Assembly: GCA_913778085.1 (NCBI GenBank)
Contig: CAJYXJ010000064.1
Span: 104,434-168,433 of the forward strand
Direction: 5' to 3'
Source: an uncultured Chryseobacterium sp.
Lineage (GTDB): Bacteria > Bacteroidota > Bacteroidia > Flavobacteriales > Weeksellaceae
DNA: 64,000 nucleotides
Position numbers and translations under genes: made by a program. The notes below the pieces were generated by a model. The model was not told where the DNA came from and did no database searches. It saw only the letters and a list, made by a program, of their open reading frames with translations. Of this stretch, positions 1 to 64,000 are shown piece after piece (the stretch's first letter is position 1; the number at the start of each line of letters is the position of its first letter).

Positions 1-55
1 TACAAACTTTAATGACATTTTTTCAATTCCGGAAACATATATTGGAAAAAAATTA

Positions 56-63
56 TAAATTTG
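56..63 (+). promoter_or_regulatory. -7 promoter box
   Basis: TAAATTTG fits the Bacteroidota -7 consensus TAnnTTTG and lies 18 bases before the small lipoprotein gene. Confidence 0.5.
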
Positions 64-81
64 GAAAACTAAAAAATAATA

Positions 82-444
82 ATGAAAGCATCTGTACTTT
101 TAAAATCATCTTTATTGACATCGTTATTTGTAATTTCTTCTTGTGCTACCACCAAATATAGTATGGATACTGCTAAAAATGATTACTCCAATCTTGAGGC
201 AGGAAAAATGTATACGGTCATGATGAGGGATGGTTCAAAAAATCAAAAAATGTTATTCCGTAATGTGGAGGGAGATAACCTGATCGGAACTGCAGGCAGA
301 AAAGACAGTACGGTGGTAACGATTCCAAAGGCTAATGTAGCAGCGGTAAGAGACAGCAGAAAAGCCGGCATGGCTACCGGAGCTGTGGTAATCGGAGCAG
401 CAGGTGTAGCAGCGTTGGTATTCAGTGCTTCAAGAGCGGACTAA
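82..444 (+). CDS. small lipoprotein of unknown function
   Basis: 120 residues. The N-terminus is a lipoprotein signal: a hydrophobic stretch ends in the lipobox VISSC with the acylated Cys at residue 21, so the protein should be anchored in a membrane. The middle (about 40-90) reads like a small beta-rich domain (GKMYTVMMRDGSK...), and the end (about 95-116) is a Gly/Ala-rich hydrophobic stretch that could be a glycine-zipper-like membrane segment. I do not recognise a named family and assign no function. A -7 box lies just upstream and a terminator follows at 501-534, so it looks like a single-gene unit. Confidence 0.8.
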   Translation: MKASVLLKSSLLTSLFVISSCATTKYSMDTAKNDYSNLEAGKMYTVMMRDGSKNQKMLFRNVEGDNLIGTAGRKDSTVVTIPKANVAAVRDSRKAGMATGAVVIGAAGVAALVFSASRAD

Positions 445-500
445 AATAGATTTTATCTTTTAGCCGTCATTTAATTTTTCATTCAAAAAAATAACCATAC

Positions 501-534
501 AATAGCTTCAAATGAATATTTGAGGCTATTTTTG
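501..534 (+). terminator. rho-independent terminator
   Basis: AATAGCTTCAAAT pairs with ATTTGAGGCTATT (one G-U pair) and is followed by TTT. Its 3' end is shared with the -7 box of the next gene. Confidence 0.75.
527..534 (+). promoter_or_regulatory. -7 box overlapping the terminator
   Basis: TATTTTTG fits TAnnTTTG. It uses the descending stem end and T-tract of the preceding terminator and lies 4 bases before the MFS gene start at 539, predicting a leaderless mRNA. Confidence 0.5.
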
Positions 535-538
535 TCGG

Positions 539-1774
539 ATGATGTCGTTTACCCCGTTACAGACGTTGAAAAATGTCGAATTCCGGAACCTTCTTACGGG
601 AAGATTTTTTATTGTCCTTGCTTTCAGAATGCTCGCTACGCTACTCGGATGGTGGGTATACCAATTAACAAAAGACCCTTTTTCTATCGGACTGATCGGT
701 CTTTCGGAAGTTATTCCGGCCGTGAGCTGTGCCCTGTATGCAGGCCACGTTATCGATATGAATGAAAAGAAAAAACTGCTGCTCATCTGCAACTATGCAT
801 ATATCTTCCTGATCGGGCTACTGCTGATTCCTGCTTTTCTGGATGTCAGAATGCATTTCTCGGGACATCAGATCACTTATTTTATTTATGGTGTTATTTT
901 TTTTACAGGAATTGCCCGGGCGTTCATCGGCCCGATTATTCCGGTTATGATTCCAAAAATCGTAAAAAAGGATAACCTTCCGAATGCAGTTACCCTGAAT
1001 CAGGCCACTTTTCTTATTTCATCGGTCTGCGGACACGCGGTGGGCGGCTTTTTGATCGGCTATATCGGGATCAGGTGGACATTGGTGGTGATCATCGCTC
1101 TAATCTTTCTGGCTTCTCTGTTCTTTTTTCAACTAAATAAACAACATTCCGAATACAAAAAAGAGAATATTAACGTTATGGATAGTATGCGGGAAGGAAT
1201 TTCTTACATTTTTAAGACGAAAGAAATTCTGGGAGCGCTGTGTTTGGATATGTTTGCCGTCCTTTTCGGAGGTGCCGTTGCGATGATTCCGGTCTATGCA
1301 ACCGACATTCTGAAAGTAGGAGCGGAAGGTTTCGGATTGCTGAATGCCGCATCCGATATAGGATCAATGTGCATCATTACCATTTTATCGGTTGTTCCTT
1401 TAAAAAAAAACCAAGGAAAGATTTTATTGGCCGTTGTTACAGGATTCGGGCTTTGTATTATCGGATTCGGGCTTTCGACCTGGTATTGGCTTTCTTTTAT
1501 GTTCCTTATGATGAGTGGCATGCTGGACGGAATTTCTGTGGTGATCCGGGGAACTATCGTTCAACTGAAAACACCGGATAACATCAGAGGACGTGTAATG
1601 AGTGTAAACTCAATATTCATCATGTCCAGCAACGAAATGGGCCAGTTTGAAAGCGGGCTTTCCGCCAAATTGTTTGGGGTGGTCCGTTCGGTCGTTTTCG
1701 GAGGCATGATGACCGTGTTAGTGGCACTGGTAGTGGGAAGTACCAATCCCAAACTACGAAAAATGCAATATTAA
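539..1774 (+). CDS. MFS transporter (EntS/MFS_3-like)
   Basis: 411 residues, the usual size of a 12-helix major facilitator. Hydrophobic segments run through most of the chain, with a charged central loop near 200-215 (NKQHSEYKKENINVMD). The late motif RGRVMSVNSIF (about 350-360) resembles the MFS_3 branch that includes enterobactin exporter EntS and macrolide efflux proteins, so export of a small molecule is likely, but the substrate cannot be read. Start ATG 539 is chosen because the -7 box ends at 534; ATG 542 directly follows and is an alternative. It appears to be a single-gene unit. Confidence 0.85.
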   Translation: MMSFTPLQTLKNVEFRNLLTGRFFIVLAFRMLATLLGWWVYQLTKDPFSIGLIGLSEVIPAVSCALYAGHVIDMNEKKKLLLICNYAYIFLIGLLLIPAFLDVRMHFSGHQITYFIYGVIFFTGIARAFIGPIIPVMIPKIVKKDNLPNAVTLNQATFLISSVCGHAVGGFLIGYIGIRWTLVVIIALIFLASLFFFQLNKQHSEYKKENINVMDSMREGISYIFKTKEILGALCLDMFAVLFGGAVAMIPVYATDILKVGAEGFGLLNAASDIGSMCIITILSVVPLKKNQGKILLAVVTGFGLCIIGFGLSTWYWLSFMFLMMSGMLDGISVVIRGTIVQLKTPDNIRGRVMSVNSIFIMSSNEMGQFESGLSAKLFGVVRSVVFGGMMTVLVALVVGSTNPKLRKMQY

Positions 1775-1836
1775 GACAATATGAGCTAATTTATTAAATT
1801 AATCTTAAAAACTTTAAATTAAGGTTAATAATTTTT

Positions 1837-1844
1837 TATATTTG
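1837..1844 (+). promoter_or_regulatory. -7 promoter box
   Basis: TATATTTG fits TAnnTTTG, 20 bases before the start at 1865. Confidence 0.5.
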
Positions 1845-1864
1845 TGATATAAAATTCCCCCTAC

Positions 1865-2473
1865 ATGAAAAAAACTTTACTTATTTTATTTTCCGCCTTA
1901 AGCTGCTGCTTCTACGCACAGTCCTATTCGGAAAAAGAATTTCAACAAGCTGTTGGGCAGGTGAATGCTGCGAAAACAGAAAATGATTATGACAATGCTT
2001 TCAAAAAGCTTTCGATGTTTACTTCAACAAAGCCTACCGACAGGTGGCAGGCTTATTATTATGCCGCGGTTTCGATGTATCTGAAAGCGGAATCCAGCCT
2101 GAAAAAAGGTTCGGGCCAGGAAGGTGCCGAAGCCAATGCATTTGCCTCGAAATATGCCAATGCGGCAAAAGCCAGCCAAAGCAATACTGAAACCGACGTT
2201 TTAACGGGGTTGATCGCCGTTCAGAAAATGCAGATCAGCAACAGCAAAGACGCACAAGATTTGAGAATGATTTCGGAGCTGGCATCAAAAGCCGGATCCG
2301 ATATGCCCAACAATCCGAGAGCCGCTATTTTAAAGGCTAAAATACAGGAGCAAATGGGAAATAAAGAGAATGCTGAAAAACTGTTTCAGCAGGCAAAGAG
2401 TGGATTTGAGAGTAAAAGTTCTTCGGCAGGATTTGCTCCGAACTGGGGTAGACAGTTAATTCTAAACAATTAA
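1865..2473 (+). CDS. secreted TPR-like helical protein, function unknown
   Basis: 202 residues. A Sec signal peptide occupies about 1-18 (hydrophobic core then CCFYAQ). The mature part is Ala/Lys/Gln-rich and predicted helical, with a pattern like tetratricopeptide repeats: aromatic pairs at RWQAYYYAAVSMYLKAE and, near the C-terminus, PRAAILKAKIQEQMGNKENA followed by EKLFQQAKSGFES. That suggests a periplasmic or surface protein-protein interaction scaffold. The next gene, a T9SS-exported surface protein, starts 37 bases downstream with no terminator between, so co-transcription is likely. No named family recognised. Confidence 0.8.
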   Translation: MKKTLLILFSALSCCFYAQSYSEKEFQQAVGQVNAAKTENDYDNAFKKLSMFTSTKPTDRWQAYYYAAVSMYLKAESSLKKGSGQEGAEANAFASKYANAAKASQSNTETDVLTGLIAVQKMQISNSKDAQDLRMISELASKAGSDMPNNPRAAILKAKIQEQMGNKENAEKLFQQAKSGFESKSSSAGFAPNWGRQLILNN

Positions 2474-2510
2474 ACCTCCCGGAATTCATAATTTTTAAAA
2501 AATGATTAAA

Positions 2511-4580
2511 ATGAAGAAAATTCTATTCATTTTTCTGATGATTTTATCTCAGATTACTTTTGGACAATCCAGTTCAGACTGCGGCGGTAACGTTCAGGTC
2601 TGTGGAAATACGCCCATTTCTTTTACACCAACAGGTCCCGGAAATGTCCTGGAAACATTGGGAGGATGTCTTTTTGCGGAACATTTTTCCATCTGGTATA
2701 CGTTTACGGTAGCCACTTCGGGTACTTTAACCTTTACCATTAACCCGAATGTTGCATCTACAGATTATGACTGGGCAGTATACGGACCCAACGTAACATG
2801 TTCCAACCTCGGATCTCCTATCAGATGTAACTATTCAGGGACTTCAGGTCCAACAGGACTGAATATGACCAATACCAATACTTCATCTACTGCCGCAGGA
2901 TCTCCTTTCTGTTCTTATATGGATGTAGTGGCAGGACAGACTTATTATCTTATTGTAGACAACTTCCAGTCTACTACAAACGGATTCGTGCTGACATGGG
3001 GCGGTACCGCAACCCTGGTCTCTCCATTTAACAGCGCCTATCAGCCTTATCCTTTCTTACCACCGGGAAATCCGGCCGCTAACCCTAATGATCCGAGAGA
3101 GGTTATTGTCTGTTCAAACCCTGCTGTATTTGACTTTACAACTTTAAGTGCCGGAATTATTAATAATAATCCGAACTTCAACGTTTCTTATTATTATAAC
3201 TCAAACGATGCGATTTCAGGAAATAATCCGATCACCACACCTATCACGGTGAATACAACGGATATTTATTATTACGCCATTACTTACTCGGTTCCCGGAG
3301 CACCTGCCACGGCAATTAACCGTTGCCGTATCCCCGGTAAATTTAAATTTATACAGCGGGCCATCACCGGCACCAATGCTACCCTGACCAAGTGTAATAA
3401 CAATAACATGGGAACTGCAGTTTTTGATCTTACCACTGCCAATGTGACCACGGATCCTGCGCTGACAAAAAAATATTATCCGACCCTTGCAGATCTTAAT
3501 GCAGGAACCAATGAAATTACAAATCCTTATCAATACATATCGGCGGGAGGTGATGTTTACGTTTTGCTGACTTCCCCTTACGGATGTAAAGCAACTGCGA
3601 AAATTACATTAAGCTTCTTCCCCGTTGTAACCGTTATGGATGTTACCCTGAGATCATGCTATATTCCAGCAAATCCTGCAACGGCTTCATTTGACCTTAC
3701 TTCCGCTTCGGTAACATCGCAGACCGCGACCAAGAAATATTATCCGTCTATAACGGATGCCGTAGCCGGAACCAATGAAATACTGAATCCTACAACTTTT
3801 GTTTCTCCAAACGGAGTTGTTTTCGTAAAAGTAACTGATGCCAACGGATGTTATAATGTAGCTAAGGTAACGCTGGTTGTTCTTCCTCCGGTATACTCCA
3901 GCCTCCTTGAAGATAAAATTATCTGTATGGAAGATACTACCACGCTGGATGCTGGACCGGGATTTACTTCCTATAAATGGAGTACCGGTGCCACATCACA
4001 GACAATCAGCAATGTATCTGTAGGGACTTATTGGGTGGATCTGAAAACAGGAGATTGCGTTACAAGACAGACCGTAAAAGTCTATCCTTCCGAGCAGCCT
4101 GTTGTTTCAAATATTGATATTACCAACAACACCGTTACCGCAAATGTTGTTGGAGGAACGCCGCCTTACAAATACTCACTGGACGGCATCAAATGGCAGG
4201 ATTCCAATGTCTTTAATAACGTTCCGAGAGGTGACAATACCATTTTTGTAAAAGATGGATATGACTGTGATCCTATTACGATAAACATAGTGATCCCGAA
4301 CCTTGTAAATGTAATTACACCTAATGGAGACGGCGTAAACGATGTAATTGACTATTCCGCGTTAGCCGGTAAAAAAGGTTTGGTCTTCACCATCTACGAC
4401 AGATACGGTGTAAAAGTAGGCCAGGCCGATAAATCCACCGGTTACAAATGGGACGGAACTACACTGGGTAAAAAAGTTCCTACAGGAACTTACTGGTACT
4501 CGGTAGAGTGGAATGAAAATGACAAGAAAAATACACCATTTAAATTCTCCGGATGGGTAATGGTGAAAAACAGAGAATAA
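2511..4580 (+). CDS. T9SS type B sorting domain surface protein (copy A1)
   Basis: 689 residues from ATG 2511; an in-frame ATG at 2502 would add MIK before the signal peptide. Signal peptide about 1-19 (ends TFGQS). Residues about 20-170 form a beta-sandwich-like domain (VCGNTPISF, WYTFTVATSGTLTFTI, YYLIVDNF, LTWGG). Then come repeats of about 75 residues with the signatures CNNNN, FDLTxA, YYPT-AD, AGTNEI and a closing GC. After an Ig-like region (TTTLDAGPGF, WSTGAT, YSLDGIKWQDSN) the end is a gliding-motility-type C-terminal domain (NVITPNGDGVNDV, YDRYG, KWDGT, TGTYWYSVEW, GWVMVKNRE), the type B signal for export by the T9SS. It is the close paralogue of the next gene in its N-terminal domain, but its tail is closer to the copy at 11879. 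A role in adhesion or gliding is inference. Confidence 0.9.
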   Translation: MKKILFIFLMILSQITFGQSSSDCGGNVQVCGNTPISFTPTGPGNVLETLGGCLFAEHFSIWYTFTVATSGTLTFTINPNVASTDYDWAVYGPNVTCSNLGSPIRCNYSGTSGPTGLNMTNTNTSSTAAGSPFCSYMDVVAGQTYYLIVDNFQSTTNGFVLTWGGTATLVSPFNSAYQPYPFLPPGNPAANPNDPREVIVCSNPAVFDFTTLSAGIINNNPNFNVSYYYNSNDAISGNNPITTPITVNTTDIYYYAITYSVPGAPATAINRCRIPGKFKFIQRAITGTNATLTKCNNNNMGTAVFDLTTANVTTDPALTKKYYPTLADLNAGTNEITNPYQYISAGGDVYVLLTSPYGCKATAKITLSFFPVVTVMDVTLRSCYIPANPATASFDLTSASVTSQTATKKYYPSITDAVAGTNEILNPTTFVSPNGVVFVKVTDANGCYNVAKVTLVVLPPVYSSLLEDKIICMEDTTTLDAGPGFTSYKWSTGATSQTISNVSVGTYWVDLKTGDCVTRQTVKVYPSEQPVVSNIDITNNTVTANVVGGTPPYKYSLDGIKWQDSNVFNNVPRGDNTIFVKDGYDCDPITINIVIPNLVNVITPNGDGVNDVIDYSALAGKKGLVFTIYDRYGVKVGQADKSTGYKWDGTTLGKKVPTGTYWYSVEWNENDKKNTPFKFSGWVMVKNRE

Positions 4581-4597
4581 AGCTAGAAATAGCAGGA

Positions 4598-4628
4598 AAA
4601 AAAACCGCTTGGTAAAAGCGGTTTTTTT
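4598..4628 (+). terminator. rho-independent terminator
   Basis: AACCGCTT and AAGCGGTT pair around a short loop, followed by seven T. It ends the A1 transcript. Confidence 0.85.
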
Positions 4629-4672
4629 CACATTAATAAAAAAGAAATTTAATTATATAAAATCAAGTTACA

Positions 4673-7015
4673 ATGAAGAAATTACTACTTCTGACTGTCT
4701 TGTTTCTGTCGCAATTGCTTTTTTCACAATCCGATTGTATATCAGCAATTCCGGTGTGCGGAAACTCCGACATCTCTTACAATCCAAGTAGTTCGGGAAC
4801 CATTCAGGAAGCCACCGCGGCAAGCTGTCTGGATGTGGAGCATTATTCCGTTTGGTATGTTTTTACCGCTGCAACTACCGGAACCATCGAGTTTACCATT
4901 ACACCAAATACCGTTCCCGGCGTAACGCATTATGATTATGACTTTGCGGTTTACGGGCCGAACATCAACTGCGCTACCTGGGATTTCGGTAACGCCATCC
5001 GATGTAACTTCTCCGGACTTACAGGACCGACAGGTTTAAGCTCAACCATTACAGGTAGCCAGTGGGAAGCGCCTTTGAACGTAACGGCAGGGGAAACTTA
5101 TTATCTTCTGATTGACAATTATATTCCGAGTAACCCTTACGGATTTTCATTAACCTGGGGAGGGACAGCTACGTTGACTTCCGCATTTAACGATCCGGCA
5201 TTGACGCCAAATCCATTTATTACGCCGGGAGCACCGGCAGCAAACCCGGCCGATCCGAATGAGATCCTGAAATGTGCCTTACCGACCATGTTCGACTTCA
5301 GTACATTATCTGCAGGCATTATCAATAACAATCCGAACTTTACCGTATCTTATCACTTAACAAGTAACGATGCGATCACAGGAACTGCACCAATTACCAC
5401 TCCGATTATGGTAAATGCAACTTCCATCTATTATTACCGAATCAAGTATACGGATCCTGTAGATCCTACCAATCCTAAAAACGGCTGTTTCCAGGTTGGA
5501 AAGTTCAAATTCCGGTCGGGAAATATTGTGGTAAACAATGCTACGATAACAGCGTGTAATTATGATGATACCGGCATCGGTTATTTCGATTTAAATTCCG
5601 CAAATGTTTACGGACCTACCAATGTAGTAAAAACGTATTATCCGACGATGGCAGATCTTACTGCAGGGACCAACCAGATTACCACCCCTTCATCGTATGC
5701 TTCCGCCCCTAAAAAAGTATATGTAAAAATTGTTACCAGTGAAGGATGTGTAGGAACCGGAGAAATCACACTGCAGTTTCTACCGCCTCTTACAGTGCTT
5801 TCAGCTACTGTAAAAGCCTGTAACAATAACAACGCAGGAAACGGAGTATTTGATTTAACAATACCGGATGTTTATCCTTCGTCTACAAACATTACGAAAA
5901 AATACTATTCTACCCTGGCGGATATGAATGCAGGAACCAACGAGATTACCAATCCTGCTGCTTATACTTCTGCTGCACCGAAAACCGTATATGTAAAAGT
6001 AAGAACGCCGCAGGGATGTACCGGATACAACCAGATAAGCCTGCAATACAATCCTATAGTTGTGGTAAATGATGCCAGTGTAGAGGAATGCTATATTGAA
6101 TCCAACATTACCTTTGCTGCCTTTAACCTTAAAGCAGTAAACGTAACCTCACAAACAGGGGTTACCATGAAGTACTTTAAAACCCAGGCTGATGCCCTGG
6201 CAGGAACAAATGAAATCATCAATGCGGATACGTATATTGCAACGACAGGCGTTGCTTATGTAAGAGTAACGAACACCCAGGGCTGTTTTGCGATTGCGAA
6301 AATCAACCTGAAAGTTTTACCTCCGGTAAAATCAAGCGTCCTGAAAGACAAGATTATTTGTATTGAAAATAAAACGACACTGGATGCGGGACCTGGATTT
6401 GATGGTTACGAATGGAGCACCGGTGCTACGACTTCATCTATCACCAATGTAGGAGCAGGAGCATATTGGGTAAAACTGAAAACAGGAAAATGCTGGACTT
6501 TACAGGAAGTAAAAGTAAACGCTTCCGCTCAGCCGGTCATTACCAATATTGAGATCAACAATGATTCATTCACCATAACTGTTAACGGCGGAAAAGGCCC
6601 TTACCAATATTCACTGGACGGCATCAACTGGCAGGACTCCAACACCTTTACCGGACTTCCGAGAGGTGAAAATAAAGTGTATGTAAGAGATTCCTACAAT
6701 TGTAATCCGATCAGTGTTCAGGTAACGGTTCCGAACCTTCTGAACGCCATCACACCAAATGGGGACAACAAAAACGATTATATCGATTACTCGGCTCTGG
6801 CTTATAAGAAAAACCTTGTTTTCACTGTTTATGACAGATACGGAAATATGATCTACAAAGCCGATAAAATCAGAAATTACACTTGGGACGGTACTTCCAA
6901 CGGTAAAAAAATTGTTACAGGAACCTACTGGTACACGATTACATGGAATGAAAATGATAAGAACAATACCGAAACGAAGTACAGCGGATGGGTATTGGTG
7001 AAAAATATCAACTAA
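4673..7015 (+). CDS. T9SS type B sorting domain surface protein (copy A2)
   Basis: 780 residues. Signal peptide about 1-18 (LLFSQS). The N-terminal domain matches that of copy A1 (AIPVCGNSDISYNPSSSGTI, VWYVFTAATTGTIEFTI, YYLLIDNY, LTWGGTATL). It has one more 75-residue repeat than A1, which accounts for most of its extra length; repeat signatures are CNNNNAG, FDL, YYSTLADMNAGTNEI. The last repeat (KTQADALAGTNEI) and the type B C-terminal domain (NAITPNGDNKNDY, YDRYGN, TWDGTSNGKKI, TGTYWYTITW, GWVLVKNIN) match the tail of the gene at 9467 better than that of A1. No TAnnTTTG box is seen just upstream, so the promoter is unclear; a terminator separates it from A1. Confidence 0.9.
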   Translation: MKKLLLLTVLFLSQLLFSQSDCISAIPVCGNSDISYNPSSSGTIQEATAASCLDVEHYSVWYVFTAATTGTIEFTITPNTVPGVTHYDYDFAVYGPNINCATWDFGNAIRCNFSGLTGPTGLSSTITGSQWEAPLNVTAGETYYLLIDNYIPSNPYGFSLTWGGTATLTSAFNDPALTPNPFITPGAPAANPADPNEILKCALPTMFDFSTLSAGIINNNPNFTVSYHLTSNDAITGTAPITTPIMVNATSIYYYRIKYTDPVDPTNPKNGCFQVGKFKFRSGNIVVNNATITACNYDDTGIGYFDLNSANVYGPTNVVKTYYPTMADLTAGTNQITTPSSYASAPKKVYVKIVTSEGCVGTGEITLQFLPPLTVLSATVKACNNNNAGNGVFDLTIPDVYPSSTNITKKYYSTLADMNAGTNEITNPAAYTSAAPKTVYVKVRTPQGCTGYNQISLQYNPIVVVNDASVEECYIESNITFAAFNLKAVNVTSQTGVTMKYFKTQADALAGTNEIINADTYIATTGVAYVRVTNTQGCFAIAKINLKVLPPVKSSVLKDKIICIENKTTLDAGPGFDGYEWSTGATTSSITNVGAGAYWVKLKTGKCWTLQEVKVNASAQPVITNIEINNDSFTITVNGGKGPYQYSLDGINWQDSNTFTGLPRGENKVYVRDSYNCNPISVQVTVPNLLNAITPNGDNKNDYIDYSALAYKKNLVFTVYDRYGNMIYKADKIRNYTWDGTSNGKKIVTGTYWYTITWNENDKNNTETKYSGWVLVKNIN

Positions 7016-7040
7016 AAGAATTCATTCAGTTTCAAATAAA

Positions 7041-7071
7041 AAAATCACCTCAAAAATGAGGTGATTTTTTT
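7041..7071 (+). terminator. rho-independent terminator
   Basis: AAATCACCTCA and TGAGGTGATTT form a perfect stem with a 4-base A loop and a T-tract. Confidence 0.9.
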
Positions 7072-7167
7072 ATGCACATGATCTTAACCTCTCTCCTACA
7101 ATGAATCCGGGCAAAATTGTGTTTATAAATTGTTGAATACTATTTTTTAATTGATTTTCAAAAAAAC

Positions 7168-7175
7168 TATCTTTG
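7168..7175 (+). promoter_or_regulatory. dnaB -7 box, near-leaderless
   Basis: TATCTTTG fits TAnnTTTG and ends 7 bases before the dnaB ATG at 7183. Confidence 0.55.
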
Positions 7176-7182
7176 CAGAACT

Positions 7183-8775
7183 ATGGCGCAGAAAGAAACA
7201 TTATCTACCTTGACGAACGGAAACTTTGCAAAAGAACTCTCTATCGCGGATGGGAAAATGCCTCCCAACGCATTGGACTTCGAAAGACTGGTGATCGGAA
7301 CTTTTTTAATTGATAAGAAAGGACTTGATCACTCCATCGATCTGCTCACGCCGGAGGTTTTTTATGATCCGAGACACCAGATAATTTTTTCTACCATTTT
7401 AAAATTATACGAAGGAAATCAGCCGGTAGATTTAATGACCATTATTCAGGCATTGAAAAAAGAAGAAAGACTGAATCTGGCAGGTGGCGACAGCTATATC
7501 ATCGATCTGACGATGGGAGTAAGCTCATCGGCCCACATTGAATACCACGTGCGTGTTATCCTTGAAAAATATATTTTAAGAAGCCTTATTAACGTTTCAG
7601 CCAATGTAATAGACGCTTCTTACAAAGAATCCACCGATGTCTTTGAACTGTTGGACAAAGCGGAACAATCGTTTTTCGAAATCACCAACGGAACGATCAA
7701 GAAAGGATTCGATACGGCAAACTCCTTGGTAAAACAGGCCATTGACACCATCAAATCCCTGAAAGATAAAGAAGGGCTTTCCGGAGTTCCTTCGGGATTT
7801 CGGGATGTGGATAAAGAAACCGGAGGCTGGCAGAATTCCGATCTCATCATCATTGCAGCACGTCCGGCGATGGGAAAAACAGCCTTCCTCCTTTCCATGG
7901 CCAGAAATATTGCCGTGGGACATAAAATCCCGATGGCTCTTTTCTCACTCGAGATGGCCTCCGTACAGCTGATCACCAGGATGATCGCTTCCGAAACAAG
8001 AATTTCATCAGAAAAATTAAGAAAAGGAACATTGGACGACGAAGAATGGCAAAGACTGTTCTCCAACGTGTCCGAACTGGAAAATGCACCTCTATATATA
8101 GACGAAACACCTTCCCTGTCCATCTTCGACTTCCGGGCCAAGTGCAGGAGACTGGTGATGCAACATGGCGTACGGCTGATCATGGTCGATTATCTCCAGC
8201 TGATGACTGCCGGAGGTGGCGGAAAAGGAGTGGGAAACCGGGAGCAGGAGATCTCAATGATTTCCCGTTCACTAAAAGCCATTGCAAAAGAACTGAATGT
8301 TCCGGTAATCGCTCTTTCCCAGCTTTCCCGTAGTGTAGAAACACGCCCCGGAAAACGTCCTCAGCTTTCCGACCTTAGGGAATCCGGAGCGATCGAGCAG
8401 GATGCGGATATCGTATCATTCATTTTCAGACCTGAATATTATAAAATTACCGTTTGGGACAATGATGAAGAAGGACAGGAAACCTCAACGGAAAACCAGG
8501 CCGAACTCATTATCGCAAAGCACAGGAACGGTGCCACTGCCGATGTGCGTCTATCCTTCCTGAAACATTTTGCTAAATTCGGGGATATTGAAGCAGCCTT
8601 TGACGGCGGCATGGGCGGAGGCTATCCATCCGGCTTCAGCACGCCAGAGCCGAGCGGTTTTGACAAAATAAAAACCACCATTCAGCCGGGAGCCGCTTTT
8701 GATTTACCGGACAGTTCGAAACTTTCAGGATCTTCCATGAATGATTTTGACGATGACGACGATTTTCCATTTTAA
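7183..8775 (+). CDS. dnaB: replicative DNA helicase DnaB
   Basis: 530 residues. DnaB is the hexameric ring helicase that unwinds DNA at the replication fork and binds primase. The N-terminal DnaB domain spans about 30-130 (PPNALDFERLVIGTFL), followed by a linker and a RecA-like ATPase domain with Walker A ARPAMGKTA (about 226-234), the Walker B region RLIMVDYLQLM, then SQLSRSVETRPGKRP and DLRESGAIEQDAD, all typical of DnaB. It is longer than E. coli DnaB (471) because of an acidic C-terminal extension ending in DDDDDFPF. That Asp-rich, Phe-ended tail looks like a partner-binding tail such as those that bind SSB-type proteins, but this is inference. It has its own promoter and sits between two T9SS gene pairs. 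Confidence 0.97.
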   Translation: MAQKETLSTLTNGNFAKELSIADGKMPPNALDFERLVIGTFLIDKKGLDHSIDLLTPEVFYDPRHQIIFSTILKLYEGNQPVDLMTIIQALKKEERLNLAGGDSYIIDLTMGVSSSAHIEYHVRVILEKYILRSLINVSANVIDASYKESTDVFELLDKAEQSFFEITNGTIKKGFDTANSLVKQAIDTIKSLKDKEGLSGVPSGFRDVDKETGGWQNSDLIIIAARPAMGKTAFLLSMARNIAVGHKIPMALFSLEMASVQLITRMIASETRISSEKLRKGTLDDEEWQRLFSNVSELENAPLYIDETPSLSIFDFRAKCRRLVMQHGVRLIMVDYLQLMTAGGGGKGVGNREQEISMISRSLKAIAKELNVPVIALSQLSRSVETRPGKRPQLSDLRESGAIEQDADIVSFIFRPEYYKITVWDNDEEGQETSTENQAELIIAKHRNGATADVRLSFLKHFAKFGDIEAAFDGGMGGGYPSGFSTPEPSGFDKIKTTIQPGAAFDLPDSSKLSGSSMNDFDDDDDFPF

Positions 8776-8827
8776 AATAAGGTTGAAACATTCCTGATTT
8801 TTAATTAAATCTTAGCCTTAACCTGAT

Positions 8828-9304
8828 ATGAGAATTGAAATATACACCGATGGCGCTTGCAGCGGAAATCCCGGAAAAGGCGGATACGGAATTCTCATGC
8901 GCGTGCCTGAAAAAAATTATCAGAAAACATTTTCCAAAGGCTTCAGAAAAACCACCAACAACAGAATGGAACTGCTGGCCGTTATTACAGCACTGGAAAA
9001 ACTGAAATCTCCCGATAACGATATCCATATTTATACCGACAGCAAATATGTGGCGGATGCCATCAATCAGAACTGGATTACCGGGTGGATCAAACGCGGC
9101 TGGAAAAATGTAAAAAATCCTGATCTTTGGCAGAAATTTGTTGTACTCTACAACCTCCATAAGCCCAAGATGCATTGGATTAAAGGTCATGCAGGACATT
9201 TTGAAAATGAGCTCTGCGATAAGCTTGCCGTAGCCGCTGCCGCTTCACCGGATCTTGAAATAGACCATTATTTCGAAACTCTGGAAAACAATACTTTATT
9301 CTAA
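8828..9304 (+). CDS. rnhA: ribonuclease HI
   Basis: 158 residues, close to E. coli RNase HI (155). The enzyme cuts the RNA strand of RNA-DNA hybrids, removing primers and R-loops. The four catalytic acids are visible: Asp8 in IYTDGACSGNPG, Glu48 in NRMELLAV, Asp71 in YTDSKYVADAI and Asp131 in GHAGHFENELCDKLA. The basic handle region follows the third acid (GWIKRGWKNVKN). It begins 52 bases after dnaB with no terminator between them, so the two replication genes are probably co-transcribed. Confidence 0.97.
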   Translation: MRIEIYTDGACSGNPGKGGYGILMRVPEKNYQKTFSKGFRKTTNNRMELLAVITALEKLKSPDNDIHIYTDSKYVADAINQNWITGWIKRGWKNVKNPDLWQKFVVLYNLHKPKMHWIKGHAGHFENELCDKLAVAAAASPDLEIDHYFETLENNTLF

Positions 9305-9430
9305 TATTTACCACTACCACTCCGATCGAAAATTTTCATTATTTACTCTTTAAACTTATCATTTTTTAATAAATAACCATCATTTCCGGCAAAATTAACA
9401 TTGAATACATATTTATTGGTTGGGATTTAA

Positions 9431-9438
9431 TATCTTTG
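9431..9438 (+). promoter_or_regulatory. -7 promoter box
   Basis: TATCTTTG fits TAnnTTTG. TTGG at 9416-9419 is at the right distance for a -33 element. The start codon is 28 bases downstream. Confidence 0.55.
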
Positions 9439-9466
9439 ACAAGTCTAATTTAAAGTATCATTATAT

Positions 9467-11707
9467 ATGAATAAAAAACTATTGGCTTGTTTTATCCTGC
9501 TTTTATCCTTCTTTGCAGGAAAATTCTCTGCTCAGACCTATCAGCTAACAGGAAATCCTGTAGTGACCACAGGATGGGATATAGTTCCTTCTGCGGTTGT
9601 TAACGGAGATTTTATTCAGCTGACTGCCGATCAGATCTCCCAGGTAGGAGGCATCAAATTAAATGCTCCTATTAACCTGAAATTCTGTGATAAATGGAGA
9701 GTGGAATTTGATTTCAGGATCGATGGAAACGGAACCACCAGCTACGGACGTGGTGACGGTTTTGCTTTCTGGTACCTTGCGAATCCTCCGGCTGCCTATA
9801 CTGCAGGAGGCGGTTTAGGGATTCCTGCTAATTCCACCGGACTTATGGTAGGGTTCGATATCTTCAACAACAGTACCGAAGCTCAGATGAGCAAGGTGCA
9901 TGTTCTCTACGGAACCAATAATACCGCCGGATCAAATATTGAATTCAACAATACGCCCGGAAGTACATTTCACACGGCCGACCTTAATCCTACCCAGCCT
10001 TTTGTAGGAGCTACTTACAAGCATGTGGAAGTATTGGGACAGGTAGATCCTGCTACGCCAGCCAACTGGATCATCAGCATCAAGATCGATGGAAATACGG
10101 TTGTTAACCAGTCTTTTGCCCCTTCCGGAGCAGCTGTAGGAATGACCCAGGGATATTTCGGGTTCTCCGCCTCAACAGGAGCGGCCAGTGCAAGACATTC
10201 TATTAAGAACGCCAAAATTTTCACGGATAAGGTTTCTATCAGCCAACCAAGTGTTTCAGCAAGTGTATGCCCGAATCCTTCCACCGGCCAGGGAACTATT
10301 AATTTAACCACATTTCAAAGCCAGTTTGTAACCAATCCGGCCAACTACACTTTCACTTACAGCGTTGGCGGAACTCCAATTACAAATCCTACGAACTTCC
10401 AGTTCAGCGGCAATACTACCGTTTCGGTAAGAATTAAGGATAATGCCGGTCTTCTCTGTGATAACCCGGACGGAAAAATCCAATTGACACTGTCTCCGTT
10501 TACGGCAACACCGGCTACCCTTACCGAGTGTAATAACAATAATGCCGGAACAGCAACCTATAACCTTACCCTCGCCAACGTAAACGAGCCTGCCGGTTCT
10601 ACTAAGAAGTTCTACACGACGATGGCAGCAACCACTGAAATCACCAATCCGACCGCTTATGTTTCGGCAGCCGGAACCGTATACGTGAGAGTTACCACAC
10701 CTCAGGGATGTCAGGGATCAGCACCTATTACGTTAGCCTTTTATCCGCAAATTGCCTCACAGGATGCCACCATTGAATCCTGCTTTATTGATGTTGCACC
10801 GACTACGGCCTTATTCAATCTTACCCAGGCGAATGTAACCTCTGCAACGGGAGTGACGAAGAGATATTTCAAAACCCAGGCTGATGCTCTGGCAGGCACC
10901 AATGAAATTCTAAATCCAACGGCTTATATTGCAACGTCATCTACCGTCTATGTAAGAATTACGAATCTTGCGAATTGCTTTGTGATCGTAAAAATAACTC
11001 TGAAGGTACTTCCTCCGATTTATTCTTCCATATTAAAAGATAAGACGATCTGTATTGATGCCAAAACCAGCCTTGATGCAGGCCCTGGATTCGACAGCTA
11101 CCTATGGAGCACAGGGGCAACAACCCAATCTATTCAGAATATTGCACCGGGGCAATACTGGGTACAATTAAAATCCGGAAGATGTACCAGCCTGCAGACC
11201 GTAAAAGTAAATGCGGCCAGCCAGCCGGTAATTTCAAGTATTGATATCAGCAATACTACCATTACCGTAAATGTAAAGGGAGGAAAAGGTCCTTTCCAAT
11301 ACTCTCTTGACGGCATAAAATGGCAGGATTCAAATGTGTTCACCGGACTTTCGAGAGGCGAAGTAACGGTTTATGTAAAAGATTCTTACAACTGTACACC
11401 AATCCATGTTCAGATCACGGTGCCTAACCTGATCAATGCCATTACGCCAAACGGTGATAATGTAAATGATGTCATCGACTATTCGGCTTTAGCATATAAA
11501 AAAGACCTTGTCTTTACCGTATATGACCGATACGGAAACAAGCTGTATGAAGCCAACAAAATAAGAAACTTCAAATGGGATGGAACTTCCGGCGGTAAAA
11601 AAATACTGACAGGTACTTACTGGTATACCATCACATGGACTGAAAACGATAAAAACAATACACAAACATCTTACAACGGTTGGGTATTGGTAAAGAACAG
11701 AGAATAA
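9467..11707 (+). CDS. L-type lectin-like T9SS type B surface protein (copy B1)
   Basis: 746 residues. Signal peptide about 1-22 (FFAGKFSAQ). Residues about 24-250 look like an L-type (legume/ERGIC-like) lectin domain: CDKWRVEFDFRIDGNG, GRGDGFAFWYL, GGGLGIP, GLMVGFDIFNN, VHVLYGTNN and GYFGFSASTGAASARHSI. Such beta-sandwiches bind glycans. Then follow an Ig-like module, two 75-residue repeats (CNNNNAGTATYNLT; KTQADALAGTNEI) and the type B C-terminal domain (NAITPNGDNVNDV, YDRYGN, TGTYWYTITW, GWVLVKNRE). The N-terminus pairs it with the following gene, whereas its tail is closest to the gene at 4673. Glycan-binding adhesin is the likeliest role; the ligand is unknown. Confidence 0.9.
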   Translation: MNKKLLACFILLLSFFAGKFSAQTYQLTGNPVVTTGWDIVPSAVVNGDFIQLTADQISQVGGIKLNAPINLKFCDKWRVEFDFRIDGNGTTSYGRGDGFAFWYLANPPAAYTAGGGLGIPANSTGLMVGFDIFNNSTEAQMSKVHVLYGTNNTAGSNIEFNNTPGSTFHTADLNPTQPFVGATYKHVEVLGQVDPATPANWIISIKIDGNTVVNQSFAPSGAAVGMTQGYFGFSASTGAASARHSIKNAKIFTDKVSISQPSVSASVCPNPSTGQGTINLTTFQSQFVTNPANYTFTYSVGGTPITNPTNFQFSGNTTVSVRIKDNAGLLCDNPDGKIQLTLSPFTATPATLTECNNNNAGTATYNLTLANVNEPAGSTKKFYTTMAATTEITNPTAYVSAAGTVYVRVTTPQGCQGSAPITLAFYPQIASQDATIESCFIDVAPTTALFNLTQANVTSATGVTKRYFKTQADALAGTNEILNPTAYIATSSTVYVRITNLANCFVIVKITLKVLPPIYSSILKDKTICIDAKTSLDAGPGFDSYLWSTGATTQSIQNIAPGQYWVQLKSGRCTSLQTVKVNAASQPVISSIDISNTTITVNVKGGKGPFQYSLDGIKWQDSNVFTGLSRGEVTVYVKDSYNCTPIHVQITVPNLINAITPNGDNVNDVIDYSALAYKKDLVFTVYDRYGNKLYEANKIRNFKWDGTSGGKKILTGTYWYTITWTENDKNNTQTSYNGWVLVKNRE

Positions 11708-11714
11708 TAAATGA

Positions 11715-11749
11715 AAAAGATCACTCCGATGGCGGGTGGTCTTTTTTTA
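11715..11749 (+). terminator. rho-independent terminator
   Basis: AAGATCACTCC pairs (with G-U pairs) with GGGTGGTCTT, followed by a T-tract. It lies inside an artificial upstream extension of the next gene and argues against that longer start. Confidence 0.7.
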
Positions 11750-11878
11750 TTCCTGCCTATACATTCAATCAACTTAAAAAAATTTTTCTCTTACCGAAAT
11801 ATCCGACAATTACTTTATAATTTTAACAGTAATGCCATACATCGGTTTATAATATTAATCATCAGACAATTTGTTCAA

Positions 11879-14140
11879 ATGAAAAAACGATTACTCATTA
11901 ATTTTTTTATCATTGTCATCTGTTTTGCAGGAAAGCTTTCCGCACAGACGTATCAGCTTACCGGAAATCCCGTTAATACAACGGGATGGGATCTTGTTTC
12001 CAATGCTGCTGTAAACACAGATTTTATACAGCTGACCCAGGATGTTACCAGTCAGTTTGGAGTGGTAAAATTATCAACCCCCATCAATCTTAAATATTGC
12101 GACAAATGGAAAGTAGAGTTCGATTTCAGGATTGACGGAAACGGAACGGCAGCCTATGGCCGTGGTGACGGATTTACTTTCTGGTATCTTACCAATCCCC
12201 CGACAACCTTTGCAGGTGGCGGTGGATTAGGAATTCCTTCAAACGCTAACGGGCTGATGGTGGGATTTGATATTTTCAATAATACTACGGAAGGCCAGAT
12301 GAGCAAGATCCATGTTTTATATGGAACCAACAACCTGCCTGCCGGAAACAACAATATCGAATACAACAATACACCGGGAAGCACTTATCATACCCCCGAT
12401 CTGAATCCTACACAGCCATTCGTAGGATCCACTTACAAGCACGTTATCGTAAACGGCACTATCGATCCTGTAAATCCGAATATCTGGAATATTAAAATCC
12501 AGCTGGACGGTGTGGTTTTGGTAGACCAGCCCTTTACCGCTTCGGGAGGAGCAGTCGGAATGACGGCCGGCTATTTCGGATTCTCAGCGGCTACGGGAGG
12601 AGCAAGCGCAAGACATTCGATTAAAAATGCTAAAATCTATATCGACAAAGTTCCGATCCTTACCAATACCGTTACGCCTTTCGTATGTGTAAACCCGGGT
12701 ACAGGAAACGGAACGGTAAATCTGACCACTTTTCAGAACCAGTTTGTAAGTAATCCGGCAAACTATGTTTTCACCTACTTCGGACCTGGCGGAACACCGA
12801 TTACCAACCCTTCCAATTATCAGTATTCCACCGGCACCACGACAATTACCGTCGTTGTAAAAGACCCTTCGTCAACCCTGTGCGATAACGGTGACGGAAA
12901 AATCGTCCTGACACCTACGGCTTTTGCTGCCAATGATGTAACACTTACCGGATGTAACAATAACAACGCGGGAGGAGCCGTTTTCAACCTTACCGCCGCC
13001 GCAGTATCATCAGTCGCCGGAAGTACGGCAATATTTTATAATTCGATGTACGACCTGAATAATCATATTAACCCTATTACGAACCCTTCGGCATTTTTCT
13101 CACCCGCTGCTACCATTTATGCCCAGGTAACTACTCCTCAGGGTTGTACAGATGTTGCCGACATTACGCTTGCCATCTCCCCGGTAGTTGTTGTACAGGA
13201 TGCTACATTAAGAGCATGTGCGAGTGCTGCCAATCCTTCTACAGGATTATTTGACCTTACAACAGCTATCATATCTTCCCAGACGGGTACAAAAACATAT
13301 TACCCATCGCTCGCAGATGCACAGAACGGAACAAACCCGATCCCGACACCGGCAACCTATACTTCTCCGAACGGCATCATATATATCAAATTGACAAATG
13401 CAAACGGCTGTTACGGTATTGCCAAAGTAACGCTGATTGTCATTCCGCAGGTATTCTCCACGACGCTGGACGATAAAATTATCTGTATGGAAGATACAAC
13501 CACGCTGGATGCAGGTCCTGGCTTTACCGCTTATAAATGGAGCACGGGAGCAACTACCCAAAGCATCAGCAATGTAACGGCAGGAACTTATTGGGTAGAC
13601 CTGAAAACGGGAGACTGTACTGCAAGACAGACCGTTAAAGTCTATGCTGCCAAACAGCCTGTAATCACAAGTGTTGATATCTCCAATACAACGGTAACGA
13701 TCTATGCCAATGGAGGAACTGCTTCTTACAAATATTCGATGGACGGAATTCACTGGCAGGACTCCAATGAGTTCAAAAATGTACCGAGAGGAGACAGCCA
13801 AGTGTATGTAAAAGATGCTTATGACTGTGATCCGATTACCATTACCATCGTTGTTCCGAATCTTATCAATGTAATTACCCCGAACGGTGATGGCGTAAAT
13901 GATGTTATTGATTATTCTGCGCTAGCCGGAAAGAAAAATCTGGTTTTCAATGTCTACGACCGATACGGTGCGAAAATTCATGAAGCCGATAAATCGAACC
14001 GATATAAGTGGGACGGAACTGTAGGCGGTAGAAAAATATCTACCGGAAACTACTGGTATTCCGTTTCATGGAATGAAAACGACAAAAAAAGCACGCCCAT
14101 CAAATATTCCGGATGGGTTCTGGTGAAAAACAGAGATTAG
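11879..14140 (+). CDS. L-type lectin-like T9SS type B surface protein (copy B2)
   Basis: 753 residues from ATG 11879. The frame is open back to 11711, but that stretch holds the previous gene's terminator, and 11879 places a proper signal peptide (about 1-21, CFAGKLSAQ) at the start. The L-type lectin-like domain (about 22-255) matches copy B1: DKWKVEFDFRIDGNG, GRGDGFTFWYL, GGGLGIPSNANGLMVGFDIF. The repeats and type B C-terminal domain (NVITPNGDGVNDV, ALAGKKNLVFNVYDRYG, TGNYWYSVSW, GWVLVKNRD) instead match copy A1 at 2511, including MEDTTTLDAGPGFTAYKWS. The gene is therefore a mosaic of the two paralogue groups. Secreted through the T9SS; surface glycan binding is inferred. Confidence 0.9.
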   Translation: MKKRLLINFFIIVICFAGKLSAQTYQLTGNPVNTTGWDLVSNAAVNTDFIQLTQDVTSQFGVVKLSTPINLKYCDKWKVEFDFRIDGNGTAAYGRGDGFTFWYLTNPPTTFAGGGGLGIPSNANGLMVGFDIFNNTTEGQMSKIHVLYGTNNLPAGNNNIEYNNTPGSTYHTPDLNPTQPFVGSTYKHVIVNGTIDPVNPNIWNIKIQLDGVVLVDQPFTASGGAVGMTAGYFGFSAATGGASARHSIKNAKIYIDKVPILTNTVTPFVCVNPGTGNGTVNLTTFQNQFVSNPANYVFTYFGPGGTPITNPSNYQYSTGTTTITVVVKDPSSTLCDNGDGKIVLTPTAFAANDVTLTGCNNNNAGGAVFNLTAAAVSSVAGSTAIFYNSMYDLNNHINPITNPSAFFSPAATIYAQVTTPQGCTDVADITLAISPVVVVQDATLRACASAANPSTGLFDLTTAIISSQTGTKTYYPSLADAQNGTNPIPTPATYTSPNGIIYIKLTNANGCYGIAKVTLIVIPQVFSTTLDDKIICMEDTTTLDAGPGFTAYKWSTGATTQSISNVTAGTYWVDLKTGDCTARQTVKVYAAKQPVITSVDISNTTVTIYANGGTASYKYSMDGIHWQDSNEFKNVPRGDSQVYVKDAYDCDPITITIVVPNLINVITPNGDGVNDVIDYSALAGKKNLVFNVYDRYGAKIHEADKSNRYKWDGTVGGRKISTGNYWYSVSWNENDKKSTPIKYSGWVLVKNRD

Positions 14141-14165
14141 CGAATAAGCATTCCGCATAGATGAA

Positions 14166-14202
14166 AGGATCACTTCAGAATTATCTGGAGTGATCTTTTT
14201 TT
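14166..14202 (+). terminator. rho-independent terminator
   Basis: GATCACTTCAGA pairs with TCTGGAGTGATC (one G-U), followed by a T-tract. It ends the B2 transcript. Confidence 0.85.
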
Positions 14203-14480
14203 GATACAATCCGGTCATATTCAATTTACTTTTTATTGAATTAAAAACAATAAGTCAAAAACTATATGGTCAGTATTGGATACATATATTTTAAAATACT
14301 GAGAAACAACACCATTTGATATTTTGGAATGATGGATTATGATATTGACCTTAAAAAGTTTCAAGCATCCGGCTTCCCACTCTCAACTCATTAATCTGAT
14401 TTCTATTTTTAGTTAATATTTTTAGTCTAATTTAGAACAAGATATTTTGCTTTATCCTTACTTAATTCGTATTCAATTAT
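14203..14480. other. intergenic stretch with one repeat fragment
   Basis: Between the B2 terminator and the nitroreductase promoter. No ORF with coding character on either strand. It is AT-rich except for a short GC-richer patch at 14361-14386 that resembles sequences in the gap at 38.6-39.1 kb. Confidence 0.5.
14361..14386 (-). repeat. dispersed intergenic repeat fragment
   Basis: The minus strand reads TTGAGAGTGGGAAGCCGGAT. It aligns with the minus strand at 39034-39066 (TTGGAGAGGGAAGCTGGAAG) and loosely with the plus strand at 38691-38710 (GGGAGGCTGAAAG). This suggests a degenerate dispersed repeat. Confidence 0.35.
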
Positions 14481-14488
14481 TAAATTTG
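14481..14488 (+). promoter_or_regulatory. -7 box, leaderless start
   Basis: TAAATTTG fits TAnnTTTG and ends 4 bases before the ATG at 14493. Confidence 0.55.
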
Positions 14489-14492
14489 TCTT

Positions 14493-15119
14493 ATGAATTA
14501 TTTGGAGGCTTTAAGCAGAAGATATTCTGTAAAGAAATTTAACGGCGAAATTATTCCGAAAGAAATATTGCATAATATTCTTGAATCGGGAAAATTATCT
14601 GCAAGTTCTCTCGGTCTCCAGCCCTATGAAATCCTGATTGTTGAAAGCGGAGACATGAAGCAGAAATTAATTCCGGCATTTTACAATCCGTCGCAGATTT
14701 CCACTTGTTCTCATCTTGTCGTTATTGTTGCCAAAAAAATTGTGGACGACCATTATATCAACGGATATTTCAGGCACATTTCCAAAGTCAGGGAAACACC
14801 GCCGGAAAAGCTGGATCTTTTTAAAAACAGCATCAATCAGCACATCAGTCAAAAAACACAGGATGAAATTTTCAGCTGGGCAGAAAAGCAGGCTTACATT
14901 GTTCTTGCCAATCTTATGTATGCCGCAGCGATCGAAAATATTGACACCTGTCCCATGGAAGGCTTCCGCCAGGAACTGATCGAAGAAATCTTAAATATCG
15001 ATCAGAATACCGAAAAAGTAAGCGTCACCCTTGCATTAGGCTACCGCTCGGAGGAAGATCATTTCCAGCACATGAAAAAAGTGAGAAAACCAAACGAAAA
15101 ATTGTTTAAATTTATATAG
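14493..15119 (+). CDS. nitroreductase family NAD(P)H oxidoreductase
   Basis: 208 residues, the usual size for NfsB-like FMN enzymes. The N-terminal RRYSVKKFNGEIIP followed by SASSLGLQPYEILIVES is the typical FMN-phosphate binding start of the family; the C-terminal SVTLALGYRSEEDHFQ is the usual closing strand. Such enzymes reduce nitro compounds, quinones or flavins using NAD(P)H; the physiological substrate is not readable. The nadB gene starts 30 bases downstream without a terminator, so it is likely the first gene of an NAD synthesis operon. The ATG at 14493 is set by the -7 box 4 bases upstream. Confidence 0.9.
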   Translation: MNYLEALSRRYSVKKFNGEIIPKEILHNILESGKLSASSLGLQPYEILIVESGDMKQKLIPAFYNPSQISTCSHLVVIVAKKIVDDHYINGYFRHISKVRETPPEKLDLFKNSINQHISQKTQDEIFSWAEKQAYIVLANLMYAAAIENIDTCPMEGFRQELIEEILNIDQNTEKVSVTLALGYRSEEDHFQHMKKVRKPNEKLFKFI

Positions 15120-15149
15120 CCATCAGACAATTTTTCTTAAACCAAGGAT

Positions 15150-16721
15150 ATGATAAAAGCGGATGTATTAGTAATCGGTTCCGGGATTTCGGGACTTTCC
15201 TATGCCATAAAAATTTCAGAGCAGCTTCCCGATGCCAAAATAATCATCGTAACAAAGTCTGATGAAGACGAAAGCAACACCAAATATGCCCAAGGCGGCC
15301 TTGCCGTGGTAACGGACTCCAAAAATGACAATTTTCAGAAGCATATCGAAGATACGATGCGTGCCGGAGATGGGGAAAACAAACGCGATGTCGTGGAAAT
15401 GGTGGTTACCGAAGCACCCGCAAGATTTAACGAAATCGTGGAATGGGGAGCCAACTTCGATATGAAAAACGGCGAATTTGCGTTGGGAAGAGAAGGTGGC
15501 CATACCGAGAACAGAATTGTACATCACAAAGACATCACCGGGTTTGAAATTGAAAGGGCTTTACTGGAAACCGCCAATAAAAGCGAAAACATTGAGATCT
15601 TGGATCATCATTACGTGATCGATATCATTACCCAGCACCACGTTCCGGGAAAAGAGCTGAACGAAGGCGATATCCACTGTTACGGAGCTTATATTTTAGA
15701 TGAAAAATCTAAAAAAATAAAAAAAATCACCTCAAAGATCACTTTAGTCGCAACGGGAGGTGCCGGTCATGTTTACAAAAATACCACTAATCCTACCATT
15801 GCTACCGGCGACGGAATCGCTTTTGTGGCCAGAGCGAAAGGCAAGGTTTCCAATATGCAGTATTACCAGTTTCACCCGACGGCTTTATACAGCAAAATTG
15901 ACGGCATGCTGTTCCTGATTTCGGAAGCGGTCCGCGGAGACGGAGCCAAACTCCGAACGAAAAAGGGCGAAAAATTCATGCACAAGTATGATGAGCGTGA
16001 AGAGTTGGCCTCCCGGGATATTGTTGCCAGGGCCATCGATGCTGAAATGAAAGTTACGGGAGACGAATACGTAGGGCTCGACTGCCGTGCGATGAACCAT
16101 GAAAAATTTCTCGAACATTTCCCGAATATTTATAAAAAATGTAAAGACGAAGGAATCGATCCTTTTACCCAGTTGATCCCCGTTGTGCCTGCATGCCATT
16201 ATCTGATGGGCGGAATCGAAGTTGACCGCGACGGGCAGTCTTCCATCAGAAACCTGTTTGGTGTGGGAGAATGCACCAACTCCGGACTTCACGGCGCGAA
16301 TAGGCTGGCTTCCAATTCCTTACTGGAAGGCTTGGTTTTTGGACATAATGCTGCAATGAAAACCGTTGAGCTCCTTAAAGAAAACCATTTTAACTTTGAC
16401 GATTTAAAAGCGGTTCCGGAATGGAATGAAGAAGGAATGAAAATTATGGATGAAATGGTAATCGTTTCCTACCTGAGAAAACAGCTTCAGGAAATGATGA
16501 GCGACCTGGTAGGTATTGTAAGAAGTAACCGCCGACTGAACATGGCCCTACAGAAGCACCAGGAGATTGCCGCGGCAGTGGATGAAATTTATCACTATTC
16601 TATTCTTTCGCCTCAGCTGTCGGAACTCAGAAATTTAACAACCGTTGCGCATCTCATCATTACCCAATCAATGGAAATGACGGAAAATAAGGGTGCGTTT
16701 TATAATAAAGATTTAGCTTAA
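15150..16721 (+). CDS. nadB: L-aspartate oxidase NadB
   Basis: 523 residues, the usual length. It oxidises L-aspartate to iminoaspartate, the first step of de novo NAD synthesis, using FAD. The dinucleotide fold is at about 5-20 (VLVIGSGISGLSYAI). Family motifs follow: KYAQGGLAVV, GREGGHTENRIVHHKDITG, ATGGAGHVYKNTTNP, QYYQFHPTALY, SEAVRGDGAKLR, HYLMGGIEVD and ECTNSGLHGANRLASNSLLE. The SEAVRGDGA and HPTA motifs contain substrate-binding residues shared with fumarate reductase flavoproteins. nadC follows after 12 bases, so the two are in one operon. The quinolinate synthase gene nadA is not in this window. Confidence 0.97.
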   Translation: MIKADVLVIGSGISGLSYAIKISEQLPDAKIIIVTKSDEDESNTKYAQGGLAVVTDSKNDNFQKHIEDTMRAGDGENKRDVVEMVVTEAPARFNEIVEWGANFDMKNGEFALGREGGHTENRIVHHKDITGFEIERALLETANKSENIEILDHHYVIDIITQHHVPGKELNEGDIHCYGAYILDEKSKKIKKITSKITLVATGGAGHVYKNTTNPTIATGDGIAFVARAKGKVSNMQYYQFHPTALYSKIDGMLFLISEAVRGDGAKLRTKKGEKFMHKYDEREELASRDIVARAIDAEMKVTGDEYVGLDCRAMNHEKFLEHFPNIYKKCKDEGIDPFTQLIPVVPACHYLMGGIEVDRDGQSSIRNLFGVGECTNSGLHGANRLASNSLLEGLVFGHNAAMKTVELLKENHFNFDDLKAVPEWNEEGMKIMDEMVIVSYLRKQLQEMMSDLVGIVRSNRRLNMALQKHQEIAAAVDEIYHYSILSPQLSELRNLTTVAHLIITQSMEMTENKGAFYNKDLA

Positions 16722-16733
16722 AAAGCATACCCT

Positions 16734-17600
16734 ATGAAAAGACCGGCATACGTTACCGATAAAGTTTTAAAACTATTCATTAAAAACGCTCTGGAGGAAG
16801 ACATCCAGGATGGCGACCACTCTACTCTTTCCACCATTCCAAAAGATCTTGAGCAGAGTGCACAGCTTCTCGTAAAACAGGATTGTATTCTGGCAGGCGT
16901 TGAGCTGGCGGAAATCATCTTTAAAGCTTTCGATAAAGATCTGAAGGTGGAGACTTTTGTAAAGGATGGTGATGCTGTGAAAGTGGGCGACGTGGCCTTT
17001 ACCGTAACCGGAAGTGCAAGGTCTATTTTATCAACCGAACGTCTTGTTTTAAACTGCATGCAGCGTATGAGCGGGATCGCTACCCTTACCCATGACTGGG
17101 ATTCCAGACTTGTCGGCACCAAAACAAAACTTTTGGATACCCGGAAAACCACTCCGAATTTCAGGGTATGTGAAAAATGGGCGGTGGCCATCGGTGGCGG
17201 AACCAATCACCGTTACGGTCTTTATGATATGATCATGTTAAAAGACAATCATATTGATTACAATGGGAGTATTACCAATGCTGTAAAAATGGCGAAGGAA
17301 TACATTAAAAAGAATAAGAAAAAATTAAAGATAGAAGTTGAAACCAGGAATCTTGAAGAAGTTCAGGAAGCCATCAACGCAAAAGTCGACAGAATTATGC
17401 TCGATAATATGGATGTAAAAACCATGAAGAAAGCGGTAAAACTCATTAATGGAAGTTGTGAAACCGAGGCATCTGGCGGAATTACCCGTGAACAACTGAA
17501 AGAAATAGCTTCTACAGGCGTTACCTACATTTCTGCAGGAGCCTTGACACACTCTGCCGCAAATATGGATTTAAGCTTAAAAGCCGTAAAAAAGCATTGA
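16734..17600 (+). CDS. nadC: nicotinate-nucleotide pyrophosphorylase NadC
   Basis: 288 residues, typical for NadC. The enzyme turns quinolinate and PRPP into nicotinate mononucleotide, CO2 and pyrophosphate. Motifs: DGDHSTLSTIP near the start, ERLVLNCMQRMSGIATLT (about 100-117), LDTRKTTPNFRVCEKWAV, GGGTNHRYGLYDMIMLKDNH (about 160-180), EVETRNLEE, DRIMLDNM and EASGGI. The Arg, His and Lys residues in TRKT, NHR and LKDNH are the usual quinolinate and phosphate ligands. It lies directly behind nadB in the same operon. No clear terminator is visible in the 203 bases after it. Confidence 0.97.
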   Translation: MKRPAYVTDKVLKLFIKNALEEDIQDGDHSTLSTIPKDLEQSAQLLVKQDCILAGVELAEIIFKAFDKDLKVETFVKDGDAVKVGDVAFTVTGSARSILSTERLVLNCMQRMSGIATLTHDWDSRLVGTKTKLLDTRKTTPNFRVCEKWAVAIGGGTNHRYGLYDMIMLKDNHIDYNGSITNAVKMAKEYIKKNKKKLKIEVETRNLEEVQEAINAKVDRIMLDNMDVKTMKKAVKLINGSCETEASGGITREQLKEIASTGVTYISAGALTHSAANMDLSLKAVKKH

Positions 17601-17763
17601 ATTTTCGTTAAAAATGATACCCATTTATTAAAAATTCAATAATATGATTTTATTCATACGGAATTTCAATTATTATTCAATACATTGTAAATCAGAAATT
17701 TAAACCTTATCGAGAATGATTAAAAATTAACATACAGTTAATATTAGTTAAAATATATTTCCT

Positions 17764-17771
17764 CAATTTTG
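17764..17771 (+). promoter_or_regulatory. -7-like box (one mismatch)
   Basis: CAATTTTG differs from TAnnTTTG at the first base; it lies 32 bases before the TonB receptor start. Confidence 0.35.
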
Positions 17772-17803
17772 CAGAAAATTTAATCTAACTATTACTAACG
17801 ATT

Positions 17804-20347
17804 ATGAAGTTAATCAACAAATCAATGCTTACTGCGATAATCACCTTATCTACAGCAAGCGTTTATTATGCTCAACAGGTTCAGGATACTGTAAAAGACA
17901 CAAGATCCAAAGACATTGATGAGGTAGTGTTAATCGGGGTTGCGGATATCGCAAAAGATAGAAAAACTCCGGTAGCTGTTTCTACGATAAAAGAAGCGCA
18001 AATCGTTGAAAGATTAGGAAACCAGGAATTCCCTGAGATCCTGAATACAACTCCATCCGTTTATGCAACCAAAGGCGGTGGTGGTTTTGGAGACTCAAAA
18101 TTAAATATCAGAGGTTTTAGCCAAAATAATATTGCCGTAATGGTAAATGGTATGCCTGTGAATGACATGGAAAACGGTGCTGTATATTGGTCTAACTGGG
18201 CCGGACTTTCTGATGTAACTTCTGCTATGCAGGTACAAAGAGGTTTAGGTTCTTCAAAATTGGCAATTGCTTCGGTTGGAGGTACCGTTAATATCTTGAC
18301 AAGAGCGGCTGATAAAAAGCAAGGAGGTATTGTTTCTCTAGGAGTTGGTAATAATGATTACGTAAAATCTTTATTTGCATATAACACTGGAAAATCATCA
18401 ACAGGTTGGTCTTCATCTTTCTTAATGAGCAGAACAGCAGGATCTACATATGCAGACGGTACTAAATTCGAAGGATATAATTATTATTTTGCTTTAGGAT
18501 ATAGTAAACCTGGTAGTAATCATGACTTCCAATTAACAATTACTGGTGCTCCACAATGGCATAATCAAAGATCATATGCTTCAACAATTGATAATTATAT
18601 TTTATATAATCCAGATCACGACAATACACCGGATAGAAAATACAATTCAGATTGGGGATATTTAAATGGCCGAGAATATTCAGCGAGAGTTAATTATTAC
18701 CATAAACCGGTAATGTCTTTAAACTGGGATTGGACAATAAGTGAAAAATCTAAACTTAACACAGTAGTTTATGCTTCATTCGGTAGAGGAGGCGGAACTA
18801 ATACTACTGGAAATGCAAATGGAAAGAGTTTAAGTACTTTCCGTGATCCAAATACTGGACTTTATAACTTTGATGCAATTTATGCAGCCAATCAAGCTTC
18901 AAATCCAACTAAAGGTGTTTTAATTAGAAATGCTTCTATAAACTCTCATAACTGGTTAGGAATAATTTCATCATTCAATCACAGCTTTAATGACAATTTA
19001 AAATTAAGTGCAGGTATTGACGCCCGGTATTATCAAGGATATCATTATCAAGTTGTTAGCGATTTATTGGGAGCATCTGGATATCTGGATAAATCCAACA
19101 AAAATATTGGAAACAATATTGTAACTGTGACAGATGGAACAGATCCAAATTGGAATCCTTTCGGTGGTAAAATGTTAGATATCAATAACAGAATTGGATA
19201 TAGTAATGATTCAAATGTATTATGGTATGGTGGTTTTGGACAATTGGAATATACAAAAAATGATTTTTCAGCATTTGTACAAGGATCCGTTTCTAACCAA
19301 GGTTTCCAAAGAATAGATAATTTTATCATTGATAATGTTACAAAATCTAAAAATGGAACCGTTATGCCTGCAAAAACTGATTATAAAAATCTAATCGGTT
19401 ACAATATTAAAGCTGGAGCTAACTATAATATCAATGAGCACCATAATGTTTTTGGTAATGTTGGATATTATGAGAAGCAGCCATTCTTTAATTCTATTTA
19501 CAGAAGTAATGAAAACATAGTTTCTCCTAGTGCTACGAATGAAAAGATATTTGGTGCAGAATTAGGATATGGATTCAGATCATCTAAATTTAATGCCAAT
19601 GTTAATCTCTACAGAACAACGTGGGATGACAGATATCAAAGGAAAACGGGATTATCTTACACCAATCCTGTAACAAATGTACGAACTACATATTATGCTG
19701 AAATCAATGGTCTCAGTGAAATTCACCAAGGTATTGAGTTTGATGCAAATTTAAATCTTAATAAATTCTTGTCTGCTTACGGAATGTTTTCAGTAGGAGA
19801 TTGGAGATATAAAGGATCTGCAGATGCTACTTTGTTTAATGATGCAGATAATACTCCTTATAATTTACCAGGAACAAACTCAAACGAAACTACTTTAAAT
19901 TTAGATAAAGTAAAAGTTGGTGAATCTGCTCAAATGACAGCAGCATTGGGAATTACAGTAACTCCTGTGAAAGATTTGAAATTTGATGCCAGCTGGAGAT
20001 ATGCTAATAATTTATATTCTTCATTAGATGTATATTCGTATAGTAGCTCTACAGCTAAGGGAGCATTACAATTACCTGACTATCACCTTTTTGATTTAGG
20101 CCTATCTTATAAAATCAGATTAAATAATCCTTCTCAATTCTTTACAATTAGAGGAAATGTTTATAATATATTCGATACTACTTATATAGCAGAATCGTTA
20201 ACAGCTATTCATGCTGATGATAAACCTTCTGGCTCAGCTCAAACTTACGAGCAAGCAGGGAAATTATATAAAGGAGTTGCAACAGCTAACCAAGTGTATT
20301 TCGGATTCGGAAGAACTTGGACTGCAACATTGTCTTTCAACTTCTAA
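17804..20347 (+). CDS. TonB-dependent outer membrane receptor
   Basis: 847 residues. Signal peptide about 1-23 (ASVYYAQQ). A TonB-box-like stretch precedes the plug (DIDEVVLIGVADIAKDRKTP), followed by a plug domain (about 50-165) with STIKEAQIVERLG, LNIRGFSQNNIAVMVNGMPV and VGGTVNILTR. The rest is a beta barrel with alternating aromatic residues, ending TATLSFNF with the C-terminal Phe needed for outer membrane insertion. No carboxypeptidase-like N-terminal domain and no SusD partner next door, so it is not a typical polysaccharide locus. The ligand cannot be read. The barrel half is visibly more AT-rich than the neighbouring nad and asd genes. Confidence 0.92.
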   Translation: MKLINKSMLTAIITLSTASVYYAQQVQDTVKDTRSKDIDEVVLIGVADIAKDRKTPVAVSTIKEAQIVERLGNQEFPEILNTTPSVYATKGGGGFGDSKLNIRGFSQNNIAVMVNGMPVNDMENGAVYWSNWAGLSDVTSAMQVQRGLGSSKLAIASVGGTVNILTRAADKKQGGIVSLGVGNNDYVKSLFAYNTGKSSTGWSSSFLMSRTAGSTYADGTKFEGYNYYFALGYSKPGSNHDFQLTITGAPQWHNQRSYASTIDNYILYNPDHDNTPDRKYNSDWGYLNGREYSARVNYYHKPVMSLNWDWTISEKSKLNTVVYASFGRGGGTNTTGNANGKSLSTFRDPNTGLYNFDAIYAANQASNPTKGVLIRNASINSHNWLGIISSFNHSFNDNLKLSAGIDARYYQGYHYQVVSDLLGASGYLDKSNKNIGNNIVTVTDGTDPNWNPFGGKMLDINNRIGYSNDSNVLWYGGFGQLEYTKNDFSAFVQGSVSNQGFQRIDNFIIDNVTKSKNGTVMPAKTDYKNLIGYNIKAGANYNINEHHNVFGNVGYYEKQPFFNSIYRSNENIVSPSATNEKIFGAELGYGFRSSKFNANVNLYRTTWDDRYQRKTGLSYTNPVTNVRTTYYAEINGLSEIHQGIEFDANLNLNKFLSAYGMFSVGDWRYKGSADATLFNDADNTPYNLPGTNSNETTLNLDKVKVGESAQMTAALGITVTPVKDLKFDASWRYANNLYSSLDVYSYSSSTAKGALQLPDYHLFDLGLSYKIRLNNPSQFFTIRGNVYNIFDTTYIAESLTAIHADDKPSGSAQTYEQAGKLYKGVATANQVYFGFGRTWTATLSFNF

Positions 20348-20379
20348 TCAATGTAAAAACATTAGATTTTATACCTATT

Positions 20380-20406
20380 AATCCCGGCATTTCGCCGGGA
20401 TTTTTT
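20380..20406 (+). terminator. rho-independent terminator
   Basis: AATCCCGGC and GCCGGGATT pair around a 5-base loop, followed by six T. Confidence 0.9.
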
Positions 20407-20408
20407 GT

Positions 20409-20416
20409 TATCTTTG
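20409..20416 (+). promoter_or_regulatory. -7 promoter box
   Basis: TATCTTTG fits TAnnTTTG, directly after the preceding terminator and 27 bases before the start at 20444. Confidence 0.55.
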
Positions 20417-20443
20417 TGTACTATAAAAAACAAAAAATAGATT

Positions 20444-20878
20444 ATGGAATTTTACAACATTTTGCTTAATGCGCATAAGGGAATCGGATATCTGGAAATT
20501 CTTCTGGTGACCCTATTCGTAATTGCCCTTTTAACGACCATGTTCGGCTACAGTGGAAAAGTAAATAAGTTTCTTAAGAAAATTACCCTTTTCACAATGA
20601 TTTTTTTCCATGTGCAGTTTATATTGGGAATTATTCTTTTAATTAATTTCTTTACTCAAGGAAATGTTAATATGGGTGAAATTATGAAAAATTCTGCTCA
20701 GAGATTCCAATATGTAGAACATCCGTTTTCAATGCTGATCGCCGCTGTCCTGATGACGATTGTTAACAAAAAAGTAAAAACAAACCCTACCATTACCCTA
20801 GCCGTAGTGATTATGGGATTAATTGCCGTAGGTTTATTTGCATTCGCGTTCCCGTGGGCCAGAGTCTTCGGGGCATAA
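20444..20878 (+). CDS. conserved four-helix membrane protein, function unknown
   Basis: 144 residues with four hydrophobic segments (about 15-35, 47-68, 93-108 and 116-136), hence an inner membrane protein with short loops. It has His residues near helix ends (NAHKGIGYLE, FFHVQFILG, VEHPFSML), a layout reminiscent of small cytochrome b-like or haem-handling membrane proteins, but no motif proves haem binding. Start ATG 20444 follows a clear -7 box. asd follows after 30 bases with no terminator, so they probably share an mRNA, although no functional link to aspartate metabolism is evident. Confidence 0.8.
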   Translation: MEFYNILLNAHKGIGYLEILLVTLFVIALLTTMFGYSGKVNKFLKKITLFTMIFFHVQFILGIILLINFFTQGNVNMGEIMKNSAQRFQYVEHPFSMLIAAVLMTIVNKKVKTNPTITLAVVIMGLIAVGLFAFAFPWARVFGA

Positions 20879-20908
20879 TATATTAACAAACAATTTTTAA
20901 TTAAATCA

Positions 20909-21901
20909 ATGAAAGTAGCTGTAGTAGGTTCAACAGGAATGGTTGGACAAGTTATGCTTAAAGTTCTCGAAGAGAGAAACTTCCCCATCACCGAACTGAT
21001 TCCGGTAGCATCCGAAAAATCCGTAGGCAATAAGGTGAAGTATAAACAGGAAGAATTTACGATTGTAAGCATGAAGGACGCTATAGCTGCCAAACCTGAT
21101 ATCGCGATCTTCTCTGCCGGAGGCGGAACTTCCCTTGAATTTGCTCCTCTTTTTGCTGAAGCAGGTACTACCGTGATCGACAATTCTTCTGCATGGAGAA
21201 TGGATCCCAATAAAAAACTGGTTGTTCCGGAAATCAATGCAGAGGTATTGACGAAGGAAGACAAGATCATCGCCAACCCGAACTGTTCCACCATTCAGCT
21301 GGTAATGGTATTAGGACCATTGAATAAAAAATACGATCTTAAAAGAGTGATTGTTTCTACCTACCAATCTGTTACGGGAACCGGGAAAGCCGCGGTTGAC
21401 CAACTGAATGGGGAAATCGGAGGAGACGATTCGATTGCTAAAGTATATCCTTACCAGATCTTCAAAAATGCATTGCCGCATTGCGATGTTTTTGCAGACG
21501 ACGATTACACCAAAGAAGAAATTAAGCTGATGAAGGAACCTAAGAAAATCTTAGGGGACGACACTTTTAATTTAACGGCAACTGCCGTGAGGGTTCCGGT
21601 ACAGGGAGGCCACTCGGAAAGTGTAAACATCGAATTTGAAAACGAATTTGATCTTGACGAAGTACGGAAAATCCTGGCTGAAACCCCGGGAGTGGTGGTC
21701 ATGGATAATGTGAAAAACAACGAATACCCGATGCCACTCTACTCCGAAGGGAAAGATGAAGTATTCGTCGGAAGAATCCGGCGAGACCTCTCGCAGCCTA
21801 AAACCCTGAATCTCTGGATTGTGGCGGACAATCTGCGAAAAGGCGCCGCTACCAATGCGGTACAGATTGCAGAATACCTGGTAGAAAAGAACTTAGTATA
21901 A
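20909..21901 (+). CDS. asd: aspartate-semialdehyde dehydrogenase
   Basis: 330 residues, typical for Asd. It reduces aspartyl phosphate to aspartate semialdehyde with NADPH, the branch point to lysine, diaminopimelate, methionine and threonine. The N-terminal nucleotide fold is VAVVGSTGMVGQVML; the catalytic Cys is Cys126 in ANPNCSTIQL; STYQSVTGTGK and the substrate region VRVPVQGGHSESVNIEF follow, the latter with the active-site His. A terminator lies 15 bases after the stop codon. Confidence 0.97.
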   Translation: MKVAVVGSTGMVGQVMLKVLEERNFPITELIPVASEKSVGNKVKYKQEEFTIVSMKDAIAAKPDIAIFSAGGGTSLEFAPLFAEAGTTVIDNSSAWRMDPNKKLVVPEINAEVLTKEDKIIANPNCSTIQLVMVLGPLNKKYDLKRVIVSTYQSVTGTGKAAVDQLNGEIGGDDSIAKVYPYQIFKNALPHCDVFADDDYTKEEIKLMKEPKKILGDDTFNLTATAVRVPVQGGHSESVNIEFENEFDLDEVRKILAETPGVVVMDNVKNNEYPMPLYSEGKDEVFVGRIRRDLSQPKTLNLWIVADNLRKGAATNAVQIAEYLVEKNLV

Positions 21902-21915
21902 ACTAACAAACCTAA

Positions 21916-21946
21916 AAAGAGTCTCAAAATTGAGATTCTTTTTTTT
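21916..21946 (+). terminator. rho-independent terminator
   Basis: AAGAGTCTCAA pairs with TTGAGATTCTT (one G-U pair), followed by eight T. It ends the asd transcript. Confidence 0.85.
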
Positions 21947-21955
21947 ATCAAACCT

Positions 21956-22954
21956 ATGAACATTCAGCAGGATAAACATAAAGATAAGCTGGCCTTTCAG
22001 AAGCTCATAGCCTTTTTTGGGGTCGTCCTTTTTATAGGAAAAATTGTGGCATGGAAGCTTACGAATTCAGATGCGGTTTTTTCTGACGCCATGGAAAGCA
22101 TTGTGAATGTAATCAGTGCTTTTATGGGGCTGTACTCCCTGCATCTGGCAGCAAAGCCCAAAGATGAAGACCATCCGTACGGCCACGGAAAAGTAGAGTT
22201 TGTCACTTCCGGAATTGAAGGGGCATTGATCGCCATTGCAGGGCTTATGATTATCTATGAAGGCATCAACAGCCTTATCACCGGCAAGGTACTAAGCAAA
22301 CTGGATATCGGAATATGGATCATTGCCGCTACCGCCATTATCAATTACCTCCTAGGCTATATCTCCATTAAAAAAGGAGAAGCCGAGAATTCCCTGGTGC
22401 TGATTTCATCCGGCAAACATCTGCAATCCGATACGGTGACGACCCTTGGTGTTGTAATCAGCTTAATTGTTGTCTATTTCACTAAGATTTACTGGTTGGA
22501 TTCGGTAGTGGCTCTTATTTTCGGGCTTTATATCATCTTTGTCGGCTATAAAATCGTCCGGAAGTCTTTAAGCGGTATTATGGATGAACAGGATCCCGAA
22601 TTGCTCAACCAGATCATTAAAGTATTGGAAGAAAACCGCCGTACAGAGTGGATCGATGTCCACAACATGAAAATTCAGCAGTTCGGAGCGAACCTGCACA
22701 TCGATGCCCACATTACCCTTCCGTGGTATTACAGCCTTCGTGATGCACATAATGAAATGGAAAAAATGATCATTCTCCTGGCCAAAAACACCAGAAGAAG
22801 CGTTGAATTCAACTTTCATATGGACGACTGCAAACCCATTTCCTGTCCGGTCTGCCAGATCGCCGAATGCCCGGTCCGTGAAAAAGATTTTGTAAAAAGA
22901 GTAACATGGACCCCGGAAAACGTGACCAACACGGAAAAGCATACGGCGGAATAA
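21956..22954 (+). CDS. cation diffusion facilitator family transporter
   Basis: 332 residues. CDF proteins export Zn, Mn, Fe or Co in exchange for protons. The six-helix domain covers about 10-205 with both metal-site motifs: DAVFSDAMESIVN in helix 2 and GKHLQSDTVTTLGV in helix 5 (HxxxD, as in zinc-type members). HPYGHGKVEF is the family signature between helices 2 and 3. The cytoplasmic domain (about 210-300) contains DVHNMKIQQFGANLHIDAHI and SVEFNFHMD. The end carries four close cysteines (DDCKPISCPVCQIAEC), an extra possible metal-binding tail. The ATG lies just after the asd terminator and no clear -7 box is seen. Confidence 0.92.
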   Translation: MNIQQDKHKDKLAFQKLIAFFGVVLFIGKIVAWKLTNSDAVFSDAMESIVNVISAFMGLYSLHLAAKPKDEDHPYGHGKVEFVTSGIEGALIAIAGLMIIYEGINSLITGKVLSKLDIGIWIIAATAIINYLLGYISIKKGEAENSLVLISSGKHLQSDTVTTLGVVISLIVVYFTKIYWLDSVVALIFGLYIIFVGYKIVRKSLSGIMDEQDPELLNQIIKVLEENRRTEWIDVHNMKIQQFGANLHIDAHITLPWYYSLRDAHNEMEKMIILLAKNTRRSVEFNFHMDDCKPISCPVCQIAECPVREKDFVKRVTWTPENVTNTEKHTAE

Positions 22955-23150
22955 AAAAAATATAGTTATTAAAAATCTAAATATGTACTAAAAAAATCTT
23001 AACTCGTTATGCAATATCCACATTAAATCTTACTAGATTAAACTCTTATAACTTTTACTAAAAAGGAAACCGATACAATGAAACATTTTTAACAAAATTT
23101 AAAATATTTATACATATTTTAATAATTTCACATTGTATTGAAAAATTTAT

Positions 23151-23158
23151 TATTTTAG
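23151..23158 (+). promoter_or_regulatory. -7-like box (one mismatch)
   Basis: TATTTTAG differs from TAnnTTTG at one base; TTG at 23134-23136 is suitably spaced as a -33 element. It gives a leader of about 65 bases for the peptide gene at 23227. Confidence 0.3.
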
Positions 23159-23226
23159 CGTGATTAAAGCGGCATCCGAAAAGCTTGACAAAGAGTAGGA
23201 AATATTTACAAAATTATTACATAACT

Positions 23227-23436
23227 ATGAAAAACTTAAAAAAAATGTCCAGAGAAGGCTTAAAATCAATTAAAGGTGGCTATACTCCTGAATGTGTAAA
23301 TGCATGGAACAGTATGACAAAATGTTATAACTCAAAATCTCAATGTGAGATGGATCCATCCTCTCCTACTACAGATCTTGATGATCCTAATAGTCCTCAC
23401 TTTTGTATTGTAATTTGTAATAGATATTGCTATTAG
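23227..23436 (+). CDS. double-glycine leader, Cys-rich bacteriocin-like peptide
   Basis: 69 residues from ATG 23227, not the upstream in-frame codon at 23185, because the MKNLKKMSREGLKSIKGG start is a classic double-glycine leader like those of ComC/bacteriocin precursors and of the small 'bacteriocin-like' proteins common in Chryseobacterium. Cleavage after Gly18 would release a 51-residue peptide with six Cys (residues 23, 33, 40, 60, 64 and 68), enough for three disulfides, and an acidic middle (TTDLDDPN). No C39 peptidase-containing ABC exporter, immunity gene or modification enzyme lies next to it. It is followed by a strong terminator. Antimicrobial activity is not shown by the sequence; a secreted signalling or structural peptide is possible. 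Confidence 0.75.
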   Translation: MKNLKKMSREGLKSIKGGYTPECVNAWNSMTKCYNSKSQCEMDPSSPTTDLDDPNSPHFCIVICNRYCY

Positions 23437-23454
23437 CCTTTTAGATAACTTATC

Positions 23455-23483
23455 TGTCGCCACATAGTTGGCGACATTTTTTT
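23455..23483 (+). terminator. rho-independent terminator
   Basis: TGTCGCCA and TGGCGACA pair perfectly around a 6-base loop, followed by seven T. Confidence 0.9.
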
Positions 23484-23649
23484 ATCTGATTTTAAAATTA
23501 ATTACAGAGAATGATGTATCATATAAACATGGAGTGATCTTATTTAATAGATTACAGTAAGCTAATAATTTTTAAATATATACGCATTATTTACCTAAAA
23601 GATATGCACTAAATATTTTTATAATATGCTAAGTGAAGGCCTTTTAATA

Positions 23650-24084
23650 TTACTTTAATCCATTAATTTGTTTCCTGTAATAAAACATCGGGATAATCAG
23701 CAGCAAAATTAAAGGTTGAATAACAAACCGCCGCATATAGAAAGAAAACAGGTATCCGACGTTAAGCCGGTCGTAAATACAGTACAGGTAAATGGGGAAA
23801 GTGATCAGAAAGATAATCATTATTAAAATAGCTCCCTGCATAGTCCATTGTCTGTTTCTGAACCAGAATTGAATGATCAGGCAGGAAAAAAGAAGATTTA
23901 AGACAAATCTGAAAAGATGGCCGGCAATTAATTTTCCCCATTCGAAACCCGGAAAAGGGATGTTCTTCTGGGCTTCATGAAAATAATTGAGGAAAGGATC
24001 ATAAAAGAGCTTGTCTTCCAGTACTCTGACGCCGATTAATCCCAATAAGCCGAGGGCTACTAAAAACCAGTTGAGCACTTTCAT
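23650..24084 (-). CDS. exosortase F system-associated membrane protein
   Basis: 144 residues with about four hydrophobic helices. The order and size match the small protein that always accompanies exosortase F in flavobacteria, with recognisable stretches such as RVLEDKLFYDPF, YFHEAQKN and YDRLNVGYLFSFYMRRF. Its start codon overlaps the stop of xrtF by four bases (ATGA), so the two are translationally coupled. The Arg/Tyr-rich segment near residue 105-120 is the most polar part. Its exact role is unknown; it is probably an accessory membrane subunit of the XrtF sorting enzyme. Confidence 0.8.
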   Translation of the reverse strand: MKVLNWFLVALGLLGLIGVRVLEDKLFYDPFLNYFHEAQKNIPFPGFEWGKLIAGHLFRFVLNLLFSCLIIQFWFRNRQWTMQGAILIMIIFLITFPIYLYCIYDRLNVGYLFSFYMRRFVIQPLILLLIIPMFYYRKQINGLK

Positions 24085-24602
24085 TTCTTCAATGCAAAAA
24101 ATTTAATCCAAACCAGCCATAGCACGACTACTGTTCCATAGATGATGGCAGGAAAAATAAAATCATGTGAAATTTTCCCGTATTGTTTATAGTCGGCGAC
24201 AACAATATTTAAACCTGCAATTCTGAGCAGATTCATCACATACAGCAAAATTAGACCTGCGGATACGAAAAGAAATGTTTTGGCACCCTTATAAAACGCA
24301 AAGACGAAGGCTACGAAAAGAATCATTACCGATACCGCATTGCAGCCTTCTACCATACGGGTTACATATTCCTGTTTTACGTAAAACCATACCTGCTCCC
24401 CTTTCACATCGTCATACAACTGTGTCGGGAAGCCTATGGAATTTTGGATACCGCATACTTGCTCTGCGATCATCCGGGAAAAAGGATCAAGCCCGGTTCC
24501 CTGAAACCGGTTCAGGAAGAACTGATAAGCGAAAAGCAGCACCAGGTATATGATGATGAAGCGCAGCAAAATGCCCAAAACAGGTTTGAAATCCTTTAGC
24601 AT
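24081..24602 (-). CDS. xrtF: exosortase family protein XrtF
   Basis: 173 residues, the short form typical of exosortase F. Exosortases are integral membrane cysteine transpeptidase-like enzymes that cleave C-terminal sorting tails of exported proteins. The catalytic triad is visible: Cys87 in VEGCNAVSVM, Arg127 in NLLRIAGLN and His146 in KISHDFIFP. About five hydrophobic helices surround these sites. No substrate with a recognisable PEP-CTERM-like tail is seen in the window. The minus-strand -7 box at 24607-24614 ends 4 bases before the ATG, so the mRNA should be leaderless; it diverges from the sugar kinase gene. Confidence 0.88.
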   Translation of the reverse strand: MLKDFKPVLGILLRFIIIYLVLLFAYQFFLNRFQGTGLDPFSRMIAEQVCGIQNSIGFPTQLYDDVKGEQVWFYVKQEYVTRMVEGCNAVSVMILFVAFVFAFYKGAKTFLFVSAGLILLYVMNLLRIAGLNIVVADYKQYGKISHDFIFPAIIYGTVVVLWLVWIKFFALKK

Positions 24603-24606
24603 ACTG

Positions 24607-24614
24607 CAAAGATA
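24607..24614 (-). promoter_or_regulatory. xrtF -7 box, leaderless
   Basis: TATCTTTG on the minus strand, 4 bases before the xrtF ATG at 24602. Confidence 0.55.
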
Positions 24615-24633
24615 GAAATTAACCGTAAATTAC

Positions 24634-24641
24634 TATCTTTG
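24634..24641 (+). promoter_or_regulatory. sugar kinase -7 box, near-leaderless
   Basis: TATCTTTG, 8 bases before the ATG at 24650. It forms a back-to-back pair with the xrtF promoter 19 bases away. Confidence 0.55.
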
Positions 24642-24649
24642 TTTCGCCT

Positions 24650-25669
24650 ATGATTTCTGATTACGCACAACGATTTTTTGAAAATTATACAGAAATACCA
24701 ACTTCTGAATTCATTACTCTGGCTCAAAGCGGTTCTGCAAGGGTTAATTTTCTGGCAGCTACCGGAATTGAAAAATATATAGTTACCTACAACGAAAATA
24801 TTCACGAGAACGAAAGTTTCCTGTATTATTCGGATATCTTTTCCCATTTAAAGTTGAATACTCCTGAAATTTTTGCCGTTTCCGAAGACCGGAAAATGTA
24901 TATCCAGGAATTTCTGGGAGAGCAGACGTTGTCCGAAATCATTACCGCAGAAGGACTTTCGGAGCGTGTAAAATCTTTTGTTCGGCAAACGCTGGAAAAA
25001 CTATATCGGCTGCAGCTTCTGACAAAAGATAAGGTAGATTTCAGTAAAACCTTTGAATACGAAAGCTATGACGAACTTCCGGTAACGCATGATCTTTATT
25101 ACTTTAAAAATTTCGTTGCGGATGTTCTGGAACTGGAATACCATAAATCCACCCTGCTGAAAGAATTTAAAGGCATCGTCCACCTCATCCAAAGCCTGGA
25201 ACCTAAAGGAGTGATGATCCGTGATTTCCAGGCCCGGAATATTATGGTGAATGAAAAAGATGAAGTTTCTTTTATCGATTACCAGTCGGCAATGAGAGGT
25301 CCGCTGATGTACGATGTAGTTTCTTTTCTCTTCCAGGCCAAAGCAAATTTTCCGGAAGATTTTAAAAAGGAAATGCTGGAATTTTACATTCGGCAGTTTA
25401 AAGATCAGGAAACCAGAGATCAACTAAAAGCTTCGGTAAAACCGATCCAGATGATGAGATTCCTTCAGGTATTGGGAGCTTATGGGTTCAGAGGCCTGAT
25501 CCAAAGGAAGCCGCACTTTATCGCAAGCCTCGAAAAAGGAATTGAAAATATAACAGCATTTGTAAATACCTGGGACGGGATGAAAGATTATCCCGAACTG
25601 GAGAAAGTAATCAAACTATTGAACTTGGAAAAAACGAGGTTAAAAATTGAAGGATTATTAAATAAATAA
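24650..25669 (+). CDS. aminoglycoside-phosphotransferase-fold sugar kinase, AmgK-like
   Basis: 339 residues, the size of Pseudomonas AmgK, which phosphorylates N-acetylmuramate and N-acetylglucosamine at C1 in cell-wall recycling. The fold is seen in GSARVNFLAATG near the start (nucleotide loop), the catalytic loop MIRDFQARNIMV with Asp192 and Asn197 (His of the usual HRD is Ile here), and the metal-binding SFIDYQSAMRGPLMYDV with Asp210. The two following genes encode a RapZ C-terminal domain and a MurU-like nucleotidyltransferase, so the natural reading is sugar to sugar-1-phosphate to UDP-sugar. Substrate identity is inferred from the neighbours and family resemblance. Start set by the -7 box 8 bases upstream. 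Confidence 0.8.
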   Translation: MISDYAQRFFENYTEIPTSEFITLAQSGSARVNFLAATGIEKYIVTYNENIHENESFLYYSDIFSHLKLNTPEIFAVSEDRKMYIQEFLGEQTLSEIITAEGLSERVKSFVRQTLEKLYRLQLLTKDKVDFSKTFEYESYDELPVTHDLYYFKNFVADVLELEYHKSTLLKEFKGIVHLIQSLEPKGVMIRDFQARNIMVNEKDEVSFIDYQSAMRGPLMYDVVSFLFQAKANFPEDFKKEMLEFYIRQFKDQETRDQLKASVKPIQMMRFLQVLGAYGFRGLIQRKPHFIASLEKGIENITAFVNTWDGMKDYPELEKVIKLLNLEKTRLKIEGLLNK

Positions 25670-25694
25670 GTATTACTTATCAATAAACACGGTA

Positions 25695-25770
25695 TTGTCA
25701 TTCCAAATCTCAACATCGGATTAGAAAACCATCTGGAAAGATTCGCGTTTTGTTTCCTAAGGAATGACAA
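25695..25770. repeat. 76-base element with 10-base terminal inverted repeats
   Basis: TTGTCATTCC at 25695-25704 is the exact inverse complement of GGAATGACAA at 25761-25770; inside, AAATCT and AGATT add partial symmetry. It has the look of a small non-coding intergenic palindrome (REP or MITE type) and encodes nothing. It lies between the sugar kinase and RapZ-like genes. Confidence 0.6.
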
Positions 25771-25840
25771 AGACAACAATTAAAACTTAGCATAGAACAA
25801 GACTTGCTCATTAACCGTTTAAAAGAATAATTAAAAGAAA

Positions 25841-26248
25841 ATGTTACATATTGATATACACAGTTTCTCTTATAAGAAAGGAGGAATTCCGAAAGATGAC
25901 ACAGGAAACGGGGGCGGTTTTACCTTCGATTGCCGGGGAATCCTGAATCCTGGACGAGTGGAAGAATATAAAATCCAAACCGGAAACGACATTGGCGTCC
26001 AGGAATACCTGGAAACCAAAACGGAGATGCCTAAGTTTTTAGAACTGATTAAAAGCCTGGTCTGCATTAACATCGACAATTATCTGGAAAGAGGTTTTGA
26101 AAACCTTCAGATCAATTTCGGTTGTACAGGCGGTCAGCACCGGTCGGTGTATTCGGCCATTAAGATTGCTCATTTCATTGAAGAAAAATACGGCAGTCAG
26201 GTTGAAATAAGCCTGCACCATGATGAGCAGCAGCAGCTTAATTCATAA
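25841..26248 (+). CDS. stand-alone RapZ C-terminal domain protein
   Basis: 135 residues. It aligns with the C-terminal half of RapZ (YvcJ), the RNase E adapter of E. coli whose C-terminal domain senses glucosamine-6-phosphate. Visible motifs are FSYKKGGIP, FDCRGILNPGR, TGNDIGVQEYL and the signature NFGCTGGQHRSVY (about 91-103). The N-terminal P-loop kinase domain of RapZ (about 150 residues) is absent, and the ATG starts right at the domain border, so this is not a truncated gene. It lies between an AmgK-like kinase and a MurU-like nucleotidyltransferase, hence amino-sugar sensing or binding is a reasonable inference. Confidence 0.85.
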   Translation: MLHIDIHSFSYKKGGIPKDDTGNGGGFTFDCRGILNPGRVEEYKIQTGNDIGVQEYLETKTEMPKFLELIKSLVCINIDNYLERGFENLQINFGCTGGQHRSVYSAIKIAHFIEEKYGSQVEISLHHDEQQQLNS

Positions 26249-26330
26249 ATGATAAATGATAATTGATAAATGATTATTAAGCATCTTGAAAGTTATCAAT
26301 CATTATTTATTACCTATTTAATCATAAACT

Positions 26331-27044
26331 ATGAAGGCTCTTATTTTTGCAGCAGGAAAAGGGACGCGGCTGAAACCTTTTACCGATCATCACCCAAAGG
26401 CACTGGCTAAAGTAAACGACATTCCGCTTCTGGAAAGAAACATTCGCTATTTAAAAAATTTCGGAATCACCGACTTTGTCATTAATATCCATCATTTTGG
26501 AGATCAGATTGTTGATTTTTTAAAGCAAAATGACAACTTTGGGTGTAAAATAGAAATCTCCGACGAATCTGCAGAACTGCTGGAGACGGGAGGCGGCCTG
26601 GTTTTTGCCAGAAGATTCCTCGATCACGGCGAAGATTTCCTGATTATGAATGCGGATATTCTTACCGACATCAACATCACGGATTTTGTGGAATACCATA
26701 AAAAGATAAAAGATTTTGCTACATTAGCCGTTTCGGACAGAGAAAGTTCGAGAAAACTGCTTTTTAACAGTGATCTGGTTTTGAGAGGATGGCTGAATGT
26801 AAAGACCGGCGAACAGAGACTTGCTGAATTTAACAAAGGCTTTAAGCCGTTGGCTTTTAGCGGTGTTCACTGTATCAACCCGGTGATTTTTGATAAAATA
26901 AAAAGAACAGGCAAATTTTCTGTCATGGAAGAATATCTGGACCTGATGCAGACTGAGCACATCCATGGTTTTCTGCATAACAGCATCCTGATCGATGTCG
27001 GAAGACCGGAATCCGTAACAGAAGCCGAAAAACATTTTAAATAA
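26331..27044 (+). CDS. sugar-1-phosphate nucleotidyltransferase, MurU-like
   Basis: 237 residues. The N-terminal signature ALIFAAGKGTRLKPFTDHHPKAL is that of nucleotidyltransferases that make NDP-sugars; the Lys in PKAL and the metal-binding Asp in NADILTD (about 105-111) are present. ETGGGLVFARRF matches MurU, which forms UDP-MurNAc from MurNAc-1-phosphate. The length is about that of MurU (about 220) and shorter than GlmU, with no C-terminal acetyltransferase. Preceded by the AmgK-like kinase and RapZ-C genes and followed 6 bases later by a LOG-family gene, so all four may be in one transcription unit. Mannose-1-phosphate or other sugars cannot be excluded. Confidence 0.85.
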   Translation: MKALIFAAGKGTRLKPFTDHHPKALAKVNDIPLLERNIRYLKNFGITDFVINIHHFGDQIVDFLKQNDNFGCKIEISDESAELLETGGGLVFARRFLDHGEDFLIMNADILTDINITDFVEYHKKIKDFATLAVSDRESSRKLLFNSDLVLRGWLNVKTGEQRLAEFNKGFKPLAFSGVHCINPVIFDKIKRTGKFSVMEEYLDLMQTEHIHGFLHNSILIDVGRPESVTEAEKHFK

Positions 27045-27050
27045 TTTTCA

Positions 27051-27803
27051 ATGGGAATGGAAGGAACCCGGGATGAAAGCTTAATCAATCCCGAATTTGA
27101 TGCTAACGAAACCAGGCTTCACAACAGCCTGAAACAGAAAACCTGGGATGAGACCGTAACAAAAGACAGCTGGATGGTTTTCAAGGTCATGGCGGAATTT
27201 GTAGATGGCTATGAAAAGCTGGCGAAGATAGGCCCATGTGTTTCCATATTCGGGTCGGCCAGGCTGAAGCCGGAGAGCAAGTATTATGAAATGGCCGTTG
27301 AGATCGCGGAAAAGATTACCAAAATAGGTTTCGGGATTATTACCGGTGGCGGTCCCGGTATTATGGAAGCAGGCAATAAAGGCGCTTTCAATGCGGAAGG
27401 AAAATCCATCGGCCTGAATATCGATCTTCCATTCGAACAGCATTTTAATCCATATATCAATAAATCGTATTCCATGAATTTCGATTATTTTTTCGTGCGA
27501 AAAGTCATGTTCGTGAAATATTCGCAGGGGTTTGTGGTGATGCCTGGAGGATTCGGCACCCTGGATGAGCTTACGGAAGCTTTAACATTAATTCAGACCA
27601 ATAAAATCGGAAAATTCCCGATCGTCCTTGTTGGCTCGGAATTCTGGGGCGGACTGCTGGATTGGTTTAAAGCAACATTGCTGAAAGAAAAAATGATCCA
27701 TGAAGAGGATCTTGACCTTTACCGTGTGGTAGACACGGCGGATGAAGCGGTAGCACATATCAAAGCGTTTTACGATAAATATTCCGTAAATGTCAATTTC
27801 TAG
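27051..27803 (+). CDS. LOG family (TIGR00730) protein
   Basis: 250 residues. The Rossmann-like LOG family includes nucleotide 5'-monophosphate nucleosidases and cytokinin-activating phosphoribohydrolases. The two nucleotide-binding signatures are GGGPGIMEAGNKGA (about 102-115) and PGGFGTLDE (about 165-173), with the catalytic Arg/Glu in this family in those loops. The chain starts with about 55 residues before the conserved SIFGSARLKPES, typical of bacterial members. The start may be ATG 27051 or 27057. It follows the MurU-like gene by 6 bases. A nucleotide-recycling role is likely; the substrate is unknown. Confidence 0.88.
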   Translation: MGMEGTRDESLINPEFDANETRLHNSLKQKTWDETVTKDSWMVFKVMAEFVDGYEKLAKIGPCVSIFGSARLKPESKYYEMAVEIAEKITKIGFGIITGGGPGIMEAGNKGAFNAEGKSIGLNIDLPFEQHFNPYINKSYSMNFDYFFVRKVMFVKYSQGFVVMPGGFGTLDELTEALTLIQTNKIGKFPIVLVGSEFWGGLLDWFKATLLKEKMIHEEDLDLYRVVDTADEAVAHIKAFYDKYSVNVNF

Positions 27804-27859
27804 TTGGCACATTATTTGTGATTAAAGAGATAACCATGAGTGCAAATTTATTTTTTAAG

Positions 27860-28330
27860 ATGAAAAAAGTTTTATCTATATCAGGATTATTAACATGCTT
27901 ATTGTTAATGAGTTTCACGTATGTAGACTTTTTCTCTTCAATGACTAAGGTGGATTATATAGATGGAAGCAAAACATTGAAGTTCACGACAAAGATGAAT
28001 ACAAATCATATTTCTGATGCCATAAAAATCAATCCGAATACGGCAGGATTTGAAGCAGAAGTTAAAAAATATGTAAACAACAATTTTGATGTGTACGTCA
28101 ACGGAGTTCCTAAAACAATTACTTTTACGGGAAGTCAGGTAAGCGGAGAAACAGTATGGGTCTATTTTGAAACGGGAGGCGTTTCAGACATCAGTACCTT
28201 AAGAATAAAAAATACGATTCTTCTAAGCACATTTCCAAAGCAGATTAACCTCGTCAATATCGCTTACAAAGGAAATCAGAAAACAATGAATTTCCAGCGC
28301 GGAAAAGAAGTAAATGAAGTATCTTTTTAA
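27860..28330 (+). CDS. DUF6702 family exported protein
   Basis: 156 residues from ATG 27860; a GTG (27818) and an ATG (27836) lie upstream in frame, but the 27860 start puts a normal signal peptide (MKKVLSISGLLTCLLLMSF) at the N-terminus. The mature domain has the pattern I associate with DUF6702 of flavobacteria: MTKVDYIDGSKTLKFTTKM near residues 25-45, then KKYVNNNFDVYVNGVP, VWVYFETG and TFPKQINLVNI. It is predicted all-beta and periplasmic. The function of the family is unknown. It has a hairpin terminator after its stop. Confidence 0.7.
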   Translation: MKKVLSISGLLTCLLLMSFTYVDFFSSMTKVDYIDGSKTLKFTTKMNTNHISDAIKINPNTAGFEAEVKKYVNNNFDVYVNGVPKTITFTGSQVSGETVWVYFETGGVSDISTLRIKNTILLSTFPKQINLVNIAYKGNQKTMNFQRGKEVNEVSF

Positions 28331-28351
28331 AGACCTTTTAAATTAGCTAAG

Positions 28352-28378
28352 AACCATCGCAATTGCGGTGGTTTTCTC
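28352..28378 (+). terminator. probable rho-independent terminator
   Basis: AACCATCGC and GCGGTGGTT pair (one G-U), followed by TTTTCTCG. The T-tract is short. Confidence 0.55.
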
Positions 28379-28687
28379 GTTATAAGAAAAGTTTATACAA
28401 GTGGTTAGTTTAATCAATGGCAGTTCTTCTATTATAAGAAGAAAGCGTGACTCCATGATTACACCTTTTTGGTAAATGGCCAGGTAATGAAATATGCACA
28501 GCTACATTTTCAAGATTTCAAAATTCTGAAGATTGCAGGAGAAACTTCTGCATTCGTTATTTTCCAGCGAATAGGACTATCGGAATCATTAAGTTTCCAA
28601 ACAGGAGCATGAACTTTTCAAGCCTTGATCAATTCTGCTTTTGATCTTTTCAACCCTAGCATGAATTATGCTCTGTTCCACCGATTC
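28379..28687. other. non-coding stretch between convergent units
   Basis: Lies between the terminator of the DUF6702 gene and the minus-strand terminator at 28688. I read both strands; only very short frames occur (for example 28 codons from 28487). No repeat, RNA gene or protein remnant is recognised. Confidence 0.5.
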
Positions 28688-28722
28688 AAAAAAAAGACTG
28701 CCTGATAAAGGCAGCCTTTCTA
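28688..28722 (-). terminator. rho-independent terminator
   Basis: On the minus strand GGCTGCC and GGCAGTC pair around TTTATCA, followed by an eight-T tract. It ends the DUF5689 transcript. Confidence 0.85.
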
Positions 28723-28742
28723 TTTTGGATATTCAAATTTAT

Positions 28743-30134
28743 TTATTGAACCTGAATATTGTCTAACTGAACCGTAGTGGTAACTCCACTTCCATTTCCG
28801 GTGTATTCGAATAGGATAAATCCGTTACCTGTTAATGAGGTCGGGAAGCTGTAGGTTCCGGCAGGTGTTAAAGTTCCGTAGCCGCTTACAGGCGTCTGTG
28901 GAATCGTGAATGCCGAAGTGATATCTATTTTCGTAGCCTGGGTAATATCCCCAAGCGGCGTATAGTTGGTTGTATAATATACTTTTAAAGCATTACCATT
29001 CCAGAATCCAACATTAACATCGAATTTCAGGGTATTTGCAGCAGTAAAATCTACCGGTACTGCGAAATACGTTACGTAAGGACCTGTTCCTGAGTTTGCC
29101 CCCAACTGGATGTATTTGTTATTGTTAAAGGTCTTCAGCTGCCAGTATCTGTTTCCTAAAAGTGCATCGTTTACATATTTAGGATATACTTCAAGATTAG
29201 TTGGCGAGGTCGGATAGCTTTCAAAATTTTCAAGGAAAGAACCTGAATAAGTGATGGCTGTACCTCCTTTCGGTGGTGTGGCATCTACTCTTGCTCCTTT
29301 GAAGTTGATATCTTTGGTATTTCTGATCAGCATCTGCCATGTTGAATTATAGCGGCTTACCACAAAAGTAATATCCCCATTTCCTGTAGGAAGCAATGAA
29401 GAACCTTCAGCAAAGAATCCTGAGTTTCTTAGTGTAACCGTGTTTCCTGAAGCATCCTCCAGAGTTCTATCCGTATCTACACCTGCTCCGGCAACATAAT
29501 CGATAAATGTTTTAGGGTTAGGATAAATATCTCCAATTGTAAACTGTGTATTGGAAACCTTCACCAAAGTGTTGATGTACTGATCACTCTTTGCAGCAGC
29601 GAGGTTAGGCAATTCCAAAGGTTTAAGGGCTACTATTTCAAGTCCGTTACCGTTACAAACTCCGGAAACATATCTGCTTAAAAGCGTTGCCGGGATTCTT
29701 CCGATAGAATAAGTAGGATCCACAGAACCTATTTTTACGGTTCCTCTGTCCAAACCTAGACGAAGACCTTTTGCATTAATTCTGATGTGTGCTCCTACAG
29801 GGAAATCCGCATAGTTGCTGGATCTGTCTACTTCGATCTGTAAACCGGCGGTAGGGTTTTCAGGTTTATCCTGGAATGAGATCGTTTTGTAGAAATTTCC
29901 GTTCTCATCTGAAGAAACCACATAGCCATCAAAAATCTGGTCATTTGAAATTAACACATACCCAGTAGAAGGAGCCTGTGCTTTAAATGCTGCCATAGTC
30001 ATGGTAGGTGCAGCAAATTTGTTCTCACATTTGATCGGTGGTGTTTCCCACTCGTCTTTCTGAACACAAGAGGTAATAGAAATTGCGGCAAATGCAACCC
30101 CCGTTACTAAACTTAAGTATTTCTTTATTGTCAT
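28743..30134 (-). CDS. DUF5689 domain lipoprotein
   Basis: 463 residues. Lipoprotein signal with lipobox SITSC (Cys23), so it is probably on the outer membrane. Residues about 40-270 form the DUF5689 region, with OB-fold-like strands (GYVLISNDQIFDGYVVSSDENG, FYKTISFQDK, GTVKIGSVDP, TLVKVSNTQFTIGDI). The rest (about 290-463) is a beta-sandwich of the 'choice-of-anchor' type ending in VQLDNIQVQ. It starts 35 bases after the TonB receptor gene and shares its operon, so it probably acts as the surface-exposed lipoprotein partner of that receptor, in the way SusD works with SusC, although the fold is different. Confidence 0.85.
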   Translation of the reverse strand: MTIKKYLSLVTGVAFAAISITSCVQKDEWETPPIKCENKFAAPTMTMAAFKAQAPSTGYVLISNDQIFDGYVVSSDENGNFYKTISFQDKPENPTAGLQIEVDRSSNYADFPVGAHIRINAKGLRLGLDRGTVKIGSVDPTYSIGRIPATLLSRYVSGVCNGNGLEIVALKPLELPNLAAAKSDQYINTLVKVSNTQFTIGDIYPNPKTFIDYVAGAGVDTDRTLEDASGNTVTLRNSGFFAEGSSLLPTGNGDITFVVSRYNSTWQMLIRNTKDINFKGARVDATPPKGGTAITYSGSFLENFESYPTSPTNLEVYPKYVNDALLGNRYWQLKTFNNNKYIQLGANSGTGPYVTYFAVPVDFTAANTLKFDVNVGFWNGNALKVYYTTNYTPLGDITQATKIDITSAFTIPQTPVSGYGTLTPAGTYSFPTSLTGNGFILFEYTGNGSGVTTTVQLDNIQVQ

Positions 30135-30169
30135 TTTTATAATTTTTAGAATAGTTGACGTATTGATTG

Positions 30170-33040
30170 TTAGAATCTAAACTGTAAATTTACGAAATAT
30201 GATCTTCCCTGCGTGTACCAGTATTTAGGTGCAAACAAAGTATACTCTCTGTTCAAATCTTCTGCAAAGGTAGGATACACGGCATTTCTCGTCTGTTCAA
30301 AACCTCCGGTAATATATTTTCTGTTATCTAAAATATTATTTACCGTTGCAGAAATTAAAACGTAATATTTTCCGATCACCCATGATTTTCCTGCGTTGGC
30401 ATTTAGGAAGAATGATGAAGGCAGTCTGTTCGGTGCAAGAACTTTTCTCAGATCCGCTTCCGTTAATCCCGCATAAGGTGTTCCGGTAACATCGTTCTGT
30501 ACAAAGGACTCCGTTCTTACCAATGCGGCAGGATCCAGATAGTTTTCATCAAAATAGTTCCAGTTAGCTCCTACCCACCAGTATTTAGGGTTATTATAAC
30601 GGAACCCTACAGAATAAGCCTGCTGCGGCGTTCCTCCCTGACGGTAATTGGTAATGTAAGCTTTCCCCAAATCGATATAAGGCAGACCGTTTGCGAACAC
30701 ACCTACCGCATCTGAAGCGAAATACGTTCTCGGGTCATTTTTATAAGTATACTGTCCAAGACTTGCCAAACCTTGTAAAGACAATGTAGGCAAAACTTTT
30801 ACATCAACTCCTACTTCCACACCCATGTTTCTTTTCTTCACATCCGTCATCACCTGGGATACAAAAGCACTCTGAACGTTTGTCTGGTTACCGTCCGCAT
30901 CCACACTCTTCAACGGAATACCGTCTGCAAAGAACCTCTGAACCGTAGTTTCATTATCCGTATCCACCAGATATCCCGTTAATCTTACTTTCAGGAAAGG
31001 AGAAGAAATAACATAGCTTAAATCATTGGCATTTACCGTCATGCTTTTTACATTAGGTGCCACAGATCCATTTACCCTAGGGTTTACGAATAAATCCTCC
31101 AGATAAGGTGCCTGATTATAATAAGCGCCATTGTATACGAAGAAGTTTCGACCGTTCAATCGGTAAACTACCTGTCCTTTCAGACCATAGTTCCAATAGT
31201 TATAGTCAGCTCCTTTTCCGAATGAATCTTTATACAGATAATGATTGAATAATCCTTCTCTGTTGGAAGTTGAGTAGCCTGCCAATGCGGATACAAATAC
31301 ATCAAAAGCCCCTGTGGTAAATCGTACTCCCGGGTTCACTTTCACTTCCTGTCTTCTGAAAATATAGTCGTAGGTCATTTTATCCCCTACTTTTTTCGTT
31401 ACATTTTCTTCACCCTGATTATATAAACCGGATTTTCCAGGTTGGTTGGTCGCTGCAAAAGGATCTCTATTCAATACGAAGTCAGCTCCAAGAAGATCGT
31501 TTACCTCTCTATACTGTTCAGAACGGTAATTCTGATAAGATACGTTTAACAAAAATTTCGTATTGTCATTGAAATTATGTACAAAATGGGTAGCTGCATT
31601 CCAGATCTTATCGTCGCTTACATCATTTACAAGATAGTACAATGCTCTTCTTCCGGTCTGTCCGTAATAGTTTCCGGCAGGCTGTTGCATGTTTCTACGA
31701 TATAATCTATCCCAGTTCAGCTGGGTAACATTCGGATCACCGGTGGTCCAGCCTCTTAAAGAAGTCTGGAAAGCATCCTGAGCAGTTGTCATTGCTCCAG
31801 TAGGATCCACTACCGATGCATTAGGATCTAAGAAATCATAATAGCTCGGTAAGTTTCTGTAATAAGTAGGAGATGGATTCTGTACATTCTGCCAATCCAG
31901 TCTTGATCCTTTATCTTTCCCGAACTGATAGGAAACGGAAGTCCATAAACTGTTATTTTTATTGATTTTCCAGAAATCCTGGATCTGGAAGATCGGCTGG
32001 AATCCTTTTCTTACCCTTTCGCTTCTCTGTTCTCCATCCTGATATCCCCAATAGGAATTATAATGTACTCCTCTGTAATTATAGACTTCCTGAGTACTTG
32101 GGCTTGCCGTAGATCTTCTGTAAGGTGCACCGATGAAGTTGAACGTCATCGAATGTTTATCGCTAAATTTCTTTTCAATTCCCAGATAAGCACCATACGC
32201 ATCATAGAATGTACCTTCCTGGATACCTTCCTGAGCCCATCTTCGGGCACCCATTACAGTAAATGCCCATCCGCTTTTGCTCATTCCTGAGCTGTATCTT
32301 AGAGACGTTCTGTTTCTGTAATTTCTGTTTGTTAAAGACTGGGTAAACTGAAATCCTTTTCTATACTCGCTGGCTTTTGTATTTTTATACACCACCGAAC
32401 TGTTTCCTCCGAAAGCATATTCTGAAGGAGAATGGTTTGCTGAAATTTCAGGATACCTTGTAATTTCATTAAGACCACCCCAGTTTCCGAAATCCACATT
32501 ACCATTGTCAGACTTGATCATCGAAACTCCATTTAGCATCGTTTCTCCGAATCTGCCATCGATTCCTCTCGGACGGAACCAATAGAACCCTAAATCAAAC
32601 GCTGCGATTCTGCTGAAAATATCCTGGGATGACTGTAATAAGCCTACCGTAGAAGCCTGTCCGCTGTTGCTGTCTTCATCATCACCATCACTGTCAATAA
32701 TAGCTAAACCTTGATCCGCGCTTGTAAGTGCAGAATAAAGGGTGATTGTCCCTAAATCCTTTTTCTTCTCATTGTCCATCACATCAAACTCCATTACTTT
32801 GGTTTCGTAATTCGGTTTTGTAATCACAATTTGGTAATGCCCCGGCTTCAGGTCTACAAACTGGAAATATCCGATTTTGTCAGCCGTTACATCATTGTCA
32901 TTCCCTTTCAGATCTACTTCTGCCCTTTCAACGGGCTTTCCTTCGGCATCCTTTAAATAAGCAGAGACTGTAGTCTGTGCAAAATAGTATGATGCTGGAA
33001 GCAAAGTAAATAAAGAGACTAATGATAGTTTTTTAATCAT
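30170..33040 (-). CDS. TonB-dependent receptor with carboxypeptidase-like domain
   Basis: 956 residues. Signal peptide about 1-22 (ASYYFAQT). A carboxypeptidase regulatory-like beta domain covers about 23-100 (VSAYLKDAEGKPVERAEVDL, GYFQFVDLKPGHYQIVITKP), as in SusC-like and other Bacteroidota receptors. The plug follows with LGFYWFRPRGIDGRFGETMLNG-like features split over about 140-220, then a long barrel ending FVNLQFRF. It is co-transcribed with the DUF5689 lipoprotein and divergent from a secreted endonuclease/phosphatase-fold protein. That set points to uptake of a phosphate- or nucleic-acid-derived ligand, which is inference. Confidence 0.92.
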   Translation of the reverse strand: MIKKLSLVSLFTLLPASYYFAQTTVSAYLKDAEGKPVERAEVDLKGNDNDVTADKIGYFQFVDLKPGHYQIVITKPNYETKVMEFDVMDNEKKKDLGTITLYSALTSADQGLAIIDSDGDDEDSNSGQASTVGLLQSSQDIFSRIAAFDLGFYWFRPRGIDGRFGETMLNGVSMIKSDNGNVDFGNWGGLNEITRYPEISANHSPSEYAFGGNSSVVYKNTKASEYRKGFQFTQSLTNRNYRNRTSLRYSSGMSKSGWAFTVMGARRWAQEGIQEGTFYDAYGAYLGIEKKFSDKHSMTFNFIGAPYRRSTASPSTQEVYNYRGVHYNSYWGYQDGEQRSERVRKGFQPIFQIQDFWKINKNNSLWTSVSYQFGKDKGSRLDWQNVQNPSPTYYRNLPSYYDFLDPNASVVDPTGAMTTAQDAFQTSLRGWTTGDPNVTQLNWDRLYRRNMQQPAGNYYGQTGRRALYYLVNDVSDDKIWNAATHFVHNFNDNTKFLLNVSYQNYRSEQYREVNDLLGADFVLNRDPFAATNQPGKSGLYNQGEENVTKKVGDKMTYDYIFRRQEVKVNPGVRFTTGAFDVFVSALAGYSTSNREGLFNHYLYKDSFGKGADYNYWNYGLKGQVVYRLNGRNFFVYNGAYYNQAPYLEDLFVNPRVNGSVAPNVKSMTVNANDLSYVISSPFLKVRLTGYLVDTDNETTVQRFFADGIPLKSVDADGNQTNVQSAFVSQVMTDVKKRNMGVEVGVDVKVLPTLSLQGLASLGQYTYKNDPRTYFASDAVGVFANGLPYIDLGKAYITNYRQGGTPQQAYSVGFRYNNPKYWWVGANWNYFDENYLDPAALVRTESFVQNDVTGTPYAGLTEADLRKVLAPNRLPSSFFLNANAGKSWVIGKYYVLISATVNNILDNRKYITGGFEQTRNAVYPTFAEDLNREYTLFAPKYWYTQGRSYFVNLQFRF

Positions 33041-33102
33041 GAGTATATTTATTTTTTAAATACTTTTCTTGTTAATTCTCAACAGTTTAAAAGTTGGGGC
33101 GA

Positions 33103-33110
33103 CAAATTTA
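33103..33110 (-). promoter_or_regulatory. -7 promoter box
   Basis: TAAATTTG on the minus strand, 62 bases before the receptor start at 33040. Confidence 0.5.
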
Positions 33111-33249
33111 GTCAAAATTTATAATTTACAACTTTTTTAAGGTTATTTTTTCTTAACATTGCAAACTTTTAAGAATCATTATAGATAAATAACAGGAATA
33201 CCATATTTTAAGTTTACAAATATTTAAAATAGCATCCGTTAAAAAAAAG

Positions 33250-33257
33250 TAAATTTG
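33250..33257 (+). promoter_or_regulatory. -7 promoter box
   Basis: TAAATTTG, 33 bases before the exported nuclease-fold gene at 33291. Confidence 0.5.
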
Positions 33258-33290
33258 CAGATTAAATAATATTAATACAACTCTTAGAAA

Positions 33291-34481
33291 ATGAAGAAAT
33301 TTTTGAGTTTTTTTGCCATCGCTTTTTCGGTAATGGCGTTTTCACAACAGCAGGGAAAACTGAGAAAGGTAGCGACCGTAGGGTTTTTAAATGTTGAAAA
33401 CCTTTGGGACACCATCCGCTCAGCAGATTATATCGACGGGACCAAAGACATTAGAAATCCGGCTTTCCACAGAAGCATTCCGCTGGATTCGGTGAAATTT
33501 CTGGAAGCAGAAAAATACGACGGACCATGGAGTGACGGTGCCCTGATCGGTAAAAAAGTGGTTCGGTACCAGGGAGGCTCGGAAGAATTCACTCCAAAAA
33601 GTGCAAAGAACTACAACACCAAAGTCTACAAAGCCAAGCTGGCCAATGAAGCCAAAGTAATTTCCGAGCTTGGTGCGCAGTATACGAAAACAGCTCCGGC
33701 GGTTGTAGGACTGATCGAGGTTGAAAACCGACAGGTGATCCAGGACCTTGTAAATGAACCGGCATTAAAAAAATACGACTACGGGATCATCCACTACAAT
33801 TCTTACGATTACCGTGGAATTGACGTAGCTTTGATTTATCAGAAAAGAAGATTTACACCAACCAACTCGCTGAAAAAAGAACTTAAAGTTTTCGGTGATG
33901 ACGGCAGAAGAGAATATACAAGGGATATTTTGGTAGTTACAGGATTTCTGGACAATGAAAAAGTAGCTTTCTTTATGAACCACTGGCCATCAAGAAGAGG
34001 CGGTGAGGCAGCATCCTTACCGAAAAGAAATGCAGCCGCTGCTTTGCTGAAGCAGCAGATGGACAGCGTTAGAGCAGCCGATCCTTCCACCAAATTATTT
34101 GCGATGGGTGACTTCAATGATGACCCGGTAAGCTCAAGTCTGAAAAATTATCTCAAAGCACAGCCGAGCACGAAGGACCTCAGCGATGCCAATCCTTATT
34201 TAAACCTGATGTATCCTTTATATAAAAAAGGTGTTGCTTCACTGGCTTATCAGGATGCCCCGAACTTATTCGACCAGATTATCGTTTCCAAAAACTTAAT
34301 CTCAGATCAGGTGACAAAGGATTATTCCGTCTATAAAGCAGAAATCTTTGCACCGCCATATCTGGTGAATAAAGAAGGAAATTACAAGGGTTACCCTTTC
34401 CGGTCCTGGAACGGGGATCAGTTTACCGGAGGATACAGCGACCACTTCCCGGCGTTTGTCGTTCTCCAGAAGGAACCCTAA
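33291..34481 (+). CDS. secreted endonuclease/exonuclease/phosphatase family protein
   Basis: 396 residues with a Sec signal peptide (about 1-18, SVMAFSQQ). The DNase I-like fold is seen from VGFLNVENLWDT (metal-ligand Asn and Glu, about 31-42), through GLIEVENRQV, NHWPSRRGGE (about 230-239), AMGDFNDDP (about 270-278) and the closing GGYSDHFPAF with the catalytic Asp-His pair. Members cleave nucleic acids or phosphoesters. No T9SS tail is present, so it is probably periplasmic. Divergent from the TonB receptor and DUF5689 genes, with a terminator immediately after it. Substrate DNA, RNA or a phospho-compound cannot be distinguished from sequence. Confidence 0.9.
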   Translation: MKKFLSFFAIAFSVMAFSQQQGKLRKVATVGFLNVENLWDTIRSADYIDGTKDIRNPAFHRSIPLDSVKFLEAEKYDGPWSDGALIGKKVVRYQGGSEEFTPKSAKNYNTKVYKAKLANEAKVISELGAQYTKTAPAVVGLIEVENRQVIQDLVNEPALKKYDYGIIHYNSYDYRGIDVALIYQKRRFTPTNSLKKELKVFGDDGRREYTRDILVVTGFLDNEKVAFFMNHWPSRRGGEAASLPKRNAAAALLKQQMDSVRAADPSTKLFAMGDFNDDPVSSSLKNYLKAQPSTKDLSDANPYLNLMYPLYKKGVASLAYQDAPNLFDQIIVSKNLISDQVTKDYSVYKAEIFAPPYLVNKEGNYKGYPFRSWNGDQFTGGYSDHFPAFVVLQKEP

Positions 34482-34487
34482 AAATTT

Positions 34488-34516
34488 AAGGCACTCATTT
34501 TGAGTGTCTTTTTTTT
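34488..34516 (+). terminator. rho-independent terminator
   Basis: GGCACTCA and TGAGTGTC pair around a short T loop (one G-U), followed by eight T. Confidence 0.8.
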
Positions 34517-34529
34517 ATAACTTATTCTT

Positions 34530-34952
34530 ATGAAAAATGCCATTATTCTCTTAATAGTTTTCTTATTTGTATTCAGTTGTTCAGCACAGGTGCCTCCACA
34601 AAACGATAAGGAAAAGAATGAAATGAAACCGTCCAAAAACGAAGACGGAGAATGGGATCTTACGGTGATTGATACCCAGTTTGATTATTTCCTGAATGCA
34701 GTGGCCAAGCCGGTTAGCCAGTATACGGAGTCTTATTTAAAGAACAGAAATACGCAGCTTGTCGCAGAATGGAACTCGTATTATTTTTCCGGACGGTACC
34801 GCAATGTGATCGAGTCATCTATTGATTATGACCCAAAAGAAAAATATGGGTTGAAGTTTGAATACAAGCTGTACCAGGTTTTCGCTTATGTCAATTGGAA
34901 ATATGGCCTGAGGATGACCGGCTTGTCGGGAAGTGATACGACAAGGTTTTAA
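34530..34952 (+). CDS. DUF6146 family lipoprotein
   Basis: 140 residues. Lipoprotein signal with lipobox FVFSC (Cys17). The mature part begins with a Lys/Glu-rich linker and then shows the conserved stretch EWDLTVIDTQFDYFLNAVAK, followed by YTESYLKNRNTQLVAEWNS and the block YRNVIESSIDYDP with GLKFEYKLYQVFAYVNWKYG, which I associate with DUF6146 of flavobacteria. Function of the family is unknown. It starts 48 bases after the nuclease-fold gene, behind that gene's terminator; I see no obvious -7 box of its own. Confidence 0.75.
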   Translation: MKNAIILLIVFLFVFSCSAQVPPQNDKEKNEMKPSKNEDGEWDLTVIDTQFDYFLNAVAKPVSQYTESYLKNRNTQLVAEWNSYYFSGRYRNVIESSIDYDPKEKYGLKFEYKLYQVFAYVNWKYGLRMTGLSGSDTTRF

Positions 34953-35159
34953 AAAATTCTAAAAATCTAAATAATTAAAATTTCCTGATTTTTGAATTTA
35001 AGTCATACATTTCATATCTAGAATAATACTTTTATTTATATTGATTCTCTGACGATTATTAGAAATTAAGAATTAGTAATAAAATATTTTGAAAATTAAT
35101 CCTTTTTTTATTAAATTTGAAAATAAGAAGTTTATCTTAAATCTTATTAAACTATAACC
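34953..35159. other. AT-rich intergenic stretch
   Basis: With the following weak frame it makes a 484-base gap between the DUF6146 gene and the gene at 35437. It is strongly AT-rich. The only readable element is a -7 box at 35112-35119. Confidence 0.5.
35112..35119 (+). promoter_or_regulatory. -7 promoter box
   Basis: TAAATTTG, 40 bases before the ATG of the doubtful frame at 35160; it may also drive the gene at 35437. Confidence 0.45.
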
Positions 35160-35378
35160 ATGAAAAAAACTATTCTGCGAAGTGATAATTCTTATTTTAA
35201 CATTTCATTGTTATATTTTGCTTTTCATAATAGTAATATTGCTCTCAATACATTTATTTCATTGAGAATAAACTTATATCCTTTCTGGCAATTTAACTTT
35301 GTCCCAAACAAATTGTTCCTAACCTTCAAATTATCATATCTGAACTCACCAAATAAATACACCAAACTAACGCAATAG
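35160..35378 (+). CDS. doubtful small ORF, possible gene remnant
   Basis: 72 codons beginning MKKTIL behind a good -7 box, as an exported protein would, but what follows is not a signal peptide (RSDNSYFNISLLYFAFHNSN) and is rich in Phe, Asn and Leu as expected from translated AT-rich non-coding DNA. I do not recognise the product. It may be the surviving 5' end of a deleted secreted-protein gene, or the frame may be accidental and the region just a leader for the gene at 35437. Confidence 0.2.
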   Translation: MKKTILRSDNSYFNISLLYFAFHNSNIALNTFISLRINLYPFWQFNFVPNKLFLTFKLSYLNSPNKYTKLTQ

Positions 35379-35436
35379 TATAACTAGGGATAGAATTAAG
35401 TATATAATATTAAAACTAACATTTAAAATTAATAAA

Positions 35437-36183
35437 ATGAAAAAACAAATTCTGGTTTTAGCAATTTTCTCATCGGCAGTGCTATCTGCACAACTTTATT
35501 CTCCAAACGGTGCTCCAGCCACATCTAATTCTTCAACAGGAAATGTGGGCATCGGTACATCATCTCCAAATTCAAAATTGCAAGTTCAGGGAGATATTAG
35601 TTCCACAGGAGGCGGTATTTTGAACATCGCTTTTAACGCTTTTGATCAAACCAATGGAGTTTCAAACTACGGGATGTCGTTACAAAGTATTTATCCAATT
35701 GGATCGTCTGGTAGTACCGGTCCGGGAGTTTCTTTATCCGGATATTTTGGGTTAAGCTTAAATACCGTATCCACCGAAAGAGTGCGGATCGATGATTCAG
35801 GAAATGTAGGAATAGGAACATCTACCCCCCAGTACAGATTAGATGTAAACGGAAAGTCCTCCTTTGCGGATAACATGAGGGTTAATGCTAAGATAGAAGC
35901 CAAGGAAATTAAGGTAACCCTTACGCCTACCGCAGACTTTGTATTTGCGAATGACTATAACCTGCCGAAATTGGAGGATGTTGAAAAACACATTAAGGAA
36001 AAGAAGCACCTCCCTGAAATTGCCTCTGCAAAGGAAATGGAAAAAGAAGGCGTGAATATCGGAGAGTTCCAGATCAAACTGCTTCAAAAAATAGAAGAAC
36101 TTACGCTTTATACGATTGAACAGAACAAGCTGATTAAAGAACAGCAGAAAAGAATAGAAAAACTTGAAGCTAACAAGAAATAA
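35437..36183 (+). CDS. exported repeat protein with C-terminal coiled coil (tail-fibre-like)
   Basis: 248 residues. Signal peptide about 1-18 (SSAVLSAQ). The middle has two copies of the GNVGIGTSSPNSKLQVQG / GNVGIGTSTPQYRLDVNG repeat (about 33-52 and 123-142), well known in tail-fibre-like and endosialidase-chaperone-like proteins of Bacteroidota. After a conserved TPTADFVFANDYNLPKLEDV block the end (about 205-248) is a charged coiled coil (KLLQKIEELTLYTIEQNKLI). There is no Ser-Asp intramolecular chaperone active site visible. No sorting tail is seen. A surface fibre role is inferred. The following T9SS protein begins 7 bases after the stop, so they are co-transcribed. Confidence 0.8.
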   Translation: MKKQILVLAIFSSAVLSAQLYSPNGAPATSNSSTGNVGIGTSSPNSKLQVQGDISSTGGGILNIAFNAFDQTNGVSNYGMSLQSIYPIGSSGSTGPGVSLSGYFGLSLNTVSTERVRIDDSGNVGIGTSTPQYRLDVNGKSSFADNMRVNAKIEAKEIKVTLTPTADFVFANDYNLPKLEDVEKHIKEKKHLPEIASAKEMEKEGVNIGEFQIKLLQKIEELTLYTIEQNKLIKEQQKRIEKLEANKK

Positions 36184-36190
36184 CATTATT

Positions 36191-37897
36191 ATGAGCATAA
36201 AAAAAATATTCCTTTTGCTCATGGGTTGTCTGTATACAATCTTATGTGCCCAGGGAGAAAATGATAATTGGTATTTTGGAGACCATGCTGCGGTAAACTT
36301 TTCTACAACGACTCCAGCTACTTTGAATAATAATCAAATGTCTGCTTTTGAAGCATGTGGAACGGCAAGCGATGAGAATGGCAATTTGCTTTTCTATACA
36401 AATTCACAAACCATTTTTAACCGTCAACATCAGCCGATGCAGAATGGGACAGGAATACTAGGAAATTATTCAGCTCAACAACTTAGTATCGTAAAGAACC
36501 CTTCTAATAGCAAACAATATTTTGTTTTTGTTACAGCTGGGAGTTATGCCGCTGTCAGTCAAACTAATAGAATTTCATATTCCATCGTCGATATGTCCTT
36601 AGGATCAGTTGTTAATGGTCAGCCTTTAGGCGCGGTTTTGCAAAATTTTAAAAATATTCCTGTCACAGATAATATCGGAAATAACTTTGGTACAGAAGCT
36701 ATTACAGCGGTTGCCGGTCCTACCCCAAACACTTATTGGGTACTTATTCCTAATGGAAACCGTCTTTACAGCTATAGAATTGACAGCTCAGGTTTTTCCA
36801 ATGGAAATCCGGTTATTAGTAATCTCAATTTTCCGATAAACTTAAGCACCGATACATTTTTTAGTATTAAAGCTTCTCCAAAATTAAGTAATCCGAATTT
36901 TTCACATCTTATTTGCATCTCACTTTGGTATAATAATACAAACACCTCTAATCTACAATTTAACAATCAAATTGTCTCTTTTAATTCTAACACAGGAGCA
37001 ATAAGCAATAATTATTTACTTACTGTCAATTCAATTAAAGCTTATCTTCCGGAATTTAACAAAAATGGTTCTGTTTTGTTTTTGGCAAACACTTCAGTAT
37101 ATGCAATTGATTTGGTAAACTCTACAACAGGAAGTATTAATTTCTTACAGATCTTTAATGGCTCCTCAGGAGCCCTGTCAGAGTATACGGCGCTGCAGCG
37201 GAATAGACGCGGTGACATTTATATCAATAAATACGGAAGCAATTTCTTGGGAATAATAAACAATCCCGATGTATACGGTACCAATATGAGTGTTAATATG
37301 AACTCAATAAATTTAGGATCTGCTATTACTCAGTATGGTCTTCCTCAACTCATTCCCGAAAGTGAGCCGATCGCTTATTACCCTTGCATTGACAGTTTGA
37401 CCTTAACTTATGAACCGAACTTAAACTTCAATTATGAAGTGGGAAATAAGATTGTAACCAAAACAAAATATGCTTTAGGACCAAGACATAACATCACAAT
37501 GAAAGCGGGAAACATGGTTAATTTATTACCTGGAACCGAGATGCAATTGGGCGCAAATTATCACGCTTATATAGCTCCATGCAGAGAGAAAAACTCTGAT
37601 TTCGAATCCAAAAACTTATCTCAAAAAGGAATGATATTAGACTTAGACAAAATTGAAAGAAGTAAAAGTTTATCTTCAAATGAGATAACGATATCTCCAA
37701 ATCCTGCTTCTGACTTTATTAACATTGATTCCGGAAAAGAGAAAACCATATCGTGGGAACTATTTGACATGTCCGGAAGAAGTGTTTTAAAAGGAAATTC
37801 TTCTCCGGTAAATGTACAAAGCCTGCCAAAAGCAAACTATATATTAAAAATCAATACTGTAAACAAACAGGTTAGCAAAAAAGTGACTGTAAAATAA
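36191..37897 (+). CDS. T9SS type A sorting domain protein
   Basis: 568 residues from ATG 36191; an upstream in-frame codon at 36164 lies inside the preceding gene and would spoil the signal peptide. Signal peptide about 1-20 (LYTILCAQ). The mature start DNWYFGDHAAVNFSTTTPAT is typical of a Bacteroidota family of predicted beta-propeller proteins, with NGNLLFYTNSQTIFNRQHQ and SKQYFVFVTAGSY following. The last 75 residues are a type A C-terminal domain (ITISPNPASDFINI, WELFDMSGRSVLKG, LPKANYILKI), the export signal for the T9SS. Cell-surface or released. Catalytic function not recognised. Confidence 0.88.
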   Translation: MSIKKIFLLLMGCLYTILCAQGENDNWYFGDHAAVNFSTTTPATLNNNQMSAFEACGTASDENGNLLFYTNSQTIFNRQHQPMQNGTGILGNYSAQQLSIVKNPSNSKQYFVFVTAGSYAAVSQTNRISYSIVDMSLGSVVNGQPLGAVLQNFKNIPVTDNIGNNFGTEAITAVAGPTPNTYWVLIPNGNRLYSYRIDSSGFSNGNPVISNLNFPINLSTDTFFSIKASPKLSNPNFSHLICISLWYNNTNTSNLQFNNQIVSFNSNTGAISNNYLLTVNSIKAYLPEFNKNGSVLFLANTSVYAIDLVNSTTGSINFLQIFNGSSGALSEYTALQRNRRGDIYINKYGSNFLGIINNPDVYGTNMSVNMNSINLGSAITQYGLPQLIPESEPIAYYPCIDSLTLTYEPNLNFNYEVGNKIVTKTKYALGPRHNITMKAGNMVNLLPGTEMQLGANYHAYIAPCREKNSDFESKNLSQKGMILDLDKIERSKSLSSNEITISPNPASDFINIDSGKEKTISWELFDMSGRSVLKGNSSPVNVQSLPKANYILKINTVNKQVSKKVTVK

Positions 37898-37914
37898 TAA
37901 TTAACATCTATAAA

Positions 37915-37951
37915 ATAAAAAAGGTTCAGCGCAATGCCGAACCTTTTTTAT
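37915..37951. terminator. bidirectional terminator
   Basis: AAAAAGGTTC and GAACCTTTTT stem with GC and GC inside and A/T tracts on both sides; it can end both the T9SS gene and the convergent sodA. Confidence 0.9.
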
Positions 37952-37967
37952 TTCAAAACAGGAAAAA

Positions 37968-38564
37968 TTATTTGTTAAATAATTCCTCTACCTTGTCCCA
38001 GTTTACCACTTCGAAGAAAGCGGCAACATAATCAGGTCTTCTGTTCTGATAATTTAAGTAATAAGCGTGTTCCCAAACGTCAAGTCCTAAGACCGGAGTT
38101 CCTTTTACATCAGCTACCGGCATTAGAGGGTTATCCTGGTTAGGCGTTGAAGTTACGGCAACGGAACCGTCTGAATTTTTTACCAGCCAGGCCCATCCTG
38201 AACCGAATCTTGTTTTAGCGGCATCAGAAAAATCAGTTTTGAATTTATCAAAACCACCATAAGTTTCAATAGCAGCCTTTACGTTTCCTACCGGCTCCTT
38301 GCTTCCGCCCGGCGTCAAAATTTCCCAGAATAACGTATGGTTAAAATGTCCTCCCCCGTTATTTCTTACCGCCGGCTTATCGGTTCCGGTCTGGCACACT
38401 TCTTCTATCGTTTTTCCTTCAAGGTCTGTGCCTTTGATGGCATTATTTAAGTTGTCAACATATGCCTGGTGATGTTTTGTATGGTGGATTTCCATTGTTT
38501 TTGCATCGATAGTGGGCTCTAATGCATCGTACGCATATCCTAGTTGTGGTAATTCGAATGACAT
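37968..38564 (-). CDS. sodA: superoxide dismutase (Fe/Mn)
   Basis: 198 residues, typical for Fe/Mn-SOD. The enzyme converts superoxide to oxygen and hydrogen peroxide in the cytoplasm. The four metal ligands are seen: His27 in [13 protein letters not shown], His76 in HFNHTLFWE, and Asp162 and His166 in [17 protein letters not shown]. The stretch [10 protein letters not shown] is also characteristic. The Gly-rich [10 protein letters not shown] fits manganese or cambialistic enzymes, but the metal cannot be fixed from sequence. No signal peptide. Own promoter and a shared terminator, so a single-gene unit. Confidence 0.96.
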
Positions 38565-38589
38565 AATTATATTTTTTAATGTTATTACT

Positions 38590-38597
38590 CAAATTTA
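38590..38597 (-). promoter_or_regulatory. sodA -7 box
   Basis: TAAATTTG on the minus strand, 25 bases before the sodA ATG at 38564. Confidence 0.5.
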
Positions 38598-38690
38598 GTC
38601 ATAATTTGATCCATAGTCAAAAAATGCAGATTACTTTAATAAATCTTTAACATTGATTATTTGATTTAGAATGAATTAAATTTTGAAGCA

Positions 38691-38712
38691 GGGAGGCTGA
38701 AAGTTTTCTGAA
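38691..38712 (+). repeat. dispersed intergenic repeat fragment
   Basis: GGGAGGCTGAAAGTTTTCTG resembles the minus strand at 39034-39055 (GGGAAGCTGGAAGTTTTCCT); the two form an imperfect inverted repeat about 340 bases apart. Confidence 0.4.
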
Positions 38713-39033
38713 TTTTGATTTCTCAATTAACATGAACCCGGTCGTATTTAATCAATTCCAATCAATAATAATTCAACACACCGACCGAATTCTATTTCGC
38801 GCTCAGGCTATTTAAATCTAAAAAGTAAAAACTATGCTGGAAACCGGGTATTACACCCCAAAGATTTAAGAAAGAAGAATTTCTTTCAGAGCTCCAATGT
38901 TGCAGAATTATCCGGAGCAAGCCAGCAACTGATCAATTTAATTTTAAGATCAATTTAAAATAAGGAGCTGAACAGTCAAAATTTTAAACAGAGACGAAAG
39001 TACTCTTAGAATCAGTCAACGGTTGTGGTCCTG

Positions 39034-39066
39034 ACCAGGAAAACTTCCAGCTTCCCTCTCCAAGCC
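39034..39066 (-). repeat. dispersed intergenic repeat fragment
   Basis: The minus strand contains GGGAAGCTGGAAGTTTTCCT, the partner of 38691-38712, and resembles the patch at 14361-14386. Confidence 0.4.
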
Positions 39067-39155
39067 TTTAATCTGAATATACATTAAGTTCATCTGGCTG
39101 AAAATAAACTTCATTTATTAAAGCAATTCTCAATTCAATCATTTAATTCAGCTAA

Positions 39156-39191
39156 AAACAAAAAGCACGGACCTTTCCATCCATGCTTTTT
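39156..39191 (-). terminator. rho gene terminator
   Basis: Minus strand AAAAAGCATGGA pairs with TCCGTGCTTTTT (one G-U) followed by GTTTTT. Confidence 0.8.
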
Positions 39192-39212
39192 ATTTAACAA
39201 AAATTAAATTAA

Positions 39213-41105
39213 TTATTTATTCATCGACATCAGGAATTCTTCGTTGTTACGGGTTCCTCTGATGTTTTTGCTTACAAATTCCATTGCTTCCACAGGATTC
39301 ATTTCAGAAAGGTATTTTCTGAGGATCCACATTCTCTGGGAAGTTACTTCGTCCAGAAGAAGATCGTCTCTACGCGTACTGGAAGCTACCAGGTCGATAG
39401 CAGGATAAATTCTTCTGTTGGCAATCTTACGGTCAAGCTGAAGTTCCATGTTTCCGGTTCCCTTGAATTCTTCAAAGATCACCTCATCCATTTTAGAGCC
39501 TGTATCGATCAGTGCCGTTGCGATAATCGTTAAAGATCCGCCGCCTTCAATTTTCCTTGCTGCTCCGAAGAATCTTTTCGGCTTATGAAGGGCATTGGCA
39601 TCCACCCCTCCGGACAGTACCTTCCCGGAAGCAGGCGTAACGGTGTTATAGGCTCTTGCCAGCCTGGTAATGGAGTCTAACAAAATCACGACGTCATGTC
39701 CGCATTCTACCATTCTTTGGGCTTTTGCCAAAACAAGGTTGGCTACTTTTACGTGCTTTTCAGCTGCTTCATCGAAGGTAGAGGCAATTACTTCCGCATT
39801 TACGCTTCTTTCCATATCGGTAACCTCTTCAGGACGTTCGTCGATCAGAAGAACCATCATATATACTTCCGGATGGTTTGCTGCGATGGAATTGGCAATA
39901 TCTTTCAGCAGCATGGTCTTACCGGTTTTAGGCTGTGCCACGATCATCGCCCGCTGCCCTTTTCCAATCGGTGCAATTAAATCCACAATTCTGGTAGACA
40001 TTGTGGAATTGTTTCCGGCCAGGTTGAATTTTTCTTCCGGGAAGAGCGGTGTTAAATATTCGAAAGCAACCCGGTCTTTAATAAAGGCGAGGTCTCTTCC
40101 GTTAACTTCCGTAGGTTTCAGCAAAGAGAAATATTTCTCTCCTTCTTTCGGAAGCCTTACAATCCCTCTTACAGTGTCCCCTGTCTTCAGACTGTAGTTT
40201 CTGATCTGTGCCGTAGAAACATAAACGTCATCCGGAGATGAAATATAGCTGAAATCCGATGATCGAAGGAATCCGTAATTATCCGGCAATATTTCCAGTA
40301 CCCCCTCAATGCTTACCATACCGTCGAAACTGAATTCTTTCTTCTGTTCCTGCTGATGGTGCTGATTTTGATTTTGATTTTGTTGCTGATCGTCATTCCT
40401 TTCGGCATGCTGCTGTTGCGGCCTGTGCTGATTGGGATTTTGATTCTGATTATGGTTTTGATTCTGGTTAGAATTCTGATTCCGGTTCTGGTTTCCGTTG
40501 TTGTGCTGCGGATTGTTGTGTTGTGTTCTCTGAGAACGTGCCTGAACCTGAGACGGGTTATTGTTCTGCTTTTCTTCCGCAGGTGCAGATTCCTGGGTTT
40601 CTGAAGTATCGGAAGCTTCTGTTTTTTCCTGAAGCACTTCGGTATTGGCGGTATTAGCGGGAGATACTCTTTTTCTTTTTTTCTTTGCCGCTGCCGCTTG
40701 TTCTTCTGTGGCGGCTGCAGGTTCCGTTTTGGTTTCCTGCGGTTCTGCCTGCTGTTGTGGCTCTGCAGGGGCTGGTTTTACTTCTTCTGCCTTCTCTTCC
40801 CCTGTGGCCTGAGGTTCTGCCTGGGCTTTAGGCTCTGCCTTTGTTTTGGCTGCGGTCTTTCTCGGGGCCGCTTTCTTAGCAGGAGCTTTGGCTGGCTTCT
40901 CTGCCGGTTTTTGTTCAGTGGTTACACTGGTTTCCGTGGTGTTGAAATATTCTTTTGCCACTTTGGGATTTGATGCCTGAAAGTCAAGAATAGCAAAGAT
41001 TTTGTCATTTTCAGTGCTGTTTCTTGCCACTTTAACGCCCAAATCCTTTAAGATTTTAGTCAGTTCCGTTACGGATTTTGACCTTAACGTTTCGATGTTA
41101 AACAT
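39213..41105 (-). CDS. rho: transcription termination factor Rho
   Basis: 630 residues from ATG at 41105; the frame stays open to 41216, but that extra stretch contains the promoter and does not resemble Rho, whereas [20 protein letters not shown] is the usual Rho N-terminus. Order: Rho_N helical domain (about 1-55), a low-complexity insert (about 60-265) first rich in Ala/Lys/Glu/Pro then in Asn/Gln/His, the RNA-binding cold-shock-like domain ([25 protein letters not shown]) and the RecA-like ATPase with Walker [13 protein letters not shown] and [13 protein letters not shown]. Much longer than E. coli Rho (419) because of the insert. Divergent from the DUF4293 gene. Confidence 0.97.
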
Positions 41106-41186
41106 ATTTATGTAAAAAAATGTAATTAATTGTGAGTAAGAAAAGTAAGTCCGGCGACTTTTGTTTTCAAGTACATTTGTATAATG

Positions 41187-41194
41187 CAAATCTA
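41187..41194 (-). promoter_or_regulatory. rho -7 box
   Basis: TAGATTTG on the minus strand, 81 bases before the rho ATG, leaving room for a leader of about 75 bases. Confidence 0.45.
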
Positions 41195-41225
41195 CACTTA
41201 TTTTTGAATTGTGCAAAATTTATGC

Positions 41226-41233
41226 TATTTTTG
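41226..41233 (+). promoter_or_regulatory. -7 promoter box
   Basis: TATTTTTG, 17 bases before the DUF4293 start at 41251; its position rules out the longer frame from 41209. Confidence 0.5.
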
Positions 41234-41250
41234 CCTGGAATTTAAATTTC

Positions 41251-41640
41251 ATGTTACAAAGAATACAGACTATTTGGACTTTTTTAGCTGTTCTGGCGGC
41301 TGTATTCCTGTTCGTTACCGCGCAGGATGTGATTGTTTCAGACCGTATTCCGGTAATTGATATCGGATGTGTAATCCTTGTTTTGGTTGGGCTCCTGAGT
41401 GTTTTCAGCTTTAAAAACAGAAAAAGACAAATTTTGCTGAATACCGTCAGCATCATTATAAACGCTTTGTTGATTGGTGTATTGGTTTACTGGCTGCTAA
41501 ATTTATCCGGAGGAATCCATTTTCCTGAGAAGGGTATTGAGCCGATTTTTTCATTGATCGCTGTGATCTGTTTGTTTATTGCAAACATTTATATCAAGAG
41601 AGATGAAAGGCTCGTAAAATCTGTGGACAGACTTCGATAA
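41251..41640 (+). CDS. DUF4293 family membrane protein
   Basis: 129 residues from ATG 41251. Four hydrophobic helices (about 4-24, 31-49, 59-80 and 91-111) with a short Lys/Arg-rich end (KRDERLVKSVDRLR). MLQRIQTIWTFLAVLAA is the conserved start of DUF4293, a family usually found next to rho in flavobacteria, as here in divergent orientation. Function unknown. The upstream in-frame codon at 41209 would lie before the -7 box and is rejected. A terminator follows. Confidence 0.85.
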   Translation: MLQRIQTIWTFLAVLAAVFLFVTAQDVIVSDRIPVIDIGCVILVLVGLLSVFSFKNRKRQILLNTVSIIINALLIGVLVYWLLNLSGGIHFPEKGIEPIFSLIAVICLFIANIYIKRDERLVKSVDRLR

Positions 41641-41665
41641 CCTTACAACGATTTTTTTGAGTGAG

Positions 41666-41699
41666 AACAGCTTCTTTTTAAGGAGCTGTTTTTTCTTTT
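41666..41699 (+). terminator. rho-independent terminator
   Basis: AACAGCTTC pairs with GGAGCTGTT (one G-U), followed by a T-rich tract. Confidence 0.8.
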
Positions 41700-42006
41700 T
41701 TTATATGATGGATGTTTACTAACTAAACTTAAAAACTTTAACACAAAGCCCACAGAGCTTTTCTGAAAACTAAATGTTTCAAGTTCACAAAGCCGTTTCA
41801 CTTATAAAAGATTACAGAGGCTTACTCATTACTCAGTAATTTTTTATTTTTTACATATTGATATAGGGCAGAGGCAAACTATGGATGTCAGGCCAATCTT
41901 GATATTAAACTTTTTTATACTCTCAAAAATTGAACAATCAAACCTTTTTTAAGCAGCTTGCAACATTTCTCTACAAATTGCGACAGATTATGCATAAATT
42001 TATCAT
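41700..42006. other. intergenic stretch with short direct repeat
   Basis: About 300 bases without a gene. CACAAAGCC occurs at 41742-41750 and again at 41786-41794, in the style of degenerate CACAAAG-type intergenic repeats of flavobacteria. No -7 box with a perfect TTTG is seen before the peptidase gene, so its promoter is unclear. Confidence 0.45.
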
Positions 42007-42927
42007 ATGAAAAAACTGACCTACCTTACCCTTAGTTTGTTTTCCATCTTTACCTTTGCCCAAGAGGTTTCGCAGGAAAGAATCAAAAACGTACTTTCCA
42101 CATTGGCCTCTGACGAGATGAAGGGCCGTGAGATCGGCACCCAGGAAAATGAAAATGCAGCCAATTACATTGCCAAACTTTTCAAAGAAAACAACCTGGA
42201 ATACTGCACCGGAAATTCTTATCTGGTTCCCTTCAATTACAAAGGGAAGACCGCTTATAATGTCTGTGGCATAAAAAAGGGAAAAACGGATAAGTACTTG
42301 GGCTTTTCGGGACATTTCGACCATATCGGGACAAGCAATAATCCGAAAGACAATATTTACAACGGAGCGGATGATGATGCCAGCGGCATTACCACCCTGG
42401 TAGGCATCGCCGATTATTTTAAAAAGAAGAACCCTGAATTTTCTATGGTCTTTATCGCCTTTAACGGGGAAGAAAAAGGGATGCTTGGATCAAGAGCGAT
42501 CTCAACCGATAAAAACCTGGATAAAATTTACGAAAACATGACGGCCCTTTTCAATTTTGAAATGGTGGCTACAGAGTCTGCGTTCGGGAAAAATGCCTTA
42601 TTTATGACCGGCGACGAGTTTTCCGATCTGGATGAACTGTTCAATGAAAATGCCGTTAACGGATTAAAAGTGAATCCTGATCCTTACGCAGCACAGCAGC
42701 TGTTTTACCGTTCGGACAATGTAAGTTTTGTCAAAAAGAAAATTATCGCCCACTCCTTTTCAACGGTTGATATGACAAAAGCCACGCATTACCACAATGA
42801 AAAAGATGATGTAAATGTGGTTGATTTCGACAATTTAACCCAGATCATCAACAATTTCGGAAAAACACTGGATAAGCTGTCCCCGAAAAATTTTGCCCCG
42901 AAGTATAATGATAAAGTGAAATTTTAA
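42007..42927 (+). CDS. M28 family exported zinc peptidase
   Basis: 306 residues. Signal peptide about 1-18 (FSIFTFAQE). M28 aminopeptidase-type fold: FSGHFDHIGTS gives the first zinc His (about 104) with the catalytic-site Asp, NGADDDASGITTL gives the bridging Asp (about 123), FNGEEKGMLGSRA gives the catalytic Glu and ligand Glu (about 158-159), and the late AHSFSTVDM/THYHNEKDDV region supplies the last His. It lacks a sorting tail, so it is probably periplasmic. The substrate is likely peptides, but M28 relatives also include glutaminyl cyclases. Followed by a terminator. Confidence 0.92.
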   Translation: MKKLTYLTLSLFSIFTFAQEVSQERIKNVLSTLASDEMKGREIGTQENENAANYIAKLFKENNLEYCTGNSYLVPFNYKGKTAYNVCGIKKGKTDKYLGFSGHFDHIGTSNNPKDNIYNGADDDASGITTLVGIADYFKKKNPEFSMVFIAFNGEEKGMLGSRAISTDKNLDKIYENMTALFNFEMVATESAFGKNALFMTGDEFSDLDELFNENAVNGLKVNPDPYAAQQLFYRSDNVSFVKKKIIAHSFSTVDMTKATHYHNEKDDVNVVDFDNLTQIINNFGKTLDKLSPKNFAPKYNDKVKF

Positions 42928-42940
42928 AAACTTAATACAC

Positions 42941-42970
42941 GAAGCCGCTTCTGAGCGGTTTTTATTTTTC
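42941..42970 (+). terminator. rho-independent terminator
   Basis: AAGCCGCT and AGCGGTTT pair around TCTG (G-U), followed by T-rich sequence. Confidence 0.75.
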
Positions 42971-43049
42971 CCGGAACTTTTTCAGTAAATAAAATCAGAC
43001 CTTTATAAAGTAAAATAAAATCAAAAACGTCTAATCCTTTAATTTTACG

Positions 43050-43057
43050 TAATTTTG
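43050..43057 (+). promoter_or_regulatory. -7 promoter box
   Basis: TAATTTTG, 20 bases before the ABC transporter start at 43078. Confidence 0.55.
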
Positions 43058-43077
43058 CCAGATTAATTTAAAATTTA

Positions 43078-44907
43078 ATGAATTATTATAAACGAGCGAT
43101 AAACAATATTCTCCCTTACAAAAGATCCATCGCAGCCGGAATTTTTTTTAATGTCCTGTATGCTTTATTCAACATCATTGCCATGTTATTTTTCATGCCG
43201 GTTTTGAATATTCTTTTCGATAAAGAATCGGAAAAAGTATCATCGCAACCTGTTTATCAGGGAATTTCCACAGCAGGAACATTTTTAAAAGACAGCTTCA
43301 ATTATCAGATTCAGCAGCTGCAGATGGAAAAAGGACCGGAATATATATTGCTGATTACCTGTATATTATTTATTTCGATGTTCTTTCTGAGAAATATATT
43401 CAGTTATTTATCAGAATTTTACCTTACCTTTTCCAGGACAGGGGTTTCCAGAGATTTCAGAATAAAATTACATGATAAAATTCTGGATCTGCCGGTATCA
43501 TTTTTCACCAATTCCAGAAAAGGAGATGTTTTTGCGAGAATAACTTCCGATGTAAGTGAGGTGGAGGGGAATATTCTTAACAGCCTTATTGATCTCATCC
43601 GTTCCCCTATCGTCATCATTATAACTATGGGGTATCTGTTATATTCCAATTTTGAGCTGACGATTTTTACACTGATCGTTTTTCCGATCATGGGAACATT
43701 AATATCCATCATTGGAAAAAGCCTCAAAAAAGACACCGGGGAAGCACAGAACGAGCTTGGAAAAATGTATTCCTTCGTTGATGAAACACTGGTAGGATTA
43801 AAGATTATCAAAATTTTTGATGCTTCTCCACAGATTAAGAAAAGATTTGATGAAGTCCTGAACAGAATCAGATTCCTTTCTTTACGGCTTTTTAAGAAGA
43901 AAGCTCTAGCATCGCCTGTAAGTGAGCTTTTAGGAGCTATTACAATCGGGATGATCGTATATTTTGGCGGAAGATTAGCCATTCAGGGTAAAGGTTTATC
44001 AGGAAGCGAATTCATCACTTATATCGCTCTTTTTTACACCATCCTGCAACCTCTTAAAGCATTTTCGGCGGCGATCTCAAATATTCAGAAGGGTGAAGTT
44101 TCAGCCAAGAGAATCTTTGAGATTTTAGATGCAGATTATCATATCAAAGAATTTGCAGATGCTAAGGAAATCACTTCTTTTGAAAAAAATGTAGAGTTCA
44201 GAAATATCACTTTTGCCTATGAAGACAGGGATGTATTCAATAATTTTTCCCTATCGATCCCAAAGGGAAAAACGGTGGCTCTGGTTGGGCAAAGCGGCAG
44301 CGGAAAGAGTACTTTGGCCAATCTCATTACCCGGTTCTATGACGTAAATAAGGGTGAGATCCTTTTAGACGGCGAAAATATTACGAATATAAAACTGTCG
44401 AATTACAGAAAATTATTTGGACTGGTAACCCAGGACAATATCCTCTTTAATGATTCAATCCGTAATAATATATCGCTTGGTAAACCTGACGCAAGCCTTG
44501 AGGAGATTCAGGCCGCTGCAAAAGTTGCCAATGCTCACGATTTTATTATGGATCTGCCACATCAATATGACACAAATATCGGTGAAGCAGGTGGAAAACT
44601 TTCAGGAGGGCAAAAGCAAAGAATTTCCATTGCCCGGGCCGTCCTGAAAAACCCTCCGATCATGATTCTTGATGAAGCCACCTCCGCGTTGGATACGGAA
44701 TCTGAACGGTTTGTACAGGATGCATTAGAAAAGATGATGGAAAACAGGACTTCCCTTGTGATTGCCCACCGCCTTTCCACCATCCAGAAAGCCGACTGGA
44801 TCGTTGTAATGGAAAAAGGAGACATCGTGGAACAGGGAACCCATCATGATCTGATCGCCAAAAGAGGCGTATACCACAAGCTTGTGGAACTCCAGAATTT
44901 CGATTAA
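43078..44907 (+). CDS. ABC exporter, fused permease and ATPase, MsbA-like
   Basis: 609 residues, the standard size of a half-transporter that works as a homodimer. The six-helix membrane domain covers about 15-340; the ATPase domain follows with Walker A GQSGSGKST (about 404-412), Q-loop LVTQDNILF, signature LSGGQKQR (about 508-515), Walker B MILDEA and the switch His in VIAHRLSTIQ. The architecture matches MsbA, which flips lipid A-core, but the same layout also fits other lipid, peptide or drug exporters. A long loop between the first two helices (about 47-88) is larger than in MsbA. Monocistronic, flanked by a promoter and terminator. Confidence 0.93.
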   Translation: MNYYKRAINNILPYKRSIAAGIFFNVLYALFNIIAMLFFMPVLNILFDKESEKVSSQPVYQGISTAGTFLKDSFNYQIQQLQMEKGPEYILLITCILFISMFFLRNIFSYLSEFYLTFSRTGVSRDFRIKLHDKILDLPVSFFTNSRKGDVFARITSDVSEVEGNILNSLIDLIRSPIVIIITMGYLLYSNFELTIFTLIVFPIMGTLISIIGKSLKKDTGEAQNELGKMYSFVDETLVGLKIIKIFDASPQIKKRFDEVLNRIRFLSLRLFKKKALASPVSELLGAITIGMIVYFGGRLAIQGKGLSGSEFITYIALFYTILQPLKAFSAAISNIQKGEVSAKRIFEILDADYHIKEFADAKEITSFEKNVEFRNITFAYEDRDVFNNFSLSIPKGKTVALVGQSGSGKSTLANLITRFYDVNKGEILLDGENITNIKLSNYRKLFGLVTQDNILFNDSIRNNISLGKPDASLEEIQAAAKVANAHDFIMDLPHQYDTNIGEAGGKLSGGQKQRISIARAVLKNPPIMILDEATSALDTESERFVQDALEKMMENRTSLVIAHRLSTIQKADWIVVMEKGDIVEQGTHHDLIAKRGVYHKLVELQNFD

Positions 44908-44930
44908 ATACAATTAATCTTGTTAAAAAA

Positions 44931-44965
44931 AGAGAAAGCTCAAAATGGCTTTCTCTTTTTTTTAG
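44931..44965. terminator. bidirectional terminator
   Basis: AGAGAAAGC and GCTTTCTCT pair perfectly around an 8-base loop, with A and T tracts at both sides. It serves the ABC gene and the convergent PNGase-like gene. Confidence 0.9.
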
Positions 44966-44973
44966 TTGAAAAA

Positions 44974-46296
44974 TTATTTTTTAATTACCTTATGGGTAAA
45001 ACGGATCCCACCTTCCAGTATAATGTCCAGCATATAGGTTCCGGTAGGATAAGCCGTCAGATCTGCCCAGGATTCTGCAGTTTCCGAAAGTTTCCTGCCG
45101 TCCGTTGAAAGCACCGACATCAGCTTTACCTTCTTTTGCCCTTTCACCGTTACATAATCGGTAGTAGGATTAGGATAAATGGAAACATCAGTAGTCGCAA
45201 CATCTTTTACCGAAAGATTCTGGCTCAGGCTCTGCATATACATCGATAAAACGATCTGCCCGTCCTGATTGAAAAATTCAGCATCCGGCACTTCATATTT
45301 AAGGAGATGATTTCCGGCAGACAGAGAAGCTACCGAGAAAGAGCGTATCGGGACAGAGTCGCCCGGACACCAGTTATTCCATGCCGTCCACCAGGCTGTC
45401 GTTTTAGGAGTAGATCCATAGATCCCATTTGCCTGGGTATTGTACATCCGGTAAGGTTCACACGATTTTCCTCCCGGCATAAAGGTCAATACCTGGGTAT
45501 TGTCTAAAGATATGAAATTCTGTCTTCTCACATATTCCTCTCCATTGGTCCCGGCTCCATGCGGCGATGTCACGATAAAAAATTTAGGGTTGGCAGCCGT
45601 CTGCGTAAGATTGAAATTAACGAGACGAACCGTCTGGCCTGAAACATCCGTATTATTATAATTATTCAACGGGCTGGAATCCAATAGCGGCATAACCGTA
45701 TTGAAATTATTATTGATCGTGGGATCGTTGAATGTAACGAAAGTTAATGTTCCCGCGAATACATCATTCCTGCCGGCACAGCCCGCTACCTGTGTATTGG
45801 CGGCATAGGGAACGCCAAAAACGTCAAGCTCTACCCAGATATCGTAAGCCGTTCTTAGGGCAACATTACTGAAAACGGGATACAGATTATCAACATCATA
45901 CGAATAAGGAACCTGCGTAGGAGATACATTTTTGTTCATGAAAGGCGTAATATACCTTCCGACCTCGAATCTTTTCACCTGTGCATCACTCATGGTATAG
46001 GATGCCTGCCCTTTAGGAACCAAGGCAATATGCACGCCTCCTATCCTGTCGTAGTTATCACATAAAGCACCAATGGTAACGTTCATCTGGATTTTGTTCT
46101 GAAAACTGTTGAGTTCCGCATCGGTGAGTTTCCTGGTATATCTAGAATTGGCCAGCCTGATGGTATTGGAAGGAACGGGCTGCGAAACATTGGCTGCATA
46201 TCCGTCGTAGAAAACAATCTGTGAAAAGACGTTAATGCTTGTTTGCGCTTTAAAGAAAGAGGATACAACTAATAGAGACAGTAAAACTTTTTTCAT
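44974..46296 (-). CDS. PNGase F-like glycoamidase with T9SS type A tail
   Basis: 440 residues from ATG 46296; 12 more codons upstream are open but precede the signal peptide (MKKVLLSLLVVSSFFKAQ). Two eight-stranded domains resemble peptide-N-glycosidase F of Elizabethkingia, which removes N-glycans from glycoproteins. The catalytic region ALCDNYDRIGG matches PNGase F CDEWDRYAN, so Asp83 corresponds to catalytic Asp60; EVGRYITPF matches EIGRFITPY; NGEEYVRRQNF supplies a Glu like Glu206; NNWCPGDSVPIR matches AGWCPGMAVPTR. The last 75 residues are a type A sorting tail (VSIYPNPTTDYV, YPTGTYMLDI) that PNGase F proper lacks. Surface-bound deglycosylation of host or food glycoproteins is likely. 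Confidence 0.85.
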   Translation of the reverse strand: MKKVLLSLLVVSSFFKAQTSINVFSQIVFYDGYAANVSQPVPSNTIRLANSRYTRKLTDAELNSFQNKIQMNVTIGALCDNYDRIGGVHIALVPKGQASYTMSDAQVKRFEVGRYITPFMNKNVSPTQVPYSYDVDNLYPVFSNVALRTAYDIWVELDVFGVPYAANTQVAGCAGRNDVFAGTLTFVTFNDPTINNNFNTVMPLLDSSPLNNYNNTDVSGQTVRLVNFNLTQTAANPKFFIVTSPHGAGTNGEEYVRRQNFISLDNTQVLTFMPGGKSCEPYRMYNTQANGIYGSTPKTTAWWTAWNNWCPGDSVPIRSFSVASLSAGNHLLKYEVPDAEFFNQDGQIVLSMYMQSLSQNLSVKDVATTDVSIYPNPTTDYVTVKGQKKVKLMSVLSTDGRKLSETAESWADLTAYPTGTYMLDIILEGGIRFTHKVIKK

Positions 46297-46333
46297 TCGG
46301 TAATTTAATTTATTAGATTTATTTAAAAACAAA

Positions 46334-46341
46334 CAAATTTA
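46334..46341 (-). promoter_or_regulatory. -7 promoter box
   Basis: TAAATTTG on the minus strand, 37 bases before the start at 46296. Confidence 0.45.
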
Positions 46342-46518
46342 TAAATTAAGCATCAATTAATACCCATCATTTAAATAAAATATTTAATTTAATCTAATTA
46401 TTATTGAATTTTAATTAAAATTAAAAAAATACAGCTAGGGTTCAGCAATCTTCAAACAGGATTATCCAGTAGCGGGAAAATGAATTCTCAATCCGTTTAC
46501 TGAGATTATATCAAAATA

Positions 46519-46548
46519 AAAAAGGAGAAATCTGAGATTTCCCCTTTG
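46519..46548 (-). terminator. rho-independent terminator
   Basis: On the minus strand AAAGGGGAAATCT pairs with GATTTCTCCTTT followed by T. It ends the LUD-cdsA-psd operon. Confidence 0.85.
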
Positions 46549-46568
46549 TATTTTATATCGTACAATTT

Positions 46569-47225
46569 TTATTCTGCATTCATTCTTGCGATAACATCCA
46601 GTCCGCCTTTGGTAATGTCTCCGATCTTACAGGTAATTTCCGTATCCAAAGGCAGGAAAACATCCATCCTAGAACCGAACTTAATAAAACCGAACTCATG
46701 TCCCGCTTTTGCCTCATCGCCTTCTTTACAGTAGAATACGATCCGTCTGGCTACATATCCCGCAATCTGCCTGAATACCACCTGATGATTCGTTAAGCTT
46801 TCTACGGCTACGGTTGTTCTTTCGTTTTCGGTAGAGGATTTCTCGTGCCATGCCACCAGATATTTCCCCGGATGGTACTTTTTATAAACCACCTTTCCGG
46901 AAACCGGATATCGGCAGATATGAACATTGAGCGGAGACATAAAGATGGAAACCTGAATGGCTTTTCCCTTAATGAATTCATCTTCTTCCACTTCCTTGAT
47001 CATAACTACTTTTCCGTCTACCGGCGCAATCACATTTTCTTTATGATCCAAAATATCACGGTTTGGCACCCGGAAGAACCAAAATACCAGACTGTATACC
47101 ACCAGTAAAGGCAGAATGATCACCAGCGACCACATTTCAAGAAAATAAATAGCCAGTGCGCCAACGATGATAAACAGCAAAGTGGCAACGGTGATGGTTC
47201 CTTTCGATTCTCTGTGTAATTTCAT
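46569..47225 (-). CDS. psd: phosphatidylserine decarboxylase family protein
   Basis: 218 residues, the short form of the family. It converts phosphatidylserine to phosphatidylethanolamine. Two hydrophobic segments (about 10-50) anchor it; IAPVDGKVV and FMSPLNVHICRYPVSGK (with His102) follow. The self-cleavage site that yields the pyruvoyl group is Gly184-Ser185 in IKFGSRMDVFLP. It starts 4 bases after cdsA and therefore belongs to a lipid-synthesis operon. The phosphatidylserine synthase gene pssA, which should supply its substrate, is not in this window. Confidence 0.93.
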   Translation of the reverse strand: MKLHRESKGTITVATLLFIIVGALAIYFLEMWSLVIILPLLVVYSLVFWFFRVPNRDILDHKENVIAPVDGKVVMIKEVEEDEFIKGKAIQVSIFMSPLNVHICRYPVSGKVVYKKYHPGKYLVAWHEKSSTENERTTVAVESLTNHQVVFRQIAGYVARRIVFYCKEGDEAKAGHEFGFIKFGSRMDVFLPLDTEITCKIGDITKGGLDVIARMNAE

Positions 47226-47229
47226 GAGA

Positions 47230-48102
47230 TTAAATAAATTTTTCTAAAATAAAGTACAAATATACGACAGGAACGCAGATTAAAAAACTATCGAGGCGAT
47301 CTAATACACCGCCATGCCCCGGAATGATATTGCCGCTGTCTTTTACAGCGAAATTTCTCTTCAGCTGGCTCTCCACCAAATCTCCTACCGGAGCGAAGGC
47401 GGCTACCAGAAAACCGACTACCATCCAGTTTCCACGCAGGTCATACTGATATTTTTCAATGAAGTAAGAAAGAACTAAAGTCAGCACAACACCTCCGATA
47501 TATCCTTCCCATGTTTTCTTAGGAGAGATTTTGGGTGCCATTTTATGTTTTCCGAAAAATTTCCCGGTGAGGTAAGCAAAGGTATCACTGCTCCAGATCA
47601 GCACAAAAAGGAAAAGAACCTCCAGGGTAAAACGGTCATCGAATCTCGAAAATTTAGGCAGACCTAAGGCAAAACTGAAAGGCAATGCTACATAAATCAC
47701 AATGAAAATAAGCTTTCCGCTGTCATAGTACAGCTCATTCGGATATTTAAATAAGGTAACCACCGCAATCAGAATCAAAACCATGGCAAGGATTTCACTC
47801 AGCCGGAAATCAAAGAAGAAATCGAAATGGAAATATCTTTTGGAAAAGATGTAGAAAATAAAAATAACCAAAGGGAATATGACAAACCGCTCATACCCTT
47901 TCCCGAATTTCATGATCTTGAAGCATTCCCAGGATCCGACTCCAAGCAGAAGGGTAATTAATCCGAAATACAGATATTCCTGTCTTACAAGCCCCGGTGA
48001 AAAGCTGTTGATCAGCTGTGCTCCGAGCGGAGAGGTGCAAAGAATGATAACGGCGACATAAACAAGTCCTGAAAGGGTTCTTTGAATGAGATTTTTGTCC
48101 AA
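47230..48102 (-). CDS. cdsA: phosphatidate cytidylyltransferase
   Basis: 290 residues with about eight membrane helices. CdsA makes CDP-diacylglycerol from phosphatidate and CTP, the precursor of all phospholipids. The family signature near the C-terminus is intact: KRNFAVKDSGNIIPGHGG followed by VLDRLDS (about 250-272), containing the conserved Lys-Asp and the His-Gly-Gly; WSSDTFAYLTGKFFGKHK and SPKKTWEG in the middle are the second conserved block. psd follows 4 bases later and a LUD protein gene precedes by 24 bases, all in one operon. Confidence 0.95.
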   Translation of the reverse strand: MDKNLIQRTLSGLVYVAVIILCTSPLGAQLINSFSPGLVRQEYLYFGLITLLLGVGSWECFKIMKFGKGYERFVIFPLVIFIFYIFSKRYFHFDFFFDFRLSEILAMVLILIAVVTLFKYPNELYYDSGKLIFIVIYVALPFSFALGLPKFSRFDDRFTLEVLFLFVLIWSSDTFAYLTGKFFGKHKMAPKISPKKTWEGYIGGVVLTLVLSYFIEKYQYDLRGNWMVVGFLVAAFAPVGDLVESQLKRNFAVKDSGNIIPGHGGVLDRLDSFLICVPVVYLYFILEKFI

Positions 48103-48126
48103 AATTTTAAATTTATAATTTGATGC

Positions 48127-48708
48127 CTAATCTTCAAGCAGCAATAAAAAAAGCTTAGTATTCGTATGCGAAGAAGTATCGAGTTTGGAATGGCCCCCGC
48201 TAATGGATGTAAGATTTTTGATATTTCCGTTTCTTTTGATTTTTCCCATGGCATCATTAAGGTTGCTTACGATTTGGGAAACATTGGCCATGATAATAAT
48301 CTTATCCGGCAGCCGCGACGAATGATAGTGCAGAATATTATTATGAGAAAGCATAATCCTTCCGTCATAGGCAATAAGATACTCACAGGTGATAAAGCTG
48401 GCGTCATTTACCGGCTGAAGCTCCGGGGTGTATGGCGTTTTGACGACGTTCAGAAAATTCTGGAGGTCTTTATCCCAGCAGAACATATTGCGGATCCCTT
48501 CTATTTTAATAATCTGGTGTAAGGTCTGTAAAGCTTCCGCCTCATCCGCACAATAATTGAAAAAGCCTCCTGAATGTGTAAACAACTGGGCAAATTTGTA
48601 GTCGAGATCCGCATTTTTCAGCGAGTCTCCTAACTTTTCCAGGCTCTGTTTCTGCTCTTCTTCAGGCTGGTTGGTAAGTTTGCTTACAATCTTCTTGAAT
48701 AAATTCAA
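48127..48708 (-). CDS. LUD domain protein (LutC/YkgG-like)
   Basis: 193 residues, starting with a TTG codon at 48708 since no in-frame ATG precedes the conserved domain. The LUD fold is related to LutC, part of the iron-sulfur lactate-utilisation complex, but no LutA or LutB partner is here. Visible parts are VNDASFITCEYLIAYDGRIM and the closing ISGGHSKLDTSSHTNTKLFL, resembling the ends of LutC-type proteins. It leads the operon that continues with cdsA and psd. Its role there is not known; the association with phospholipid genes suggests it is carried with them rather than used for lactate. Confidence 0.75.
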   Translation of the reverse strand: MNLFKKIVSKLTNQPEEEQKQSLEKLGDSLKNADLDYKFAQLFTHSGGFFNYCADEAEALQTLHQIIKIEGIRNMFCWDKDLQNFLNVVKTPYTPELQPVNDASFITCEYLIAYDGRIMLSHNNILHYHSSRLPDKIIIMANVSQIVSNLNDAMGKIKRNGNIKNLTSISGGHSKLDTSSHTNTKLFLLLLED

Positions 48709-48735
48709 CGTCGTTTATTTTTAGTCAACTTAATA

Positions 48736-48743
48736 CAAAAATA
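48736..48743 (-). promoter_or_regulatory. -7 promoter box
   Basis: TATTTTTG on the minus strand, 27 bases before the LUD gene. Confidence 0.5.
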
Positions 48744-48786
48744 TAAATTAATCCCATAGAATTCCAAAAACATGCCGATAAATATG

Positions 48787-48822
48787 AAAAAACCTGACAA
48801 TTTCAGAACTGTCAGGTTTTAT
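48787..48822. terminator. terminator behind ftsH
   Basis: AAAACCTGACA and TGTCAGGTTTT form a perfect stem. It splits the ftsH unit from the LUD-cdsA-psd unit. Confidence 0.85.
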
Positions 48823-48839
48823 GATGTTTAATTTTCAGC

Positions 48840-50846
48840 TTAAATCTGAGTAGGACTTTCAGGTGCCTGAATTTCGCCTTCTCCTTCTTTTCCTTTAACA
48901 AGGATCTGCTCTTGGGGTTCCGCAGTAGGAATGGTATTCGTTACCGGTTTCTCCGTCAATTCGGGATCCCAGGCTCTTTTTCCGAATACTTCCTCTAAGT
49001 CTTCACGGAAGATCACTTCTTTTTCCAGAAGCTTGGTCGCCAGCGCATCGAGTTTATCTTTATTATCTGTCAGGATCTGTACCGCACGGTCATATTGTGT
49101 TTTGATAAGCCCTCTGATTTCAACGTCTATTTTCTTAGCTGTTTCTTCAGAATACGGTTTTCCGAAATTGTACTCAGACTGGCCTGAACTGTCATAATAA
49201 GAAATGTTTCCGATATTCGGGCTCAAACCATAGATTGTTACCATCGCCTGTGCTCTCTTCGTAACACTCTCCAGATCGGAAAGCGCGCCTGTAGAGATAT
49301 TATTAAAGATAACCTGTTCTGCTGCTCTACCTCCTAACGTCGCACACATTTCATCCAACATTTGCTCTGTAGTTGTTAGCTGTCTTTCTTCAGGCAGATA
49401 CCACGCTGCTCCTAAAGAACGCCCTCTCGGTACGATCGTTACTTTTAAAAGCGGTGACGCATGTTCTACGAGCCATGAAATGGTAGCATGTCCTGCTTCA
49501 TGATAAGCAACTCTTTTCTTTTCAGATGGTTTGATGGCTTTATTTTTCTTTTCAAGACCGCCGATGATTCTATCTACGGCATCAAGGAAATCCTGCTTGC
49601 TTACTGAAGAATGATCGTTACGGGCAGCGATTAGTGCTGCTTCGTTACACACATTGGCAATATCCGCCCCACTGAATCCCGGTGTCTGTTTTGCTAAAAA
49701 CTCACGGTCTACATTATCGTCCAGCTTGATTTTCTTTAAGTGAACATCAAAGATCTGCCTTCTTTCGTGCAGTTCCGGAAGATCTACATAAATAGAACGG
49801 TCAAAACGTCCGGCTCTCATCAATGCTTTATCCAGGATATCTGCTCTGTTGGTCGCTGCCATAACAATGACGTTGGTATCGGTACCGAAACCGTCCATTT
49901 CTGTCAGTAGCTGGTTCAGTGTATTTTCTCTCTCGTCGTTTCCACCGGAAAAGTTATTTTTTCCCCTGGCACGTCCGATCGCATCGATCTCATCAATAAA
50001 AATGATGGCAGGAGATTTAGCCTTTGCCTGGGCAAAAAGATCTCTTACCCTTGATGCTCCTACCCCAACAAACATTTCTACGAAATCTGAACCTGAAAGT
50101 GAGAAGAAAGGAACTTTAGCCTCTCCTGCCACCGCTTTTGCCAATAAGGTTTTACCGGTTCCCGGAGGTCCCACGAGAAGAACTCCTTTAGGGATTTTAC
50201 CGCCCAGTTTCGTATATTTTTCTGAGTTCTTCAAAAAGTCCACTACTTCCTGAACCTCTTCTTTAGCACCTTCTAAACCGGCAACATCTTTAAATGTTAC
50301 TTGAATTCTTTCTTTTTCGTCGAAAAGCTTGGCTTTGGATTTCCCGATAGAGAAAATCTGTCCCCCGGGACCTCCGCCGCTTCCCATTTTCCTGAAAAGA
50401 ATGAAATAAAAGATTCCTAAAATGGTAATCCAGATCAATGCCTGAACCAGAATATCCATCAGCGGACTTTTACCCACGCCATAATCTTTCGATGTCTTAA
50501 TGGCCGGATTCTGAGCTTTTACCTGATCAAATTTTTGTAAAAAAAGCTGAAGGTCTCCGTATTTCACTGTATAATCTGCTTTCGGAGCCATGGAAAATGC
50601 CGATAACGGATCATTCTCTTTGGTGTTTACCGTTGCTGTTTTGGCAGCTTTAGTAAGGAAAACATCAGCTTTTTCAGTGTCTTTATAAATTATAATGTTC
50701 TGAACCTTTCCCGCCTGCATTTCTCTGAAGAACCCATCTTCATCAATAGACTTTGCACTGTCGCCACCGAAAGAATTGGCCACAAAAAACAGCACAAGGG
50801 CTATAATCATGATCGGAAAAAACCAGTTAAATCCTTTATTATTCAT
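48840..50846 (-). CDS. ftsH: ATP-dependent zinc metalloprotease FtsH
   Basis: 668 residues. FtsH is the membrane AAA protease that degrades misfolded and regulatory membrane and cytosolic proteins. First helix about 9-24, an extracytoplasmic domain about 25-130, second helix about 131-152. ATPase: Walker A GPPGTGKT (226-233), Walker B IIFIDE (281-286), sensor GRFDR. Protease: HEAGH (449-453) with the zinc-binding His pair and catalytic Glu, and a third ligand Asp in the DLESVTKRA region. A Pro/Glu/Gln-rich tail follows. It begins 21 bases after rsfS, so both are co-transcribed. Confidence 0.97.
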
Positions 50847-50867
50847 TTATACTTTTTAAAATTAATA

Positions 50868-51230
50868 TTAATTTTCGATTTTCGTAATGGCGGCATCTCC
50901 CCAAAGTTCCTCGATATCATAATACTCACGTACTTCCTTCTGGAAAATATGAACGACCACGGAAACATAATCTACCAATACCCACATGGAGTTTTCAGTA
51001 CCTTCCACGTGCCAAGGGCGATCCTTAAGATCGTTTCTCACTTTCTTTTCCACACTTCCTGCCAATGCAGAAACCTGTGTATTGGAGTTTCCGCTGCAAA
51101 TGATGAACGTTTCTGCCACTGAGTTTTCGATGTTGGAAAGATCAAATATCATGATATCTTCGCCTTTTACATCCTGGATAGCCTCTACAATTTTATCTAT
51201 TAGTGCTTGTTTTTCTACTGTTTTATTCAT
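50868..51230 (-). CDS. rsfS: ribosome silencing factor RsfS
   Basis: 120 residues. RsfS binds ribosomal protein L14 and blocks subunit joining when nutrients are scarce. The domain runs almost full length, with VKGEDIMIFDLSNI, AETFIICSGNSNTQVSALA, PWHVEGTENSMWVLVDYVSV and VVHIFQKEVREYYDIEELWG all typical of the family. It starts the rsfS-ftsH unit, with a -7 box 19 bases upstream, and diverges from birA. Confidence 0.95.
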   Translation of the reverse strand: MNKTVEKQALIDKIVEAIQDVKGEDIMIFDLSNIENSVAETFIICSGNSNTQVSALAGSVEKKVRNDLKDRPWHVEGTENSMWVLVDYVSVVVHIFQKEVREYYDIEELWGDAAITKIEN

Positions 51231-51249
51231 TAAAAAATACTATAATCTG

Positions 51250-51257
51250 CAAATTTA
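51250..51257 (-). promoter_or_regulatory. rsfS -7 box
   Basis: TAAATTTG on the minus strand, 19 bases before the rsfS start. Confidence 0.5.
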
Positions 51258-51316
51258 TTGTTTTTCTTTTACTTTAGCCTTACTTTTAGCCCCCGAATGT
51301 CTTAAAGTTTTCTTAA

Positions 51317-52033
51317 ATGAGTCAACTATTTTATCTGAACGCGTGTTCTTCTACTAATGACGAAATATCAAAGTTTTTACCTTATGAAAATTCAGATTTT
51401 ACCGCAGTATATACATTCAATCAGACGAAAGGCCGTGGACAGTATGGAAATACCTGGTCTTCAACGGCTGAAAAAAATCTGGCTTATACGCTGGCCGTCA
51501 AGACTGAAAATTTCACGGGCTCCGATGTCTTGTTCAATTATTATACCGCAATTGTCATCAGCGATTTCCTTGCCAATCTGGCTGAAAATCCGGTGAAAAT
51601 CAAATGGCCCAATGATATCGTCTTAAAAAATAAAAAAGTCGTCGGCATTTTAATTGAGAAGAAAAAGATCAACCATCATAATTATTTCATCATCGGAGCT
51701 GGATTCAACGTTCTTCAGGAAACATTCGGTGAAATTTCGAATGCCTCATCGCTTTTAACATTAACGGGAAAGTCCTTCGAGCTGCATGAATTTGCTTTGC
51801 AATTAGATATTTTTTTGACAGAAAAGTTAAAATTTTCACCTTCCGAACAGGAAATCATGAATCTTTTTAACCAAAACCTTTTCCGAAAAGATGAAATTTC
51901 CGTTTTTGAGAAAGATGGAAAGCGACAAAACGGCATTATCCGCAATGCTGATAAAAAAGGCGAATTGTGGATCGAACTGGAAGACGACGGCCTGCAATCC
52001 TTCTATCACAAAGAAATAAAGCTTCTTTACTGA
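51317..52033 (+). CDS. birA: biotin-[acetyl-CoA carboxylase] ligase
   Basis: 238 residues, the short group I type without the DNA-binding N-terminal helix-turn-helix of E. coli BirA, so it is an enzyme only. It forms biotinyl-AMP and transfers biotin to carrier proteins such as acetyl-CoA carboxylase. The biotin/ATP loop QTKGRGQYGNTWSS (about 32-45) replaces the usual GRGRRG with GRGQYG, which is common in Bacteroidota. KIKWPNDIVLKNKKVVGILIE (split here over about 94-114) holds the conserved Lys and WPND. The stop codon overlaps the stop of the convergent lptF gene by 7 bases. Confidence 0.92.
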   Translation: MSQLFYLNACSSTNDEISKFLPYENSDFTAVYTFNQTKGRGQYGNTWSSTAEKNLAYTLAVKTENFTGSDVLFNYYTAIVISDFLANLAENPVKIKWPNDIVLKNKKVVGILIEKKKINHHNYFIIGAGFNVLQETFGEISNASSLLTLTGKSFELHEFALQLDIFLTEKLKFSPSEQEIMNLFNQNLFRKDEISVFEKDGKRQNGIIRNADKKGELWIELEDDGLQSFYHKEIKLLY

Positions 52034-53139
52034 TTTGCCCTTTTAATGTAAAGGTAAGCAGCAAGCGGGAAGAAAACAATATTCGGAAACCACATGGCCA
52101 GTGCCGGAGACATGCTCTTGTTCTCGGAAACTACTTTTAATGCCTCAAAAGAAAATACGAAAACAAAAGCCAGGGAAATCCCTAATGCTAAATTGACGCC
52201 GAGTCCCCCTCTTTTCTTCTGGGAAGAAAGGGAAAGTGCCAGGAAAGTAAGGATCACAATGGAAACAGGCATAGAAGTCCTCTGATGAAGCTCATTCAGA
52301 TGCGCATTCAAATTGCTGTTCCCTTTTTCGGTTTCCCTTCGGATGAATTTTAAAAGCTCAGGCGTAGTCTTATTCTGTCCTAATAATTCGTTCGGGAAAA
52401 GTTCTTCGGGATCATGACCATAATTTTTCTTCATATCGAAACCATTGGAAAGCTTTTCTGTATTGTCCTTATTGATGGTTTTTTCGGTATATAAATTCAG
52501 CATAAAGACTTTTTTATCCTTATCCCAGGATACATCGGAAGCCTTCAGCTCATAAATCATCTTTCTGTCCTTATCAAACTTTTGGTAAAGGAATCCCGAT
52601 CCTCTTTTTTCCCTTTTGTTCCAGGTATTGATGAAGATATACTCGGTTTTGCTGAGCTGTGCGGAAACAGGAGCCGTTCCAAGCACTTTCTCCTTGTTCG
52701 TTGCATTATAAGTGTATGCCTCCAGCTGGTTTTTCTGGATATTGGCCCACGGCAAAAGGAAATGATTGATCCCCAACGATAAAATCGCAATAAACAATGA
52801 GGTAAGCAGATAAGGTCTGGCAAACCGGTGGAAGCTGGCTCCACTACTGATTACTGCTACGATCTCCGTATTATTGGCCATCCTGGAGGTAAAGTAAATC
52901 ACCGAAATAAAGACCAGGATCGAAAGGAAGGTCATGATCAGGTTAATGATCCAGAACGGATAGAAATGGATCAGAAAATAGGTAACATTCAGCTTTGGAT
53001 CAATCGCCGTGGCATTCTCAATCCTGGGGATTTTCTGCTGCACATCAATCACCAAAACCACAATCGACAGCAGGATCAGCATGAAACTGAATGTCCCAAG
53101 GTATTTCCGTACAATATATCGGTCTATGATCTTCAGCAT
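52027..53139 (-). CDS. LptF/LptG family LPS export permease
   Basis: 370 residues. The family forms the inner membrane part of the Lpt machine that moves lipopolysaccharide to the outer membrane. Three hydrophobic helices near the N-terminus (about 15-35, 58-85 and 103-125, containing NNTEIVAVISSGASFHRFARP, the coupling region), a periplasmic beta-jellyroll of about 140 residues, then three helices at the end (MPVSIVILTFLALSLSS and later). Whether it is LptF or LptG cannot be decided. It is the last gene of the glycosyltransferase-DUF4296-tgt operon, 50 bases behind tgt. Confidence 0.92.
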   Translation of the reverse strand: MLKIIDRYIVRKYLGTFSFMLILLSIVVLVIDVQQKIPRIENATAIDPKLNVTYFLIHFYPFWIINLIMTFLSILVFISVIYFTSRMANNTEIVAVISSGASFHRFARPYLLTSLFIAILSLGINHFLLPWANIQKNQLEAYTYNATNKEKVLGTAPVSAQLSKTEYIFINTWNKREKRGSGFLYQKFDKDRKMIYELKASDVSWDKDKKVFMLNLYTEKTINKDNTEKLSNGFDMKKNYGHDPEELFPNELLGQNKTTPELLKFIRRETEKGNSNLNAHLNELHQRTSMPVSIVILTFLALSLSSQKKRGGLGVNLALGISLAFVFVFSFEALKVVSENKSMSPALAMWFPNIVFFPLAAYLYIKRANQ

Positions 53140-53189
53140 GTTACTGCAATTTTATTTTATTATTCCTGTCAGGTTTTCTTGTTTCTCTA

Positions 53190-54323
53190 TTACAATCTCT
53201 GGCGAAGCACCGGAACTACAGAATCTTTCCACTGATAAAAATCTCCTGCTAAAATATGCTCTCTTGCCGTTTTTACCAAATCCAGATAAAAAGCTAAATT
53301 ATGAATGGAAGCAATCTGCTTGGCCAGATATTCTTTGGAAACAAACAGATGCCTTACATATGCCTTGGAGTATTGCTGATCTACGAAACTCGTTCCGAAT
53401 TCGTCAAGCGGCGAAAAATCCTGCTTCCACTTTTCGTTTTTCATATTCATGACGCCTTTCCAGGTGAAAAGCATGGCATTTCGTGCATTCCTTGTCGGCA
53501 TCACGCAATCCATCATATCAATCCCCAATCCAATGGATTCCAAGATATTCCAAGGAGTACCGACTCCCATCAGGTACCTTGGCTTTTCTTTCGGTAAAAT
53601 ATCGGTTACCTCATCGGTAATGCGGTACATTTCTTCTTCCGGCTCTCCGACGGAAAGTCCTCCAATCGCGTTTCCTTCTGCACCCGCTTCAGCAATAACT
53701 TCCGCAGAAATTTTTCTTAAATCCGAAAAAGTGGAGCCCTGTACAATCGGGAAAAATGTTTGTTTGTGCCCGTACAGTTCAGGATTCTTTTCATTCCAAT
53801 CCATACATCGCTTCAACCATCGGTGGGTCATTTCCATTGAAGACTTTACCTGATTATAATCGCACGGATACGCCACACATTCATCAAAAGCCATGAAAAT
53901 ATCGGCTCCGATCTGGCGTTGGATCTCCATGGATTTCTCCGGAGTAAATAAATGAACGCTTCCATCGATGTGGGATTTGAATTTTACGCCTTCCTCGGAC
54001 ATTTTTCTTGTCCCTGAAAGCGAAAATACCTGAAAGCCTCCCGAATCCGTGAGAATAGGAAGATCCCAGTTCATGAATTTATGCAGCCCTCCTGCTGCCT
54101 GCATGGTTTCCATGCCCGGACGGAGATATAAATGATAGGTGTTGCCCAGAATGATCTGCGCTTTTATATCTTCTTTTAATTCCCTCTGGTGAACGGTCTT
54201 TACACTCGCTACCGTTCCCACCGGCATAAAGATCGGGGTCTGAATCTTACCGTGATCCGTAGTAAGTTCTCCCGCTCTTGCTTTTCCTTCAGAGGTTTTT
54301 TCTATATTAAAAAACTTTTGCAT
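53190..54323 (-). CDS. tgt: tRNA-guanine transglycosylase lacking zinc cysteines
   Basis: 377 residues, the usual size. TGT exchanges G34 of Tyr, His, Asn and Asp tRNAs for preQ1 on the way to queuosine. Catalytic residues are present: Asp93 in ILTDSGGFQVFSL, and the nucleophile Asp269 region GLGIDMMDCVMPTRNARNA; the GGLSVGEPEEEM substrate loop is intact. Oddly the zinc site is changed: the usual CxCxxC before YSRAYL is replaced by GTSFVD (residues 310-315: Gly, Ser and Asp at the Cys positions) while the ligand His (His341 in SIHNLAFY) stays. DUF4296 precedes by 11 bases and lptF follows. Confidence 0.95.
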   Translation of the reverse strand: MQKFFNIEKTSEGKARAGELTTDHGKIQTPIFMPVGTVASVKTVHQRELKEDIKAQIILGNTYHLYLRPGMETMQAAGGLHKFMNWDLPILTDSGGFQVFSLSGTRKMSEEGVKFKSHIDGSVHLFTPEKSMEIQRQIGADIFMAFDECVAYPCDYNQVKSSMEMTHRWLKRCMDWNEKNPELYGHKQTFFPIVQGSTFSDLRKISAEVIAEAGAEGNAIGGLSVGEPEEEMYRITDEVTDILPKEKPRYLMGVGTPWNILESIGLGIDMMDCVMPTRNARNAMLFTWKGVMNMKNEKWKQDFSPLDEFGTSFVDQQYSKAYVRHLFVSKEYLAKQIASIHNLAFYLDLVKTAREHILAGDFYQWKDSVVPVLRQRL

Positions 54324-54334
54324 CTTTCCTTTCC

Positions 54335-54712
54335 TTATCTTGATAAAACGGGAGGAGGCTGAAGTTCTCCCGGTTTATTTTTTTTATCTTTTACATACTG
54401 ATCCCCTTTCGGATCTTTTTCCAATACGATTTTCTGTGCATCCTCAGCAATCGCCTGCATTTTTTCCTTTACGACGTAATATTTGAAGCTGGCGATAAAA
54501 TCTTCGGATTTTATATTGTGCTTTTTCAGAACATAACGTGTCCCCGCTTCCAGATTGGAATTCGGATAAATAAAGGTGGCCTGGTCATTAATGGCGAGGT
54601 CTGCCAGCACTTCTGCCATCTGATCTTTGGAGAGCAGATTTTTAGGCTTGTCGATGTAGTCTCCGCAGGAAAACAGGCCCGTCAGGACAAAAATGAAGAA
54701 CATTTTTTTCAT
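54335..54712 (-). CDS. DUF4296 lipoprotein
   Basis: 125 residues from ATG 54712, which overlaps the stop of the preceding glycosyltransferase gene (ATGA), so the upstream in-frame codon at 54736 is rejected. Lipobox FSCG near residue 15 follows a short hydrophobic core. The conserved stretch LLSKDQMAEVLADLAINDQA (about 27-46) and KKHNIKSEDFIASFKYYV (about 64-81) are the core of DUF4296, a family common in Bacteroidota. Its function is unknown. Between a polyprenyl-sugar synthase and tgt in one operon. Confidence 0.82.
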   Translation of the reverse strand: MKKMFFIFVLTGLFSCGDYIDKPKNLLSKDQMAEVLADLAINDQATFIYPNSNLEAGTRYVLKKHNIKSEDFIASFKYYVVKEKMQAIAEDAQKIVLEKDPKGDQYVKDKKNKPGELQPPPVLSR

Positions 54713-55425
54713 AATCTGTTGATCAGGGATTTCCATTTTAAATTCAATACTCCGAAAACCGCTTCATGAATGATCCCGCCATTCATTTTGCTTTCCCCAA
54801 GGATCCTGTTGGTAAAAATAATAGGCACTTCCACAATTTTGAATCCTTTTTTAAAGGCCCTGAATTTCATTTCAATCTGAAACCCGTATCCTTTTAACCT
54901 TACATTATCCAGACCTATTTCTTCCAGCACTTTTCTCGAGAAGCAGACAAAACCCGCTGTCGTATCATGGATTGAAAGACCCAGAACAAAACGAACATAT
55001 TTTGAAGCAAAATAAGACAGCAGCACCCTTCCCATCGGCCAGTTCACCACATTTACCCCTTTAGAATACCGGGAACCAATGGCCATATCCGCATTCAGGC
55101 AGGCTTCAAACAGTTTCGGAAGATCATTGGGATTGTGGGAAAAATCGGCATCCATCTCAAAAATATAATCATAATTACCTTCGATGGCCCATCTGAAGCC
55201 GTGGATATAAGCTTTTCCAAGACCGTCTTTCACTTTTCTTACAGACAAGTGGAGATGATGCGGAAACCTCTTCTGCAGCTCTTTCACCAGTTCCGCCGTT
55301 CCATCGGGAGACGAGTCATCCACTACCAGAATATGAAAGTCATCTTCCAGTGCAAAAACTGCGGAAATAATATCTTCAATATTTTCCTTTTCGTTATAAG
55401 TCGGAATTATGACCAGTTTTTTCAT
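54709..55425 (-). CDS. polyprenol monophosphomannose synthase-like glycosyltransferase
   Basis: 238 residues from ATG 55425, chosen because the -7 box at 55435-55442 excludes the longer frame to 55470. GT2 family domain like dolichyl- or polyprenyl-phosphate mannose synthases: VIIPTYNEKENI at the start, LVVDDSSPDGTAELV (nucleotide- and metal-binding Asp), EMDADFSHNPNDLP (the DxD-type motif) and SRYSKGVNVVNWPMGRVLLS. No C-terminal membrane domain, as in the cytosolic-face enzymes. The product would be a lipid-linked sugar for glycosylation of proteins or envelope glycans. It heads the operon DUF4296-tgt-lptF. Confidence 0.9.
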   Translation of the reverse strand: MKKLVIIPTYNEKENIEDIISAVFALEDDFHILVVDDSSPDGTAELVKELQKRFPHHLHLSVRKVKDGLGKAYIHGFRWAIEGNYDYIFEMDADFSHNPNDLPKLFEACLNADMAIGSRYSKGVNVVNWPMGRVLLSYFASKYVRFVLGLSIHDTTAGFVCFSRKVLEEIGLDNVRLKGYGFQIEMKFRAFKKGFKIVEVPIIFTNRILGESKMNGGIIHEAVFGVLNLKWKSLINRL

Positions 55426-55434
55426 TTCAGTTTG

Positions 55435-55442
55435 CAAAGATA
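55435..55442 (-). promoter_or_regulatory. -7 box, near-leaderless
   Basis: TATCTTTG on the minus strand, 9 bases before the glycosyltransferase ATG at 55425. Confidence 0.55.
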
Positions 55443-55479
55443 GTTTATTTAACCTTTTTATTTTATACAAAATAATCTA

Positions 55480-55487
55480 TAATTTTG
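55480..55487 (+). promoter_or_regulatory. -7 box
   Basis: TAATTTTG, 13 bases before the TTG start at 55501. It pairs back-to-back with the minus-strand box at 55435-55442. Confidence 0.5.
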
Positions 55488-55500
55488 CAAAAAAATTACG

Positions 55501-56169
55501 TTGCCGCTATCACAAAACTTTATAAATCATATAAGAATACCTGAGAACAACGATTGGGTAATCTTTATATTGCTGGGATGTGTCTTTTTATATCTTTTTA
55601 TGATGAATATCGTGGAAAGGGAAGCCAACCTGAGAGACTTTCTGCTTCAGAAATATTTTGACGCCAGCAACAACCTGCCAAGCTGGGTCATTACGTCCTG
55701 CGTCATCATCCTTACCTTATCGGTGCTGGTTTCGCAGTACGTTCCTACGGTCCCGAAATTCGTGGCAGAACTGCAGATTCTGGGCTACCAGCTTAACAAA
55801 TTTGGATTCTGCCTGATGGCCATTGTTCTCTTTTATCTGGTGAGGACAAGCCTGGGATTTTTGTTCTTCCAGAGTATCGGAGACGGAAAAAAATGGACTG
55901 TTTTTTATTTTACCGCAACCAAATTTTATTTCATCCTGTCATTTTTACTGATTAGCCTGTGTATAATCCACTACTATTTCCCGGTGGACAGAAATGAAAT
56001 GTTTTTGTATTATCTGTTATTTTTTTCTTTTGTCTTCGTTTTCAAGGTTTTTTTCTATTTATTTCACAAGAACAAGATTTTACCTGAAAAATGGTATTAT
56101 AAATTTTTGTATATTTGCACCCTCCAAATCGCACCTCTTTTGTTGCTTTGGAAGCTATTATTTTTTTAA
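55501..56169 (+). CDS. DUF4271 membrane protein
   Basis: 222 residues with about six hydrophobic helices. It starts with a TTG codon: the -7 box ends 13 bases before it and the first in-frame ATG (MMNIVER) would remove the first helix. The conserved segment DASNNLPSW, then the RTSLGFLFFQSIGDGKKW loop (about 121-138) and FFYLFHKNKILPEKWYYKFLY near the end match DUF4271, a family located directly upstream of hemD in flavobacteria, as here. Function unknown; its coupling with hemD (3 bases apart) suggests a link to haem, but this is inference. Confidence 0.82.
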   Translation: MPLSQNFINHIRIPENNDWVIFILLGCVFLYLFMMNIVEREANLRDFLLQKYFDASNNLPSWVITSCVIILTLSVLVSQYVPTVPKFVAELQILGYQLNKFGFCLMAIVLFYLVRTSLGFLFFQSIGDGKKWTVFYFTATKFYFILSFLLISLCIIHYYFPVDRNEMFLYYLLFFSFVFVFKVFFYLFHKNKILPEKWYYKFLYICTLQIAPLLLLWKLLFF

Positions 56170-56172
56170 TAA

Positions 56173-56922
56173 ATGTCAATGATGAGAATAAAGTCTATAT
56201 TGGTTTCTCAACCAGCGCCAAGTGAGTCGTCTCCGTACCTGGAAATTGCAAAGAAGGAAAAGATAAAGATTGATTTCCGTCCTTTCATCCATGTCGAAGG
56301 AGTTGACAATAAAGAACTGAGAACACAGAAGATCGATCTTACGCAATATACCGGAATTATTTTCACGAGTAAAAATGCGATAGACCATTACTTCAGATTA
56401 GCGGAAGAGCTGCGTTTTGCGGTTCCTGATACAATGCGTTACATCTGTCAGTCTGAAGCGATTGCCAATTACCTTCAGAAGCACATTGTGTACAGAAAAA
56501 GGAAGATCAGCTTCGGGGAAAAGAATTTTGCCGACCTGCTGCCTCTTTTCAAGAAATTCCCGACCGAGAAATATCTGCTTCCCTCATCAGATGTTCTGAG
56601 CCCGGATATTACAAAGACGATGGAAGCTTCCAATGTCGATTGGAAAAGAGCGATCATGTACAGAACAGTCTGCAGCGATCTTACCGATATCAATGTAAAA
56701 GATTACGATATGCTTATTTTCTTCAGTCCGCAGGGGATTAAGTCTTTGCAACAGAATTTCCCGGGCTTCAAGCAGGAAGATACGAAAATCGGCGTTTTCG
56801 GTTCCACCACTTCTGCCGCAGCGGAAGAAGCTGGACTGAAAGTAGATTTAATGGCACCTACCAAAGAAACCCCATCCATGACCATGGCCCTGGAAAAATA
56901 TATTAAAACGCTTCACAAATAA
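56173..56922 (+). CDS. hemD: uroporphyrinogen-III synthase
   Basis: 249 residues, normal for HemD, which closes hydroxymethylbilane into uroporphyrinogen III in haem and sirohaem synthesis. Two alpha/beta lobes with the usual weak conservation: ILVSQPAP at the start, YTGIIFTSKNAIDHYF (about 60-75), the hinge strand RAIMYRTV, then MLIFFSPQGIKSLQQNFPG and GVFGSTTSAAAEEAGLKVD with PTKETPSMTMAL. These are the standard HemD signatures. It follows DUF4271 by 3 bases and is closed by a terminator. Confidence 0.92.
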   Translation: MSMMRIKSILVSQPAPSESSPYLEIAKKEKIKIDFRPFIHVEGVDNKELRTQKIDLTQYTGIIFTSKNAIDHYFRLAEELRFAVPDTMRYICQSEAIANYLQKHIVYRKRKISFGEKNFADLLPLFKKFPTEKYLLPSSDVLSPDITKTMEASNVDWKRAIMYRTVCSDLTDINVKDYDMLIFFSPQGIKSLQQNFPGFKQEDTKIGVFGSTTSAAAEEAGLKVDLMAPTKETPSMTMALEKYIKTLHK

Positions 56923-56944
56923 GTTTTTAGTATAAAATATAAAG

Positions 56945-56981
56945 CAACCGTCTTTTCATACAGGAAAGATGGTTTTTTTTT
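56945..56981 (+). terminator. rho-independent terminator
   Basis: AACCGTCTTTTC pairs with GAAAGATGGTT (G-U), followed by nine T. Confidence 0.85.
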
Positions 56982-56984
56982 AAC

Positions 56985-56992
56985 TAAATTTG
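56985..56992 (+). promoter_or_regulatory. -7 promoter box
   Basis: TAAATTTG, 18 bases before the oligopeptidase start, directly after the hemD terminator. Confidence 0.5.
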
Positions 56993-57010
56993 AACAAGAA
57001 TTAATATTGA

Positions 57011-59056
57011 ATGGAAGCTCCAAAGGCAAAAAAAATAGAAAAACTCCTCGAAACACACGGTGATCAAAGAATAGACAATTATTTCTGGCTCAATGAGAGG
57101 GAAAACCCCGAAGTTATTAAATACCTTGAAGAAGAAAATGCTTACGCCGATTTAGTAATGAAAGATACGGAACCTTTGCAGGAAGAACTTTTTGAAGAAA
57201 TGAAGGCCCGGTATAAAAAAGATGATGAATCTTTACCCTATTTTTTCAACGGCTACTGGTACATCGTACGTTACGAAAATGGAAAAGAATATCCTATTTT
57301 CTGCAGAAAGCACCAGACCCTGGAAAACGAAGAGGAAATTATCCTGGACGTAAATGTTCTGGCAGAAGGCGAAAACTACTTTGAAGTGGGAAGTGTTGCC
57401 GTTTCTCCAAATAACGAGCTGGCTTCTTTCTCAACGGATAACGTAAGCCGCAGGATTTACAGCATCAATTTCAAAGATCTGAAAACCGGGGAAATTCTTC
57501 CGGATAAAATTGAAAACACCACCGGAAAAGCAGTCTGGGCCAATGATAACGAACACGTTTTCTACATCCGGAAAGACGAGAGCCTGAGAGCATTCCAGGT
57601 ATACCGGCATAAGCTGGGCTCCGATGCTTCTGAGGACACACTGATCTTCCACGAAGAGGACGAAACATTTGATGTAAATGTTTTCAAAACGAAGTCCCTG
57701 GAATATATTTTCATCGCCAGCTCAAGTACGATTTCGGATGAGCACCGGTTTATCCCTTCCGACGATGTTTTTGCGGACTGGACCATTATTCAGCCGAGGA
57801 TTGATGACCTGGAATATTCCGTGGAACATTACGAAGACGAATTTTACATCATTACCAACGCGGATGATTCGTTTAACTTTAAAATCGTAAAAACAAAAAT
57901 AGACAACTGCAGCATGGAAAACTGGGTGGATGTTATTCCGCACCGTCCCGAAGTGCTGCTGGAAGGTTTTGAGATCTTCAAAAATTACCTGGTTCTTGAG
58001 GAAAGGGAGCAAGGACTTTTACAGATCAAAATCATCGATGAAAAAACCCGGGAATCGCATTATCTGCCATTCTCCGATCCTACTTATACGGCTTATATCG
58101 GGACCAATCTTGAATTTGACACGGAAATCCTGCGCTATGGCTATACTTCTTTAACCCAGCCGGGTTCAACGTACGAATATCACATGAAGGAAAAAACCAC
58201 CATTCTTCTGAAACAGCAGGAAGTACTGGGCGGAAAATTTTTCCCGGAAAATTACGTTTCGGAAAGGATCTGGGCAGACTCCAGGGATGGAGAGACAAGA
58301 ATTCCCATTTCCCTGGTGTATCATAAAGACACGAAAAAGTCTGCCGACACGCCACTGCTTTTGTACGGATACGGAAGCTACGGCCACACCGTGGATGCAA
58401 GCTTCTCAAATGTGAGGTTATCGATCCTGGACAGAGGATTTATTTATGCGATTGCCCACATCCGGGGAGGGGAATATTTAGGAAGAGAATGGTATGAAGA
58501 CGGAAAAATGCTGTTCAAGAAAAATACCTTCTTCGATTTTATTGATGCCGGAAAGTTTTTAATTAAAGAAAATTATACCTCATCAAAGCACCTGTATGCC
58601 ATGGGTGGAAGCGCCGGAGGACTGTTGGTAGGGGCCGTAATGAATTACGAGCCTGCTTTATTCAACGGGATTGTAGCGCAGGTTCCATTTGTGGATGTGG
58701 TAACCACCATGCTGGATGATACGATCCCTTTAACCACCGGGGAATATGATGAATGGGGAAATCCGAATGACGAAGAATACTATCATTATATGAAAGAATA
58801 TTCGCCTTACGATAATGTGGAAGCTAAAGATTATCCGAATGTACTAATCACCACCGGGCTGCATGATTCCCAGGTCCAGTACTGGGAGCCGGCCAAATGG
58901 ACGGCCAAGCTGAGGGAGCTGAAAACGGATAGTAACCTTCTGGTCTTCAAAACTGATATGAGCGCAGGACACGGCGGGGCAAGCGGAAGATTTGAATCGT
59001 TGAAAGAAGATGCGTTGGAATATGCATTTTTACTAAAACTCGAAAATAAAAATTAA
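57011..59056 (+). CDS. oligopeptidase B-like serine peptidase (S9A)
   Basis: 681 residues, the size of oligopeptidase B (PtrB), which cleaves after Arg/Lys in short peptides. No signal peptide, so cytoplasmic. The N-terminal part (about 1-70) and a seven-bladed propeller (about 70-400) precede the alpha/beta-hydrolase domain. The catalytic triad is visible: Ser in GGSAGGLLVG (about 537), Asp in GLHDSQVQYWEPAKW, and His in SAGHGGASGRFE near the end. LLLYGYGSYGHT and RGGEYLGREWYEDGK are family blocks. Two small genes follow closely and are probably co-transcribed. Confidence 0.93.
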   Translation: MEAPKAKKIEKLLETHGDQRIDNYFWLNERENPEVIKYLEEENAYADLVMKDTEPLQEELFEEMKARYKKDDESLPYFFNGYWYIVRYENGKEYPIFCRKHQTLENEEEIILDVNVLAEGENYFEVGSVAVSPNNELASFSTDNVSRRIYSINFKDLKTGEILPDKIENTTGKAVWANDNEHVFYIRKDESLRAFQVYRHKLGSDASEDTLIFHEEDETFDVNVFKTKSLEYIFIASSSTISDEHRFIPSDDVFADWTIIQPRIDDLEYSVEHYEDEFYIITNADDSFNFKIVKTKIDNCSMENWVDVIPHRPEVLLEGFEIFKNYLVLEEREQGLLQIKIIDEKTRESHYLPFSDPTYTAYIGTNLEFDTEILRYGYTSLTQPGSTYEYHMKEKTTILLKQQEVLGGKFFPENYVSERIWADSRDGETRIPISLVYHKDTKKSADTPLLLYGYGSYGHTVDASFSNVRLSILDRGFIYAIAHIRGGEYLGREWYEDGKMLFKKNTFFDFIDAGKFLIKENYTSSKHLYAMGGSAGGLLVGAVMNYEPALFNGIVAQVPFVDVVTTMLDDTIPLTTGEYDEWGNPNDEEYYHYMKEYSPYDNVEAKDYPNVLITTGLHDSQVQYWEPAKWTAKLRELKTDSNLLVFKTDMSAGHGGASGRFESLKEDALEYAFLLKLENKN

Positions 59057-59059
59057 GAT

Positions 59060-59257
59060 ATGACGCTTCTGATTATTTTTATTGGCGTTGCTGCAGTGTA
59101 TTATCTTTTCCAGAAAAGCAGAATCAGCAGAATTGAGAAACAGGAATACTTGCGGGAGAAGAAAGATGAAAAATTTGAGCAGCTTCTGGATCTTGCAAGA
59201 AAACAGGATGCAGCAAAATCTGAAACCCAAAATACCAATAACCATCAGAAGAATTGA
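59060..59257 (+). CDS. small single-helix membrane protein
   Basis: 65 residues beginning 3 bases after the oligopeptidase stop. One hydrophobic helix (about 2-17, TLLIIFIGVAAVYYLF) is followed by a charged, helical, coiled-coil-like tail (RISRIEKQEYLREKKDEKFE). The tight spacing and good reading frame favour a real gene, though no family is recognised and a small membrane protein of this sort could equally be a sensor or accessory subunit. The next gene begins 10 bases downstream. Confidence 0.65.
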   Translation: MTLLIIFIGVAAVYYLFQKSRISRIEKQEYLREKKDEKFEQLLDLARKQDAAKSETQNTNNHQKN

Positions 59258-59267
59258 TTTATAAGCT

Positions 59268-59612
59268 ATGATGAACGAAGCAGAATACTGGCAGAAAGTA
59301 GAACAATTTTTCATTGAAAATTTTGATACGGAAAAAAATGCGCCTATTGAAACCTATCTTTTCCTGATCGGCCTTCAGGAACTCGGCAGCGGCCAGCAGA
59401 AATATACAAAAGACGATAAGGTAAACCTCATCCATATTGCCGTATGCAGATTGTTGGAACCTTTCGGATATTATAAATTTTCGCATTATGACGATGATGG
59501 CTATCCGCATTTCGATAAGCTGGAAGACCTTCCGGAACTGAAGCCCAATGAACAGCAACTTCTGATGAAAAAAGCCATCATCCAGTATTTCCAGGATGAG
59601 GAATTGATTTGA
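59268..59612 (+). CDS. conserved small cytoplasmic protein, function unknown
   Basis: 114 residues, start ATG 59268. Acidic, no signal peptide or membrane segment. Predicted mostly helical with the stretch FLIGLQELGSGQQKYTKDDK (about 33-52) followed by LIHIAVCRLLEPFGYY and ending LLMKKAIIQYFQDEELI. I do not recognise a named domain, but the even composition and tight operon position behind the small membrane gene make it a real gene. A strong terminator follows. Confidence 0.75.
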   Translation: MMNEAEYWQKVEQFFIENFDTEKNAPIETYLFLIGLQELGSGQQKYTKDDKVNLIHIAVCRLLEPFGYYKFSHYDDDGYPHFDKLEDLPELKPNEQQLLMKKAIIQYFQDEELI

Positions 59613-59636
59613 AAATGTAATTTTTAAAATCTTAGA

Positions 59637-59676
59637 TAAAAATGGAACGTGAAACTACGCTCCATTTTTTTATTTT
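59637..59676. terminator. terminator, possibly bidirectional
   Basis: AAAAATGGA and TCCATTTTT pair with internal CG-CG base pairs; T tracts lie on both sides. It separates the convergent SRPBCC gene. Confidence 0.85.
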
Positions 59677-59697
59677 AATTTTCAAATTATTACATTT

Positions 59698-60186
59698 TCA
59701 ATTATTAAGAATGGCTTCCAATTGACTAAGCCCGGATTTAAACCCTTCTTCAAAACCCATTTCCAGCAGTTTATTTAAAGTATCTTCATCAGGAAAATGG
59801 ATATTCACGGTTATTTTTGTTCCCTCTTCTACTCCAGTGAAACCGAAAAGCCATTTCACTTCCGGAAAATCCGGATTTGGAGTTCCCTTCTCATCGCAGA
59901 AAGAATCGATGCCGTCGAAGCTTCGGTGTTCGGTAATCTCCCCGTATTTCACTTTGGCATAATGCCTTTCTCCTTCCGGTCCCACCATTGCATACAGCCA
60001 TGTTCCGCCCTCTTTAAACTCGTGGGTTTTCGTTTCGCATGTCCATGGTTGTGGAGCCCACCATTGATCCAGCAGGTCGGATTTTGTAAAATAGTCCCAG
60101 ACTTCGGATACTTCAGCATCATAAATTTTCATGACGTAAATACTTTTTGCATCGAAATCTTTGTTAAAAGTAATATTGAATTCCAT
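59698..60186 (-). CDS. SRPBCC/AHSA1-type protein
   Basis: 162 residues from ATG 60186; earlier in-frame codons up to 60237 precede a non-matching stretch. The START-like (SRPBCC) fold of the AHSA1 (Aha1 C-terminal-like) group is seen in AEVSEVWDYFTKSDLLDQWW, PQPWTCETKTHEFKEGGTW, YAMVGPEGE and FTGVEEGTKITVNIHF with the closing LLEMGFEEGFKSGLSQLEAI. Such proteins bind small hydrophobic ligands; substrates are unknown. Convergent with the small-protein genes and separated by the terminator at 59637. Confidence 0.88.
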   Translation of the reverse strand: MEFNITFNKDFDAKSIYVMKIYDAEVSEVWDYFTKSDLLDQWWAPQPWTCETKTHEFKEGGTWLYAMVGPEGERHYAKVKYGEITEHRSFDGIDSFCDEKGTPNPDFPEVKWLFGFTGVEEGTKITVNIHFPDEDTLNKLLEMGFEEGFKSGLSQLEAILNN

Positions 60187-60390
60187 AAGAGATATTTTAT
60201 TTACCTTAAAGATACATTTAATTTTCAGTACTGCCATTTATCGTACCACAGTTTCAAAATTCCTAAATAAATGTTAAAAAATAGAGTTTTAAGAAAAATT
60301 ACACAATTTAACGGCTTATTTTTTGTTTATCAAATCATAAAATAATAATTTTAACATTCATTATTTTAAGAAACTATTAAAAAACAATAA

Positions 60391-61938
60391 ATGAATAATA
60401 AATTCATTCCAATAATTTCGGTGTTCATGACGATCTCACTGATTGTCTTTGTCACGCTCCAGTTTTATTGGCTGAAAAATTATTATGGCGCCCTGGAGCA
60501 GGATTTTTCCTCAAAAGTGTATTCTGCACTGGAGGGGACAACCAAAAGTATTGGTGAAATCGAACTCGATAAATATCTGAATGTTGAGAACAAGGATTTC
60601 AGGAACAATATTCTGGCCAACAGCGAGCAGCCTACATTAACGACCATTCAGCAGGTAGAGGATTCCGGAAAACAACGCCAGATCATTTACCTGAAAAACA
60701 TCATTGAAAAAAGCCAGCTCCCGATTTCGCAGAAAGGGGATTCCATTAAGCTTACCAAATTATATACTGACGAAGCGGCCTATAAAATAAAGCGCGATAC
60801 AACCGACCGCGGCATCCTTACCGCCGACCTTAACCAGGATATTGAAAATGGCGATTTTACAATGAGGGAATATGCGAAGATCGTCGGAAATAACCTTCCG
60901 ATTTCAAAAAGGGTAAATCCCAAAGTCCTGGATTCCGTGATTACCAAAGAACTCAGGATCCGGGGGATTTCAGCCAAATTCGGATACGGCATCATCGATA
61001 AGAACAACAACCTCACCAAAGTGGTAAGCCGGGATTACAAAGAACGGAAAGACAACAATACATACAGCTATCCCCTGTTTACGGACCAGAAGGAAAGAAC
61101 TTTATACAGCTTAGCCTTGGTTTTCCCGAAAAAGGACTATTCTCTTGCAATGAACAACTGGCCGATGCTGTTGGGTACCTTCCTTTCCCTGCTGACGATC
61201 CTGGGAATTTATATCATTTCCATCAATTATATGATGAAGCAGAAAAAACTAGCGGAAGTGAAGACGGATTTCATCAACAATATGTCTCATGAATTCAAAA
61301 CTCCGCTGGCGACGATTTCCGTAGCCACCGATTCCCTGGCCAACGATAAAATTGCCACCAATCCGGATAAGGTAAAATACTATTCCGAACTGATCAAGCA
61401 GGAAAACCTGAGAATGAAAAAGCAGGTAGAGAATGTGCTGAACATGTCTAAACTGGAAAGGAATGAAGTGAAATTATTCCTTAGGGAAACAAACGTTCGG
61501 GAGCTGATCCGCAGGACAACGGAATCTTTTAACCTGATCGTCCAGCAGAGAAACGGAAAGCTTATTCAGGAATTCAATGCCATCCATTATACTTTTAAAA
61601 TCGATGAGTTCCATATTTCCAATATGCTGGTGAACTTGCTGGATAACGCCAATAAATATTCGCCGGAAGCACCGGAAATTACGATCCGTACCAAAAACGA
61701 AGGCCACTTGTATGTGATTGAAGTTTCGGATAAAGGAATGGGAATGGAAACCCAGAACAAGACCAAAATTTTCGAGAAGTTCTTCAGGGAAGAAACCGGG
61801 AACATCCATAATGTAAAAGGACAGGGACTAGGACTTTCCTATGTAAAAAAGATTGTAGAACTTCATAAAGGACAGATTATCGTAGATTCCCACAAAGGAA
61901 AAGGAAGTACATTTACGATCAAGCTGCCAATGAGCTGA
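60391..61938 (+). CDS. sensor histidine kinase
   Basis: 515 residues. Two helices (about 8-26 and 257-279) bracket a sensor domain of about 230 residues outside the membrane, which I do not recognise. The cytoplasmic part has the HisKA motif FINNMSHEFKTPLATISV with the phosphorylated His300, then the ATP-binding HATPase domain with NLLDNANKYSPE (N-box), SDKGMGM (G1) and GQGLGLSYVKKIV (G2). No HAMP domain is visible. Its response regulator follows 80 bases downstream, so they form one two-component system. The signal cannot be read. Confidence 0.93.
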   Translation: MNNKFIPIISVFMTISLIVFVTLQFYWLKNYYGALEQDFSSKVYSALEGTTKSIGEIELDKYLNVENKDFRNNILANSEQPTLTTIQQVEDSGKQRQIIYLKNIIEKSQLPISQKGDSIKLTKLYTDEAAYKIKRDTTDRGILTADLNQDIENGDFTMREYAKIVGNNLPISKRVNPKVLDSVITKELRIRGISAKFGYGIIDKNNNLTKVVSRDYKERKDNNTYSYPLFTDQKERTLYSLALVFPKKDYSLAMNNWPMLLGTFLSLLTILGIYIISINYMMKQKKLAEVKTDFINNMSHEFKTPLATISVATDSLANDKIATNPDKVKYYSELIKQENLRMKKQVENVLNMSKLERNEVKLFLRETNVRELIRRTTESFNLIVQQRNGKLIQEFNAIHYTFKIDEFHISNMLVNLLDNANKYSPEAPEITIRTKNEGHLYVIEVSDKGMGMETQNKTKIFEKFFREETGNIHNVKGQGLGLSYVKKIVELHKGQIIVDSHKGKGSTFTIKLPMS

Positions 61939-62018
61939 TAAAAAATTAAACCAAAACAAAATACAGAAGAGGAGAGTGACGGGTTCATTCTGACTATTAA
62001 CATTAATCATTTAAAATT

Positions 62019-62705
62019 ATGAGCAACAGAATATTATTAGTAGAAGACGACCAGAGTTTCGGGGCAGTGCTGAAGGATTATTTAACGATAAATAATTTCG
62101 AGGTTACTCTTGCAACAGATGGTGAACAGGGATTGAAAGAATTTACGGAAAACGAATTTGATATCTGCATTTTTGACGTAATGATGCCGAAAAAAGACGG
62201 GTTTTCCTTAGCGGAAGATGTTAAAAAAATAGATAAGAATACACCGATCATTTTCCTGACGGCAAGAAATATGAGGGAAGACATCCTGAAAGGATATCAG
62301 CTGGGTGCCGACGATTACATTACCAAGCCTTTTGATACGGAATTGCTTTTGTATAAAATCAAGGCCATCCTTCAGAGAAGCTCGACCCTGGAAAATGAAG
62401 AGCAGGAACAGTTCAAGATCAGTAATATTTTCTTTGATTCCATGCTGAGACAACTACGTGTCGGCGACAATGAATACAAGCTTTCCCCTAAAGAAAATGA
62501 GCTGCTGAAGCTGCTTTGCATCCACAGAAACGACTTCATGCCGAGAGATCTGGCTTTAAGAAAGATCTGGAAAAAGGAAAACTATTTTACGGCGAGAAGC
62601 ATGGACGTTTATATCGCAAAACTCCGTAAGCTGCTGAAAGACGATGAAGGATTGGAAATCATCAACGTTCATGGTGAAGGATTCCGTCTTCTGGTTAAGA
62701 ATTAA
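62019..62705 (+). CDS. OmpR-family response regulator
   Basis: 228 residues. Receiver domain with the acidic pocket LLVEDDQSF, phospho-acceptor Asp53 in CIFDVMMPKKDG, Thr81 in FLTARN and Lys103 in YITKPFDTELL. The C-terminal DNA-binding winged helix (about 130-228) has LSPKENELLKLLC, DLALRKIWKKENYFTARSMD and VYIAKLRKLLKDD with GEGFRLL, typical of the OmpR/PhoB group. Paired with the kinase just upstream. Target promoters are unknown; the lipoprotein gene behind has its own -7 box. Confidence 0.95.
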   Translation: MSNRILLVEDDQSFGAVLKDYLTINNFEVTLATDGEQGLKEFTENEFDICIFDVMMPKKDGFSLAEDVKKIDKNTPIIFLTARNMREDILKGYQLGADDYITKPFDTELLLYKIKAILQRSSTLENEEQEQFKISNIFFDSMLRQLRVGDNEYKLSPKENELLKLLCIHRNDFMPRDLALRKIWKKENYFTARSMDVYIAKLRKLLKDDEGLEIINVHGEGFRLLVKN

Positions 62706-62758
62706 TTCAAAAAAACATTATAAATATAAAGTTAGCAAAGCAATTCAAAATGTTTTGC

Positions 62759-62766
62759 TAATTTTG
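62759..62766 (+). promoter_or_regulatory. -7 box, leaderless
   Basis: TAATTTTG, 6 bases before the ATG at 62773. Confidence 0.55.
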
Positions 62767-62772
62767 TTTTAT

Positions 62773-63414
62773 ATGAAGAATACATTATTAGGTCTCATGA
62801 CCTTATCCATACTAGCCGTTTCCTGTAAGAAAGACGAAAGAGCGACCTACATTACGGAAGAAGCAGGCGTTGAACAGCCGGCTGTTCCTGTAAACCAGAC
62901 TCCGAAAGCTTCGCTGATAGACCAGGCGGGCATTACCACCACTTCTGGCTCCGGAACGGCAACGATTACCGCAGCTGGAATGAATCCTGCTCACGGGCAG
63001 CCGGGACACCGGTGCGATATTCCGGTCGGGCAGCCTTTAAATTCCGCTCCGGCACAACCGCAAAACGCACAGAATGTCGCAGTAAATACCCAGCAGGGAC
63101 AAGCCATCCAGATCGATCCGAATGCCCTGCAGCCAGGAAAATTCACCGTTGATAAAAGCGGAAAAGCAAAAACCGTAACCCCGAAAGGCATGAACCCACC
63201 TCATGGAGAACCGGGACACCGATGTGACATTCCTGTCGGACAGCCTCTGAACAGCAAACCCGCTCAGCCCCAGCAATCCGCTCAGGTAATTGCACAAAAC
63301 ACACCGGTTCAGGCTGCTGCACCGGCACCTACTGGTCCGAAACCGGCAGTGAACCCTCCGCACGGAGAGCCTTGGCACAACTGCGCCGTGAAAGTTGGTG
63401 AAGCTTTACCATAA
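62773..63414 (+). CDS. lipoprotein with three NPxHGxPxHxC repeats
   Basis: 213 residues from ATG 62773, placed 6 bases after a -7 box; the longer frame (from 62644) overlaps the response regulator and is rejected. Lipobox AVSC (Cys18). The mature chain is Pro/Ala/Gln-rich linker with three copies of a motif: GMNPAHGQPGHRCDIPVGQP (about 69-88), GMNPPHGEPGHRCDIPVGQP (about 139-158) and VNPPHGEPWHNCAVKVGEAL (about 193-212). Each has two His and one Cys in fixed positions (HGxPxHxC), which looks like a metal- or haem-ligand site. Known only as an unnamed flavobacterial family to me; function unproven. A Cys-rich exported protein follows. Confidence 0.75.
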   Translation: MKNTLLGLMTLSILAVSCKKDERATYITEEAGVEQPAVPVNQTPKASLIDQAGITTTSGSGTATITAAGMNPAHGQPGHRCDIPVGQPLNSAPAQPQNAQNVAVNTQQGQAIQIDPNALQPGKFTVDKSGKAKTVTPKGMNPPHGEPGHRCDIPVGQPLNSKPAQPQQSAQVIAQNTPVQAAAPAPTGPKPAVNPPHGEPWHNCAVKVGEALP

Positions 63415-63420
63415 ATTTTG

Positions 63421-63428
63421 TATTTTTG
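63421..63428 (+). promoter_or_regulatory. -7 box, leaderless
   Basis: TATTTTTG, 4 bases before the ATG at 63433. Confidence 0.55.
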
Positions 63429-63432
63429 CAGC

Positions 63433-63795
63433 ATGAAATTATTTCAGATCATAACGCTTATTTTCTGCTTAGGAATGTTCCTTATTCCTAAAGATAATTT
63501 CTATGCCCAGAATAGACAGGAAACCTGCTGCAAAAATGATTATGAAATGAGCTGCTGCAAAAAAGATCATCAGCCCCATTCCAAAGAAAATCACGGTAAG
63601 AAAAAATCTTCATGCAATGACGATTGCTGTTCTACCTGTATTACCTGCTACACTTGTATGGAAACCCCGTACTTAAAAAATCTGCAGGCGGAAATTCCTT
63701 ATTCCCAATCTAACAAAAATTTACCGTTCGAATATTCGGACCCTTTTCTTTCAGACCGTTTAAAAGAAATCTGGCAACCGCCGAAAATAGGTTAA
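63433..63795 (+). CDS. exported Cys-rich small protein
   Basis: 120 residues from ATG 63433, set by the -7 box 4 bases upstream; the in-frame TTG at 63418 is rejected. Signal peptide about 1-26 (DNFYAQ). The first half of the mature protein is loaded with Cys and His: ETCCKNDYEMSCCKKDHQPH, ENHG, then CNDDCCSTCITCYTC (ten Cys in all). The rest (about 85-120) is ordinary. Such clusters suggest a metal-binding (for example copper or zinc) or redox role outside the cytoplasm. Paired with the His/Cys-motif lipoprotein just upstream. Family not recognised by name. Confidence 0.7.
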   Translation: MKLFQIITLIFCLGMFLIPKDNFYAQNRQETCCKNDYEMSCCKKDHQPHSKENHGKKKSSCNDDCCSTCITCYTCMETPYLKNLQAEIPYSQSNKNLPFEYSDPFLSDRLKEIWQPPKIG

Positions 63796-63912
63796 TTAAA
63801 TAAATTTAACAATGTACCAGTTTAGCAATTCATCAATGATCTTCAGATGATTACTTTGCTACATCGAGACATTATACCAATTATATTTAAAAGGCAGTCT
63901 GTTTTAAAATTG

Positions 63913-63920
63913 TATATTTG
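63913..63920 (+). promoter_or_regulatory. -7 promoter box
   Basis: TATATTTG, 34 bases before the partial gene at 63955. Confidence 0.45.
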
Positions 63921-63954
63921 ATACCTTACTGGCTTTCATAAATATAATTTGTAT

Positions 63955-64000
63955 ATGGCTTTAGCAAAACACATTATTGTAAAAGAAACAGAACAGGAAC
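63955..64000 (+). CDS. start of a gene cut by the window edge
   Basis: ATG at 63955 opens a frame that runs to the edge (15 full codons, MALAKHIIVKETEQE). It follows a good -7 box. The start resembles that of helix-turn-helix/IS630-type transposase proteins as I remember them, but 15 residues cannot prove it. Confidence 0.4.
   Translation, partial: MALAKHIIVKETEQE

Follow-up and report, generated by a model that had tools for sequence, protein, structure and literature searches.

What role can a protein that consists solely of the C-terminal domain of RapZ have between a sugar kinase and a nucleotidyltransferase? Such a protein is encoded in the window, the 64,000-nucleotide stretch of a contig from an uncultured Chryseobacterium sp. 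that was analysed here. Four consecutive genes on the forward strand encode an AmgK-like sugar kinase of the APH fold (339 residues, positions 24650–25669), the stand-alone RapZ C-terminal domain (135 residues, 25841–26248), a MurU-like uridylyltransferase (237 residues, 26331–27044) and a LOG-family (TIGR00730) protein (250 residues, 27051–27803). The gaps between them are 171, 82 and 6 bases, in this order. A sequence-only reading of this DNA had named the first three parts, and these are now identified, at 24650–27044, at the family level with Pfam and NCBIfam models; it had also placed the LOG gene 6 bases downstream of the transferase, in agreement with the start at 27051. The kinase gene is preceded by a divergent intergenic gap of 47 bases (24603–24649) with TAnnTTTG boxes, presumably the Bacteroidota promoter box, on both strands (at 24634 on the forward and 24614 on the reverse strand). 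There are 33 such boxes per strand across the whole window.

The kinase is matched by the Pfam APH model with 43.7 bits (cut-off 23.2), and its best NCBIfam name is AmgK (NF045759), with 48.5 bits, far under the curated cut-off of 550. The residues R191-D192-x4-N197 and D210 are invariant among 17 aligned relatives, and the window kinase has the APH-type fold with the catalytic Asp and Asn and the metal Asp. Both AmgK models match all 25 relatives that are fused to the RapZ domain, and any other kinase model matches two at most. According to the name of the model, AmgK enzymes accept GlcNAc as well. The transferase is recognized by Pfam NTP_transferase (58.5 bits, cut-off 21.2), and MurU (NF045761) is the top of 29 NCBIfam families, with 145.5 bits, below the curated cut-off of 250. 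Its best matches among solved structures are 4y7t and 8hhd, the latter named MurNAc-1-phosphate uridylyltransferase. The residues A8-G9-x-G11-x-R13, P22-K23, N107-x-D109 and D222, which we take to be the nucleotidyltransferase signature and the metal-binding Asp residues, are conserved in at least 95% of 85 aligned rows and are present in the window transferase.

The substrates of the two enzymes are very probably those of the AmgK/MurU route of MurNAc salvage. That both scores fall far short of the curated cut-offs counts against this module reading, and would also fit a kinase and transferase that produce a different nucleotide sugar, from GlcNAc for instance, or from a heptose for surface glycans. 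The transferase matches a heptose-1-phosphate guanylyltransferase model too (69.9 bits), AmgK enzymes take GlcNAc, and the MurNAc-6-phosphate etherase MurQ is retained in 16 of the 36 genomes that carry the RapZ_C domain, found by HMM in a phylum sample of 296 genomes. On the other hand, the MurU model is clearly the top one, AmgK models match every fusion, and the kinase is present in 84 of 85 MurQ-less genomes, compared to 16 of 211 MurQ-bearing ones, a distribution expected of MurNAc salvage. With family f17 left out, the counts are 21 of 21 and 16 of 211; Fisher values on such genome counts ignore shared ancestry. A different sugar product is quite improbable in view of these results. The recycling pair proposed in the sequence-only reading is thus strengthened, and its counter-case of unrelated sugars is made unlikely and no more than that. 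Because MurQ persists alongside the domain in those 16 genomes, the module cannot be regarded as just a substitute for MurQ.

The RapZ_C domain is fused to the kinase in 26 of these 36 genomes, adjacent to it in 8 and apart from it in 2, and a MurU homologue adjoins in 28. Kinase, RapZ_C and MurU are all located within one 760-residue protein in a MAG (L144). Besides Bacteroidota, MAGs of Acidobacteria, Elusimicrobia and others have the kinase-RapZ_C fusion, and gut Bacteroides, Phocaeicola and Parabacteroides are among the bearers in the named loci (the best 80 of 583). This recurrence far beyond the source strain is more than chance, and it excludes the possibility that the arrangement is peculiar to that strain. 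In the window's family, the domain is present in all 115 kinase-bearing genomes. Because of this and of the 26 fusions, the RapZ_C domain is a true third component of the module. One fission is clear in the tree, from the position of L043 beside L042 (100/99); the tree excludes the RapZ_C-only proteins L056 and L059, as well as L160 and the f17 rows. Since the pocket motif was part of the patterns that retrieved the named loci, residue conservation is claimed from the 36 HMM-found proteins only. Among the named loci, L091 comes from genome G216 and L108 from G156.

The triple fusion, and several genomes in which RapZ_C still lies beside MurU with the kinase relocated, would be consistent with a purely structural role, in which the domain only dimerises and scaffolds the kinase and MurU so that MurNAc-1-phosphate is channelled. 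The E. coli RapZ-CTD is dimeric, according to the accessible part of the report (PMC5737377). This role is nevertheless unlikely, as a pure scaffold need not retain the pocket residues in 36 of 36 domains, and RapZ_C is kept even where it is distant from both kinase and MurU, for example in G308. Two genomes, G362 and the 76%-complete G381, retain the domain with no kinase match, which counts against the module reading.

The only Pfam match of the 135-residue protein is RapZ_C (PF22740, 98.7 bits, cut-off 27). Its matches in Pfam and NCBIfam are to RapZ models only, and structure comparison gives the fold of the RapZ-CTD. The RapZ N-terminal domain (PF03668) is absent from the protein, and none is found in the window's genome at an E value of 0.001. 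The tail residues K270, K281, R282 and K283 of E. coli RapZ correspond to V, Q, L and N in the window protein, none of the four being basic in this loosely aligned region. Among the 36 relatives, Lys or Arg occupies none of these positions in 18, one in 10 and two in 8. A canonical RapZ or RNA-adapter role is ruled out for the window protein, which lacks the N-terminal domain and the basic tail. The suggestion that it had lost its RNA-adapter half lacks support, as none of the 36 phylum matches is a canonical RapZ and no halving can be traced.

The pocket loop of the protein is G94-C95-T-G-G-Q-H-R101-S102. Its C-x5-R-S phosphate pocket is retained in all 36 domains, with residues C247, T248, G249, H252, R253, S254, D182 and R184 (E. 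coli numbers) invariant. The CX5R(S/T) loop, a hallmark of the Cys-dependent protein tyrosine phosphatase (PTP) superfamily, is present as C95-TGGQH-R101-S102, and the E. coli loop has been likened to that of these phosphatases (PMC7199280). The likeness is putative, by motif; no PTP fold was observed among the 50 rows listed of 387 chains, nor among the Foldseek and VIA rows listed. At the site of His190 in E. coli RapZ, all 36 domains have Gly, and an invariant GGG stretch is located 12 residues ahead of it. Judging from the sequence, this Gly could leave room for the larger MurNAc.

We favour the view that the three genes make up a module for MurNAc salvage, one that runs parallel to the AnmK-MupP-AmgK-MurU route of Pseudomonas. 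In preference to a sensor, the RapZ domain may be a putative MurNAc-6-phosphate phosphatase that replaces MupP, an assignment to which we give somewhat less than an even chance. AnmK would convert anhydro-MurNAc to MurNAc-6-phosphate, and the 6-phosphate would be bound in the C-T-G-G-Q-H-R-S loop of the RapZ domain. Cys95 would act as the nucleophile, with Arg101 and the loop amides holding the phosphate, to give free MurNAc. The kinase would then phosphorylate the anomeric hydroxyl to give MurNAc-1-phosphate, and the MurU-like enzyme would convert this to UDP-MurNAc, bypassing MurA and MurB. The two middle steps would take place on a single polypeptide in 26 of the 36 genomes.

Several findings count for this route, among them the fusions, the kinase in nearly all MurQ-less genomes, and the invariant pocket residues with Gly at the His190 site. 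The C247A and C247S mutants of E. coli RapZ are inactive, its thiol is perhaps catalytic, and the density in a crystal of the CTD with GlcN6P is that of a likely 'chemically transformed product', as stated in the available portion of PMC9841335. Genomes with AnmK and without MurQ need to dephosphorylate MurNAc-6-phosphate for the kinase to be able to use it. All 13 such genomes, which come from 6 families and include the window's genome, have the domain, compared to 23 of 283 others. In the window's genome, AnmK is encoded elsewhere and MurQ is absent. Moreover, the kinase-bearing genomes without the domain (63 of f17, and G009) have no AnmK; most are f17, so this contrast amounts to about two events. 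The f17 loci show the kinase followed by MurU in all 8 that were read.

AnmK has no match in 10 of the 36 phylum-sample genomes that carry the domain, and within the window's family it is likewise missing from 17 of 117; both counts weigh against the phosphatase. BadF-type kinases (PF01869) score above the cut-off in all 10 of the former and in 11 of the latter 17, in comparison with 2 of 12 f17 genomes tested and not in G009. They are suggestive of another source of the 6-phosphate, in a family that is broad. In addition, another phosphatase could carry out the step, as the HAD model NF009695 (PRK13222), which we assume covers MupP, has matches below the cut-off in all 12 genomes tested; above the cut-off, it matches 0 of 12, and 1 of 14 controls, so that this model does not discriminate here. 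The 135-residue protein itself lies outside the HAD superfamily, to which MupP belongs, and its likeness to MupP is one of analogy.

The main alternative is the sensor suggested in the sequence-only reading. RapZ_C would bind GlcN6P or a different amino-sugar phosphate and thereby turn the kinase (and MurU) on or off, keeping salvage in step with de novo synthesis. The E. coli RapZ-CTD by itself binds GlcN6P, with a KD of 10 nM in the accessible text of PMC7073468, and a regulatory domain would be expected to be fused to or co-retained with the kinase irrespective of AnmK. In the window's family, the domain is present in 115 of 115 genomes with the kinase and is kept by 17 of the 20 that lack AnmK, and thus tracks the kinase better than AnmK. 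The pocket, however, differs from that of E. coli in the Gly for His190, a site preceded by the GGG stretch. An H190 to Ala mutant of E. coli RapZ is inactive (PMC9841335, available portion), yet 3 of 12 canonical RapZ domains also have no His here. The absence of the domain from the f17 kinase genomes is also left unexplained. A sensor is possible but rather doubtful, and an enzymatic role accounts for the distribution among genomes no less well. Since domain and kinase are nearly always together, co-occurrence is unable to separate their roles.

A wider form of the phosphatase proposal can be put forward, still more tentatively. The RapZ C-domain might be a Cys-dependent sugar-6-phosphate phosphatase that takes the place of MupP. 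Its fusion to the kinase would turn MurNAc-6-phosphate into MurNAc-1-phosphate within one protein, and the triple fusion would continue as far as UDP-MurNAc. E. coli RapZ, in this view, might descend from an amino-sugar phosphatase and have become an RNA adapter and sensor later.

The locus resembles the AmgK/MurU systems of Pseudomonas and Caulobacter, which operate with AnmK and MupP, in having an APH-type kinase next to a MurU-type uridylyltransferase in a genome with AnmK and without MurQ. It differs from them in the fused or adjacent RapZ C-domain, in kinase and transferase scores far below the curated cut-offs, and in the lack of an above-cut-off NF009695 match in the 12 genomes tested. 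From RapZ/YvcJ, the RNase adapter, the window protein differs in lacking the P-loop N-domain, in the Gly for His190, in the GGG stretch and in the lack of a basic residue at any of the four tail positions. Within Bacteroidota, Tannerella forsythia has the same AmgK/MurU pathway, likened here by description. E. coli with its AmgK and MurU served as the positive control for labelling with MurNAc probes, as described in the accessible part of PMC13041923. Parabacteroides (L113), which the tree label places in the family of Tannerella, has the fused form, and together these count for the proposed route.

Among the papers searched, none deals with RapZ and AmgK together, and the available parts of those on both RapZ and MurNAc show no link between RapZ and salvage. 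If the phosphatase proposal is correct, the AmgK/MurU pathway gains a named third component, and the dephosphorylation step of MurNAc salvage is filled in many bacteria, including gut Bacteroides, Phocaeicola and Parabacteroides. It would also hint at the role of RapZ before it was an RNA adapter; the RapZ papers, in their accessible text, leave the phosphatase-like loop and the 'transformed' ligand unexplained. Pathways that bypass MurA bear on the response to fosfomycin.

The LOG protein scores 117.4 bits with the Pfam 'Lysine_decarbox' (LOG) model (cut-off 27) and 145 with TIGR00730 (cut-off 96.35). Its gene is located beside MurU in the window and in all 6 relatives read in the window's family. 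Elsewhere, BLAST of 29 and 13 loci and of the best 80 of 583 finds it only in L046, 4.3 kb from MurU. Among the loci covered, this adjacency is confined to the window's family, and the gene is probably a local neighbour and no part of the module. PADLOC gave one weak match, to the LOG protein.

The AmgK-like kinase (339 residues, positions 24650–25669), the stand-alone RapZ C-domain protein (RapZ_C, 135 residues, 25841–26248), the MurU-like nucleotidyltransferase (237 residues, 26331–27044) and, starting 6 bases later, a LOG protein (250 residues, 27051–27803) are all encoded on the forward strand. The Pfam matches (APH, 43.7 bits; PF22740, 98.7 bits; NTP_transferase, 58.5 bits) support the predicted identities of the first three at the family level. 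The top NCBIfam models are AmgK for the kinase (48.5 bits) and MurU for the transferase (145.5 bits), both under the curated cut-offs, and the names AmgK-like and MurU-like are therefore used. Upstream of the kinase, exosortase XrtF and an exosortase-F-associated protein are encoded divergently (23653–24602, reverse strand), and the 47-base gap carries a TAnnTTTG box, a motif of Bacteroidota promoters, on each strand. Across the window and six family relatives, 26–171 bases separate the kinase and RapZ_C genes. In the window this gap holds an inverted repeat (25697–25768, arms GTCATTCC and GGAATGAC) that folds as a hairpin. A short peptide that contains Cys and has a leader of the double-glycine type (23227–23436, forward strand) matches the bacteriocin-like NCBIfam model NF047798 (leader_Chryseo) with 32.3 bits (cut-off 23.5).

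The sequence-only reading had suggested that the kinase and transferase are a MurNAc salvage pair, and this is supported by the distribution of the kinase. Among 296 genomes of the phylum (GTDB's Bacteroidota, with one Ignavibacteriales MAG), the MurNAc-6-P etherase MurQ was counted as present at E < 1e-50, all remaining matches being above 1e-12. Among MurQ-less genomes, 84 of 85 possess the kinase, compared to 16 of the 211 with MurQ (Fisher test, 4e-56, or 4e-20 without family f17, with shared ancestry ignored). In f17, 63 of 64 genomes have a distant kinase (69–150 bits), MurU comes after it in all eight loci inspected, and RapZ_C, AnmK and MurQ are absent from these 63. Another genome (G009) likewise has no RapZ_C, AnmK or MurQ; its kinase is closer, and MurU is present. 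The kinase–MurQ relation is one-sided, and MurQ is also present in 16 of the 36 RapZ_C-bearing genomes. The pattern is consistent with a MurNAc salvage route that steps in where the etherase is absent. Tannerella forsythia is cited as possessing the AmgK/MurU pathway (PMC7670621, PMC13046382), and E. coli expressing its AmgK and MurU has been the positive control when cells are labelled with MurNAc probes (PMC13041923).

PF22740 is present in 36 of the 296 genomes, as a single copy each, and none of the 36 matches is a canonical RapZ. Inspection of all 36 loci reveals a fusion of N-terminal kinase and C-terminal RapZ_C (475–513 residues) in 26, and a separate RapZ_C gene adjoining the kinase in eight (the window, five others of its genus, G281 of the same family, and G031). 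The kinase is elsewhere in the genome in the other two (G180 and G271). A MurU homolog then follows in 28 of the 36, within 165 bases except at one locus (L058, 419 bases), and none was seen within the fetched stretch in eight. A widespread variant of MurNAc salvage with RapZ_C as its third part is real, and no description of it was found in the literature searched.

Thirteen genomes from six families, the window's own genome among them, have AnmK, which makes MurNAc-6-P, and lack MurQ. RapZ_C is present in 13/13 of these versus 23/283 others (p = 1.4e-13, shared ancestry ignored), the latter comprising 13/195 with both AnmK and MurQ, 7/72 with neither, and 3/16 with MurQ only. If the kinase is to receive MurNAc in the 13 genomes, some enzyme would be needed to convert MurNAc-6-P to MurNAc; in Pseudomonas this step, ahead of AmgK, is assigned to MupP (PMC5371407). 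The conserved partner observed here is RapZ_C, which has a phosphate pocket and a candidate nucleophile and in most genomes is fused to the enzyme that acts next. On these grounds we tentatively rank first a role for RapZ_C as the MurNAc-6-P phosphatase.

The role of sensor, proposed in the sequence-only reading, is possible and somewhat less probable, and is the simpler account of why RapZ_C is retained without AnmK. By analogy with T. forsythia, which forms MurNAc-6-P via MurK according to two reports (PMC5790795, PMC10465942), AnmK-less genomes may obtain this compound from other kinases. BadF-type kinases, a broad family, score over the cut-off in all ten AnmK-less RapZ_C-bearing genomes of the phylum sample and in 11/17 of the window's family. 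We take this family to include MurK.

In the 120 genomes of the window's family, RapZ_C is found in 117, the kinase in 115 and AnmK over cut-off in 100, with no MurQ in any at E 1e-20. None of the 115 genomes with the kinase lacks RapZ_C, including those in which the two genes are far apart (G308, G315, G337), and G321 alone has the fused form. XrtF stays beside the kinase in G315, G337 and G310, where RapZ_C is elsewhere, and not in G308. At the loci inspected, RapZ_C adjoins MurU, LOG and DUF6702 in seven genomes (G315, G337, G355, G358, G388, G407, G336) and is apart from them in four (G308, G356, G379, G387). Three genomes have lost both kinase and RapZ_C (G323, G383, G391), none of them with AnmK over cut-off. 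RapZ_C is retained in 17 AnmK-less genomes, including G362, which has no kinase match; G381 (76% complete) has none either. In the G362 protein (L201, 5156–5572, forward strand) NPG is changed to NPY, and its gene adjoins one resembling, by eye, undecaprenyl-pyrophosphate phosphatase.

Streptomyces plasmids encode proteins annotated as RapZ that match E. coli RapZ over the C-domain only (L187, 2983–3606, forward strand); the GCTGGxHRS motif is in no L187 open frame of at least 100 residues.

Among the best 80 of 583 named loci with the fused protein, a MurU homolog is present at 58, at most 200 bases away at 50, and four loci end too early to show whether it is there. These 80 include Bacteroides, Phocaeicola, Parabacteroides and Muribaculum, as well as MAGs titled Calditrichia, Ignavibacteria, Acidobacteriaceae, Elusimicrobia and Delongbacteria. 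In addition to the fusion, six of 12 such MAG genomes carry a further RapZ_C match, located in an open frame of roughly 300 residues, which is the size of canonical RapZ; the two forms would therefore coexist. MurU is the sole broadly recurrent neighbor, its cluster covering 82 of 115 loci and the next true neighbor clusters eight. At one locus, in a Bacteroidaceae MAG (L144, 4001–6283, forward strand), kinase, RapZ_C and MurU are fused in a single frame of 760 residues.
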